Below are positions 1-41,280 of a stretch of 41,280 nucleotides of DNA, in pieces. This DNA comes from an archaeon. GTDB taxonomy: Archaea > Nanobdellota > Nanobdellia > Woesearchaeales > GW2011-AR9. Where the stretch lies: NCBI GenBank assembly GCA_023259115.1, contig JAHFQW010000015.1:1-41280 (forward strand). Direction: 5' to 3'. The first letter of the stretch is position 1, and every line of letters starts with the position of its first letter. Under the pieces are notes generated by a model. That model worked only from the letters and a program-made list of their open reading frames with translations. It had not been told where the DNA came from and did not search any database. A program made the translations under genes and the position numbers.

Positions 1-2784
1 CAAAATAGTACTTCAGTTAATCTATTGAATATTACTGAGATGGGGGTAAATTTAACAACATTATTGTTAGTTTGTGGTTCGATTGTTGCGTCAAATTTTG
101 AATTTGGAACTAATTATAATTGCGGCAGTTTAGGATTGAATATTACGGCGGATTCTGTTTCTGTTGAAGGGAATAATCTTAATCTTACAGGAAACGGTGC
201 TGGGGCGGGAGGAGTAGGAATAGATTTGTTACAAGTTAATTATGATAAAATAAACCGATTGCAGGTTCAGAATTTTAGTCGAGGGATTCGTTTATCTTAT
301 GTTAATAATTCTAATCTCACTGGGTTAAAAATGATGAATAATAGTATCGCTGTCTATTTTGATCATTCTAATAATAATAATGTGTATGATACGATTTTAG
401 GTAATAATACTAATCTCAGCGTATATGCTGATAGTGATGTTTCTATGAATAATTCTTTGATTAATGTTTCATTGTATAATTTACAAAATATAACTGCTGT
501 TAATAGTGCTACTCTCTTTCTTAAACGCTATGTTGATGTTGATGTGACTTTTAATGGTGGCAGACATCTTACAAATGCTAATGTTTCTGCTTTTTTTAAT
601 GGGACAAATACTCTTGATGCATTTGGTAAAACAGATGGTGATGGCCATGCTAGATTAGCTGTTACGGAGTTAAAGATTAATAATTCGGGTGTTACATATC
701 TTAGTCCTACTTCTATTAATGTTTCATTTAAAATTCAAGGTCAGCCTTTTATTAACTCTACTGTTATTAATTTGACTGCTACAGGAAATACACAAGTTAG
801 TTTAAATTTAGAATTAAATTGTAGTGTTCCATATAATTCTTATACTTTTACTTCACCATCCAATACTCTTTGTCCTGGGACATATGATATTAATACTTTA
901 GTTATAGGTACTGATAACACACGAATTTATTGTGTTGATACTATTTTGAGGGGTTCGTATCCACGTTCTTATGCTAGTGGTCTTATTATTTCTGGAGTTA
1001 GAAATACAAGAATTGAGGGATGTCAATTTCAAAATTTTTATGTTGCAGCTGATTTATCAAATGTTGTTAATTTTACATCTACAGGGAATACCTATTCTGG
1101 TTCGCAGACGGGGGTAAATTGTCTTGGCGGGATAGGTTCAATATTTACGGGAGATACTTATAGTAATTCATTTGTGGATCTCTATTTGACTTCTTGTAAT
1201 GCGTCTACGGTGTCTTTGAATACGTTTAGCGGTAAATTTAATATAGTGTTATCATCAGCTCTTCATGATATTGTTAAGAATAATACGTTTAAAGATAGTA
1301 GTGGTTCAGCAATAAGTTTGGGTACGAGTGTTGTGTATACTAATATTAATCCTACAAATAATAGTTTTTATTATAATAATTTTACAAGTATCTCTTCGTT
1401 TTATGTTGATACTTTCTATGGGGGATTTACGGGTAATTTTTTTAACACGACGGCTTATGCAACTATAAATTATTCGGCGCAAGGAAATGTGTATGATGAT
1501 TATTGTGATAAAGGCCGTGATATTAATGGCGATAATTATGCAGATGCTAGCCGTGATACATATATAGAGTATCCTTATAATGAGACGGTGACTTCTAAAT
1601 TGCGTACATCATCTGGGGAGGTTAATGATTTTGGTCCTCGGATGTTTGGGTGTCCGGCAGCAAATGTGTTTTTGAGTAGTTCGGGAAGTAGTTCTTCTTC
1701 GTCTGTTGCTGTGGCGTCTGCGGGTGGGAGTGCAGCGCCGGCAGCACCAGCGGCAGCTGCGACGGCGGCAACTACGGCGGCTTCTGCGAGTTCAGGAGGT
1801 GGGGGAGGGTATGTGAGTGCGGCGGATGTGAAAAAATATTTGAAGACATCGAGTGTGGAATCTAAGAGTGTTGATGGATTTTTAGAGGTCTATGTAACAC
1901 TTGAAAATACAGGTGATCAGCAGATGCAGCTTGCTCCAACAGTTTCACAGGATGTTGGTGATCCGTATTTTATGTTAACGAAGAAGACGCTGGGAAGTGA
2001 AGGGTCAAGTTTGCAGAATATTGCTAAACTGTCGTATTCCAAGAATCCGATTGCGGGTACATTATTGCAGGCGATTTTGGTGAATTCGGAGGAAATTGTA
2101 CTGCAACCAGGTGAGAAAGTGGAGAAAGCATTTCAGGTTAAACCGGGATTTGGCGTGCCAAAATCGATGAAGATTCAGTTTAGTTCTTTAGGTGAGAAAG
2201 TGCTTGAGAAAGATGTGGCAGTGGATAGAAAAGTAGCATCGGCAGCAGCAGTGGATACACATGAGGATAAGTTGGATATTTATGCGATATTGGTACCAGA
2301 AGGTGCGGAGAGAGGAAAAGGTCAGATTGTTGGTGGTGAATTGACAGGGGCAGCGATTTTGGGTTCGGTATTTGGTGAGGCTGTTGTTGCACCGGTGGAT
2401 GCGCCGTATTATATGGAGATTAGTTTGAATTCTAAATCGGGGGTTACAGAGACGAGTACTTTATTTACTGATAAGTATGGGCCGTATTCGCTTAAAGAGA
2501 AAGAGAGTTTCTTATTTGCACAGCAGTTGAAGTATGATGCGGGGGTGTATCGGGGCAATTATGTGGTGCATACGACGATGTATCATGGGGATGCGATACT
2601 TACGACGAATTCGTTTGATGTGCGGCTGGGGAATGTGGGGGAAGGAGGAGAAGTTGGTGCTGCTGGGAGCAATGAAAAAGGTGATGTTACGGGTGGTTTT
2701 TCGTTTATGGTTTGGGGAGGGTTGTTGCTGGTAGTACTTGTGATGATTGGGCAGGCGATTTATTTTGGGAGGGTGTATTATTGA
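1..2784 (+). CDS. Secreted beta-helix surface protein with C-terminal membrane anchor, 5' partial
   Basis: The reading frame is open from the first base, so the gene starts upstream of the window; TTG at 25 or ATG at 40 would be internal. The first ~540 residues are rich in Asn, Ser and Thr with many N-x-S/T sequons and recurring short beta-strand phrases of the type NNxFxxN, as in right-handed parallel beta-helix (NosD/pectate-lyase-like) repeats. A Ser/Ala/Gly/Pro low-complexity linker lies near 1669-1815. A second beta-rich domain follows, then a Gly-rich stretch and one C-terminal transmembrane helix (about 2698-2772) ending in a short basic/aromatic tail. I infer a cell-surface protein facing outward, possibly N-glycosylated, binding or cleaving polysaccharide. 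No catalytic residues can be assigned. The family is inferred from repeat style only. Confidence 0.75.
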   Translation, partial: QNSTSVNLLNITEMGVNLTTLLLVCGSIVASNFEFGTNYNCGSLGLNITADSVSVEGNNLNLTGNGAGAGGVGIDLLQVNYDKINRLQVQNFSRGIRLSYVNNSNLTGLKMMNNSIAVYFDHSNNNNVYDTILGNNTNLSVYADSDVSMNNSLINVSLYNLQNITAVNSATLFLKRYVDVDVTFNGGRHLTNANVSAFFNGTNTLDAFGKTDGDGHARLAVTELKINNSGVTYLSPTSINVSFKIQGQPFINSTVINLTATGNTQVSLNLELNCSVPYNSYTFTSPSNTLCPGTYDINTLVIGTDNTRIYCVDTILRGSYPRSYASGLIISGVRNTRIEGCQFQNFYVAADLSNVVNFTSTGNTYSGSQTGVNCLGGIGSIFTGDTYSNSFVDLYLTSCNASTVSLNTFSGKFNIVLSSALHDIVKNNTFKDSSGSAISLGTSVVYTNINPTNNSFYYNNFTSISSFYVDTFYGGFTGNFFNTTAYATINYSAQGNVYDDYCDKGRDINGDNYADASRDTYIEYPYNETVTSKLRTSSGEVNDFGPRMFGCPAANVFLSSSGSSSSSSVAVASAGGSAAPAAPAAAATAATTAASASSGGGGGYVSAADVKKYLKTSSVESKSVDGFLEVYVTLENTGDQQMQLAPTVSQDVGDPYFMLTKKTLGSEGSSLQNIAKLSYSKNPIAGTLLQAILVNSEEIVLQPGEKVEKAFQVKPGFGVPKSMKIQFSSLGEKVLEKDVAVDRKVASAAAVDTHEDKLDIYAILVPEGAERGKGQIVGGELTGAAILGSVFGEAVVAPVDAPYYMEISLNSKSGVTETSTLFTDKYGPYSLKEKESFLFAQQLKYDAGVYRGNYVVHTTMYHGDAILTTNSFDVRLGNVGEGGEVGAAGSNEKGDVTGGFSFMVWGGLLLVVLVMIGQAIYFGRVYY

Positions 2785-2855
2785 TTGGTTAATTTAGATT
2801 ACATAATGACCTAAAAGAGGGTTCAGTGTTCACAATAGTAACCCTTACCGAAACC

Positions 2856-2865
2856 TTTATAAATA
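2856..2865 (+). promoter_or_regulatory. TATA box of rpo7
   Basis: TTTATAAATA centred about 27 bases before the ATG at 2887, which predicts a leaderless or nearly leaderless transcript. A weak 6-bp inverted repeat (AGGGTT/AACCCT, 2818-2845) lies just upstream. Confidence 0.8.
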
Positions 2866-2886
2866 CCTCCTCGAAAATAGGGTATT

Positions 2887-3477
2887 ATGTTCTATACTAT
2901 CAAAGTGAAGGATTATATTCGGGTTCCACCGAGTATGTTTGATCTTACAACCAAAGAAGCGGTGCTTAAAAATATCAAGTCTACGTATGAGAATTATATC
3001 TCTAAAGAGATTGGTTTTGTTATCAATGTTGTGACGGTTGGTTTGGTCAAAGAGGGTGTGATTATTCCTGGTGATGGCGCGGGTTATTATGAGACGGAAT
3101 TTGAGTTATTGACGTATAAACCGGAACTTAATGAAATTGTGTTTGGAAAAGTTCGCGATATTACGGATTTTGGCGCTTTTTTAGATATTGGTGGTGTGGA
3201 AGGAATGGTTCATATTTCACAGAGTATGGATGATTTTGTCACATTTAGTAAAGAGAAAGTGTTGTCGGGCAGAAAATCTGGACGGGCTGTGAAAGTAGGA
3301 GATAAGTGTCGGGCGCGCATTATTGCGGTGAGTTATAAAGATTCTAATAATCCTAAGATTGGTCTTACTATGCGTCAAGAGGGTTTAGGTAAACTGGAGT
3401 GGATGTCAGAAGATGCTTTGGTTAAAGAAATTCCAGTAGAGAAGGAAGAGAAACCAAAGAAGAAAGAGAAAGATTAG
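2887..3477 (+). CDS. rpoE: DNA-directed RNA polymerase subunit Rpo7 (RpoE')
   Basis: Rpo7 forms the stalk of archaeal RNA polymerase with Rpo4 and helps open promoters and bind emerging RNA. The 196-residue protein has the expected two parts: an N-terminal RNP-like half (residues 1-80, beginning MFYTIKVKDYIRVPP) and an S1 RNA-binding domain from about residue 82 (FGKVRDITDFGAFLDIGG, then GMVHIS). The length fits the family (about 180-200) and the tail is Lys/Glu-rich. It is followed by spt4, the usual archaeal neighbour. The start is fixed by the TATA box about 27 bases upstream. Confidence 0.97.
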   Translation: MFYTIKVKDYIRVPPSMFDLTTKEAVLKNIKSTYENYISKEIGFVINVVTVGLVKEGVIIPGDGAGYYETEFELLTYKPELNEIVFGKVRDITDFGAFLDIGGVEGMVHISQSMDDFVTFSKEKVLSGRKSGRAVKVGDKCRARIIAVSYKDSNNPKIGLTMRQEGLGKLEWMSEDALVKEIPVEKEEKPKKKEKD

Positions 3478-3543
3478 ATTGTGGAGTTAAATATACATTT
3501 AAAATATGTGCTGTTAATAATGAATAATTAATAATGAATTACC

Positions 3544-3732
3544 ATGGCTAAAAAGAAAGTATGTAAACGTTGTAAAATGTTTGTGGATGCGGATACTTGT
3601 GCGCAATGTGGGACGTCTAGCTTTAGCAATAGCTGGCAAGGCAGGTTGTTTATTACTGATGCGGAGAATTCGATGATTGCGCAGAAAATTGGTATCAAGT
3701 TAAAAGGAGAGTATGCGATTAAAGTGAAGTAA
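3544..3732 (+). CDS. spt4: Transcription elongation factor Spt4 (RpoE'')
   Basis: Spt4 pairs with Spt5 as a processivity factor on RNA polymerase. The 62-residue protein has the family zinc site C7-x2-C10 and C19-x2-C22, followed by the conserved region GRLFITDAENSMIAQKIG. Its size fits archaeal Spt4. It lies 66 bases after rpo7 and 17 bases before rps24e, so it probably belongs to the same operon. The 66-base spacer before it holds a short direct repeat of TAATAATGAAT-type sequence of unknown meaning. Confidence 0.95.
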   Translation: MAKKKVCKRCKMFVDADTCAQCGTSSFSNSWQGRLFITDAENSMIAQKIGIKLKGEYAIKVK

Positions 3733-3749
3733 ATTGAGGGAGATACATT

Positions 3750-4049
3750 ATGCAATTAACAATTCAAGATAAGAAGGAAAATGTTTTACTTAATCGTCGT
3801 GAGATTAAAGCGGCTTTGTCGTTTGAGAAGGCAACGCCAAGTAATAAGGACGTGGCGGAATCTATTGCAAAACAGATGAATGTTGATGCAGGATTAGTGG
3901 TTATTAAACATATTTATAATACATTTAGCTTGCGTCAGGCAAAGGTTGATGCGGTTATCTATGATACCCAGGAAACACGAGAACGTGTTGAGAGAATTAA
4001 TGGTCATCTTCGTAAGAAGTTAGAAGACGCGGTGAAGAAGACGGCGTAA
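3750..4049 (+). CDS. rps24e: Small ribosomal subunit protein eS24
   Basis: This archaeal/eukaryotic 30S subunit protein is 99 residues long, the usual size. It shows the family pattern: an N-terminal strand (MQLTIQDKKENVLLNRRE), the central ATPSNKDVAESIAKQMN, then VVIKHIYNTFSLRQAKVDAV and a basic helical tail. A GAGGGA ribosome binding site lies 8-15 bases before the ATG. It continues the rpo7-spt4 operon, an arrangement common in archaea. Confidence 0.96.
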   Translation: MQLTIQDKKENVLLNRREIKAALSFEKATPSNKDVAESIAKQMNVDAGLVVIKHIYNTFSLRQAKVDAVIYDTQETRERVERINGHLRKKLEDAVKKTA

Positions 4050-4075
4050 GTTTTAAATGGATTATTATTGATAGT

Positions 4076-4125
4076 AATTGTTTAGCAATTAATAATTGTT
4101 TAGCAATTAATAATTGTTTAGCAAT
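4076..4125 (+). repeat. Three 18-bp tandem repeats, each a small hairpin
   Basis: AATTGTTTAGCAAT occurs at 4076, 4094 and 4112, an exact 18-base period. Each unit can fold on itself (ATTG/CAAT stem around TTTAG). The repeats lie between rps24e and rps27ae, just before the putative TATA box of rps27ae at 4136-4144. They could be a terminator for the first operon, protein-binding sites, or a replication-slippage product. Confidence 0.85.
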
Positions 4126-4135
4126 ATTAAATGGG

Positions 4136-4144
4136 TATATAAAT
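4136..4144 (+). promoter_or_regulatory. Possible TATA box of rps27ae
   Basis: TATATAAAT about 50 bases before the ATG at 4193, which would give a leader of about 25 bases. That leader holds the ribosome binding site GAGGT at 4178-4182. Confidence 0.5.
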
Positions 4145-4192
4145 TAATAAATAATAATAGTAATAAAATATAAAATTGAGGTATAACATACT

Positions 4193-4408
4193 ATGGCTGC
4201 TCCTAAACCTGCTGCAAAAAAGTCCGCTGCTGGCGGTAAAACAAAGAAACCGGGAAGAAAACTGAGCGGTTTGTATTCCATTTCAGGCGATAAAGTGTCT
4301 CGAAAAAATAAGTTTTGTCCAAAGTGCGGTTCGGGTACGTTCTTGGGTTCACATCAAAATCGGCTGGTGTGCGGGAAGTGCAGGTATACGGAATTTAAGA
4401 AGAACTAG
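4193..4408 (+). CDS. rps27ae: Small ribosomal subunit protein eS27 (S27Ae-type)
   Basis: Zinc-ribbon ribosomal protein of the archaeal small subunit. Cys pairs at residues 42/45 and 60/63 (CPKC and CGKC) define the ribbon, with GSGTFLGSH between them. The protein has 71 residues; archaeal members are often 50-60, and the excess is a Lys/Ala/Pro-rich N-terminal extension (residues 1-23) likely to contact rRNA. GAGGT 11 bases before the ATG supports this start. The gene follows rps24e, a conserved archaeal pairing. Confidence 0.95.
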   Translation: MAAPKPAAKKSAAGGKTKKPGRKLSGLYSISGDKVSRKNKFCPKCGSGTFLGSHQNRLVCGKCRYTEFKKN

Positions 4409-4414
4409 ATTTGT

Positions 4415-4885
4415 GTGATTTGTATGTTTGGTACGCAGTTGACTTTGGATTCTTTGGTTTATGTTGCACAGGTTAAGACACTCCCAGCAGAAATACCGCT
4501 TGATTCTGAACAAATTGACTGGATGTTACGAGCTTATGCTATTCTAGGGGCTTATCAGGGGTTCTGTAAACCGGTTCGGAAAATTGAACAAGCGTTTGAA
4601 CTATTTGGCACAACGGAAGATATTGAGAAGAGGGTGTATATTCGTAATTTTGGCAGTGAATTACTTTTTGCTCGGAAGTTGAATCTTTCTCGTTCTGGGA
4701 ATGAGAAGCTAAAGCGTTTTCAGAAAGAGGGGGGTTGGCGTCCTATTGTTGAGGGGCATCGAATTTATGGTGTGAGTGGTGGCGATGATGTGATTTCTGT
4801 AGGCATTGCGACTCCGACGTCTATTGATGGAGAGGAATATTTTCTTCTGCAGCCGATTGTACAAATTAATTATGAGCAGATTTAA
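4415..4885 (+). CDS. Uncharacterised 153-156 residue protein
   Basis: I do not recognise this family. The frame starts with GTG at 4415; ATG at 4424 is equally possible and neither has a clear ribosome binding site. The stop of rps27ae is 6 bases upstream, so co-transcription is likely. The predicted protein is mixed alpha/beta and soluble, with no signal peptide or membrane segment. The first half is helical (residues 25-70) and the second half ends in likely beta-strands (VISVGIATPT, EYFLLQPIVQINY). Its position directly after an information-processing operon hints at a housekeeping role, but nothing in the sequence shows it. Confidence 0.7.
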   Translation: MICMFGTQLTLDSLVYVAQVKTLPAEIPLDSEQIDWMLRAYAILGAYQGFCKPVRKIEQAFELFGTTEDIEKRVYIRNFGSELLFARKLNLSRSGNEKLKRFQKEGGWRPIVEGHRIYGVSGGDDVISVGIATPTSIDGEEYFLLQPIVQINYEQI

Positions 4886-5027
4886 CTTAATACATACGTT
4901 ATATTTTGATTATGGACCGATTATAGGAAAGTTCTTTATAAATGATTATTAAATGCAATTTTAGAGTCGACCTAATTTTAGATTGGGCAAAGTTGTTACT
5001 ACTATTTAATAGGTATAACGCAGAAAG

Positions 5028-5037
5028 ATTTAAATAG
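5028..5037 (+). promoter_or_regulatory. TATA box deciding the start of the Tat-exported protein
   Basis: ATTTAAATAG lies only 6 bases before the upstream in-frame ATG (5043) but about 28 before the ATG at 5061. Leaderless transcription would therefore begin at 5061 and give a protein starting MGRRQFLRT. Another TATA-like sequence (4935-4943) lies further upstream. Confidence 0.7.
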
Positions 5038-5060
5038 ACGCAATGTTTTTAGATGTTAAT

Positions 5061-5666
5061 ATGGGTAGGAGACAATTTTTGAGAACAGCACTTTATGGTG
5101 GAACAACCGTAGCGTTAGTTGGTGCATTAATACTTAGTAGTGAATATACTGAATTACCAGGAATTGGTAATGAAGTTCAAGCGGGTCGCGCCAAAAATAG
5201 TATTGCTGCCGTAGTTGCTGGAATTGTTGGTCAAAAATTGTATGGGAATAGTGTTATTGATTTAGAGATTCAAAAATCTTTATTTACTAATGCAAGAGTT
5301 ACAGGGGATACAACTCCAAATTCTGTTGATACCTATGTTGATCTTGCACTTACAAGCGTTCATTTTGTGGGACAAAATAATTCAAATGGACAATTAGAGG
5401 GAGAAGTACACAAATCTGAATTTAATTGGAAAGTTAAACAAACTTCGGAAAATGGATATGAAATAGCAAGATGGGGTGCTAAATTTGATGGTGCTCTTGA
5501 AATTACTGTAAAAGATGGAGACATTTCTGGGACATATATTAGGGGAGGACCACATTTTAATTGGAAAGTAAATGGGGCTTATGACAATTCAGGAAGCATA
5601 AAATGTGAAATTGATGGTCCATTAAATTTGGGTATAACTCTTGATGGTAAAATAACTCCTAAATAA
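5061..5666 (+). CDS. Tat-signal secreted protein, beta-rich, function unknown
   Basis: The start at ATG 5061 puts a twin-arginine motif (GRRQFLRT) at residues 2-9, followed by a hydrophobic stretch (ALYGGTTVALVGALIL). This is a typical Tat signal for export of a folded protein. The mature part, about 170 residues, is mostly predicted beta-strand and contains the phrase FNWKV twice (in EFNWKVKQTSENG and HFNWKVNGAYDN), suggesting two related beta-hairpin or lipocalin/jelly-roll-like modules. No cysteines or catalytic motif are evident. The longer start at 5043 would add MFLDVN in front of the signal and is less likely. A double-hairpin element follows at 5708-5798. Confidence 0.8.
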   Translation: MGRRQFLRTALYGGTTVALVGALILSSEYTELPGIGNEVQAGRAKNSIAAVVAGIVGQKLYGNSVIDLEIQKSLFTNARVTGDTTPNSVDTYVDLALTSVHFVGQNNSNGQLEGEVHKSEFNWKVKQTSENGYEIARWGAKFDGALEITVKDGDISGTYIRGGPHFNWKVNGAYDNSGSIKCEIDGPLNLGITLDGKITPK

Positions 5667-5707
5667 ACAGTTCTTGCCCTTAATTCTGTAATTTGATTGA
5701 ACTTCGT

Positions 5708-5798
5708 TATATAGTAAATTGCCATAGAAACCGAACATGCTAGGCAATTTCTATATATTGAAATTCGCAACATTTTGTTCGATTTCTTGCGAATTTCA
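5708..5798. repeat. Double-hairpin intergenic element 1
   Basis: First hairpin: TATATAG plus AAATTGCC (5708-5723, one bulged T) pairs with GGCAATTT plus CTATATA (5743-5757). Second hairpin: TGAAATTCGCAA (5759-5770) pairs exactly with TTGCGAATTTCA (5787-5798). The element fills the space between two convergent genes, so it could act as a bidirectional terminator. It shares AGTAAATTGCC with the element at 23509-23598. Confidence 0.85.
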
Positions 5799-5803
5799 CT
5801 ATA

Positions 5804-6076
5804 TTAATGTATCAGGCTGCCCTCTTTATATTGTAATGCTTGGGCGTTTTGGTAACAGTTTTTGTCTAGAAAGAAGGATTCAAGGTTCTGGTTTAGTTCC
5901 ATTTGGATGGTGTACATTTCTTTTTGGATTTGTTTTGAGCAAAAATAACAGGCATGATTTGGGGTGATGCTCTCTATCCCTGTGAGTTGTCCTGTGCGAA
6001 TTTTTTCTCTGAGGGTGCTACGGGTTGTTTCATAGAGTGATCCGATAATGACTTTTTGGGGTTGGTTATCGGGCAT
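5804..6076 (-). CDS. Small Cys-containing protein, function unknown
   Basis: This 90-residue protein has the pattern ACYFCSKQI followed about 30 residues later by DKNCYQNA. It therefore offers three cysteines with a CxxC knuckle, plus nearby His, for a possible metal site. It has no signal peptide or membrane segment. The amino-acid pattern is ordinary for a real gene, and a TATA box on the minus strand (6111-6119) fits its start. It is divergent from the RHH/GHKL cassette, and a TACTTTAAAGTA palindrome at 6121-6132 lies between the two promoters, so it may share the RHH regulator. I do not recognise the family. Confidence 0.65.
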   Translation of the reverse strand: MPDNQPQKVIIGSLYETTRSTLREKIRTGQLTGIESITPNHACYFCSKQIQKEMYTIQMELNQNLESFFLDKNCYQNAQALQYKEGSLIH

Positions 6077-6110
6077 ACACTGATGAAATGAGGGTTTCTT
6101 TAAAAAGGTT

Positions 6111-6119
6111 ATTATATAA
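6111..6119 (-). promoter_or_regulatory. TATA box for the divergent Cys-containing protein
   Basis: Reads TTATATAAT on the minus strand, about 39 bases before the ATG at 6076. It adjoins the 12-base palindrome at 6121-6132. Confidence 0.6.
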
Positions 6120-6120
6120 C

Positions 6121-6180
6121 TACTTTAAAGTAACAAACTTTTAGAAAGATTTATAAAGACGTCCTACTTTTTGCTACTTT
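6121..6180 (+). promoter_or_regulatory. Cassette promoter with candidate RHH operator repeats
   Basis: A TATA box ATTTATAAAG is at 6149-6158, about 29 bases before the RHH start codon at 6183. CTACTTT occurs at 6120-6126, 6164-6170 and 6174-6180. The last two are exactly 10 bases apart, one helical turn, and cover the expected transcription start. The first copy is part of the perfect palindrome TACTTTAAAGTA (6121-6132), upstream of the TATA box. This is the kind of repeated short site that ribbon-helix-helix dimers bind cooperatively. Autoregulation is inferred. Confidence 0.65.
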
Positions 6181-6182
6181 AT

Positions 6183-6329
6183 ATGAAGCAGAAGATTTCG
6201 ATATCGGTTGATAAAAGTGTACTTGATGAGGTTGATGCAAAAGTACTCACGGGGCTGTATCGCAATAAGAGTCATTTTATTGAACTGGCAACGAGAAAGA
6301 TGTTGGAGGGGGAGTATGGCAGAGATTAA
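6183..6329 (+). CDS. Ribbon-helix-helix (CopG/Arc-type) regulator, 48 residues
   Basis: This very short gene encodes MKQKISISVDKSVLDEVD, then a turn (VLTGLYRNKSHFIE) and a second helix (LATRKMLEGE). That is the strand-helix-helix plan of MetJ/Arc/CopG repressors: an alternating polar/hydrophobic strand KQKISISVD, helix 1, a basic R/N-K-S capping turn, helix 2. Such proteins dimerise and insert the paired strands in the DNA major groove. The ATG lies 29 bases after a TATA box and the stop overlaps the next gene by 14 bases, so translation of the two is coupled. It is the likely autorepressor of the cassette that follows. Confidence 0.85.
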   Translation: MKQKISISVDKSVLDEVDAKVLTGLYRNKSHFIELATRKMLEGEYGRD

Positions 6330-7998
6330 AAAGTATACCATTGAGACTTCTCTGACGTTGGACTATCGTCGAGAAAGATGGGGCTTGGAGAGATTGGTTT
6401 TGGATGGTGTGTCTAACCATCTTCCGAATGATAGTTTGGGTACGAGGGTATCGGTTAAACTCAAACAAGCTGGAGTGTATTATGAATTACATGAGGCAGA
6501 TTGTACTAAACCTGTTGATGAGATTGTTTTTGAGGATGATGGGGCGGGGTATGATGCGAAGTTGCTCTCTGTGTTATTTTCTACTAAAAGGGCGGATGAG
6601 TTGAGTGTCGGCCAATTTGGTGAAGGATTAAAAATGGTTGCTGCAACCGCTCTGCGTGAAAATGTTGATTTAGAATACCATTCTCGCAATTGGATTGCCA
6701 AACCCTCTGCAAAACATGAAACAATTGATGGGCATGAACTTGATCGCTTGTGTTTTGAGATTATTGAGAATGGATATAATATTCAAGGCTCAAGAACGGT
6801 TATTCATAATCCATCACAAATAGTTATAAATGAAATATTTAATATTCCCACAAAAATTCTTGCTCTAAATAGAACTTATAGTGAACTGTTTAATGAGAAA
6901 GATAGGCCTAAAACCTTTATTAAAAGAGAGTATGAGAAAAATCCTCTTGGTTTTGGTGCAAGAGAGAGAGTATTACAAGAAAAATTGAAACAAAGATATC
7001 ATGATCGTATTATTGATTTACATCCTGCAGAAGAACTAGGAGAAAAAATTATTGGGGAACTTAAATCTCCTGCAAGAAAGAAACGCCACCTCTTTGTCAA
7101 AGGAGTAAGAGTGATAGAAATCCCTGCTCTCTTTGATTATGATTTAGGGCTTGAACATATTACTCCTGATAGGAGTTCTGTAAATGAAGATAAAATTCAA
7201 GAAAGAATAAACAATCTTGTCGTAGATTGTACAAACCAAGAAGTTATAACAAGAATATTACAACGAGCACAAGAATGTACCTATGGAATGGATTATGAAT
7301 TGCAAGCGTTTCTAACAAAGGAAGAACGAGAGGGGATAGGGAGAAGTGAAATCAATTTCAAAGGGGATATCAATTTCCCAACAATGAAAGAAGGTTATAT
7401 TAACAAAATGTATGAAATTAAAAGATTAGAGAATATTCTTCATCCTTGGCGAGTTGCTTTTACTAATTTATATGGGGAAAAAGCTGTTCTCCGTGATGAA
7501 AACAGCAGTACTATAAATACTGATGTAGAACGTATGGGCTACACCGTTATCTCTCTCCATTCTGGTGTTGCTCGTTTCCTTGCAGGATTGGGTGTTACAA
7601 ACGCAAGAGAAATTGCCGGACCAACAACAACAAAAAATGAATTTTGTTGGATTTCATTGGAACAATTAACAACACAAGAACAAACAATGTATCATCGTAT
7701 ACCTGAAATAAACACACAATTAGGAATCGATACTCTCCCTGAAGTTCGCATATACGCCGGATTATTTGATGCAAAAGGGTCTGAAATAGAATCTTCACTA
7801 GGAGTACAAATTACAGAACCAGATGGTACAAGATATATTGGAATCAAACAATCTGAACTTCAAACCATCGAAAAATTTTATGCTACCTATATTCATGAAT
7901 TAGGACATTTTGTAACTCGAAGAGCAGATTATGACCCTCTCTTCACTCAATTTTTTATCGATAAACTCAGCAAAATAATTGATGAGGATAATGACTAA
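6316..7998 (+). CDS. GHKL-type ATPase with C-terminal HELGH metalloprotease motif (paralogue A)
   Basis: The N-terminal ~200 residues form an Hsp90/MutL/histidine-kinase-type (GHKL) ATP-binding fold: N-box D30-x3-N34 with D39 (VLDGVSNHLPND), G1 box D75-D-G-A-G78-Y-D, G2 box VGQFGEGLK (residues 98-106). A following segment, HLFVKGVRV...ITPDRSSVNED, resembles the linker after the ATPase of phage RIIA-like and MORC-like proteins. The C-terminal ~150 residues end in a strand pair and a helix carrying H527-E-L-G-H531, the zinc site of gluzincin-type metalloproteases. The ATG at 6316 is preceded by GGAGGGGGA and lies inside the RHH gene; a further-upstream in-frame start at 6208 would run through the RHH gene and is rejected. 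It is followed by a paralogue that overlaps it by 8 bases. Cytosolic; the substrate is unknown. Confidence 0.85.
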   Translation: MAEIKKYTIETSLTLDYRRERWGLERLVLDGVSNHLPNDSLGTRVSVKLKQAGVYYELHEADCTKPVDEIVFEDDGAGYDAKLLSVLFSTKRADELSVGQFGEGLKMVAATALRENVDLEYHSRNWIAKPSAKHETIDGHELDRLCFEIIENGYNIQGSRTVIHNPSQIVINEIFNIPTKILALNRTYSELFNEKDRPKTFIKREYEKNPLGFGARERVLQEKLKQRYHDRIIDLHPAEELGEKIIGELKSPARKKRHLFVKGVRVIEIPALFDYDLGLEHITPDRSSVNEDKIQERINNLVVDCTNQEVITRILQRAQECTYGMDYELQAFLTKEEREGIGRSEINFKGDINFPTMKEGYINKMYEIKRLENILHPWRVAFTNLYGEKAVLRDENSSTINTDVERMGYTVISLHSGVARFLAGLGVTNAREIAGPTTTKNEFCWISLEQLTTQEQTMYHRIPEINTQLGIDTLPEVRIYAGLFDAKGSEIESSLGVQITEPDGTRYIGIKQSELQTIEKFYATYIHELGHFVTRRADYDPLFTQFFIDKLSKIIDEDND

Positions 7999-9781
7999 AA
8001 TGACTGAGCATACCATAGAGACATCCTTAACCCTGGACTATCGTCGAGAAAGATGGGGTTTAGAACGTATTGTCTTAGATGCTATATCCAACCATCTCCC
8101 AGAAGATAGTAACGGTACAACCGTTAGCATCAAACTAAAACAAGAGGGCACATATTATACTTTAGAAACAGCAGATAAAGAAAAAGTTGTTGAAGAGATT
8201 ATTTTTGAAGATGATGGGGCGGGATATGATTATAAATTACTCACGGTGTTATATTCCACTAAATCAGCTGATGCGTTAAGTGTCGGCCAATTTGGGGAAG
8301 GATTAAAAATGGTTGCTGCGGCAACGCTAAGATCAAATGTACATATGCAATATCAATCTCGCAATTGGATTGCCAAACCCTCTGTAAAAAATGAAACAAT
8401 TGATGATACACCGATTTCACGATTATGTTTTGATATAGATCAAGATGAAAATAATATTGTAGGATCACGAACAATTTTTTCCCATCCTCGTACAGAACTA
8501 GTAGAACAAATATTTCAATTACCACAACACGTGCTTGCATTTAATCATGAATACACAGTACTATATAGTGAAAAACATCAAAAGTATAATTCCCAAATTA
8601 TTAATTTTCCTTTTTCAAGACCAATTATAGAAGATGAATTTAATTATGAACGAAGAAAATTATTTATTAAAGGAGTAAAAATACAAGAAATAGCCTCTTT
8701 ATTTGATTATAATCTGGGATTAGAAGACATCACTCCTGATAGATTATATGCTCATGATACTTCTATTCTAAACGCTATTAAACCATTAATTTTAGGGTGT
8801 GAAGAAAAAGAAGTAATTAAATCTATTATTGAAGAAGCAAAAAAAAATACAAACAGTTTTGCCTATGAATTAAGAATATTTGATGAATATAGACGCCTCA
8901 TCAATTTAGAAGAATCAAATGTTCCAACAATACCTAAGAGAAGATATAATAATCAAATTGGATTAAAATTGCCCTCTGTTAAAAAAGAAGATATAACAGT
9001 AATACTCTCCCCTGAGGCAATAAGTGAGTCACCTCCCAGTACTCCGTCATCCCTCATGGATATTTCAGCAGTCATAGATTTCTTAAAAAAAGGAATTGGA
9101 TCTAAAGATGAAGATATGTATATAATCAAACCTAAATCCCTCATTCTAAAAGATTATGATCTATTTGATTTAGATCAGTTTGGTGATTTAAATCATTCAA
9201 GAAATCATCTCTTTGCACCAACATTAAGTCCACTCTGGAAAACAACTTTCTATGAATTATATGGTCAAAATGCGATTATTGCATCAGGGGATACAAATAG
9301 AGATGCAGATGCAGAACGTATGGGATACATCCCCATAAAATTACATGAAGGTCTCGCAAATGTCTTAATTCATAATGGTATAAAGAGCGCAACACAATTA
9401 GCAAAACGAAATGAAAAAATAATGAATTATCATTGGATACCTCTAGATCAATTAACTGCAGAAGAACAGATAACTCTTGCAAGAATAGAAAAAATAAATA
9501 AAAAAATAAATGTGCCAGAACCAATTGAAGTACGTATCTATGAAGGATTATACGATTGGAAAGATGAAGAAGTTAAAAGCGAAAAAAGTATGTGTCAAAC
9601 AGATTCTGGCGGAGCAAGATATATTGGTATTAGAAGATCAGAACTTGCAACAAAACAACAATTCGATCCACAATACATTACACGACTGGGAGAATATGTT
9701 ACTGGAAAAAAATTATATGAACGAGAAGGAACTGATTATTATGTTGAAACACTCGCACGATTACTTAGAGAAAAAAAATAG
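7991..9781 (+). CDS. GHKL-type ATPase, degenerate-protease paralogue B
   Basis: The 596-residue protein is a tandem paralogue of the preceding one: the first ~130 residues are closely alike (TIETSLTLDYRRERWGLER, DDGAGYD, SVGQFGEGLKMVAA), so ATP binding is likely preserved. The middle diverges and has an insert of about 40 residues (Pro/Ser-rich, near 8930-9060). The region matching HELGH in A reads TRLGE, so both histidines are lost and zinc-dependent catalysis is not expected. The reading frame is intact, which argues for a structural or regulatory partner rather than a decaying copy. ATG 7991 gives the same N-terminal length as A; ATG 8000 is also possible. GAGG at 7984-7987 lies just upstream. 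Confidence 0.85.
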   Translation: MTKMTEHTIETSLTLDYRRERWGLERIVLDAISNHLPEDSNGTTVSIKLKQEGTYYTLETADKEKVVEEIIFEDDGAGYDYKLLTVLYSTKSADALSVGQFGEGLKMVAAATLRSNVHMQYQSRNWIAKPSVKNETIDDTPISRLCFDIDQDENNIVGSRTIFSHPRTELVEQIFQLPQHVLAFNHEYTVLYSEKHQKYNSQIINFPFSRPIIEDEFNYERRKLFIKGVKIQEIASLFDYNLGLEDITPDRLYAHDTSILNAIKPLILGCEEKEVIKSIIEEAKKNTNSFAYELRIFDEYRRLINLEESNVPTIPKRRYNNQIGLKLPSVKKEDITVILSPEAISESPPSTPSSLMDISAVIDFLKKGIGSKDEDMYIIKPKSLILKDYDLFDLDQFGDLNHSRNHLFAPTLSPLWKTTFYELYGQNAIIASGDTNRDADAERMGYIPIKLHEGLANVLIHNGIKSATQLAKRNEKIMNYHWIPLDQLTAEEQITLARIEKINKKINVPEPIEVRIYEGLYDWKDEEVKSEKSMCQTDSGGARYIGIRRSELATKQQFDPQYITRLGEYVTGKKLYEREGTDYYVETLARLLREKK

Positions 9782-9834
9782 AGGAAAGAGAATAATATTA
9801 TCATAACAATTGGGATAATAACATAAAAAAACAA

Positions 9835-9843
9835 ATTTAAATA
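9835..9843 (+). promoter_or_regulatory. TATA box inside the cassette
   Basis: ATTTAAATA centred about 24 bases before the ATG at 9863. It suggests a second, leaderless transcript starting with the first orphan gene of the cassette. Confidence 0.55.
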
Positions 9844-9862
9844 AAAAAATGAGCTAAACACA

Positions 9863-10564
9863 ATGGGATCGATAACTTTAAACTTATATTACCAAGCACC
9901 AAGAGAAGCACTTGCCGAGTTATGCAGCTCTCTTGCTCAAATACATGGGGAAGCACGTTCAGATGTACGCTTGCTTCCGCAGAGTTTAATTAGATATTTC
10001 AATGCGTGTGCCTCAGAAATAACAGAGGGAAACACAGATGGCTGCCTGCAAAGAAATTATAGTGATGAGGTACATATTATGCCTGTAACTGCCGCTCAAT
10101 TATATTCTCGAACACACCCTGATGCAGCTCGAGTTGATCTTGGTGATTTAGCAGAACAATGCTATGCTTTGGAGGGTGATGGGTATCGTTTTCACCTCAA
10201 TTATACCTCCATAGGACTGGATGGATTGTTCAATCCTGATTCGCTCAAAACGTTGGATGTGACTTTTTCCTACAATCGTGGACATTCCCTTGAACCGACT
10301 CATTTTGAGGAACAATTCAGGGAAGCGATAACAGAGCAAGAAAAACAGTCACTGATTACTCGTATGCTTGAAAATCAGCAGAAAATGGCAGCATATACGT
10401 TACGTCTTGCTCAAGATATATTTTATCCTAATGATAGACAAGATCAATTAATGGGACCAACAGCATTACTAATACGAGGTTTCTCTATTGAACCAATCAG
10501 AAGAGATTCAAACGTATTTGATGATGTGCCAAAATTATATTATAAACACTCATTAAAAATATAA
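9863..10564 (+). CDS. Cassette orphan 1, 233 residues
   Basis: I do not recognise this protein. It is soluble, with no signal peptide or membrane helix. The N-terminal half has alternating strands and helices (ITLNLYYQAP, helix to ~residue 55). The centre contains YRFHLNYTSIGLDGLFNPDSL and LDVTFSYNRGHSLEP, likely beta-hairpins. The C-terminal half has a long helix (FEEQFREAITEQEKQSLITRML) and closes with a strand (ALLIRGFSIEPI). There is no obvious catalytic signature. It lies 81 bases after GHKL paralogue B behind a TATA-like sequence, and 16 bases before the next gene, so it belongs to the same cassette. Confidence 0.75.
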   Translation: MGSITLNLYYQAPREALAELCSSLAQIHGEARSDVRLLPQSLIRYFNACASEITEGNTDGCLQRNYSDEVHIMPVTAAQLYSRTHPDAARVDLGDLAEQCYALEGDGYRFHLNYTSIGLDGLFNPDSLKTLDVTFSYNRGHSLEPTHFEEQFREAITEQEKQSLITRMLENQQKMAAYTLRLAQDIFYPNDRQDQLMGPTALLIRGFSIEPIRRDSNVFDDVPKLYYKHSLKI

Positions 10565-10580
10565 TTGAGGAAAAATAAAA

Positions 10581-11204
10581 ATGTCAAAAGCAAATTTCAC
10601 ATACAACATATCCGCAAGTAAAGATGAGATATTAACCGCACTGATAACACATCTTACCCCTAGAGAATCTAAGGAATGCTGGGGTATGGTTGATTTAGAA
10701 AATGCAATTGAAATTCTTAGAAATGCCCAACAAGATAAACTAAACAATCCAGGTGTTAAATCATTTCAACTTGGTCAGCTCATTTTTCGTATGGATTATA
10801 TGCATACATCTGAGATGGCAGATCTTTTACATCTCTATTCCCAAAGTGTACAAGATTATCTGCCTCCCAAAATGCAAGGGCCAGGTTCAACTGCCCAATA
10901 CTTTCTTGGTTTATATCCTTTAAACTTAGATTCTTCAAATCATAAATTCTTTTTAGAATCTCGACCTGATTATCGCGGTCAAGAAATATCTCGGCATACT
11001 CCTGATGAAATTTATGCGATTGGCATCCAATCACTGCGTTTTGGCTATGATTTCTTTTGCCGAGCCCTAAATCCATTAATGGGAGAACCAGAGATCAAAA
11101 TCGAAAGTCATACTATCCCTAAAGAAATTCTAGTGGAAATACTAAAGCCAGAATACGATCTGATACAACGTTTAGAAATATTTAAAGAAATATTGCCAAA
11201 ATAA
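10581..11204 (+). CDS. Cassette orphan 2, 207 residues
   Basis: No family recognised. A ribosome binding site (TTGAGG, 10565-10570) 10 bases before the ATG and only 16 bases between the genes show translation from the same message as orphan 1. The protein is mainly helical in the first half, with LENAIEILRNAQQDKL and a strand FQLGQLIFRMDYMH. The second half contains FFLESRPDYRG and IYAIGIQSLRFGYDFFCRALN. No transmembrane segment or metal site is seen. The C-terminus is charged (LIQRLEIFKEILPK). Confidence 0.75.
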   Translation: MSKANFTYNISASKDEILTALITHLTPRESKECWGMVDLENAIEILRNAQQDKLNNPGVKSFQLGQLIFRMDYMHTSEMADLLHLYSQSVQDYLPPKMQGPGSTAQYFLGLYPLNLDSSNHKFFLESRPDYRGQEISRHTPDEIYAIGIQSLRFGYDFFCRALNPLMGEPEIKIESHTIPKEILVEILKPEYDLIQRLEIFKEILPK

Positions 11205-11209
11205 AGAAA

Positions 11210-11581
11210 ATGACTCACTCAACTCCCTCTTGTCTTGAAGTATATCTCGTGGAATATCGTTCCATGTTAATTGTTGAAACAACACTTGAAAAATATGTTT
11301 TTGATCTGCAACATAATACATATATTACTTCAATCAATGACAAAGCATCATTGATGACTCCTCTTGAACGAATGGATGCTCTCAGACACATCTCTGAATA
11401 TCTGGGAAGTACTCCCCATCCACTGGATGGAAAAAATATTGAACAGTACGTTGAGCGGATTCGAGAAGTATCGGATGAAACACTTCAACAAAAAATAAGC
11501 AACTATAACCAAAAACAACTCAGAATTTACATGTTCCAACAAGCTCAATTACTGGAATTAAATTTTCCAGATAAAAAATAA
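11210..11581 (+). CDS. Cassette orphan 3, 123 residues
   Basis: Unrecognised small protein. It opens with a beta-hairpin-like stretch (CLEVYLVEYRSMLIVETTL, then KYVFDLQHNTYITSI) and is helical after residue 45. The second half is Gln-rich (ETLQQKISNYNQKQLRIYMFQQ). The start codon is 5 bases after the stop of orphan 2 and no ribosome binding site is visible, so it is probably translated by coupling. Context is the only functional clue. Confidence 0.7.
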   Translation: MTHSTPSCLEVYLVEYRSMLIVETTLEKYVFDLQHNTYITSINDKASLMTPLERMDALRHISEYLGSTPHPLDGKNIEQYVERIREVSDETLQQKISNYNQKQLRIYMFQQAQLLELNFPDKK

Positions 11582-11612
11582 ATAAAATAGAACTAAAACC
11601 GTATCAATTACT

Positions 11613-12548
11613 ATGTCAAATACTATCCCCGATTCCAATCTTAACTACCTCCTCTTAGATAAAGATGAAACACTAGGAATATTCCCTCTAAACGGATTCT
11701 ATCCCCTAGTTGAATCGTTTCTCAATGAGCAAGTGGAGGAGGGACGAAAATTGGTTATTGCGACAACGGATAAACGAACAAGTACGTTGCGAGATCTTAA
11801 ACCAATAGATCAGCTGATTTATACGTATTTTACGCGAGAAAATTTTCGGGCACAGAGTTTTACGGAAATTAAACAGTTTTATATTGATGCTCTACACGGG
11901 ATTTGTGATGTGGAGAAAGATTACGCGATTCGAGGAGAGATATTGCCACTGGATGAGCGTAGGCGAATTGATGAGGAATATGCTGCTACGTTGCATCTAA
12001 AAGATACAAGCGAGGATAGAAAAATGAGAGAACAATCTGAGCAAAGATTGCAGGATATTCGTTCTTTTCTGAATCAAATGGTTCATCGAGAAACTCAACA
12101 ACTCTTTGATGTGGCGACATTGTATCAGAATCCGTATGATTATAGTTATGTGTTTAAAGATCTGCATTTGATTCGTCTCTATCTGGTGCAAGAAGCACAT
12201 GCAACTGTAGAAGAACATGCAACACTACGTACCGTGATGATTGGGGATATGAATGATGGTATTGCAACACCGCAATCTGATCCGTTTACGCCGGTTATTG
12301 TTATAAATAATTCACAGCGTTGCGGGAATTGGCAGCCGGTTACGGATATGCTGCATGTTCTCTATGAGAATTTGGATGAGTTTCCTTGGCAGCAATTTGA
12401 TGGACTCTATGAGATGGGAATACGAATGGTTGGGAGACGTGAAGGTCTTGATAGAGAACCGATAGAAATTTCAGGTATACGGTTATATAATCAGAGGTAT
12501 GAATTAGATCGAGGGAATAAGGGGAGGAGGATTGTGATACAAGAATAA
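11613..12548 (+). CDS. HAD-superfamily phosphatase-like protein, paralogue 1
   Basis: HAD motif I is LLLDKDETLG (D16-x-D18-x-T20), motif II is IATT, the conserved lysine of motif III sits in VFKDLHLIRLYL, and motif IV is VMIGDMNDG. These place it among acid phosphatases that use an Asp nucleophile and Mg2+. An insert of about 100 residues between motifs II and III is helical and would serve as the cap that sets substrate choice. It is 311 residues long, larger than simple HAD IIIA phosphatases. A closely related gene follows 25 bases downstream. DNA or RNA 3'-phosphate, nucleotide or sugar phosphate are all possible substrates; none is shown by the sequence. Confidence 0.8.
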   Translation: MSNTIPDSNLNYLLLDKDETLGIFPLNGFYPLVESFLNEQVEEGRKLVIATTDKRTSTLRDLKPIDQLIYTYFTRENFRAQSFTEIKQFYIDALHGICDVEKDYAIRGEILPLDERRRIDEEYAATLHLKDTSEDRKMREQSEQRLQDIRSFLNQMVHRETQQLFDVATLYQNPYDYSYVFKDLHLIRLYLVQEAHATVEEHATLRTVMIGDMNDGIATPQSDPFTPVIVINNSQRCGNWQPVTDMLHVLYENLDEFPWQQFDGLYEMGIRMVGRREGLDREPIEISGIRLYNQRYELDRGNKGRRIVIQE

Positions 12549-12573
12549 GAGTATATTCTTTAAACAAATCTAC

Positions 12574-13464
12574 ATGACAAACTATCTCTTCATTGATAAA
12601 GATGATACATTAGGAGAGTTCTGGAATGAGACTGGAATTTATCCCAACGTTACATCATTTTTAGAACAACAAGTGAGAACTAATAGAAAGATTGTTATTG
12701 CCACAACTGCGACAGTTGCAGGGGCAAAAGAACATTTAAAATCACTTGATTATCTTATCAATTGCTATATTGGCAGAGAACATTTTATTTCACAAGGGAA
12801 TTCTATTGAGAAAAAATATGTTGCTTCAGATGGCGCGATTCATAATGTCAGTGATGATTATTATGAACGAATGAATATTCTCTCTCAAAGCAAAATTGCA
12901 GACTTAAAGAAGAAAATGGATGAATTGTTGGATATTTCTCAAATAGATGATAATTCAAACTCAGATCAACACTTAGATAGATATTCTCAATTAAGTGAAG
13001 CGTTATATGGACTTATTCATAAACAGACATCAGAGCTATTTGATGATGCAACAACATATCAAAATCCGTATCAACTAGAATATGTTGGTAAAGATCTACA
13101 TCTTAGTCGTCGTTATCTAGCACCAAGAGATTATGATTTATTGCGTACGGTGATGATTGGGGATTTAGGGGATGGTATCTCTGTACCACAATCTGATCCG
13201 TTTACACCGGTTGTTGTGATTAATCCCTCACAACGAGAAGGTAATTGGCTTCCTGTTGGCATACTACTTGATTCACTCTATTCAGAACAAGCGCAATTTC
13301 CTTGGGAGGTATTTGATTTATTCTATGCGCAGGGAACAAAGAGTACTGTGAAAAGAAGTCTGTTAGACTATCAACCTCAAGAAGTTAGTACTTTTATACT
13401 TAATGAAGTACATTATGATCTTGACCAAGCTAATGGGGGAAGGAGGATTGTGATTAAGCCATAA
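12574..13464 (+). CDS. HAD-superfamily phosphatase-like protein, paralogue 2
   Basis: A tandem paralogue of the preceding gene: motif I FIDKDDTLG (D8, D10, T12), motif II IATTAT, motif III GKDLHLSRRYL, motif IV MIGDLGDGISVPQSDPFTP. All catalytic positions are kept, so it should be active. The cap region differs most (residues 75-140, Ser/Asp/Lys-rich). Both copies end in a nearly identical GGRRIVI-type tail. The last gene of the cassette; the ftsZ gene runs toward it from the other side with 65 bases between, and I see no clear hairpin there. Confidence 0.8.
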   Translation: MTNYLFIDKDDTLGEFWNETGIYPNVTSFLEQQVRTNRKIVIATTATVAGAKEHLKSLDYLINCYIGREHFISQGNSIEKKYVASDGAIHNVSDDYYERMNILSQSKIADLKKKMDELLDISQIDDNSNSDQHLDRYSQLSEALYGLIHKQTSELFDDATTYQNPYQLEYVGKDLHLSRRYLAPRDYDLLRTVMIGDLGDGISVPQSDPFTPVVVINPSQREGNWLPVGILLDSLYSEQAQFPWEVFDLFYAQGTKSTVKRSLLDYQPQEVSTFILNEVHYDLDQANGGRRIVIKP

Positions 13465-13529
13465 TCTCTCAAAGTGTATATCTTAGAAAAAATAGGACAA
13501 TGTTCAGAAATCTCCAATTCCTAAATTAT

Positions 13530-14669
13530 TTAATTCATAAATTCAATGCCTAGTTCATTTTCGATGGCTTTTCTCTTGCCAGAGGTGATACTATTGCCTT
13601 CACCAAATATTTGGTCGGAATGCACTCCGGTTATGATGACCATGGTGCGAATGGTTTTTTCTAAGTCTTTGTAAATTTGCGCTCCCCAGATGATCTTGGC
13701 TTTGGCATCAAGTCGTTGCGCAACGGTTTCGACGATTTTACGAGATTCGTCAAGAGTAAGATTTTCGCCACCGGAAATGTTGATTAATGCGCCTGTGGCA
13801 TTGCTGATATCAACATCGATTAAAGGATTGCCTAGGGCGCGCTCAACGGATTCTTCGGCGCGGCGTTCGGAGTTATCTGATTCGCCTACACCAATCATGG
13901 CAACTCCACCTTCGCTCATAATGGTTTTTACATCAGCAAAGTCAAGATTGACTAAGCCGGCGCGGGTGACAAGTTCGGCGATACCTTTTACGGCATTGGT
14001 GAGAATTTCATCTGCGACTTTGAATGCGGTTTGCAGTGGTAAATGGGGTGCTAGTTCTAATAATTTTTCATTAGGGATAACAATTAAGGTGTTTACGGCT
14101 TGTTCGAGTTTTTCAAGGCCGATCATGGCGTTTTCAAAGCGATGGCTGCCTTCCATCATAAAAGGCATGGTGACAATGGCGACACTCAATAAGCCCATTT
14201 TACGAGCAACGGAGGCAACAAATGGCGCACTTCCGGTTCCGGTACCACCACCAAGGCCACAGGTGATAAAAATCATATCAGCGCCTTCTAGGAGCTTTTT
14301 AATATCTGCTTCATTTTCTTTGGCGGCTTCTTCTCCGACTTTGGGGTTGGAACCTGCTCCGAGGCCTTGGGTTAGTTGTTTTCCGATGAGCAGTTTTTTA
14401 TCTGCTCCGGTGTACAACAAATCTTGGGCATCGGTATTGAGGGCAATTGTTTCAATTCCTTTAATTCCTACTTCAGAAATACGATTGATAGTATTATTTC
14501 CACCGCCGCCACAGCCAACAACACGGATACGGGTTTTATGTGAGGCAATTAAGCGTTCGAGCTCTTCATCAATTGCGGCATTGCGCTTGGCGCCTTCTTC
14601 TACTTTTGCTGCCATCATGGAGCCTTTGCCGTAGCCAATGCCGGATTTGTTTTCCATATAACTATCCAT
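13530..14669 (-). CDS. ftsZ: Cell division GTPase FtsZ
   Basis: Tubulin-like GTPase that polymerises into the division ring. The signature [11 protein letters not shown] is present, with the upstream [14 protein letters not shown] nucleotide loop and the T7 catalytic loop [13 protein letters not shown], which supplies the Asp that completes the neighbour's active site. An N-terminal extension of about 45 residues precedes the GTPase core. The C-terminus ends ELGIEFMN, the conserved short tail of archaeal FtsZ. ATG 14669 has a GAGG site 6 bases upstream and a TATA box at 14718-14727; TTG 14681 is an alternative. It is the last gene of the cmk-FKBP-ftsZ block. Confidence 0.97.
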
Positions 14670-14717
14670 AATACGCCTCAACTCTTTTTTTAACTTGGTC
14701 TATCTGCGGGGTGTGTG

Positions 14718-14727
14718 ATTTATAAAT
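14718..14727 (-). promoter_or_regulatory. TATA box of ftsZ
   Basis: Reads ATTTATAAAT on both strands. On the minus strand it predicts transcription from about 14696, leaving a leader of roughly 27 bases with a GAGG ribosome binding site. Confidence 0.75.
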
Positions 14728-14807
14728 ATTATTGCACTAGAAGAGTGACGTTGTGGAGTAAAAAAAAGCTTATTATGAATTTTAAAAATAAGAGAAATAT
14801 TACTTGT

Positions 14808-15491
14808 TTAAATTTGGGCTGCTGTTTGGCTGGTTTGTTTTCCGGTAATTTGTACTTCTGTTAAGCCGATGATTTCTTGCAATCGTTTGCTCATGGCATC
14901 AAAGAATTGCTGCGGTAAGATGAAGGGAACTTCTATTGATGCTTTGTTATCTGCAAGTGTTACTTTTATTGCTTCTTTTTTTATTCTAAATGTGGTTGAG
15001 AGGTAGTATTCCATTTTTTCTTTGATATCAGTGATCTTACGTTTGAGGGTTATATTGTAAATGACATCTTTACCTGCAAGAGGATGATTGAAATTTACAA
15101 TTACTCTGCCACCAGAGATGCTACTCACAATGCCTATTTCGCCATCGACATCGATTTGTAAGCCCGGCTGAGGTTTTAGATTGTGTTCTCGAAAGGTATT
15201 GAGAGGAACAATGCGCATTTTTTTGATATCACGTTTGCCAAATGCTTGGGCGGATTCTAATTCGAGGGTGTATTCTTTGCCTACTTCTTTTCCTATGATT
15301 TTTGTATCAATGCCAGGGAGAATGTGGCCTTCGCCTACGCAAATGACGTGCGAAGTATATTTTGTTTTTTGGGAGAAAATGCCACTTTTTTTGGCGATAT
15401 CTTCGTGGGTGGTATCAAATATTACACCCTCGGGTAATTTACCGGTGTATTCTACTTCGATAAAATCATGCAATTGGACTGTTTCTACCAT
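14808..15491 (-). CDS. slyD: FKBP-type peptidyl-prolyl isomerase, SlyD-like
   Basis: Catalyses cis/trans isomerisation of proline bonds and acts as a folding chaperone. The FKBP core is split by an insert-in-flap domain as in SlyD: DFIEVEYTGKLPEGVIFDTT, then VGEGHILPGIDTKIIGKEVG, then the flap domain (residues ~85-150 with GEIGIVSSISGGRVIVNFNHPLAGK, here quoted in part) and ITLKRKI. A C-terminal extension of about 70 residues is seen in archaeal long-type FKBPs. ATG 15491 has GAGGT 9-13 bases upstream (15500-15504); TTG 15506 is less likely. A TATA box (15538-15547, minus strand) overlaps the stop of cmk. Confidence 0.93.
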   Translation of the reverse strand: MVETVQLHDFIEVEYTGKLPEGVIFDTTHEDIAKKSGIFSQKTKYTSHVICVGEGHILPGIDTKIIGKEVGKEYTLELESAQAFGKRDIKKMRIVPLNTFREHNLKPQPGLQIDVDGEIGIVSSISGGRVIVNFNHPLAGKDVIYNITLKRKITDIKEKMEYYLSTTFRIKKEAIKVTLADNKASIEVPFILPQQFFDAMSKRLQEIIGLTEVQITGKQTSQTAAQI

Positions 15492-15538
15492 TTGTTTTAA
15501 CCTCAAAATCTGGATGAGGAATAGTCTTAGGATTATGT

Positions 15539-16132
15539 TTATAAAGCTTTTTGTTGTTTTTTCTCTCTATTTTCTATGTACGTGATGAGTTTATTTGCGG
15601 CTTGTTGTGCGGTGATGTTGGTTGTGTCTATTACTAAATCATATTGTGTTTCGATCCGATGGTCAATGCCGTATAATTTTTGGTATCTTTGTGCGTCTGT
15701 CTCTTCCCGTTGCTCATTGAGTTTTATTACTTCTTCAATGGTACTGGCGGTTTGCTGATTTCTTTGTTGGCTTGTCTGTGTATCTTGCAGATCTTTGAGT
15801 ATTCGATGCGCTCCCTCTTTTGCATCAACTTTGATGTAGATTTTAATGGAGTTGGGGATTAAATGGTATTGCACTCTTCCTTCTACGAGAATGTTTTTTT
15901 GTGTGCGCTCGAGAGCATATGCTATATCTCTTACTTTGTAGTCGATTTCTTGTTCTACTTTAGGATTGGTTGAGAGATAGGACATGAATTGTTCTAGGGT
16001 TAATCCCTGTTCTTTGGCAGTATCACGCATGATGCCTCCTGCATATACCCGTTCGTAGCGTAATTTTTGGACTACTAATTTAGCTATGGTACTCTTGCCG
16101 CTGCCAGGATTGCCAGAGATGGTAATGATCAT
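15539..16132 (-). CDS. cmk: Cytidylate kinase (CMP kinase, archaeal type)
   Basis: Transfers phosphate from ATP to CMP/dCMP. It starts MIITISGNPGSGKST, with the Walker A loop at residues 7-15, followed by a GGIMRDTAKEQG CMP-binding region and NILVEGRVQYHLIP. The 197-residue length fits archaeal Cmk (about 180-190). ATG 16132 lies 29 bases from a minus-strand TATA box at 16157-16165, so a leaderless start is preferred over TTG 16183 or ATG 16150. A co-directional FKBP gene follows after 47 bases. Confidence 0.93.
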   Translation of the reverse strand: MIITISGNPGSGKSTIAKLVVQKLRYERVYAGGIMRDTAKEQGLTLEQFMSYLSTNPKVEQEIDYKVRDIAYALERTQKNILVEGRVQYHLIPNSIKIYIKVDAKEGAHRILKDLQDTQTSQQRNQQTASTIEEVIKLNEQREETDAQRYQKLYGIDHRIETQYDLVIDTTNITAQQAANKLITYIENREKKQQKAL

Positions 16133-16156
16133 AGGATGAGATGAATCCATTTCATT

Positions 16157-16165
16157 AATAAATAT
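16157..16165 (-). promoter_or_regulatory. TATA box of cmk
   Basis: ATATTTATT on the minus strand, centred 29 bases before ATG 16132. It decides the cmk start. The divergent promoter for the coiled-coil gene (CATATAAAC, 16189-16197) lies next to it. Confidence 0.65.
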
Positions 16166-16211
16166 TACGCTCAATCTCTCCAAAAAGCATATAAACAGAT
16201 TTTAACTTCAG

Positions 16212-16937
16212 ATGAGGATGTACCCACAACGTGAGAAGAAAAATATTCTTTTACCGCTCCTTGGAATAATTACTATAATTACTTTTCTCTTCTTTTTTGT
16301 GCTCAAACCTAGTTATATTGGCTATGCGATTTATGAAGATATCCAAAAAACGAATACTTCATTAGACACTTATACTGAAAAAATCCAAGATATCAATCAA
16401 GAACTTCAAAAAACAAAGATAAATTTATCCTTGCACTCCTCTGAATCACAAGATCTCAAACAGGATTTAAAAAAGTCTTCTGAAACACTTTTTGATTGTG
16501 AAATAAATAAAAAAGAAGCACAAAAAGAGTTGGAACTACTTATACAAACACATAATCTGGAATTAAAAACAAAGGATCAAGAACTACAACAACAGAAAAG
16601 CATTTATGATTTAAAATTCCAGAGTAAAGATGATGAAATAAAACATATATCAGAACAAAATAAAAAAGATATCTCTCAACTTCAAACACAAAAAATTGAA
16701 CAAACAGAACAAGTGGAAACTAAATGCAATACTCAAATGGAAAGTACTCAAAAAGAGCAAAAACAAATTCAAGATCAACTGGCTACTCTACAAAATAAAT
16801 TCAAAGAGGTTGTTCAAAATGCGGCAAAGAGTATCTGTTGCAAACAGCGTGTTGATAATCCGGATATTAATTCATATCTTATTGTGAATAATAAAATAAG
16901 TTGTTCTAATCAAGGAGAAAATAAATTAACTTGTTGA
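16212..16937 (+). CDS. Membrane-anchored coiled-coil protein
   Basis: A 241-residue protein with a basic N-terminus (MYPQREKKN), one transmembrane helix (about residues 12-32, LLPLLGIITIITFLFFFVL), and a long Gln/Lys/Glu-rich coiled coil (about 45-200). A C-terminal Cys-containing tail follows (SICCKQRV...ISCSNQ...LTC) that could form disulfides or bind metal outside the cell. Two ATGs (16212, 16218) fit the TATA box at 16189-16197. It is divergent from the cmk-FKBP-ftsZ block, so a role at the envelope or in division is conceivable but unproved. Confidence 0.8.
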   Translation: MRMYPQREKKNILLPLLGIITIITFLFFFVLKPSYIGYAIYEDIQKTNTSLDTYTEKIQDINQELQKTKINLSLHSSESQDLKQDLKKSSETLFDCEINKKEAQKELELLIQTHNLELKTKDQELQQQKSIYDLKFQSKDDEIKHISEQNKKDISQLQTQKIEQTEQVETKCNTQMESTQKEQKQIQDQLATLQNKFKEVVQNAAKSICCKQRVDNPDINSYLIVNNKISCSNQGENKLTC

Positions 16938-17056
16938 ATCAAATTTGCTCAATATATTCTAATTCCATGATTGTCTTCGAGAGCTAGGGATATTTACTAT
17001 AATCTCATTATAAAATTTAATATCAATATAACTCTCTTATCCTATTCTTATTCTAT

Positions 17057-17758
17057 CTATCTTACTTTTTCATATTTGCTATTTATGAGGGTTCCCCATT
17101 TTTCCTGGAACCATTTTCTTACCCAGAACCAGAATATTTTATTAAATCCCCATTGATCGAAGCGGCGCATGGATGTTGTGGCATACGTGTTGATACAGGA
17201 GTATTGGGCTTGCTTGAGTAGAGTGAGAATTAATTTGTGATGTTCGCGTACTTGTAATTTTTCATCGTATCCTTGCATTTTTAGAAATTGATCTCGATGG
17301 CAAATTAATACGCCGCTGCAGGATTTATAGAGGCCGGTCTGCAAGTAGAAATTTTTAATTGCAAGAAGAGTGCGGTATTTGAATGTGGGATTATCTGGCA
17401 AGATACGGGTGGTGGCGATAGCATATTTTGAGGTGAATTGTTGGTTTATTTTTTGCAGGGCATCGGGGGGTAATTGAGTATCGGCATCTAAGAATACAAG
17501 TATTTCACTTTTTGCTTGCTGTGCACCAAAATTGCGCGCTTTTGAGACTTGAGCTTTTGGTAAAGTGTAGAGATGGATTTTTTGTTCTGCTGGATTTATG
17601 CGTTTTTGTATTATGTTTTCTGTTTGATCTGTGCAGCCATTGGCAACGATAATTATCTCAATATTTTGAAATGTTTGTTGCTGCAGGCTATGGAGTGTTT
17701 TGCGGATGTATTTTTCTTCATTGTAGGCGGGAATGATTATGGATATGGCGGGGGTCAT
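17057..17758 (-). CDS. Family 2 glycosyltransferase
   Basis: GT-A fold enzyme that moves a sugar from a nucleotide-sugar donor. It opens with AISIIIPAYNEEKYIRKTL, then VANGCTDQT, and has the metal-binding DxD in VFLDADTQLPPDAL. The acceptor region contains KSCSGVLICHRDQF and GYDEKLQVREHHKL. A C-terminal aromatic/basic stretch (IFWFWVRKWFQEKW) may lie on the membrane. It starts 27 bases from a minus-strand TATA box (17781-17790). The glycosidase-like gene upstream on the same strand suggests a shared glycan-related role. Confidence 0.92.
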   Translation of the reverse strand: MTPAISIIIPAYNEEKYIRKTLHSLQQQTFQNIEIIIVANGCTDQTENIIQKRINPAEQKIHLYTLPKAQVSKARNFGAQQAKSEILVFLDADTQLPPDALQKINQQFTSKYAIATTRILPDNPTFKYRTLLAIKNFYLQTGLYKSCSGVLICHRDQFLKMQGYDEKLQVREHHKLILTLLKQAQYSCINTYATTSMRRFDQWGFNKIFWFWVRKWFQEKWGTLINSKYEKVR

Positions 17759-17780
17759 TTGGTATGTTAAAAAATAGGTT

Positions 17781-17790
17781 CTTTATAATT
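17781..17790 (-). promoter_or_regulatory. TATA box of the glycosyltransferase gene
   Basis: AATTATAAAG on the minus strand, centred about 27 bases before the ATG at 17758. Confidence 0.65.
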
Positions 17791-17810
17791 TCTTTCTTAT
17801 TAATTGTTTA

Positions 17811-17855
17811 AAATGAAACTAGACTAAATGAAGCTTGATTAAATGAAACTAGATC
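17811..17855. repeat. Three 15-bp tandem repeats
   Basis: Units AAATGAAACTAGACT, AAATGAAGCTTGATT and AAATGAAACTAGATC follow each other without gaps. They lie just after the glycosidase-like gene and before the glycosyltransferase promoter. Confidence 0.8.
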
Positions 17856-17857
17856 AA

Positions 17858-18940
17858 TTATAGTGTTAAATAATTTGCAGCCCAGAGCATGCCGCGATCA
17901 CAGACATAGAATGGTGAGCTAAAAGGTTTTCCGTGAGGTGTGAATACTTCTAGGTAGTTGGCGTGATGTTCAATTAGACGCGCATAGCGTTTTTTTAGTT
18001 CTTCGGCTTTGGCTTTGTCGGTTTGTTGTAGTAACTTGATGTAGAGAGGTCCCATGTGGGTCCAGATGGTGTCTCCTTCATAGTTCCACATGGCGATTTC
18101 TTGCCAAATGAAGTGAACATGCCGGCGTGATGCGGTGTATTTTAGAGGGAAAGGGTCGTCTAGTCCTGCTCCACTAATGGCTTGCAGGGATTTTTCGAGC
18201 AGCTTTGGGTCTTTGATTATGGCGGTGATAAATGGGAAGATGTTGGCATCTCCGGCGATATAATTTTTATGGGTTAAATCATCATAAAAGTATTCTCCTT
18301 GCCAGAAATGGCGTTGTAGTAGAGTACTGTAATCATATTTGGCAAAGGGATTTTCTAATTGCATGCCCTGTAAATCTTGGGTGAGCATGGCGACCATACA
18401 ATTATCATAACAGGCACTTTTGCGCTTGGCAAAGTCTTTCATTGATGAAAAAGTCATATCTGAGTTTACAAGACCGGTATTTGGGGTAATTATTTTATGA
18501 GCATATTTTTGGATTTGCTGATTTAAAAAGTCTTTGTAGGGGTAGTAGGCAAAACCGGATTTACGAATGGCGTGAATAAGCCAGGGTAGAGAATCTGCGG
18601 CTAGATTAGGAAAGTCGTAGGGTTTGCCTTGGGGGGTGATGGTGGTTGTGATTTTACCGGCGCGAGAGAAACGATTTAGGGCGTATTTTAATGTGGCGTG
18701 GACTTCTTTTTCATAGTCGAGTTCTAAGAGTGAACTGACACACCAGCCAAAATCGCGTGTCCAGAATTGGGCAAAGTTACCGGTTGAGACTTGGAAAAAT
18801 TTGCCATTCCAACACTCTTTTACGACTTGTTGGCATATCTCTTGGGCGGAGCCGTGATATTTTTTTGGGAAGAAGCGTTGTTTGTTACTGGTGTAGAGGA
18901 TTCTTGGGCCTTCGGTTAAATATTCTAATAACATGGTCAT
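17858..18940 (-). CDS. Six-hairpin (alpha/alpha) glycosidase-like protein
   Basis: 360 residues, nearly all helical, with the phrase GNFAQFWTRDFGWCVSSLLEL near the N-terminus, as in glucoamylase/amylo-1,6-glucosidase/GH63-like six-hairpin glycosidases. Further matching features are aromatic-rich helices (PWLIHAIRKSGFAYYPYKDFL), WQGEYFYDDL, DANIFPFI and YEGDTIWTHMGPLYIKLL. It has no signal peptide, so it acts in the cytosol, perhaps on storage glycan or an oligosaccharide. The start is taken as ATG 18940, 26 bases from the TATA box at 18962-18971; TTG 18961 would overlap that box. I cannot assign the catalytic acid/base, so the substrate is open. Confidence 0.75.
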   Translation of the reverse strand: MTMLLEYLTEGPRILYTSNKQRFFPKKYHGSAQEICQQVVKECWNGKFFQVSTGNFAQFWTRDFGWCVSSLLELDYEKEVHATLKYALNRFSRAGKITTTITPQGKPYDFPNLAADSLPWLIHAIRKSGFAYYPYKDFLNQQIQKYAHKIITPNTGLVNSDMTFSSMKDFAKRKSACYDNCMVAMLTQDLQGMQLENPFAKYDYSTLLQRHFWQGEYFYDDLTHKNYIAGDANIFPFITAIIKDPKLLEKSLQAISGAGLDDPFPLKYTASRRHVHFIWQEIAMWNYEGDTIWTHMGPLYIKLLQQTDKAKAEELKKRYARLIEHHANYLEVFTPHGKPFSSPFYVCDRGMLWAANYLTL

Positions 18941-18961
18941 GTGAGGGATTTTGATGTTCAA

Positions 18962-18971
18962 CTATAAAAAC
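18962..18971 (-). promoter_or_regulatory. TATA box of the glycosidase-like gene
   Basis: GTTTTTATAG on the minus strand. It decides for ATG 18940 over the TTG at 18961. Confidence 0.55.
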
Positions 18972-19035
18972 ATTGTTTATTTTAAAGATATAGCTTCTAT
19001 GTTGTGGATTTATGTTATGTTTATTCTATGATGAC

Positions 19036-20673
19036 TTACCAATTTGCCTTTTTATAAGGCATGCTAATTGTCTCATCGTTATACAATTTCTGCAGTATTC
19101 CCACAATGAGAGGTTGTGCAATCTCTCGCTGGGCCAAAATGCTTTTTATAATTTGAGGGGAAGTAAATTGTTTTTTCTCTTGTCTTAATAATCTAATTTC
19201 TTCTATAGAGAATCCGGCATCTGCCGCTTCATATATTTCACTGGCTACAGAAAAAGGTACAGAACAATCTCTACCACCTCTCTTATCAAATATTTTTAAA
19301 TAATACTCATGGCTTGATTTATGATGATATATATATGCCTGTTGAGAAATATTTCGTTCAGAAACGGAAAGATAATATGCTATATCTGGTACAGATAAGC
19401 CTAATTCTAAGCCACGTAGTGTAGTTAGTCTTTTGTTTTTTGTTTGCCTTACTGGTTTTCGACACATAGTGTTGAGTCCCACTTCATGCAATATTTTTCC
19501 TACATATGAAAAATGGATACCGCTCTTTTGTGAGAGTTTTTCTAAACTCAATGGTTTGTTTTTTTCTTGCGCTTGCTGATAGGCTTCAAATAATGTTATT
19601 AATCTTGGAAAAATATGAATTGTTTTAGCACGTATTTCTCGTTGGGTGAGATATTGTGTTGCTTTTTGCACTCCCCATGATTCATTTTGCGCTTGTTGTG
19701 TTATGCGTTCATATAACAAATCAATTAATTTTCTTTTTGTCTCCTGCTCATATTTCTTTGTATCTAAATGTATTATACTTAATTCTTTTATCCTGTTACT
19801 CTCCCATTTAGGTCCATATCCTGCACCACGAAGGTACATTAATGCTGCTTGATGACTTGTGTTCATGGAGTTTGCTATTTCAATAGAGTTTTTTCCCTGT
19901 TCAATCATCTTTTCAATATTTGCGGGTATAGGTAGGGGGATAATATCCTTGGGCAGGGTAATAGTATACTTTTGACAAAAAATAGAAAATGTCCAGGGGG
20001 TAAAGTGAAATAGCTGAAAAATTTCAGGTAAATTTCCCCTCTTTTCAAAAGCACCACCCCCCTGAAATAGAATTTCTTTTACTACTTTTACTTTGGATAC
20101 GTCTTGCTGCTCTCGATGTTGAATGAGAGATAGGCCCTGTTTGTGTCCTAGTTGATACACCTGAGCTTTTGTAAAGTTCATTTCTTGTGCGATTTCTTCT
20201 TGACTCAATCCTAATCCATATAATAGATGAATGAGTTTTCCTTTTTCTTGCCAAGATAACTGTTGTGTTTGGGCATATATCTTGGGAGTAGATAATTTTT
20301 CAATGGTATAATCTAAAGAGTCTACCACCACATCAAGTGCTTTAAACTCGTTGTGGCCGATATCATAATTTATCCATTTTAAATGCGTTTCACTTCGAGG
20401 CCCATCATAATTTATAGTAATTAGTCTATCTTTTATGTAGGGCAGCAAAAAAGAATTGCTCAAATGGAGCGGAAAGAATGAGGGTGTGCGTGATAGTTGA
20501 ACTTTCTCCCATAACCTAAATTGATTAATGCGATACTTTTGTTCATTTTGGTCAGAATTAGTACAACTCCATGTTGCGCCATCTTTGTGTGGTTCCAAAA
20601 TCATTTCGCGAAAGTGTTCTACTACTTGTTTCTCTAATTTCTTGCGTACGCGCTGGAGGGTTAGATTAACCAT
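19036..20673 (-). CDS. Large protein with multiple helix-turn-helix units
   Basis: 545 residues. The N-terminal ~125 residues form a mixed domain I do not recognise (SFFPLHLSNSFLLPYI, LITINYDG). The rest holds up to five HTH-like units: residues ~143-182 (GLGLSQEEIAQEMNFTKAQV), ~252-287 (NSIEIANSMNTSHQAALMYL), ~376-402 (LSLEKLSQKSGIHFSYVGKI), ~420-452 (GLSVPDIAYYLSVSERNISQ) and ~486-512 (GFSIEEIRLLRQEKKQ). Spacing is irregular. Several HTH units in one chain suggest a DNA-binding protein wrapping a long site, or a recombinase-like scaffold; no nuclease or integrase residues are visible. The TATA box lies at 20711-20720 on the minus strand. Confidence 0.75.
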   Translation of the reverse strand: MVNLTLQRVRKKLEKQVVEHFREMILEPHKDGATWSCTNSDQNEQKYRINQFRLWEKVQLSRTPSFFPLHLSNSFLLPYIKDRLITINYDGPRSETHLKWINYDIGHNEFKALDVVVDSLDYTIEKLSTPKIYAQTQQLSWQEKGKLIHLLYGLGLSQEEIAQEMNFTKAQVYQLGHKQGLSLIQHREQQDVSKVKVVKEILFQGGGAFEKRGNLPEIFQLFHFTPWTFSIFCQKYTITLPKDIIPLPIPANIEKMIEQGKNSIEIANSMNTSHQAALMYLRGAGYGPKWESNRIKELSIIHLDTKKYEQETKRKLIDLLYERITQQAQNESWGVQKATQYLTQREIRAKTIHIFPRLITLFEAYQQAQEKNKPLSLEKLSQKSGIHFSYVGKILHEVGLNTMCRKPVRQTKNKRLTTLRGLELGLSVPDIAYYLSVSERNISQQAYIYHHKSSHEYYLKIFDKRGGRDCSVPFSVASEIYEAADAGFSIEEIRLLRQEKKQFTSPQIIKSILAQREIAQPLIVGILQKLYNDETISMPYKKANW

Positions 20674-20979
20674 ATGTCAAATTTACTCTATTACGGGAAT
20701 TTATTGCCTGAATTTATAAGCTTTTTGTTTAAAATACTACTGTATAGTGGATAAATAACTGTCCTCGTTGTAGAAGTTGTCCCATAGATTCCTCACCATA
20801 AACTATTTAAATAGACCCTAGTTTTCTAGACTTACTGTTACGCTTCAAATTAGACAGATTAATATGGTTAGGTGTGTTGCGACACGTAATGATATTAAAA
20901 AGAATATTTAAATGAGATATTAGATATTAAAAAGACATTAAAAATAGAATAATAATAACAATTACAGAGGTTATACACA
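20674..20979. other. 306-base divergent spacer before rpl11
   Basis: Holds the minus-strand TATA box of the multi-HTH gene (20711-20720) and two plus-strand TATA-like boxes: TATTTAAATA at 20804-20813 and ATATTTAAAT at 20904-20913. The latter is the likelier rpl11 promoter. The ribosome binding site GAGGT is at 20967-20971. A 15-codon open frame (ATG 20863, MVRCVATRNDIKKNI) lies between the two boxes; I give it no function. No tRNA or obvious RNA fold is seen. Confidence 0.6.
20904..20913 (+). promoter_or_regulatory. Probable TATA box of rpl11
   Basis: ATATTTAAAT, giving a transcript start near 20935-20940 and a leader of about 40 bases that contains GAGGT nine bases before the ATG. Confidence 0.55.
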
Positions 20980-21714
20980 ATGGGAAAACAAACAGTTGAA
21001 ACGATGATTGAAGGCGGCAAGGCTACCGCGGCACCACCGTTAGGTCCAGCATTGGGTCCGACGGGTGTTAATATTGGTTTAGTTATTGCGGAAATTAACA
21101 AGAAAACGGCAGATATGAAAGGAATGCAAGTTCCTGTTAAAGTGATGATTGATACGGATACGAAAACATTTACAATTGAAATTGGTACGCCACCGTCGTC
21201 TGCGTTAATTAAGAAAGAAGCAGGTGTGGAAAAGGCGGCGAGCAATCCATTACAGGAGAAAGTTGCTGATTTGAAAATTGAACAGGTTATTAAAATTGCA
21301 AAAATCAAAGAAGATTCGCTGCTGGGCAATACTCTTAAGACGAAAATTCGTGAGATTGTGGGTACGTGTCAATCGATGGGTATTTTGGTTGAAGGTATGA
21401 TTGCGCAAGAAGCACTTAAAGCGATTGCGGCGGGCAAATTTGATTCACAAATTAGTTCGGGAAAGACCGAATTGACGGCAGAAGAACTCAAACATTTGGC
21501 AGAGGAGAAGAAGCGCTTACATGAGGAAATTGAGAAGCGACGTGCAGAGTTTGAAGTGAAAGCTAAACAGATGATGAAAGAGATGGAAGGGAAAGAACCT
21601 AAGAAAATCAGATCTGCAATGGCGGATGTGGGTATTCCTATGAAAATCATCGATGAACTTATTCCACCTGAGAAGAAGGATGCATCCGCAGGCGGTAAAG
21701 GTGGGAAGAAGTAA
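20980..21714 (+). CDS. rpl11: Large ribosomal subunit protein uL11 with C-terminal extension
   Basis: uL11 forms the base of the stalk with 23S rRNA, where factors bind. Diagnostic features are ETMIEGGKATAAPPLGPALG, GVNIGLVIAEINKKT, and the RNA-binding C-terminal domain ending in GTCQSMGILVEGM. The normal archaeal protein is about 160 residues; this one has 244. The extra ~90 residues are a charged helical segment (LAEEKKRLHEEIEKRRAEFE), then a small domain (IRSAMADVGIPMKIIDELIP) and a Gly/Lys tail. The frame is continuous, so it is a genuine extension or fusion. A ribosome binding site GAGGT supports the start, and a T-rich tract follows the stop. Confidence 0.96.
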   Translation: MGKQTVETMIEGGKATAAPPLGPALGPTGVNIGLVIAEINKKTADMKGMQVPVKVMIDTDTKTFTIEIGTPPSSALIKKEAGVEKAASNPLQEKVADLKIEQVIKIAKIKEDSLLGNTLKTKIREIVGTCQSMGILVEGMIAQEALKAIAAGKFDSQISSGKTELTAEELKHLAEEKKRLHEEIEKRRAEFEVKAKQMMKEMEGKEPKKIRSAMADVGIPMKIIDELIPPEKKDASAGGKGGKK

Positions 21715-21715
21715 T

Positions 21716-21758
21716 TCTTTCTTTTTGTTTTTCTTTTCTTTTTTTTGTTCTTTTTTTA
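21716..21758 (+). terminator. Poly-T terminator after rpl11
   Basis: About 40 bases that are almost all T with a few C and G, directly after the rpl11 stop. This is the oligo-T type of archaeal terminator; no hairpin precedes it. Confidence 0.75.
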
Positions 21759-21782
21759 CAAGATATTTTTGCAATCACAAAC

Positions 21783-21790
21783 TTTATATA
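21783..21790 (+). promoter_or_regulatory. TATA box of the helical protein gene
   Basis: TTTATATA centred about 28 bases before ATG 21814, predicting a leaderless transcript. Confidence 0.7.
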
Positions 21791-21813
21791 ACGCAACGCT
21801 TTAGTAAAAATAC

Positions 21814-22413
21814 ATGGAGTTGCGTGAGATTAAAAGAGAGGTGGAGAGGTTACCGGATATTCGTAAGAATGTGGCGGGATTACGAGATTCTTGGTTTAGG
21901 CATGTGAAAGGCAGTGCGGTGTCTGAATATAAAGTGTTTGCGAATTTACCTGCTGATGTGAAGAAGCAAGTGGGGGTTCGCGTTGCGTTGATTGAGAATT
22001 GTTTACAGGGGATGGATGCGAGTTCGGTGATTCATGATAAATTACGAGCGCATGCCCGTTGTTTAGTTGATTTGAAACTAATGCAGTTTAAAGGAGATAA
22101 AGTGGCGACGCGCAGGTTGACTGGTTCTTTGTTGAAAGATGAATTCTTGAGTGTGCCGCAGGTGCTTAAAGATATCCAGTCGTTTGAGAAGCATGTACAA
22201 AAGTTTGGAGAAGTGTATCATGAGGTGAATGAATTGATGCAGAAGCAGTTGTCTCTGGAGGAGACGTTATTTTTAATGGATTTACCCCATCGGTTGTATT
22301 TTTATAATCTGATAAAAACATCACAGAAACAAAAAGCGATTGTGCGAGATTTGGGCAGGCATTTTGTGGAGATTACAAAGGAGAATTCGCTGCGCAGTGT
22401 GGCACATAAATGA
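21814..22413 (+). CDS. Helical protein of unknown function, 199 residues
   Basis: No family recognised. The protein is almost wholly alpha-helical and charged, without membrane segments: MELREIKREVERLPDIRKNV at the start, a middle helical bundle (RVALIENCLQGMD, LRAHARCLVDLKLMQFKGDK), and a C-terminal pair of helices (LSLEETLFLMDLPHRLYFYNL, then IVRDLGRHFVEITKEN). Its codon use matches its neighbours. The start is set by a TATA box 28 bases upstream. The following small membrane protein gene is 48 bases away and has its own GGAAGGGA ribosome binding site, so the two may share a transcript. Confidence 0.75.
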   Translation: MELREIKREVERLPDIRKNVAGLRDSWFRHVKGSAVSEYKVFANLPADVKKQVGVRVALIENCLQGMDASSVIHDKLRAHARCLVDLKLMQFKGDKVATRRLTGSLLKDEFLSVPQVLKDIQSFEKHVQKFGEVYHEVNELMQKQLSLEETLFLMDLPHRLYFYNLIKTSQKQKAIVRDLGRHFVEITKENSLRSVAHK

Positions 22414-22461
22414 GGATCATTTAGAAATGAGGAATAGATAATAAAAAAGGAAGGGATAAAA

Positions 22462-22704
22462 ATGGCAGATGCGGCGTTCATTATTGGACTTGTGGGGATG
22501 GCGTTTATTCTTGTGGCGTTTGTGTTTGATGAATTTTATAAGAAGTTTAATCAGGATACAGTAGAGTATAATCTGTTGAATATTCTTGGTGCGGGAATGC
22601 TTGTGTATTATGGGTATGTTTCGGGGGTGTGGCCGTTTGTGATTTTAAATGTGGTGTGGTGTGTGGCGGCTCTGGTGAAGCTTGTGAAGATTGAGGTGAA
22701 GTGA
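22462..22704 (+). CDS. Small three-helix membrane protein, CBU_0592-like
   Basis: 80 residues with three hydrophobic segments: FIIGLVGMAFILVAFVF (residues ~6-22), LLNILGAGMLVYYGYVSG (~38-55) and WPFVILNVVWCVAALVKLV (~57-75). The NLLNILGAGML then WPFVILNVVW pattern is like the CBU_0592 family of small membrane proteins of unknown function, known from bacteria and archaea. A GGAAGGGA site lies 8-15 bases before the ATG. The assignment rests on motif resemblance only. Confidence 0.75.
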   Translation: MADAAFIIGLVGMAFILVAFVFDEFYKKFNQDTVEYNLLNILGAGMLVYYGYVSGVWPFVILNVVWCVAALVKLVKIEVK

Positions 22705-22770
22705 TGTTTTTTTCTGAATCTAATTATTTTTTTTAAATACAATACTACTTATTAGTGGTTTCTTTAGAAA

Positions 22771-22780
22771 TATTTATAAA
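22771..22780 (+). promoter_or_regulatory. TATA box of the TraB-family gene
   Basis: TATTTATAAA centred about 26 bases before ATG 22802, predicting a leaderless transcript. Confidence 0.75.
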
Positions 22781-22801
22781 TGACGTTCTGGTTTTCAGGT
22801 T

Positions 22802-23515
22802 ATGGTTAATCTTTATTTGATTGGAACAAATCATTTTGATTTGAGAGGCCCGATAAGATTAGAGAAGTTCTTGAATATGGTGAGGCCGGATACGCTGGGA
22901 ATAGAGATGAGATCCCAGCAATATGAGAGTAGTTTATATTCTCATGAAATGGTTTTACACAATTCGTTTGCAAATACGATGAAGAATATTGCGTTGTATG
23001 GATGTGAAAAAGGATTGTTGCTTGAGCAACTTGCGGAGATTTCTGGGTATGAGGTGTGGAAGACAACAGAATATAAAATACGTGAACAGGGAGTGCGTTT
23101 AGTTTGCTGTGATGAGATGGGTGATGAGTTGAGACAAAAAATTGAGGGAGAATGGTCCGTGGCCCATAATGCTTTTCTTTCTATGATACAAGATTATGAT
23201 ATTAATTTTTCCTCTGATAATAATAATAGTTGTCTGCTTGATGTTGTTGGTCAATTTATTCAACAAAATTATGATATGATTGATAATGTTCCATTATCGG
23301 AGCAGTTTTCTGAAGAAAAATTTAAGATGATACTTACCAATCGTGATGCTGTTGCGGAGAGGAGGATACGCGATTTACTTCTTACAACGAACCATACTTT
23401 TGTGTATATTGGTGGGGCAGCGCATCTGTTTGGCAATTATCGTAATCTCTATGAGCGGTTGAGTGATTTACATCCGGTGAGGTTGAAGTTGAATGAAGTA
23501 GATATGTATAGATAA
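22802..23515 (+). CDS. TraB/PrgY/TIKI-fold protein
   Basis: The family fold is marked by an N-terminal LIGTNHFDLRGP (the GTxH motif), LGIEM early on, the central NRDAVAERRI (with R/E residues of the family) and a late GGAAHLFG (the second catalytic His in GxxHxxG). TIKI members are metal-dependent proteases and PrgY limits peptide pheromone activity; archaeal members have unknown substrates. The protein is 237 residues and lacks the C-terminal membrane helices found in many archaeal TraB proteins, so it appears soluble. Its stop codon lies within the first stem of a double-hairpin element. Confidence 0.8.
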   Translation: MVNLYLIGTNHFDLRGPIRLEKFLNMVRPDTLGIEMRSQQYESSLYSHEMVLHNSFANTMKNIALYGCEKGLLLEQLAEISGYEVWKTTEYKIREQGVRLVCCDEMGDELRQKIEGEWSVAHNAFLSMIQDYDINFSSDNNNSCLLDVVGQFIQQNYDMIDNVPLSEQFSEEKFKMILTNRDAVAERRIRDLLLTTNHTFVYIGGAAHLFGNYRNLYERLSDLHPVRLKLNEVDMYR

Positions 23516-23598
23516 TTGCGTTATTATTGTTACGTTACACGCAATTATCTAATCAGTAAATTGCCTAATTTGATGTAACTTAATTACTGCAATTTACT
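23509..23598. repeat. Double-hairpin intergenic element 2
   Basis: First hairpin: TAGATAATTGCGT (23509-23521) pairs exactly with ACGCAATTATCTA (23539-23551), with a 17-base loop. Second hairpin: AGTAAATTGC (23555-23564) pairs exactly with GCAATTTACT (23589-23598), with a 24-base loop. It lies between convergent genes and its first arm includes the TraB stop codon. Confidence 0.9.
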
Positions 23599-23625
23599 AT
23601 ATGGATAAACGCGCAGGTTATTTTT

Positions 23626-24474
23626 TTAGAATGTTCCTTTTATTTCAAGACTGCTAAATGAGCGGGTGTGAAAGTATTCTTTTTGTTGTAGTTCTGATGA
23701 GCATAGTAATGCTAACGCTTGAATTTGGGAGGGGGTTGCACGTTGTGTGTGATTAGGTTGAGTCATGGCAAGATAGAGTTGTTGGAATGATTGGGGAAGG
23801 ATGCAGTTATGGTATTGTTCGATGGTTTGAAATGTGTCTTTGGGGTCTTCATTATTTTCGCTTGTGAGGAGGTATTCGATATTTTTTCCGGCGGTGTAGA
23901 TATCAAATGTGGATGTGACAAGTCCTTGTTCGCGGAATTCGGGAGGATGATAGGATAGTTTTTCTGTTGGTTTTGTGTGTTGTCCGGGCGGTTGCATGCT
24001 TTCTACATCGAGTACTTTAAGATAATGGTCTTTGTATCCAAGATTGGCGCATTTGAGATCGCCATGCACTTTGTTTTTATGTTCAAAATAGCTGAGAATA
24101 AGGGGTATTTGTTGCAAATATTCGATGAGCAGGTTTTGGGTGATGGTGTTGTTATCTACTTTATCTGAGAGTGTTTGGGGAATGTATTCGAGTACAAGAT
24201 AGGGGTTGATGTTGTGTGTGCTATGGTCAATATAATGGGGGGTGTAGGGGCAGGTGAGTTCTTGGAGTATGTTTGCTTGTTGTTCGATGAGTTTGGTTCG
24301 CTGGGCGCTTGTAGCGCAAATGGTGGGAAATTTGATGGCAAGAGGATTTGTTTGGTCTACGTCTTCGATATGGTAACTTTTGTAGACGGCGCTATTACGG
24401 CCTTCACCGATTTTTTGTCTGGGGATGTAGTTGTTGCTGTTAATTGAGGTTGTGGTGATGAGGTTTTCGAACAT
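23626..24474 (-). CDS. Protein kinase-like protein 1 (atypical DFG)
   Basis: A eukaryotic-type Ser/Thr kinase fold in 282 residues: Gly-rich loop IGEGRNSAVYK, ATP-anchoring lysine in LAIKFP, catalytic loop HGDLKCANL (HxDLxxxN intact), and the metal Asp in VLDVESM, where DFG is replaced by DVE. The APE region reads PPEF and the subdomain IX Asp is in FDIYTAGKNIEYLL. Key residues are kept, so activity is plausible. No membrane segment follows, so it is cytosolic. The minus-strand TATA box (24498-24506) is 28 bases from the ATG. A paralogue lies directly upstream on the same strand. Confidence 0.88.
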   Translation of the reverse strand: MFENLITTTSINSNNYIPRQKIGEGRNSAVYKSYHIEDVDQTNPLAIKFPTICATSAQRTKLIEQQANILQELTCPYTPHYIDHSTHNINPYLVLEYIPQTLSDKVDNNTITQNLLIEYLQQIPLILSYFEHKNKVHGDLKCANLGYKDHYLKVLDVESMQPPGQHTKPTEKLSYHPPEFREQGLVTSTFDIYTAGKNIEYLLTSENNEDPKDTFQTIEQYHNCILPQSFQQLYLAMTQPNHTQRATPSQIQALALLCSSELQQKEYFHTRSFSSLEIKGTF

Positions 24475-24497
24475 TATTTGTTAAAAAGTATATGCTG

Positions 24498-24506
24498 TAT
24501 ATATAA
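24498..24506 (-). promoter_or_regulatory. TATA box of kinase-like gene 1
   Basis: TTATATATA on the minus strand, 28 bases before ATG 24474; the gene has its own leaderless transcript separate from kinase 2. Confidence 0.65.
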
Positions 24507-24584
24507 CTATCGCCGGAAAGTAGGCGTTAAATCTGGTAGTAAAAAAGGCTTTTGGTGAGCAAATGATATTTTGAGAAGAAGAAT

Positions 24585-25406
24585 TTATGCAGATACGATT
24601 TTTGAGGTGATGTACTCTTGGGCGCCAAGTGCGTGGAGGGTGGTTTGGCAGAGCGTGTGTAATTGTGATGGGGTGGGACGCAGAGTTGGTTCATGTTCGG
24701 TCATGCTCAAGACGAGTTGTTTTAATGGTTTGGTGATTGTGGTGTTTTGTTCTATTTCTTTTTTTCGTTCGGATTGATTTGGGGTGTCTTTCCAACTTTG
24801 CAAGAGCATATATTCAAGTGTTTTTCCTAAACTAAATATATCGGCAGCGGGAGTGAGTATGCCACTGCGGATGAATTCAGGAGCATAATCCCGAGGAGGA
24901 TTTTTGCATTCGGGTTTGCGGCGGGAAATCTGGGGAAGAGGGTCAAGCACAATGAATCGATTGTTTTTGTAGGCAATATTTGTACAGCGTAAATCGGCAT
25001 GGATACGCTCTTGGGTGGTGAGTTCTTGGCTGATGGTAGGAATTTGTGTGAGAAATTGTTCGATGAGAAGAGGAGTAATGGTTTTTTGGTGAATTCTCTT
25101 GGCGATAGTTTCTGAAACAATTTCGATGACGAGGTAGGGGTCGCGTGGTTCTACGCAGTGGTCAATGTAGCGGATGAAGTTGGGATGGTTGAAGGTTTTA
25201 CAAAATGTTGCTTCTTCTTCTATGAGTGTGATGCGCAGACGGGGGGGTGTTTCTCGTTTGGGGAATTTAAGTGCACAGGGCTCGTGAGTGATGTCTTTTG
25301 TTTCTGTTCCTCTGAAGACAACGCTGTAGCTTCCGTAGCCGAGTTCTTTTTGTAGGTGGTAGGTGTTACCCCTAATGGAACGGGCGGTGAGGGAATTTTC
25401 AAGCAT
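24585..25406 (-). CDS. Protein kinase-like protein 2 (atypical DFG)
   Basis: A paralogue of the neighbouring kinase: Gly-rich loop LGYGSYSVVFRG, lysine in CALKFPK, catalytic loop HADLRCTNIAY, then VLDPLPQ in place of DFG, YAPEF, and DIFSLGKTLEYML. The metal Asp and loop Asn are kept; the DFG Phe and Gly are lost in both copies, which suggests a clade-specific kinase family. The start is set at ATG 25406, 26 bases from a TATA box at 25428-25437; in-frame ATGs at 25421 and 25430 would fall at or within that distance. A nucleotidyltransferase gene is divergent from it. Confidence 0.87.
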   Translation of the reverse strand: MLENSLTARSIRGNTYHLQKELGYGSYSVVFRGTETKDITHEPCALKFPKRETPPRLRITLIEEEATFCKTFNHPNFIRYIDHCVEPRDPYLVIEIVSETIAKRIHQKTITPLLIEQFLTQIPTISQELTTQERIHADLRCTNIAYKNNRFIVLDPLPQISRRKPECKNPPRDYAPEFIRSGILTPAADIFSLGKTLEYMLLQSWKDTPNQSERKKEIEQNTTITKPLKQLVLSMTEHEPTLRPTPSQLHTLCQTTLHALGAQEYITSKIVSA

Positions 25407-25427
25407 ATGGCAGAGATGCATATGTTG

Positions 25428-25466
25428 CATATAAAAAGATGTTGGTTTTGCAGTAGTTTTATAAAG
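25428..25466. promoter_or_regulatory. Divergent promoters: kinase 2 (-) and nucleotidyltransferase (+)
   Basis: Minus-strand TATA box at 25428-25437 (TTTTTATATG) serves the kinase. Plus-strand TTTTATAAAG at 25457-25466 lies about 28 bases before ATG 25489. Confidence 0.65.
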
Positions 25467-25488
25467 ATAAGGGAGGGGATTTTTCTGT

Positions 25489-26460
25489 ATGGAACGTGCA
25501 TATATTACGAAGCCATTAGAACTGGCACAACAACTTGCTCGTATTATTTTAGAAGATTCTTATGTGTCACCGTTTGATGGACCGCAGAGAAGGGCTGATG
25601 GAACTGTTCAGATTGATCTTGTGCCAGAGAGAGTTAGGAAATTAGATTCTGATGTAGGTGGTGTTGGAGATATGGTGAGAAGAGAGGAACAAGCTTGTGT
25701 TGAGGGCACTGGAAGAGAAATGGTGTTGCATGCTCCAAGTTATGTCACAAAGGATAGACGTATGGTTTATGATGTGCTGTTGTTTGGTTCAACGTTACGT
25801 GGAGAGGCGCATGATATTGATGTTGTGATTATTCATAATCTACACAGACTTTCTGAGTATGAATCGTTTTTGAAGTATGAGAGTGATAAACAAGTTATTG
25901 ATTATGATGTGAAATTTGATGAGAAAGCGAGGTATTATCCTTCGACGATATTGCGAGAGTTAGAGGGGAGAGAGATTATTTTTTATGATAATGAATATGT
26001 TATGCGGCGTTACTTTCGTTCTGTGGTTGATTCTGCGCATAGGAGTGGTATTTATGCAGGGGTGTTTGATTTAGATTATTTTGTGGAACCTGTTTCATTT
26101 ACAGCACATGATTTGGCGAGTTTCATGTTGCAATTGGATGAGAAAGTGAAAGAATTATTTCGTGATTTGAAGCAACAGACGGTGTGTGGTCAAGTTGAAC
26201 ATTTGTTTAAAGAGAGGGAGCTTGAGGTTGACAAGAATTTAGATCTGTTAGTGATGAGTCGAGAGGCGTTGTTTGCAGAGGGTATGGGCCATCGAAATAT
26301 GATGATTAAATTATGCCGGGATCCAACGTTTTGGTATACGGTTTTCTCTGAGGGTAGATTGTTTAATGTGGATACGGGGTTATTTGACACTAGGGTTGAA
26401 CAGAAGTATCCGAGGGCGCTTGAGGGTTTTAGAGTGGAGGGGAAGGTTTTAGGGTTATGA
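25489..26460 (+). CDS. Nucleotidyltransferase-fold protein, 323 residues
   Basis: The pol-beta-type signature is LLFGSTLRGEAHDIDVVII: GS followed by DxD, the motif that holds the nucleotide and two metals. It sits near residues 102-120. The ~100 residues in front (with APSYVTKDRRMVYD) and the ~190 after are specific to this protein; the latter is helical (LASFMLQLDEKVKELFRDL, MSREALFAEGMGHRNMMIKL). The architecture could be that of an RNA- or protein-modifying transferase, or of an antitoxin-type MNT. Divergent from the kinase pair, convergent with the HEPN gene 2 bases beyond its stop. Confidence 0.75.
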   Translation: MERAYITKPLELAQQLARIILEDSYVSPFDGPQRRADGTVQIDLVPERVRKLDSDVGGVGDMVRREEQACVEGTGREMVLHAPSYVTKDRRMVYDVLLFGSTLRGEAHDIDVVIIHNLHRLSEYESFLKYESDKQVIDYDVKFDEKARYYPSTILRELEGREIIFYDNEYVMRRYFRSVVDSAHRSGIYAGVFDLDYFVEPVSFTAHDLASFMLQLDEKVKELFRDLKQQTVCGQVEHLFKERELEVDKNLDLLVMSREALFAEGMGHRNMMIKLCRDPTFWYTVFSEGRLFNVDTGLFDTRVEQKYPRALEGFRVEGKVLGL

Positions 26461-26462
26461 TT

Positions 26463-26927
26463 TTATGGTAATTTTTTGAGAAGTTCTATTTCTATAGTTT
26501 TGTGGTATAATTTTGTTTGAATTTCAATATGTTTCCAGTCAATTTGGTATGTTTTTTGACCATAATAATTTATGCCATTGCGTTTTGTACGTATTTTTTC
26601 AAAGAAGTCCCAGTTTAGTTCTAGTTCAGGATGTTTTTCACAGAGATAGGCAAATAGGCAGATATGGTTTAGTGAGGTGATGTTGTCAAATCGGAGAAAT
26701 GCGTCTATTATTTTGTGCAGTGCGTCATAGTAGTTGGTGTAGATGTTATTCCAGAGAATACTTTTTGCATCTAGTCCTTGGCTTAATTTCTCTGCTGCAA
26801 GTAAATCGCCGTATGATAAGTCCAGAAGAGATTTAATTTGTTCTTTATCTATGTTGGCAAGAGGAAGGATACTGCCTTTTAGTTCACATTTTTTGAGCGC
26901 ATCTGCGGCGGTTCTATATTGTTCCAT
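26463..26927 (-). CDS. HEPN-domain protein, partner of the MNT gene
   Basis: 154 residues, all helical, with the HEPN pattern: LLDLSYGDLLAAEKL, then YTNYYDALHKIIDAFL, and the motif helix KIRTKRNGINYYGQK. Classical HEPN RNases carry Rx4-6H; here the Arg is kept but the His position is Asn/Tyr (RNGINYYG). HEPN proteins paired with minimal nucleotidyltransferases often form toxin-antitoxin systems (HepT/MntA), in which the MNT AMPylates the HEPN toxin. With the His lost, RNase activity is uncertain. The upstream spacer carries a double hairpin that overlaps the expected promoter. Confidence 0.8.
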   Translation of the reverse strand: MEQYRTAADALKKCELKGSILPLANIDKEQIKSLLDLSYGDLLAAEKLSQGLDAKSILWNNIYTNYYDALHKIIDAFLRFDNITSLNHICLFAYLCEKHPELELNWDFFEKIRTKRNGINYYGQKTYQIDWKHIEIQTKLYHKTIEIELLKKLP

Positions 26928-26939
26928 ATTCTTCTTTTA

Positions 26940-27026
26940 TAGTAATGATGAATAATTTTCGAATGTTTGTTCATCATTACTAATAAATAAATGTGTAGTT
27001 TAATATTTGATTATTTCACACATTTA
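26940..27026. repeat. Double-hairpin intergenic element 3
   Basis: First hairpin: TAGTAATGATGAA (26940-26952) pairs exactly with TTCATCATTACTA (26970-26982), with a 17-base loop. Second hairpin: TAAATGTGT (26988-26996) pairs with ACACATTTA (27018-27026). It fills the space between the MNT gene and the HEPN gene, immediately after the MNT stop. Bases 26937-26964 recur at 41161-41188 with one mismatch. Confidence 0.9.
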
Positions 27027-27563
27027 CTATAATTCTATAAAATCAATGTTGCCTTTGAGGATGTCTCCAGCAATGATGTTTTTAATTAATCCCGGAGGTA
27101 TTTGATGTAGTTGTGTTTTATTTTCGCAGGAAAATATTTGTATGTCTCTCCCTAAAGAGATTTCATATTTTCCAATATTTATCTCTATTTTTTCCCCATA
27201 TATAAAGATGTCAATGTCGCTGTGGGTATGCCAGTCCCAGCGTGCCATGCTGCCAAAGAGGATTATGGTTTGTGCTTGTGGGAGTTGCTGCAGATAGGTT
27301 AGTAAGCCACTGGCGTGGATTTTTTGAATCGCGAAGAGTCTTTTTTGTGTTTGATATGCTGCAGATTGATATTTTCCAAGATAGTATGGCATTTTTTTGC
27401 GTGGTTTTACTCTGTAGATCAGCTGTTCTTTTTGGAATAGACAAAGCCAGTGCAAAACTTGTTTACGATTTAAGTTGGCACTTGTACATAATTCTTCAAA
27501 GTGCCAAGGCTTGGTTGGTTCATTGAAGAAGAGTTCTATGAGAATGTCTTTTTTACTTTCCAT
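27027..27563 (-). CDS. HTH plus minimal nucleotidyltransferase (MNT)
   Basis: 178 residues. Residues 1-60 form a winged-helix-like domain (ILIELFFNEPTKPWHFEELC, then NLNRKQVLHWLCLFQKE), suggesting DNA binding and autoregulation. Residues ~95-120 carry the MNT motif IILFGSMARWDWHTHSDIDI: GSxAR, then SDIDI with the two metal Asp residues. It precedes the HEPN gene on the same strand, the order of many MNT-HEPN pairs. A TATA box (27588-27597, minus strand) overlaps the end of nth and is 29 bases from the ATG. As in MntA it may AMPylate its partner. Confidence 0.85.
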   Translation of the reverse strand: MESKKDILIELFFNEPTKPWHFEELCTSANLNRKQVLHWLCLFQKEQLIYRVKPRKKMPYYLGKYQSAAYQTQKRLFAIQKIHASGLLTYLQQLPQAQTIILFGSMARWDWHTHSDIDIFIYGEKIEINIGKYEISLGRDIQIFSCENKTQLHQIPPGLIKNIIAGDILKGNIDFIEL

Positions 27564-27590
27564 AATAGTTGGGATAATGACTACTATTAT

Positions 27591-28238
27591 TTAAATGTTC
27601 TTCTTTTTTCCATACGAGCAGTATTGTAAAATGGGGCAAATAGAACAAGAGGGATTAATGGGTTTACAAATAGTCTGCCCATGGCTGACGAGCAGACGGT
27701 TGACGTTGATCCATTGAAGTTTTGGAACAAGTGTTTGGAGTTGGGTTTCGGTTTGTTCTGGGGTGGTTGTGTGTGTCCAGCCGAGGCGATTGCTGATTCT
27801 GTGTACATGGATGTCTACAGCAATAGCTGGTTGTTTGAAGACGTAGGCTATGATGCAATTAGCAGTTTTTCTGCCAACGCCGGGTAGTGAGGTGAGTTGT
27901 TCAAACGTGCTGGGAATTTGGCTATTATATTTTTCTACAAGAATTTGGGAGAGTTGTTTGATGTGCTTGGCTTTGTTTTTGTAGAAGCCGATTTTGTAGA
28001 TGTGTTGTTCTAGTTGTGGTTGGGGGAGGGTGAGGAATGATTCGGGGGAAGGGTGTGTTTTGAAGAGTTGTTTGACAATGGGGATGACGGTGGAATCTTT
28101 AGCTCGGGCGCTTAAGAGGGTGGCGATGAGGAGTTGGAAAGGGGTAAAACCTTGTTGTGAGAGCTCTTCGAGCATGGTTGCTTTATGAGATGTTTCGAGA
28201 AGGGAGAAGATGGTTTGGATGTCTTTTGGGGTGGGCAT
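27591..28238 (-). CDS. nth: Endonuclease III (DNA glycosylase/AP lyase)
   Basis: Removes oxidised pyrimidines and cuts at abasic sites. The helix-hairpin-helix LTSLPGVGRKTANCI holds the catalytic Lys, and the catalytic Asp is in AVDIHVHRISNRLGW. The [4Fe-4S] cluster ligands C-x6-C-x2-C-x5-C appear in CKPINPSCSICPILQYC. With ATG 28238 the protein has 215 residues, the standard length. The in-frame start at 28310 would add 24 unneeded residues and overlap the upstream gene; a TATA-like CTTATTAAAA (28256-28266) supports 28238. Confidence 0.96.
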   Translation of the reverse strand: MPTPKDIQTIFSLLETSHKATMLEELSQQGFTPFQLLIATLLSARAKDSTVIPIVKQLFKTHPSPESFLTLPQPQLEQHIYKIGFYKNKAKHIKQLSQILVEKYNSQIPSTFEQLTSLPGVGRKTANCIIAYVFKQPAIAVDIHVHRISNRLGWTHTTTPEQTETQLQTLVPKLQWINVNRLLVSHGQTICKPINPSCSICPILQYCSYGKKKNI

Positions 28239-28278
28239 GGATAGGGATTGATTTTTTTTAATAAGAAAACATAACGTT

Positions 28279-29424
28279 CTACGCATATAACAACAATAAA
28301 GAGATGGCAATGACTAAGATGCTTACAACAACATTTAATACGCGATGATTATGCAGCTGCCATTCTCCGAGGTGTTTGTCAGAATAGGATGATTCTTTGG
28401 AGCGATATTCGAGTTTCATTTTGATTAAATTCATACATATGGCAAAGATTATTAGGGGTAATATGACAAGGAAGAGGTAATAGATGATTTTGGGTGTGAC
28501 TTCTGTGGCAAGAGTGCCTTCGAGATGAAGAGTTTTGAGGAGGAGGAAGTTTTTACTTAGATTTGCAGCGGCAAAGAGGCTTGTGAGGTAGCCCAGAGGC
28601 AAGAACCAGATGGGGTTTGAGAGGATGTTTTTGATTTTTTCAATGCGTACACGCTCACTTTTTTCTAGACTAGCAATAGGATCTGATTTGAGGGTGAAGA
28701 AGATAATGATTTTGATGAGGGCAATGATTATGCAGAGAATGGCGATTACGAAAATAAATGTTTTTTGTGCCATAAACCCTGCCACATTATTTGTACCATA
28801 GAGTAAGAGGGCAGTGTACGAGCCGACAAGGAATAATCCACAGCCTATAAGTGTTTTTTTGACGCTGCGAATAGAGACGATGATGAGTACCAAAATGATT
28901 AATAACGTGATCATGATGGGGCGTACGCTGTCATTGAGAGCGGCGCTCTGTAATACTGTGGCGGGAAGAATTTTTAGGACGTCTTGGGGTGTTTTTTCTC
29001 CGGCGATACCAACGATAGCGGCCTGTTCAACACTAGGGCAAGATATTTCGTCATTGTCTATGATGTATTGTTCTAAAAATGAAGTTATACTCTTTTTGCC
29101 AATGAGATAGCTATTGCGACTTATGATTGCGGGAATGCCTTGTGATTTTGGCGCAACGTTATAGGCTTGAAAATATTGGTTGAGAATTTCTTTGTTGTTT
29201 TGGTTGTGATAGACTTCGTATTGTGTTATTTGCAGAGAGGGGTATTTTGCTTGTAGTTGTTGTAAGTAGAGGGTACTTTCTTGGCAATCGGCACAATCTT
29301 TGCCGTAGAAGTAATAAATGCAGTCGTGCTGTATAGAAAAGTCGTCTTCTGAAGGAGTTTCTGCTACAATGAATGTTGCACAGATGCTTATGATGATTAA
29401 ATAGAGTAATGATTTTTTGAGCAT
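28279..29424 (-). CDS. Thioredoxin-like plus DsbD/CcdA-like membrane protein
   Basis: 381 residues. A signal sequence (1-21) is followed by a thioredoxin-like domain with the redox motif C44-A-D-C47 (YYFYGKDCADCQES) and a cis-Pro region QGIPAIISR, placed outside the membrane. About six transmembrane helices follow (from residue ~170: RPIMITLLIILVLIIVSI, TLIGCGLFLVGSYTALLLYG and others). The plan is that of membrane thiol-disulfide exchangers, with an outside reductase domain and an electron-carrying membrane part. A cytosolic thioredoxin gene lies divergently upstream and is a likely electron donor. Few cysteines are visible in the membrane part, so electron transfer is uncertain. Confidence 0.78.
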   Translation of the reverse strand: MLKKSLLYLIIISICATFIVAETPSEDDFSIQHDCIYYFYGKDCADCQESTLYLQQLQAKYPSLQITQYEVYHNQNNKEILNQYFQAYNVAPKSQGIPAIISRNSYLIGKKSITSFLEQYIIDNDEISCPSVEQAAIVGIAGEKTPQDVLKILPATVLQSAALNDSVRPIMITLLIILVLIIVSIRSVKKTLIGCGLFLVGSYTALLLYGTNNVAGFMAQKTFIFVIAILCIIIALIKIIIFFTLKSDPIASLEKSERVRIEKIKNILSNPIWFLPLGYLTSLFAAANLSKNFLLLKTLHLEGTLATEVTPKIIYYLFLVILPLIIFAICMNLIKMKLEYRSKESSYSDKHLGEWQLHNHRVLNVVVSILVIAISLLLLYA

Positions 29425-29507
29425 GATTTCACCGTCTTTTATGTTTATAATATTGAGGTGTCTTATAAACTTTATTGTTTGGAGGGCTTATATTTGTTTT
29501 CCATTGG

Positions 29508-29517
29508 TTTTATAAAT
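29508..29517 (+). promoter_or_regulatory. TATA box of thioredoxin gene
   Basis: TTTTATAAAT-type box about 85 bases before the ATG, implying a leader of ~60 bases that holds AGGGGGAT at 29586-29593. Divergent TATA for the DsbD-like gene is at 29443-29451. Confidence 0.55.
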
Positions 29518-29598
29518 AAGTTATTGTTTTATGAGATTATTTTGTTATTGGGCTATTTGGAGATATACTTTTGGGATATCTTTTTAGGGGGATTAATT

Positions 29599-29925
29599 AT
29601 GGTACAAGAATTAACGGATAAAACATTTCAGAGTGATGTGCTTAGTTCAAAGACGCCGGTGATTGTGGATTTTTGGGCGTCATGGTGCGGGCCGTGTAAG
29701 ATGCTGACTCCGGTGTTTGAGGATGTGAGTTCTGAGTATAGGGGTAAGTTGAATTTTGCTAAGATTTCTACAGAGAATTATCCGGAAATTGCAGCAGAAA
29801 ATGGGGTTACGGGGATTCCGTGTTTGATTGTGTTTCATAAAGGAGAAGAGGTAGATCGCATTGTGGGGTTTATGCCAAAGCCTGCGTTGAAGCAGAAAAT
29901 TGATGCGATTTTGAGTCGGTTGTGA
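29599..29925 (+). CDS. trxA: Thioredoxin
   Basis: Small dithiol reductase, 108 residues. FWASWCGPCKMLTP holds the C30-G-P-C33 active site, and GVTGIPCLIVF supplies the cis-proline. The true start is ATG 29599, with AGGGGGAT 6-13 bases before it; upstream in-frame codons from 29458 would add a hydrophobic non-thioredoxin stretch. It is divergent from a membrane protein with an external thioredoxin-like domain, so the two may pass electrons across the membrane. T-rich sequence follows. Confidence 0.96.
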   Translation: MVQELTDKTFQSDVLSSKTPVIVDFWASWCGPCKMLTPVFEDVSSEYRGKLNFAKISTENYPEIAAENGVTGIPCLIVFHKGEEVDRIVGFMPKPALKQKIDAILSRL

Positions 29926-29930
29926 ACTGG

Positions 29931-29963
29931 ATTTTTACGCTTTTTTAATTATTTTTTGTTTAT
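29931..29963 (+). terminator. T-rich terminator after thioredoxin
   Basis: Three runs of five to six T within 30 bases directly after the stop codon; no hairpin. Confidence 0.6.
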
Positions 29964-29997
29964 TTGTGTGGTTCTCTGTATTCTGGATAATAATAAA

Positions 29998-30007
29998 TCT
30001 TATAAAG
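29998..30007 (+). promoter_or_regulatory. TATA box of pyrG
   Basis: TCTTATAAAG about 40 bases before ATG 30042. The predicted start near 30028 lies downstream of the alternative GTG codon at 30018, which favours ATG 30042. Confidence 0.6.
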
Positions 30008-30041
30008 TGTTAAGAGAGTGCTCTTTGTGTCGCTTTCCAAT

Positions 30042-31643
30042 ATGCGCTGGATTATTGTAACGGGTGGAAATCTTTCTGGGTTAGGTAAAGGAATCGTGTC
30101 TGGGTCGATTGCAAAACTTCTGGAACCAAATAAAATTGTGAATGTTAAGTGTGATGGCTATTTGAATGTAGATCCGGGAACGATTAATCCGTTTGAACAT
30201 GGTGAGTTGTTTGTGTTAGAAGATGGTGGGGAAGTGGATATGGATTTTGGCCATTATGAACGGTTTACAAATCATACGAGCAAGTTTTGTCATAATATTA
30301 CGTCTGGAAAAATATTTGATGCGGTAATTGGGAAAGAGCGTAAGGGTGAATATTTAGGTAAGACTGTGCAAATTTTCCCCCATGTGATTGATGAGATTAA
30401 GCGACGAATTTTAGCAATTGCGCAGGAAGAAAAACCGGATGTATTGATGATTGAGATTGGGGGTACAATTGATGATATTGAGGAGAGTTGGTTTATTCGA
30501 GCGGTGCGGGAGTTGAGTAATGAGTATAAAGAGCAGATGACGTTTTGTCATTTGGCGTATGCGCCGATGTTGTCTGCGGTGGGGGAAGTGAAAACGAGGT
30601 TAGTGCAGACGAGTGTGGAGAGTTTATTGCAGAAGGGGATTAGACCCGATGTGGTGATTTGTCGGGCGGAGAAGCGAATGAGTAGCGATGCTAAGGAGAA
30701 AATTGCGCGGTTTTGTGGTATTGATGTGAAAGCGGTTGTGAGTGATCCGCATTCGGAGACGATTTATGATTTGCCGTTGTTGTTTGAAGAGGAGGGACTC
30801 CGGTTGTATTTAGAACATAAGACGGGGTTGAAAACGAATCCTGGGTTGGAGGAATGGAAAAAACAGGTGGAGGGGATTACACAGACACAGAAGAGTGTGC
30901 GGGTGGCGATTTGTGGGAAATATACGGGCTTAAAAGATTCGTATGCGAGTATTATTGAGAGTTTGATTCATGCAGGGGCGTTGCATAAAGTGAGTGTGGG
31001 AATTGATTTTATTGAGACGACGGATATTTGTACGCAAGAGGATGTGCGAGCGAAGTTGCAAGGAGTGCAGGGGATTATTATTCCTGGCGGATTTGGGCGG
31101 CGAGGAACGGAAGGAAAGATACAAATGGCGCAATATGCGCGAGAGCAGCATATTCCTTACTTAGGGTTATGTTTAGGTTTGCAGATTGCGGTGATTGAAT
31201 TTGCGCGCAATGTGTGTGGTCTTACGGGTGCGAATAGTTCGGAGTTTGTGGAGGAAGGTGCTTCTGTAATACATCCGGTGATTGATATTTTACCGGGGCA
31301 GAAAAGAGTGAATCAGAAAGGAGGGACGATGCGTTTGGGAGCATATAGCGCGATGTTGCAAGAGGGGAGTCAAGTACGAGAACTATATGGATGTTCTGAG
31401 GTGTCGGAGAGGCATCGGCATAGATATGAAGTGAATCCTGTGTATCATGAGATTTTGGAGAAGCATGGAATGATTTTTTCAGGATATTCGTATGATGAGG
31501 GAACGAAGTTGGTGGAATTTATAGAATTGCCTAATGGAGTATTTCGAGGTACACAGGCGCATCCTGAATTTAAATCAAGATTGATTGCGCCCTCACCGTT
31601 GTTTGTGGGATTTTTGAGGGATGTGGTGGGGAAGGGTTTGTGA
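30042..31643 (+). CDS. pyrG: CTP synthase
   Basis: Makes CTP from UTP, ATP and glutamine. The N-terminal synthetase domain shows VTGGNLSGLGKGIVSGS, YLNVDPGTINPFEHGE, DFGHYERF and EIGGTIDDIE. The C-terminal glutaminase has PGGFGRRG, the nucleophile in LGLCLGLQ, and HPEF for the triad. 533 residues is the normal length. Several positions differ from the usual pattern: GGNLSG for GGVVSG, KCDGYLN for KxDPYxN, and GGTIDD for GGTVGD. These suggest a divergent lineage while the catalytic residues are kept. It works downstream of PyrBI, encoded close by on the other strand. Confidence 0.96.
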   Translation: MRWIIVTGGNLSGLGKGIVSGSIAKLLEPNKIVNVKCDGYLNVDPGTINPFEHGELFVLEDGGEVDMDFGHYERFTNHTSKFCHNITSGKIFDAVIGKERKGEYLGKTVQIFPHVIDEIKRRILAIAQEEKPDVLMIEIGGTIDDIEESWFIRAVRELSNEYKEQMTFCHLAYAPMLSAVGEVKTRLVQTSVESLLQKGIRPDVVICRAEKRMSSDAKEKIARFCGIDVKAVVSDPHSETIYDLPLLFEEEGLRLYLEHKTGLKTNPGLEEWKKQVEGITQTQKSVRVAICGKYTGLKDSYASIIESLIHAGALHKVSVGIDFIETTDICTQEDVRAKLQGVQGIIIPGGFGRRGTEGKIQMAQYAREQHIPYLGLCLGLQIAVIEFARNVCGLTGANSSEFVEEGASVIHPVIDILPGQKRVNQKGGTMRLGAYSAMLQEGSQVRELYGCSEVSERHRHRYEVNPVYHEILEKHGMIFSGYSYDEGTKLVEFIELPNGVFRGTQAHPEFKSRLIAPSPLFVGFLRDVVGKGL

Positions 31644-31667
31644 ATGGTTTTCTTGTTTTCCTGCGAA

Positions 31668-31695
31668 ATATTTATAAAGTAAGATGTATCTTACT
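31668..31695 (+). promoter_or_regulatory. TATA box and palindromic operator of the toxin-antitoxin pair
   Basis: ATATTTATAAAG starts at 31667-31668 and is followed at once by a palindrome with 8-bp arms, AGTAAGAT-GT-ATCTTACT (31678-31695), which ends 5 bases before the ATG and covers the expected transcription start. AbrB-type antitoxins bind such sites, so autorepression is likely. Confidence 0.75.
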
Positions 31696-31700
31696 ACTAT

Positions 31701-31967
31701 ATGGAAATAGCATTAACTAAATTAAGTTCGAGAGGACAGATAGTTATTCCTTCAGAATTACGTGATGGTTTGGAAGAGGGAGATGTATTGATTGTTATTA
31801 AGAATGATCATCAGTTGATTTTGAAGAAAGCAAGTGAGTTGGATAAGCAATTAAGTCAAGACTTGGAATTTGCAAAGCGTACCGAAGCTTCTTTGAAGAG
31901 ATATGAAAAAGGGGAATTCAAGAAGATGGATTTTGATGAATTTATTACCGATATGAAAACATGGTAG
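31701..31967 (+). CDS. AbrB/SpoVT-type antitoxin
   Basis: 88 residues. Residues 1-45 are a swapped-hairpin AbrB DNA-binding domain (IALTKLSSRGQIVIPSELRD, then GDVLIVI). The charged helical tail (LSQDLEFAKRTEASLKRYEK, DEFITDMKTW) would wrap the toxin. It overlaps the next gene by 7 bases, the usual sign of a translationally coupled toxin-antitoxin pair. A palindrome over the transcription start suggests autorepression. Confidence 0.9.
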   Translation: MEIALTKLSSRGQIVIPSELRDGLEEGDVLIVIKNDHQLILKKASELDKQLSQDLEFAKRTEASLKRYEKGEFKKMDFDEFITDMKTW

Positions 31968-32209
31968 TTGTGCAATTTGATCCTGTATTTAAGAAGATTT
32001 TTACTAAAATAAAAGATCCAGTTCTCAAAGAAAAAATAATTAAACAAATTATGAAATTAAAAGAAATTCCTGAATTGGGAAAACCAATGCAATATATACG
32101 AAAGGGATCACGAGAGGTTTATATCTCTCCGTTTCGTCTTTCTTATCTCTATGTTAAAGAACAAAATTGTATATTAATTCTGGATTTGTATCACAAAGAT
32201 GAACAATAA
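31961..32209 (+). CDS. RelE/ParE-superfamily toxin
   Basis: 82 residues with the family plan: helix pair (FDPVFKKIFTKIKDPVLKEKIIKQIMKLKEIPELGK) followed here in part by a beta-sheet (PMQYIRKGSREVYISPFRLSY, ILILDLYHKDEQ). R/Y residues in SREVYISPFRLSYLY and the late H-K-D sit where RelE toxins place mRNA-cutting residues. It would cut ribosome-bound mRNA or act as a gyrase-type toxin; the subtype is not fixed by sequence. Its start is inside the antitoxin gene. Confidence 0.85.
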   Translation: MVVVQFDPVFKKIFTKIKDPVLKEKIIKQIMKLKEIPELGKPMQYIRKGSREVYISPFRLSYLYVKEQNCILILDLYHKDEQ

Positions 32210-32212
32210 TTA

Positions 32213-33850
32213 CTATCTCTCTTCGCCAATATATATGAAGCGGTTTTGTTGATAGATTTTGTCTATGCTGTCGTGTGTTTCACAGTAGTCACAGCGGATG
32301 ATTGTTGTATCATTGTACATTGATAAACTATGCCGAGGAGTTACGTGTTCTTTGCGAACGTTGGTCACACAGGCGTTGTTATAGCATTGAATGCGATTTT
32401 CAATTGAATTTCCGAGTGTTGGGCGAATTTTTTTTGTGACTTTTCCTGAGTTGACAATGCTGATAGTGATGTTAGGTGCAATTAAAGCCATGGCTTCATA
32501 TTGCTCGTTGGTAAATTCGTAGGGGCAATGGATTTTAATGAGGTCTTTTTGGGCATCATGCTTTTGGGTTGGGAGATAATCAGAAATAACTTTAGGAACT
32601 TTGCTATGTTCTAATCCGAGGATGCCTGAGAGTCTTCGTCCAAGTCCTGCGGGGATGTGATCGAGAACAATACCTTCATGTTCAATGTACCCAGAACGCG
32701 GGTTGTTGAGTTCTTTGTGTCCGTTGTTATGAGGCAGAGAGGTGATGCTCATGGACTGATTATTTTTTTCGTTGTTTTGATGAGGTAGAATAATTTTATC
32801 CAATCCTATGGTCAGAAGAGCTATACGCATGTATAATCCGTTGGCGGCTTGAAAGTTTGTGAAATTTTTTGGGTGAAACATTAAATCGTGCGAAATTTCT
32901 TCAAATGTTTCTGAATCAACGGGTTTGGGATGGAGGAGGTAGGGTGCATATTGTGGTCCCTGTTTTTCTAGGAGATCATACATTTCTTTATTTATTCTGC
33001 CGAGCTGGGCGATAGAGAGAAGATCTTCACCTTTCCCCACACGTTCTTTTTGCGGGCGGGAGTGATAGGCGATCAATGAACTCATCATGGCGGATTTGAA
33101 ATCACTACCATGGTCAATGATTTTGACCTGGTGTTGCATAAGATCATCTAAGCGGTCTTGTCTGGGACCAAAACGAGGGGGATAGGCGAGATGGAGTGTC
33201 CAATTAAAAAAATGGGCAATGGACATGAGAGAGGCGTTTGTTCTACCGTAGCGTAAATCATTTAGAAGAGTAATATCTAAGTTATCTATCTCTTTTTTAT
33301 TGGCATGAGCGATTTCACGTATGGTCATTAAATCTAAGAAACATTGAGTAGGATGTTGGTTTGTACCATCACCACCATTGAGAACGAGGGGTGTGTGAAA
33401 ATGGTAAGCCTGGTTTAATTGTTGATATTGTGATTTTGTGTGTTGGTTATTTTTGGCAAGAAATTCTTGGCTCCAGCGAGGAATGCCTTCGGTGGTTGTG
33501 CGCATAACAAGAGCATTATATCCATAACCAGCAAACATGGCGATGGTGTCGGCCCAGCTTTCACCTTTGCCTAGCGAAGTGTCGTCTGGATTGTTAATGC
33601 CTTGTACTTGTGCTCCGGCTTTTAATGCGGCGGTGCGGAAAGAATAGTTTGTGCGAGTGCTTTTCTCAAGGAATAATGTACAGATCAATTGGTTATGGAG
33701 CAGTTCTTTTACGGATGTACCATACTTTTTTTGGAATGTCTCTTTGTCGTATTCAGGGTTATGTATGGCACGTTTTACATCATCTGCAGTATCAAGAATA
33801 AAAAGTATTTCTGCTTTGGAAAAATCACGCATACTGATTACGTCTTTCAT
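32213..33850 (-). CDS. pyrBI: Aspartate carbamoyltransferase, fused catalytic and regulatory chains
   Basis: First committed step of pyrimidine synthesis. Residues 1-353 form the PyrB catalytic chain: STRT at 64-67, KGES at 96-99, HPTQ at 166-169, SRPQKER near 264-270 and HPKP at 307-310. An Asn/His/Ser-rich linker (354-388) joins it to a PyrI regulatory chain: EGIVLDHIPAGLG (nucleotide-binding domain) and zinc cysteines C489, C494, C520 and C523 (CYNNAC, CDYC). The fusion is known from Thermotoga and treponemes; separate genes are the archaeal norm. Odd changes are STRTNYSFR for STRTRxSFE and HPKP for HPLP. ATG 33850 is about 29 bases from TATA 33875-33884; TTG 33853 is rejected. Confidence 0.95.
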   Translation of the reverse strand: MKDVISMRDFSKAEILFILDTADDVKRAIHNPEYDKETFQKKYGTSVKELLHNQLICTLFLEKSTRTNYSFRTAALKAGAQVQGINNPDDTSLGKGESWADTIAMFAGYGYNALVMRTTTEGIPRWSQEFLAKNNQHTKSQYQQLNQAYHFHTPLVLNGGDGTNQHPTQCFLDLMTIREIAHANKKEIDNLDITLLNDLRYGRTNASLMSIAHFFNWTLHLAYPPRFGPRQDRLDDLMQHQVKIIDHGSDFKSAMMSSLIAYHSRPQKERVGKGEDLLSIAQLGRINKEMYDLLEKQGPQYAPYLLHPKPVDSETFEEISHDLMFHPKNFTNFQAANGLYMRIALLTIGLDKIILPHQNNEKNNQSMSITSLPHNNGHKELNNPRSGYIEHEGIVLDHIPAGLGRRLSGILGLEHSKVPKVISDYLPTQKHDAQKDLIKIHCPYEFTNEQYEAMALIAPNITISIVNSGKVTKKIRPTLGNSIENRIQCYNNACVTNVRKEHVTPRHSLSMYNDTTIIRCDYCETHDSIDKIYQQNRFIYIGEER

Positions 33851-33874
33851 CAAAATGATAATTTTGATTAGAAG

Positions 33875-33934
33875 GTTTAAATAGATTTAGGTGATTGATT
33901 AGTGAGGTTTGGTGTTTCTTAAGTTTTATAAAGA
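33875..33934. promoter_or_regulatory. Divergent promoters: pyrBI (-) and HAD phosphatase (+)
   Basis: Minus-strand CTATTTAAAC at 33875-33884 serves pyrBI. Plus-strand TTTTATAAAG at 33924-33933 serves the HAD gene. GAGGGAG at 33942-33948 is the HAD ribosome binding site. Confidence 0.65.
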
Positions 33935-33953
33935 GCTTAAAGAGGGAGTGATT

Positions 33954-34847
33954 ATGGCAGTTGAACAAAATGTTATTGCGATGATGTATGATTGTGATTT
34001 GACACTTACGCCTAGCTATATGCAAAAAGTGTTGTTTGATCATTTTGGGGTGAATGAACGTGATTTTTGGGAGCAGAATGATTCGTGGCAGGAGAAGGTT
34101 CAAGATCAAGGGGTACATTTTGATGATGAATGTGTGTATATGAATTCGATTTTGAAGTATGTACGTGAGGAAAAGTTTAAAGGATTGAGTAATAATTTGT
34201 TAAAAGAGTTGGGAGCGAATTTGAAGTTATTTGGGGGGTTGCCTGATTTTTTTAAACGAATGAAAGATTTGGTTGAGGTAGAGGATCGTTATCGTTGCGA
34301 GAATATTAAAGTTGAGCATTATATAATTAGTACGGGGATGGAACGTACGATTCGGGGGAGTGCTTTGGGTGTAGTCGATGGTATATTTGCATCAGAATTT
34401 TATGAACAGCAAGGAGAGATTGCAGGGATTGCGAGAACGGTTGGGTATGCGAAGAAGACGGAGTATATTCATTTGATTAACAAAGGAGGTAATAAGGATT
34501 CTCGTATTGGGGTGAATAGTTTAGTTGCACTTGAGGATAGGCGAATTCCTTTTACACAGATGATTTATGTGGGTGATGGGCCCACAGATGTGCCTTGTTT
34601 TGCAACGCTGAATCACAAAGGAGGCAAGAGTTTTGCGGTGTATCATCCTCATCTTCAAAAAGCTTTTGTGCAGGCGTATCAGTTGCAGGAGGAAGGACGA
34701 GTGTTTGCGTTTGGAGCGGCGGATTATCAAGAGGGGAGTCATCTTTCTAATATCTTGGAGTATACGGTGCGCCAGATGGCAGATAGTATTGTGGAACGAA
34801 GAAAAAATGAGAGGAGGGCAAGGATTCGGGAAGAAGTGGGGTTGTAG
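33954..34847 (+). CDS. HAD-superfamily hydrolase, phosphoserine-phosphatase-like
   Basis: Motif I is MMYDCDLTLTP (D-x-D-x-T), motif II is ISTGME, a conserved lysine is in YAKKTEYIHLI, and motif IV is YVGDGPTDVPCF. Together they mark a Mg2+-dependent HAD phosphatase. The helical insert after motif I (residues ~20-100) is the C1 cap of the phosphoserine phosphatase group. The start is ATG 33954, after GAGGGAG; ATG 33909 upstream would lie before the TATA box. 297 residues. The substrate is unknown. It is distinct from the two HAD genes of the cassette at 11613-13464. Confidence 0.85.
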   Translation: MAVEQNVIAMMYDCDLTLTPSYMQKVLFDHFGVNERDFWEQNDSWQEKVQDQGVHFDDECVYMNSILKYVREEKFKGLSNNLLKELGANLKLFGGLPDFFKRMKDLVEVEDRYRCENIKVEHYIISTGMERTIRGSALGVVDGIFASEFYEQQGEIAGIARTVGYAKKTEYIHLINKGGNKDSRIGVNSLVALEDRRIPFTQMIYVGDGPTDVPCFATLNHKGGKSFAVYHPHLQKAFVQAYQLQEEGRVFAFGAADYQEGSHLSNILEYTVRQMADSIVERRKNERRARIREEVGL

Positions 34848-34858
34848 AATAAGTTAAA

Positions 34859-35533
34859 TTAGATACAATCGTCATCAATGATTATTCGCTGAGGTGTGAT
34901 CATACTTTTCTGTTGTTCTGTGAGGTAACTCGTTTTTTGTTTGTAAGGATGGGAGATAAAGAATTCGGATGTTATCTCTTGGGCGAATTGTTCTAGGCTA
35001 CCTGCTCTTATATTGAAAGCAGGGATGTTTCTTGAATTGATATATGTTTTCAATTCATTAAATTTGTCTGTTTGGATGAAGTCAAGATATTGTACTGCGG
35101 TATCATATAAATTATCGATTATTTCACTTCGCTGTTGGTTATTGAGTAGTTCAGAGAGAAATGTGGGGGTGTTGCTGTACTTTCCTAGATGTTGCTGCGG
35201 ATTGTAATATCCTTGAACTTCTGCTAGAGTAAGAGAGCCAATGTTTATCCCTGGGCCGGATGTGAAGTTGAGGTGATGATGTTGTGCTACGTGAAATGCT
35301 GCGGCGGTTCTGAGATGTGATTCCCAATCAAAAGGAAATCTTGAGCCAAAATCTAATGTGGGTTGGAGGGGTGAGAAGAGGATATATTCTTGGCTTGATG
35401 ATTCGATATCACTTACTACACGTCTTTTGGTTATGGTGTGGTAAGGAACTATTCTTTTTTTAGTGTCAGTGTATTTAAGTAGGAACGTACTTATGTCTTC
35501 TTTTTGTGGAATCTGGGTTGTGGGGTTTATCAT
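34859..35533 (-). CDS. Uncharacterised 224-residue protein
   Basis: Not recognised. Soluble, without signal or membrane segments. The middle holds FPFDWESHLRTAAAFHVAQHHHLNF: a HxxxxxxxxHVAQHHH array that could bind metal but fits no family I know. After it come GPGINIGSLTLAEVQGYY and a helical C-terminal part with SEFFISHPYKQ. Convergent with the HAD gene, with an 11-base gap, and divergent from the lipoprotein gene. The space in front holds a large paired-hairpin element. Confidence 0.65.
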   Translation of the reverse strand: MINPTTQIPQKEDISTFLLKYTDTKKRIVPYHTITKRRVVSDIESSSQEYILFSPLQPTLDFGSRFPFDWESHLRTAAAFHVAQHHHLNFTSGPGINIGSLTLAEVQGYYNPQQHLGKYSNTPTFLSELLNNQQRSEIIDNLYDTAVQYLDFIQTDKFNELKTYINSRNIPAFNIRAGSLEQFAQEITSEFFISHPYKQKTSYLTEQQKSMITPQRIIIDDDCI

Positions 35534-35580
35534 GTGGTATATTTCATTGTTATTCTTTTTAATGATTATGGTTTTGGGGT

Positions 35581-35679
35581 ATATAGAGGGGTTTGATTAA
35601 CCCCATAAGATTTGTCAAACCCCTCTAAGAAGTACTTTGAATATTGATGAATATATGGGTTATTCAAAGTCCTCTATAT
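35581..35679. repeat. Double-hairpin intergenic element 4, with enclosing stem
   Basis: First hairpin: AGAGGGGTTTGA (35585-35596) pairs exactly with TCAAACCCCTCT (35615-35626). Second hairpin: ACTTTGAATA (35634-35643) pairs exactly with TATTCAAAGT (35661-35670). Enclosing stem: ATATAGAGG (35581-35589) pairs exactly with CCTCTATAT (35671-35679) and competes with the base of the first hairpin. GGGGTT/AACCCC (35588-35604) is a further alternative. It lies between divergent genes, so it is not a terminator for either. Confidence 0.9.
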
Positions 35680-35754
35680 TAAATTTTTTTATGTACTGTT
35701 CCCTATTCTTTTGAAAAACAATAGGTTTATGAAGTTTCTGAATATACTCTTTTT

Positions 35755-37104
35755 ATGAGGTCTTTTCGTGTTTTAGTTATCTTTTTGTTGATGGTTAGTT
35801 TATTTTTTATGGGCTGCACTAAAGAGGGGTCTGAGAAACTTTCTGCAAATATGTCTTCTGCAAAACCAGTGGAAGTTCCTGTTTCTGTTCCAATATCATA
35901 TGTACAAGTGTCAGAGAAGATACAAGAATCTCCTACTATGCAAGAATCGAAAATGGCACCAACAGTAAAATATTCTAAAGAACTTCCTGCGTGTCCTACG
36001 GATACGGCAACAGGGTGCAGAAAGATTCCAAAGAGTGAGCAAAAGCCTGTGGAGGGGTGTGTGGGGAGAGGCACTGTTGCACTTACGTCGCCAATGAAGT
36101 ATGAGGATATTGGTATTATTATTCCGATGGGTGCAACAATTGGTGGACATGTGACGCCAATTGATCATATGTATTTTCAGCCTATTATTTTTCATTCTGC
36201 TCCTGATAGTTATGGGGTGGTTGCGGATGCGGATGGGATTATTTCGTCAATTGGTTTAGAAGGACAGCCAACGGATGGCTCGGTTAATAGGTATAATAAA
36301 TATAGAATAGTGATGTATCATTCGTGTGATTTTTATAGTATTTATAATCTGATTACAAGTTTGTCACCTCGGATTATGGGTATTACGGGGGTGATTTCTG
36401 CTGGTTCTAATTGGGGTGGTGCTATTCCTGTGAAGAGAGGTGAATTATTGGGAAAAATTGGTGGGCAAACGTTAGATTTGAGTGTGAATTATGATACTGT
36501 GACGTTGGATGGTTTTCTTAATTTAAAGAGTTATGACCGAGAGCCGTGGAAGATTCATACAGTTGATCCGTTTGATTATTGGGAGCCAGAGGTACGAGAG
36601 AAATTATTGGAGAAAAATATACGAAAAGTTGCTCCACTGGGTGGTAAAATTGATTATGATGTTGAGGGTCGACTTGTGGGAAATTGGTTTGTTGAGGGTA
36701 CAAATGGGTATCAAGGGAATAATCCACATGCATATTGGGATACGCATTTGGCGTTTGTGTATAATGAAGTTGATCCTACTTTTATTATTGTTTCTGTGGG
36801 TGATTTTGCGGGTGAGCCAAAACAGTTTGCAGTGAGAGGAAATGTTCCGAATCCTGCAACTGTTCGTGTTTCGAGTGGAGTTATAAAATATGAATTAGTA
36901 GATTTTGATTATACATCTAATGGAAAGATGTGGGATCATATGTCTTTGGCACCTCATATTGGTGTTGTGAGCAATGATTTTGTGAGAGGAGTTATTCTTG
37001 TTGAGATGATTGAATCGCGTACATTAAAAGTGGAGGTTTTTCCTGACAAAAAAGCAGGTGAGGTGTTGGGATTTACGGCGAATGCGAAGGTGTATGTGAG
37101 GTAG
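35755..37104 (+). CDS. Lipoprotein with degenerate M23 (LytM)-like domain
   Basis: Signal peptide with lipobox FFMGC; Cys20 would carry the lipid, followed by a Ser/Pro/Glu-rich spacer and a Cys pair. From about residue 110 the plan matches LytM peptidases: MGATIGGHVTPIDHMYF, VVADADGIISSIG, a YRIVMYHSCDFYSIYN strand, VKRGELLGKIGGQ and LDLSVNYD. In true M23 enzymes the sites are HxxxD, HxH and a final LHFE; here the last reads LDLS, so zinc binding is incomplete and hydrolysis unlikely. The C-terminal ~200 residues are beta-rich. Archaea lack murein, so a binding role at the cell surface is the simplest inference. Confidence 0.78.
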   Translation: MRSFRVLVIFLLMVSLFFMGCTKEGSEKLSANMSSAKPVEVPVSVPISYVQVSEKIQESPTMQESKMAPTVKYSKELPACPTDTATGCRKIPKSEQKPVEGCVGRGTVALTSPMKYEDIGIIIPMGATIGGHVTPIDHMYFQPIIFHSAPDSYGVVADADGIISSIGLEGQPTDGSVNRYNKYRIVMYHSCDFYSIYNLITSLSPRIMGITGVISAGSNWGGAIPVKRGELLGKIGGQTLDLSVNYDTVTLDGFLNLKSYDREPWKIHTVDPFDYWEPEVREKLLEKNIRKVAPLGGKIDYDVEGRLVGNWFVEGTNGYQGNNPHAYWDTHLAFVYNEVDPTFIIVSVGDFAGEPKQFAVRGNVPNPATVRVSSGVIKYELVDFDYTSNGKMWDHMSLAPHIGVVSNDFVRGVILVEMIESRTLKVEVFPDKKAGEVLGFTANAKVYVR

Positions 37105-37154
37105 GTTGGCGAGAAAAGATATAATGAAATGGGGCGAATTGAATTGTGAGAAAA

Positions 37155-37976
37155 TTATTGTTTGTATAACTTTCCAATTTCAGCTTGGAATCGCTCCCAT
37201 CCTAACTCAGGAATGAATGGCTGAGATGTTGTCAAAATTTCTTCCATTGTTGGACTTCTAACTGTTTCCGTTTCCTGTGGAGCTGATGGAACTTCATTGT
37301 TTAGTGCGACGTCCTCACAACGTACCCCACGCAGACGGAGGTCATTGTCGACGTTTCGTTCATCAGCACCTAAATCAGAGTTGTCGTCGAAATCATTCAA
37401 CCAAGACGTCCGCCCAAGAAATTTTGTACCATTATTTCTTAACGTACTTTGCACATACTCAGGCAGTAACACGGAAACGCGGGGAGTTTTTCTTGCTCTT
37501 GCAAACATGTCCATATTTAAACGAAAATTTTCTTCATCAGGACCATACATTCGTTGAGCGACTTTTCTCTGCTCAGAATTCAATTTCTTTACCTCTTTAG
37601 GATCAATCACAAAACGTCCATATTGATCATCGCTTTTCATCAGTTTTAAACATTTCAAATCAACAACAATTGTATCAGCATGGTCTACAGAATTCTGAGC
37701 CACTGTAGCATCAGGAAAATAGTTTCCTTGACTTGTTAATTGTCTATATGCTTCGTCGATGTTTTGTAAAACAAGATTTTGTGGTTCACGAGTAATTGCC
37801 CATAAAGACTTTCCTTTTTGAATAGTATATACGTTTCCATCCGCAGTATAAAACCATTCGTTTCTTAATTCAATGTTGGTTCTTCGCTCGGTGGTAAGTT
37901 GGTCAACGTGCTGAAATGTGCCCGACTCTAATTGTTTATACATCAATAAGTTTCCGGGGATTGTTTCTAAGGTCAT
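37155..37976 (-). CDS. Uncharacterised 273-residue protein
   Basis: Not recognised. The N-terminal ~70 residues look beta-rich (EWFYTADGNVYTIQKGKSLW). The middle contains VDHADTIVVDLKCLKLMKSD and VIDPKEVKKLNSEQRKVAQRM, and the last ~90 residues are acidic and probably disordered (SDLGADERNVDNDLRL...PQETETVRSPTMEE). No signal peptide or membrane helix. Its coding strand has a more even G/C balance than the neighbouring minus-strand genes. It lies next to another orphan on the same strand. Confidence 0.65.
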   Translation of the reverse strand: MTLETIPGNLLMYKQLESGTFQHVDQLTTERRTNIELRNEWFYTADGNVYTIQKGKSLWAITREPQNLVLQNIDEAYRQLTSQGNYFPDATVAQNSVDHADTIVVDLKCLKLMKSDDQYGRFVIDPKEVKKLNSEQRKVAQRMYGPDEENFRLNMDMFARARKTPRVSVLLPEYVQSTLRNNGTKFLGRTSWLNDFDDNSDLGADERNVDNDLRLRGVRCEDVALNNEVPSAPQETETVRSPTMEEILTTSQPFIPELGWERFQAEIGKLYKQ

Positions 37977-38016
37977 TTTAAAATACAGCTCATTTTTTTT
38001 ATAACAATTATTTTGT

Positions 38017-38415
38017 TTACTCTAATATGGGCCATATCCAGCGTTGATACTGTGATTTGGCTAAATCTTCTGAGGCATCCCATAATGCGTCTATTCTTAC
38101 TTCTGAAGAGTTTATTTTTTCTCCCTCAATGAGTTTGTATTCTAATTTAGAGGCGAGTGTTTTTTCAATTTGATTTGGGGTGAGATAATTTATTTGATTT
38201 TTTATTATCCCCTCACGACAATACTCCACTAATTCTTTTTTGAGAACAGGCGTGTCACCAATAATGACACTATAGAAGGTTCGTGCTGTATCTAGAGGGC
38301 CAATGTTACTCAAGCTAAATGCGAAGGCGGCTGCTGCGAATACTTTTCCTATATATGGTGTTCCGAGATCTACAAATTTGTCACTTATACTATTTAATGT
38401 TTTTTCAAATATCAT
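38017..38415 (-). CDS. Uncharacterised 132-residue protein
   Basis: No family recognised. One moderately hydrophobic stretch (IGKVFAAAAFAFSLSNIG, residues ~22-40) could be a membrane helix. The rest is soluble and helical, with a conserved-looking tail (IDALWDASEDLAKSQYQRWI). It starts about 40 bases downstream, on the minus strand, of the orphan-facing spacer and is co-directional with the 273-residue gene 40 bases further on. Confidence 0.6.
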   Translation of the reverse strand: MIFEKTLNSISDKFVDLGTPYIGKVFAAAAFAFSLSNIGPLDTARTFYSVIIGDTPVLKKELVEYCREGIIKNQINYLTPNQIEKTLASKLEYKLIEGEKINSSEVRIDALWDASEDLAKSQYQRWIWPILE

Positions 38416-38520
38416 TTTTATTGTATGTTTAACTTTGTTTATCTTGAATGGGTGTCCTGATTTATAAATCTTTCTTCATTTATACTACTTTATGGTAGTT
38501 TCATCCATTCGACCGCTATT

Positions 38521-38530
38521 CTTTTAAATA
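38521..38530 (+). promoter_or_regulatory. TATA box of bud32
   Basis: CTTTTAAATA centred about 25 bases before ATG 38551, predicting a leaderless transcript. A palindromic ATTTATAAAT at about 38460-38469 may serve the divergent gene. Confidence 0.6.
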
Positions 38531-38550
38531 CAGCTCTATTTCTTCTCTGA

Positions 38551-39171
38551 ATGGAACAAATTGGACATGGTGCGGAAGCGGTATTGTATAAAGATGGAAG
38601 TTTGGTTATGAAAGAGCGATTGCAGAAAGCGTATCGTTTGCCACAGCTTGATGAATCATTGCGTCAGTTTCGTACACGACGCGAGGCTAAAATATTAGGA
38701 AGATTGCAGGAGATGAATTTTCCGAGTCCGGCGTTGCGGGATTTTAATGATAAGCGTATGTCGATTGTGATGGATTTTGTGGCAGGGCAGAAGCTTAAAG
38801 ATGTGCTTGATGTGGGAGATGAGTATGTACGGTTTGGGCGAGAAATGGGGCAAAAGATTGGGCAGTTACATATGGCGGATATTGTGCATGGTGATTTGAC
38901 GACATCAAATATGATTGTTGCGCAAGAGACGCGGGAGTTACGTTTTATTGATTTTGGGTTATCGGCGTTTTCTGAGAAGGTGGAAGATAAGGCGGTTGAT
39001 TTATTTTTATTACAGAAGGCATTAGACACTACGCATACAAATGTATCTAAAGAAATGTTTGATTCCGTGTTGGCAGGATATAGAGAAGTGTATGGGGATG
39101 GGGCAGATGCGGTTATGGAGCGATTTGAGAAGGTGAGGATGCGAGGAAGGAATAAGGGGAAAGAGAATTAG
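38551..39171 (+). CDS. bud32: KEOPS complex kinase/ATPase Bud32
   Basis: Bud32 stimulates Kae1 in forming the t6A modification of tRNAs that read ANN codons. This is a compact atypical kinase: IGHGAEAVLYKDG loop, MKERLQKAYRLPQLD (lysine and family YR motif), RRTRREAKIL-type helix (here FRTRREAKILGRL), catalytic loop HGDLTTSNM and metal motif IDFGLS. It has 206 residues, as usual for stand-alone Bud32, and ends in the basic tail typical of the family. In many archaea Kae1 and Bud32 are fused; here Bud32 is separate. T-rich DNA follows. Confidence 0.95.
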   Translation: MEQIGHGAEAVLYKDGSLVMKERLQKAYRLPQLDESLRQFRTRREAKILGRLQEMNFPSPALRDFNDKRMSIVMDFVAGQKLKDVLDVGDEYVRFGREMGQKIGQLHMADIVHGDLTTSNMIVAQETRELRFIDFGLSAFSEKVEDKAVDLFLLQKALDTTHTNVSKEMFDSVLAGYREVYGDGADAVMERFEKVRMRGRNKGKEN

Positions 39172-39180
39172 ATTTGCTGG

Positions 39181-39193
39181 TTTATTTTTTTAT
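39181..39193 (+). terminator. T-rich tract between convergent bud32 and the ASCH gene
   Basis: TTTATTTTTTTAT-type tract directly after the bud32 stop. Confidence 0.45.
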
Positions 39194-39197
39194 TAAT

Positions 39198-39665
39198 TCA
39201 CTGCTTTTTATTTAGAATTCTTACTTTATTTTGAATTCTTATTTGATTGATATCTTTTAGGGTTATCCAAGCGCAGGCGTTGCCAAAGCCAGTTTTATTA
39301 ATGTAGAAAGGTATGACTGGTTGTGGGTGTTTGAGAAAGATTAAGATGCAGTAGTTTTTTTCTCTGAGTTTAGTGATGAGGGTCTTTTTTTGGTCAACAA
39401 AACAGATGCCGGGGTTACCGCCGTATTCTGTTATGATTTGTGCGAGTTTGGGTTGGGTGTACTGTTCGAATTGTAGGACTTTTAGGACTTGTGCTTTGAG
39501 GGTAACGGGCTGAGAGGCGTTTTTGAAGTAGATTAGGTCATTTTTGTTGATTCTGTTCCAAGGAGCGATTCTGGATTTGTACCAGCGGGATTCGATGGTT
39601 TTTTCACCAGAGAGTATTTTTGGGAGAAGTTTTAATTTGGGATTCATGATGGCGAGGTGGTGCAT
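39198..39665 (-). CDS. ASCH (PUA-like) domain protein
   Basis: 155 residues with the ASCH pattern: MHHLAIMNPKLKLLPKILSG followed by EKTIESRWYKSRIAPWNRI and DLIYFKNASQPVTLKAQV. The GxKTIExR element is the family hallmark. ASCH domains are beta-barrels related to PUA that bind RNA or modified nucleosides, and some are cytidine-derivative amidohydrolases. ATG 39665 keeps the MHHLAIM opening; ATG 39647 is also possible. It shares an intergenic region with purB, whose TATA box lies beside its own (39687-39696). Confidence 0.88.
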   Translation of the reverse strand: MHHLAIMNPKLKLLPKILSGEKTIESRWYKSRIAPWNRINKNDLIYFKNASQPVTLKAQVLKVLQFEQYTQPKLAQIITEYGGNPGICFVDQKKTLITKLREKNYCILIFLKHPQPVIPFYINKTGFGNACAWITLKDINQIRIQNKVRILNKKQ

Positions 39666-39686
39666 GGGATGATTAAACAGATGGAG

Positions 39687-39704
39687 AATATAAATATTTA
39701 TAAG
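39687..39704. promoter_or_regulatory. Back-to-back TATA boxes: ASCH gene (-) and purB (+)
   Basis: AATATAAATATTTATAAG reads as a TATA box on each strand. The plus-strand box (39695-39704) is centred 28 bases before ATG 39728; the minus-strand box is about 27 bases from ATG 39665. Confidence 0.7.
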
Positions 39705-39727
39705 TAGGATTTTAATTTTTGGGGTTT

Positions 39728-41131
39728 ATGGATTTGCTGGAAGCGATTAGTCCAATTGATGGGAGATATCGAAGATATAGTGAAGCGCTGTCTGAAATTT
39801 TTAGTGAGAGGGGGTTGATTAAATCTCGATTGCGAGTGGAGGGGGAATATTTATTATCACTCTCTGAACATCAACAGATTGGGACGAGAGCATTTTCTGC
39901 GCAGGAGAGAGAGCTTGTGAGGGGGTTGTATGATATTTCTATTGCGGATGCGGGAATAGTTAAAGCAATTGAGGTTAAAGGGTATAAAGATATCAAAGCG
40001 ACGAATCATGATGTGAAAGCGATTGAGTATTTTATGAAAGAGAAGTTAAAAGGCACGTCTTTGGAAGATTCAGTAGAGTGGATTCATTTTGCGTTGACGT
40101 CTGAGGATGTCAATAATATAGCGTATGGCCTTATGCTTAGTGAGGGATTAGGGAAGGTTATGCTGCCGGCGATCCAAAAACTATATGATTCAGTGGAGGA
40201 GCTGGCACAGAAATATAGAAATGTTCCCATGCTGGCACGAACACATGGGCAAGCGGCTTCACCGACAACGTTTGGCAAAGAGTTTAAAGTATTTTCTTCT
40301 CGGATTGGCAGACAGCTTGAGCAATTAGAACATTTTGAATTGCTTGTGAAATTAAATGGAGCAACAGGGAATTATGATGCGCATATGGCGGCGTATCCAG
40401 AGGTTGATTGGATCACATTTACACAGGAGTTTGTGGAGAGGTTTAATGAACAGAGGGTGATTACATTAAAACCTAATTTAAAACCTAATTTTATAACAAC
40501 GCAAATCGAACCGCATGATTCGTATGTGGAATTATTTGATACGTTACGCCGATTAAATACGATTCTGATAGGGTTTACTCAGGATATGTGGAGGTATATT
40601 AGTGATGATTGGATTACACAGAGGCCGGTTGAGGGCGAGGTTGGTTCATCTACGATGCCACATAAAGTAAATCCTATTGATTTTGAAAATAGTGAGGGGA
40701 ATTTGGGACTGGCGAATGCTCTTTTGAGTTATTTTTCTTCTAAGTTGCCTATTTCTAGATTACAAAGAGATTTATCTGATTCGACGGTTGAGAGAAATTT
40801 TGGGGTGGCGATGGCGCATAGTTTAATTGGCTATGGTTCATTGCAGAAAGGTTTAGGTAAAATTGGGGTGAATGAGCGCAGAGTTTTAGAGGAATTAGAG
40901 AATCATCCTGAGGTTATTGCGGAGGCAATTCAGACGGTTTTGCGACGGGAAGGAGTTGCTATGCCTTATGAACAATTGAGCAAATTGACAAGAGGCAGAA
41001 GAGTTACTCTGGGTGATTTTAGGCAATTTATTGGTGGTTTAGATGTGGCTGATGCAATTAAGAAAGAGCTATTAATGATTACGCCTACAAATTATATTGG
41101 GCTTGCTTGTGATTTGGTTGAGCATTTTTGA
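39728..41131 (+). CDS. purB: Adenylosuccinate lyase
   Basis: Cleaves SAICAR and adenylosuccinate in purine synthesis, releasing fumarate. The superfamily signature is SSTMPHKVNPIDFENSEGN. Other marks are LEAISPIDGRYRRYSE at the N-terminus, TSEDVNN, LARTHGQAASPTTFGKE and GATGNYDAH. At 467 residues it belongs to the long (E. coli-type) PurB group rather than the ~430-residue type. ATG 39728 is 28 bases from the TATA box; TTG 39719 is rejected. Confidence 0.96.
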   Translation: MDLLEAISPIDGRYRRYSEALSEIFSERGLIKSRLRVEGEYLLSLSEHQQIGTRAFSAQERELVRGLYDISIADAGIVKAIEVKGYKDIKATNHDVKAIEYFMKEKLKGTSLEDSVEWIHFALTSEDVNNIAYGLMLSEGLGKVMLPAIQKLYDSVEELAQKYRNVPMLARTHGQAASPTTFGKEFKVFSSRIGRQLEQLEHFELLVKLNGATGNYDAHMAAYPEVDWITFTQEFVERFNEQRVITLKPNLKPNFITTQIEPHDSYVELFDTLRRLNTILIGFTQDMWRYISDDWITQRPVEGEVGSSTMPHKVNPIDFENSEGNLGLANALLSYFSSKLPISRLQRDLSDSTVERNFGVAMAHSLIGYGSLQKGLGKIGVNERRVLEELENHPEVIAEAIQTVLRREGVAMPYEQLSKLTRGRRVTLGDFRQFIGGLDVADAIKKELLMITPTNYIGLACDLVEHF

Positions 41132-41160
41132 GTACTTTGAATAATTCGTTATTCTTTCAT

Positions 41161-41280
41161 TTATAGTAATGGTGAATAATTTTCGAATTCGAGTCACTGC
41201 GGTTCGTGATAAAGTCACTAGCGTTCCTCAAGTCACTGACGTTCGTGACTTGCTTATCAGCAAGTAATGTTGCTGATGCA
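41161..41280. repeat. Repeat-rich region after purB, cut by the window end
   Basis: Bases 41161-41188 match 26937-26964 with one mismatch. A palindrome TCGAATTCGA follows (41183-41192). Three imperfect units start with AGTCACT at 41192, 41213 and 41231. The end holds two mutually exclusive hairpins: ACTTGCT/AGCAAGT (41248-41265) and ATCAGCAA/TTGCTGAT (41256-41277). No gene is seen. Confidence 0.8.

Follow-up and report, generated by a model that had tools for sequence, protein, structure and literature searches.

A putative RHH-regulated GHKL ATPase–zincin protease at a variable gene site of a DPANN archaeon

The gene cluster analysed here appears, on balance, to be built around a portable, self-repressed, ATP-gated intracellular protease, namely an RHH regulator together with a GHKL–zincin protein that is present in this case as two paralogues with one active site. 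The cluster lies in a stretch of 41,280 nt (the window) from a genome of 1.57 Mb (54 contigs, 96% complete), in which eight ORFs, all on the + strand, span 6183–13464 in the order RHH, GHKL1, GHKL2, orfA, orfB, orfC, HAD1 and HAD2. The domains and their fusion, the conservation of motifs and promoter sites, the RHH linkage, the duplications and the insertion context were all computed here. The features, in coordinates of the window, are:

6120..6133 (+), upstream operator half-site region CTACTTTAAAGTAA, aligned with the AGTAG-type sites of 11 RHH promoters
6150..6157 (+), TATA box TTTATAAA, flanked by the two operator regions and at the same position in 11/11 aligned promoters
6164..6180 (+), putative downstream operator, CTACTTT-TTG-CTACTTT
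6183..6329 (+), RHH (CopG/CdrS-like) regulator of 48 aa, with little past the RHH fold; weak Pfam RHH_8 and RHH_1 matches
6316..7998 (+), GHKL1, with a GHKL ATPase as N-terminal half and a C-terminal zincin, carrying HELGH (aa 527–531) and D538
7994..9781 (+), GHKL2, paralogue of GHKL1 with intact ATPase motifs, the zincin motif gone (RLGE...LY)
9863..10564 (+), orfA, orphan
10581..11204 (+), orfB, orphan
11210..11581 (+), orfC, similar in sequence to the C-terminal region of a protein under RHH control in the genome G036
11613..12548 (+), HAD1, HAD-motif protein
12574..13464 (+), HAD2, paralogue of HAD1

The RHH and GHKL1 frames overlap by 14 bases and those of GHKL1 and GHKL2 by 5 bases. Since the subsequent gap of 81 bases between GHKL2 and orfA holds a TATA-like TTTAAATA ahead of orfA, two transcription units are likely, one comprising RHH, GHKL1 and GHKL2 and the other running from orfA to HAD2. 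All ORFs of the eight same-strand genes described in a sequence-only reading of this DNA were recovered, with the qualification set by this gap, as were its leading short RHH gene, read here as autoregulatory, its two tandem paralogue pairs (46% identity for GHKL1/2 and 47% for HAD1/2) and its motif calls. GHKL1 and GHKL2 both carry the GHKL motifs, HELGH is confined to GHKL1, and each HAD protein has DxDxT, K and GDxxD. No model of Pfam, PADLOC or NCBIfam scored above cut-off for any of the eight proteins; among the PADLOC known-defence models, RHH, GHKL1 and GHKL2 gave no match, and the best E-values of the other five proteins were 0.008–0.03.

Domain architecture and tandem copies of the GHKL proteins

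The N box, DxGxG, GQFGEG and GSRT motifs are intact in both GHKL1 and GHKL2, with the Asn present and an Asp at the place of the catalytic Glu of Hsp90. The Pfam HATPase_c match to the family was sub-threshold. GHKL1 was modelled with AlphaFold2 from 26 homologues of archaeal, bacterial and viral origin (pLDDT 83.5); in Foldseek the model matched the N-domains of TopoVI-B and Hsp90, and a profile of the whole family matched, in its N-terminal half, Hsp90 (E 3.7e-5), MORC2 (1.3e-4) and TopoVI-B (2e-4); compared with solved GHKL structures, the overall likeness of this half is modest (TM ~0.2 by query length). Judged by motifs and the predicted Hsp90-like fold, both proteins can be assigned to the GHKL (Bergerat-fold) ATPases. 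Their likeness to MORC lies in the GHKL part, which in MORC forms one ATPase module together with S5 domains.

The C-terminal 189 residues of GHKL1, modelled separately (pLDDT 92.6), had a sole confident fold match in the PDB, the minigluzincin abylysin (4jiu; probability 1.00, TMt 0.60, E 0.02, a modest likeness to solved zincin structures), and the corresponding part of the family profile matched Wss1p (E 9.8e-4). The HELGH motif sits in a helix of the GHKL1 model (518–534). Across 23 archaeal, bacterial and viral proteins, the only columns of this domain conserved to at least 90% are the H, E, H and D of HExxH-x6-D; the near-invariant Asp follows the second His at +7, which is not a standard spacing for a third ligand. 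By motif and predicted fold, the C-terminal half of GHKL1 thus falls among the zincin metallopeptidases and would bind zinc and cleave protein, whereas GHKL2, in which all four motif residues are lost, lacks the motif. Minigluzincins and Wss1/SprT, the best fold and profile relatives of this domain, differ from GHKL1 in having no GHKL domain and another third-ligand spacing. The earlier suggestion that a GHKL ATPase is linked to a protease is supported here in a literal form, in that motifs and model place both within one GHKL1 polypeptide. In the open-access full texts and family libraries searched, no GHKL domain joined to a metalloprotease under its own RHH repressor was found.

The families closest to the two halves by profile, Hsp90/MORC2/TopoVI-B and Wss1p/Spartan, respectively, together with a SprT-like match also obtained in the viral fold search, would suit a protein whose GHKL dimer closes round DNA like TopoVI-B or MORC and whose Wss1/SprT-like zincin clears proteins stuck on DNA. 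We consider such a role improbable, as these similarities are weak, the third-ligand pattern is unlike that of SprT/Wss1, no repair genes were noted as neighbours and the distribution is patchy rather than core.

GHKL ATPase domains are known ahead of nucleases, in chaperones and in topoisomerases. In VcSduA, a Shedu nuclease acting in phage defence, an N-terminal GHKL ATPase has been proposed to control the C-terminal effector (PMC12137116); this effector is a PD-(D/E)xK nuclease and not a zincin, and the resemblance to GHKL1 is one of analogy, not of sequence membership. Similarly, in VP1 (ORF11) of the archaeal virus SFV1 a GHKL ATPase is joined to a domain with no assigned function (PMC6105669); VP1 shares a fusion of this kind with GHKL1 but is a virion protein.

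In a tree of this one gene, in which support values are moderate, GHKL1 and GHKL2 are sisters (0.998). Tandem copies fused in one polypeptide were also found in L063_8, from another genome of the order, in L092_7 of a Parcubacterium and in L093_14 of a Clostridia bacterium, and more divergent ones in L095_7 of a Dojkabacterium; in each of the four, the HExxH is found in the C-terminal copy only. Since the halves of L063 are sisters (0.856) and those of L092 and L093 fall in a common a clade and a common b clade, these sequences indicate at least three duplications (GHKL1/2, L063 and the L092–L093 lineage), all of which were left with one HExxH site. It is mainly because duplications repeatedly end with one protease site that asymmetric dimers are proposed below. 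Gene conversion between the GHKL paralogues was considered and set aside; their identity is higher in the first 150 codons, and much of this is explained by amino-acid conservation.

RHH linkage and promoter sites

Upstream of a GHKL gene, an RHH gene was found at 11 separate loci of DPANN archaea whose flanks are unrelated, namely the window, G053 (L061/L081), G283 (L060/L082), L084, G334 (L089/L199) and G236 (L071), and further G154:C13 (L062), G165 (L064/L083), G051 (L065/L088), G036 (L023) and G008 (L025/L085). Genes in the related loci were called by a simple script, which may miss some short ones. The RHH gene overlaps or abuts the GHKL gene at 10 of the 11, the exception being G008 with one 230-aa gene in between. 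This intervening gene (10934–11626 of L025) carries HELSH and may encode a second metallopeptidase under the same RHH. The RHH proteins are mostly 44–51 aa long with almost no tail. One more locus, L087, has a possible weak RHH before its GHKL gene (E 0.0026; the E-values for RHH and orfC come from small local sets and apply to those sets) and was left out of the count, and no RHH was detectable upstream at nine or more of the approximately 22 DPANN GHKL loci.

An alignment of the 11 upstream regions centres on TTTATAAA/TTTAAATA, and AGTAG or CTACT half-sites lie to either side of it. The first six promoters hold 16 such half-sites, where 3.1 would be expected and none of 2000 shuffles exceeded 11, and the remaining five hold one or two each. 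The tandem site downstream of the TATA box has no second exact copy in the 1.57-Mb genome. Because the sites around the TATA box are conserved and the tandem site is unique in the genome, dedicated autoregulation by RHH is the natural reading of these sequences. A wider RHH regulon in the same genome was tried as well and rejected, near matches to the tandem site being no commoner than those of a reversed control (14+16 vs 31+22).

A toxin–antitoxin pair, in which an RHH antitoxin neutralises a toxic GHKL–zincin, would also be expected to show a small RHH gene immediately ahead of its partner, overlapping frames, operator-like sites that are conserved and a patchy distribution. RHH antitoxins bind their toxin through a C-terminal tail, and compared with those of type II systems the RHH proteins found here have almost none beyond the DNA-binding fold; moreover, relatives without any RHH exist and neither PADLOC nor NCBIfam gave a match above cut-off, all of which makes a toxin–antitoxin pair unlikely.

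Somewhat better placed, though still a tentative proposal, is a protease–repressor switch, in which the activated GHKL–zincin would cleave RHH and thereby derepress its own operon. Pairs of an HExxH protease gene and a repressor gene are known; in IrrE/DdrO the metalloprotease inactivates the repressor, and ImmA/ImmR is likewise a protease–repressor pair (PMC7907104). The adjacent genes, the overlapping frames and the dedicated autoregulation would fit such a switch, as would a sub-threshold match of one viral relative to Peptidase_M78 (IrrE N-terminal-like). However, the likeness is an analogy, since the repressors of those systems are of the XRE type and not RHH and no GHKL domain is present there; with an RHH regulator and M78 sub-threshold in a single viral relative, the cluster falls outside the ImmA/IrrE (COG2856/M78) plus XRE repressor family. 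In addition, RHH proteins of mostly 47–51 aa leave scant room for a cleavable linker, and many family members have no RHH neighbour. Such a switch would be a special case of the self-repressed, ATP-gated protease that we favour.

Neighbouring genes and the variable site

Neither orfA nor orfB had a relative in any other of the 288 genomes of the order, and both probably stand outside the conserved module. For orfC, a similar sequence was found in G036, at the C-terminal end of a protein of 400 aa (32% over 81 aa, E 2e-7 in a small local set). In that genome (L023, 5745–7147), a duplicated RHH gene and promoter, nearly identical to the GHKL-linked copy and approximately 3 kb from the RHH–GHKL pair, precede the 400-aa protein with the orfC-like end, which is the one sign that a neighbour can share the RHH regulatory circuit. 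A weak orfC match in G275, at the end of a membrane-transporter-like ORF, was discarded.

Besides the window genome, three genomes of the order have members of the HAD family, namely G154, G147 and G192, and no GHKL relative was found in the latter two. DxDxT, the motif II Thr, K and GDxxD are invariant in five HAD homologues, and HAD1 and HAD2 are placed in the HAD superfamily by these motifs alone, Pfam Hydrolase reaching just E 0.24 in one member; a profile search against solved structures gave weak matches only, to thymidylate kinase and sugar-phosphatase (E 0.03–0.04). The HAD gene of G154 lies in a same-strand run (L062, 6769–11620), whose other genes resemble, by eye, those for a HEIGH metallopeptidase, a D-Ala-D-Ala peptidase, an M23 peptidase and a CheR-like methyltransferase.

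FtsZ and S24e–S27ae lie side by side and converge in seven relatives, where 0.4–3.9 kb separate the 3' ends of FtsZ and S24e and the junction holds either no further gene or unrelated genes. The same junction spans 9.5 kb in the window (4049–13530) and is filled by the present cluster. The convergent S24e–S27ae/FtsZ junction is a variable gene site in the family (0.4 to 9.5 kb), and co-location there is therefore weak evidence for a common function. The gene upstream of the cluster (5043–5666) starts with a twin-arginine-like signal (MGRRQFLRTALYGG...), and its product is probably secreted.

It had been proposed from sequence that the eight genes form one system, with RHH, the GHKL pair, the orphans and the HAD phosphatases acting together. 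Their tight same-strand packing argues for this, as do the duplicated RHH cassette of G036, which precedes an orfC-like region close to the RHH–GHKL pair, and the HAD gene located 8 kb from a GHKL gene in G154. Against it, orfA and orfB are unique to this genome among those searched, two of the three other genomes with HAD relatives have no GHKL relative, GHKL relatives nearly always lack HAD or orphan genes nearby (the orfC-like case of G036 being the single exception), orfA has a TATA-like box of its own and the site is a variable junction. Genome searches with the GHKL, HAD, orfA, orfB and orfC proteins recovered no second eight-gene set. The expectation of recurrence with variable flanks was accordingly borne out for RHH–GHKL and failed for the full set, and we regard the eight-gene system as very unlikely; the three orphans and two HAD proteins are most likely neighbours in a shared variable site and not required parts of the RHH–GHKL module.

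Distribution, viral relatives and proposed mechanism

Relatives of the GHKL–zincin protein are patchily distributed (E<=0.001, the window genome counted), being present in 8/49 genomes of the family, 13/288 of the order and 17/371 of the phylum; approximately 290–370 genomes were searched per query, and absence refers to those. The relatives have unrelated genes as neighbours, and no neighbours of defence-island type were seen around the GHKL loci. Within the family they include contigs with the title Candidatus Woesearchaeota, and others come from records whose titles name Nanosalinarum, Pacearchaeota, Parcubacteria, Clostridia and Calditrichales. Some relatives are split or truncated (L025, L028, L064 and L062), so that either the GHKL gene is often lost or the assemblies are imperfect. 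In the Archaeon GW2011_AR15 chromosome (G165; L064 9272–10906, the same place as L083), one in-frame TAG splits the ATPase from the zincin part, which makes this copy either a pseudogene or a pair of halves expressed separately.

The phage link suggested for the GHKL proteins was confirmed by PHROGs, where both match phrog_6077, a phage family with no function given (3e-14 and 5e-14). Versions of approximately 420–490 aa occur on viral contigs, with an HExxH near the C-terminus in 20 of 21, and among members from isolated phages the HExxH is present in one of ten, AYP68649.1 of Exiguobacterium phage vB_EalM-132, a hypothetical protein of 437 aa carrying HETIH...D; the other nine are shorter forms without it. 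Several of the short forms from isolated phages (L128–L137) end in a similar N(R/K)KHMR. These phrog_6077 proteins, AYP68649.1 included, are the closest viral relatives by sequence, and differ in being viral with no adjoining RHH gene noted. A single-protein scan of viral contigs detected no relatives. In a BFVD fold search the best match was a 437-aa protein (2.7e-24), and further matches included a protein of the archaeal filamentous virus Sulfolobales Beppu filamentous phage 1 (8e-11) and RIIA proteins, e.g. that of Klebsiella phage Marfa (5e-7).

T4 RIIA and RIIA-like phage proteins have an N-terminal GHKL domain and a highly variable C-terminal domain (PMC7824862), a layout to which the modelled fold of GHKL1 may correspond. 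With viral homologues, RIIA fold matches and some phage members without the zincin end, GHKL1 could be a domesticated viral RIIA-like gene whose protease part is not essential and which is kept for counter-defence or superinfection exclusion. This seems improbable, as HExxH-x6-D is nearly invariant in very divergent members and the archaeal gene has dedicated RHH regulation; GHKL1 is a cellular, RHH-regulated protein with a zincin as its C-terminal half, and the passage on RIIA consulted does not mention a zincin end.

For the self-repressed protease that we favour, the following sequence of events can be envisaged. RHH would bind the CTACT/AGTAG half-sites around the TATA box of its own promoter and hold the operon off, until a trigger lifts the repression and the GHKL ATPase–zincin protein is made. 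By analogy with Hsp90, TopoVI-B and MORC, the N-terminal Bergerat-fold domain would dimerise upon ATP binding, and closure of this clamp would position or uncover the C-terminal zincin (HExxH-x6-D), which would then cleave a specific target protein. GHKL2 would serve as the non-proteolytic partner; as it has lost all four motif residues and GHKL1 has kept the site, the natural form is probably a GHKL1–GHKL2 heterodimer with one active site. This pairing, the ATP gating and proteolysis itself, with its target and trigger, are inferred.

A use in virus–host or element–host conflict is plausible, and is suggested by the patchy distribution, the variable sites and the RIIA-like phage relatives; the defence or stress role put forward in the sequence-only reading is likewise conceivable. 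More speculatively, the family may represent a new class of ATP-driven proteases, in which Hsp90-type clamps carry a zincin, asymmetric dimers combine one live and one dead protease, and the RHH repressor is part of its own switch, and which small archaea, bacteria and viruses would share for genetic conflict. If the favoured reading is true, it would establish an ATP-controlled type of protease outside the AAA+ families, provide a testable function for the unnamed phage family phrog_6077 and offer an entry into the regulated accessory genes of DPANN archaea.
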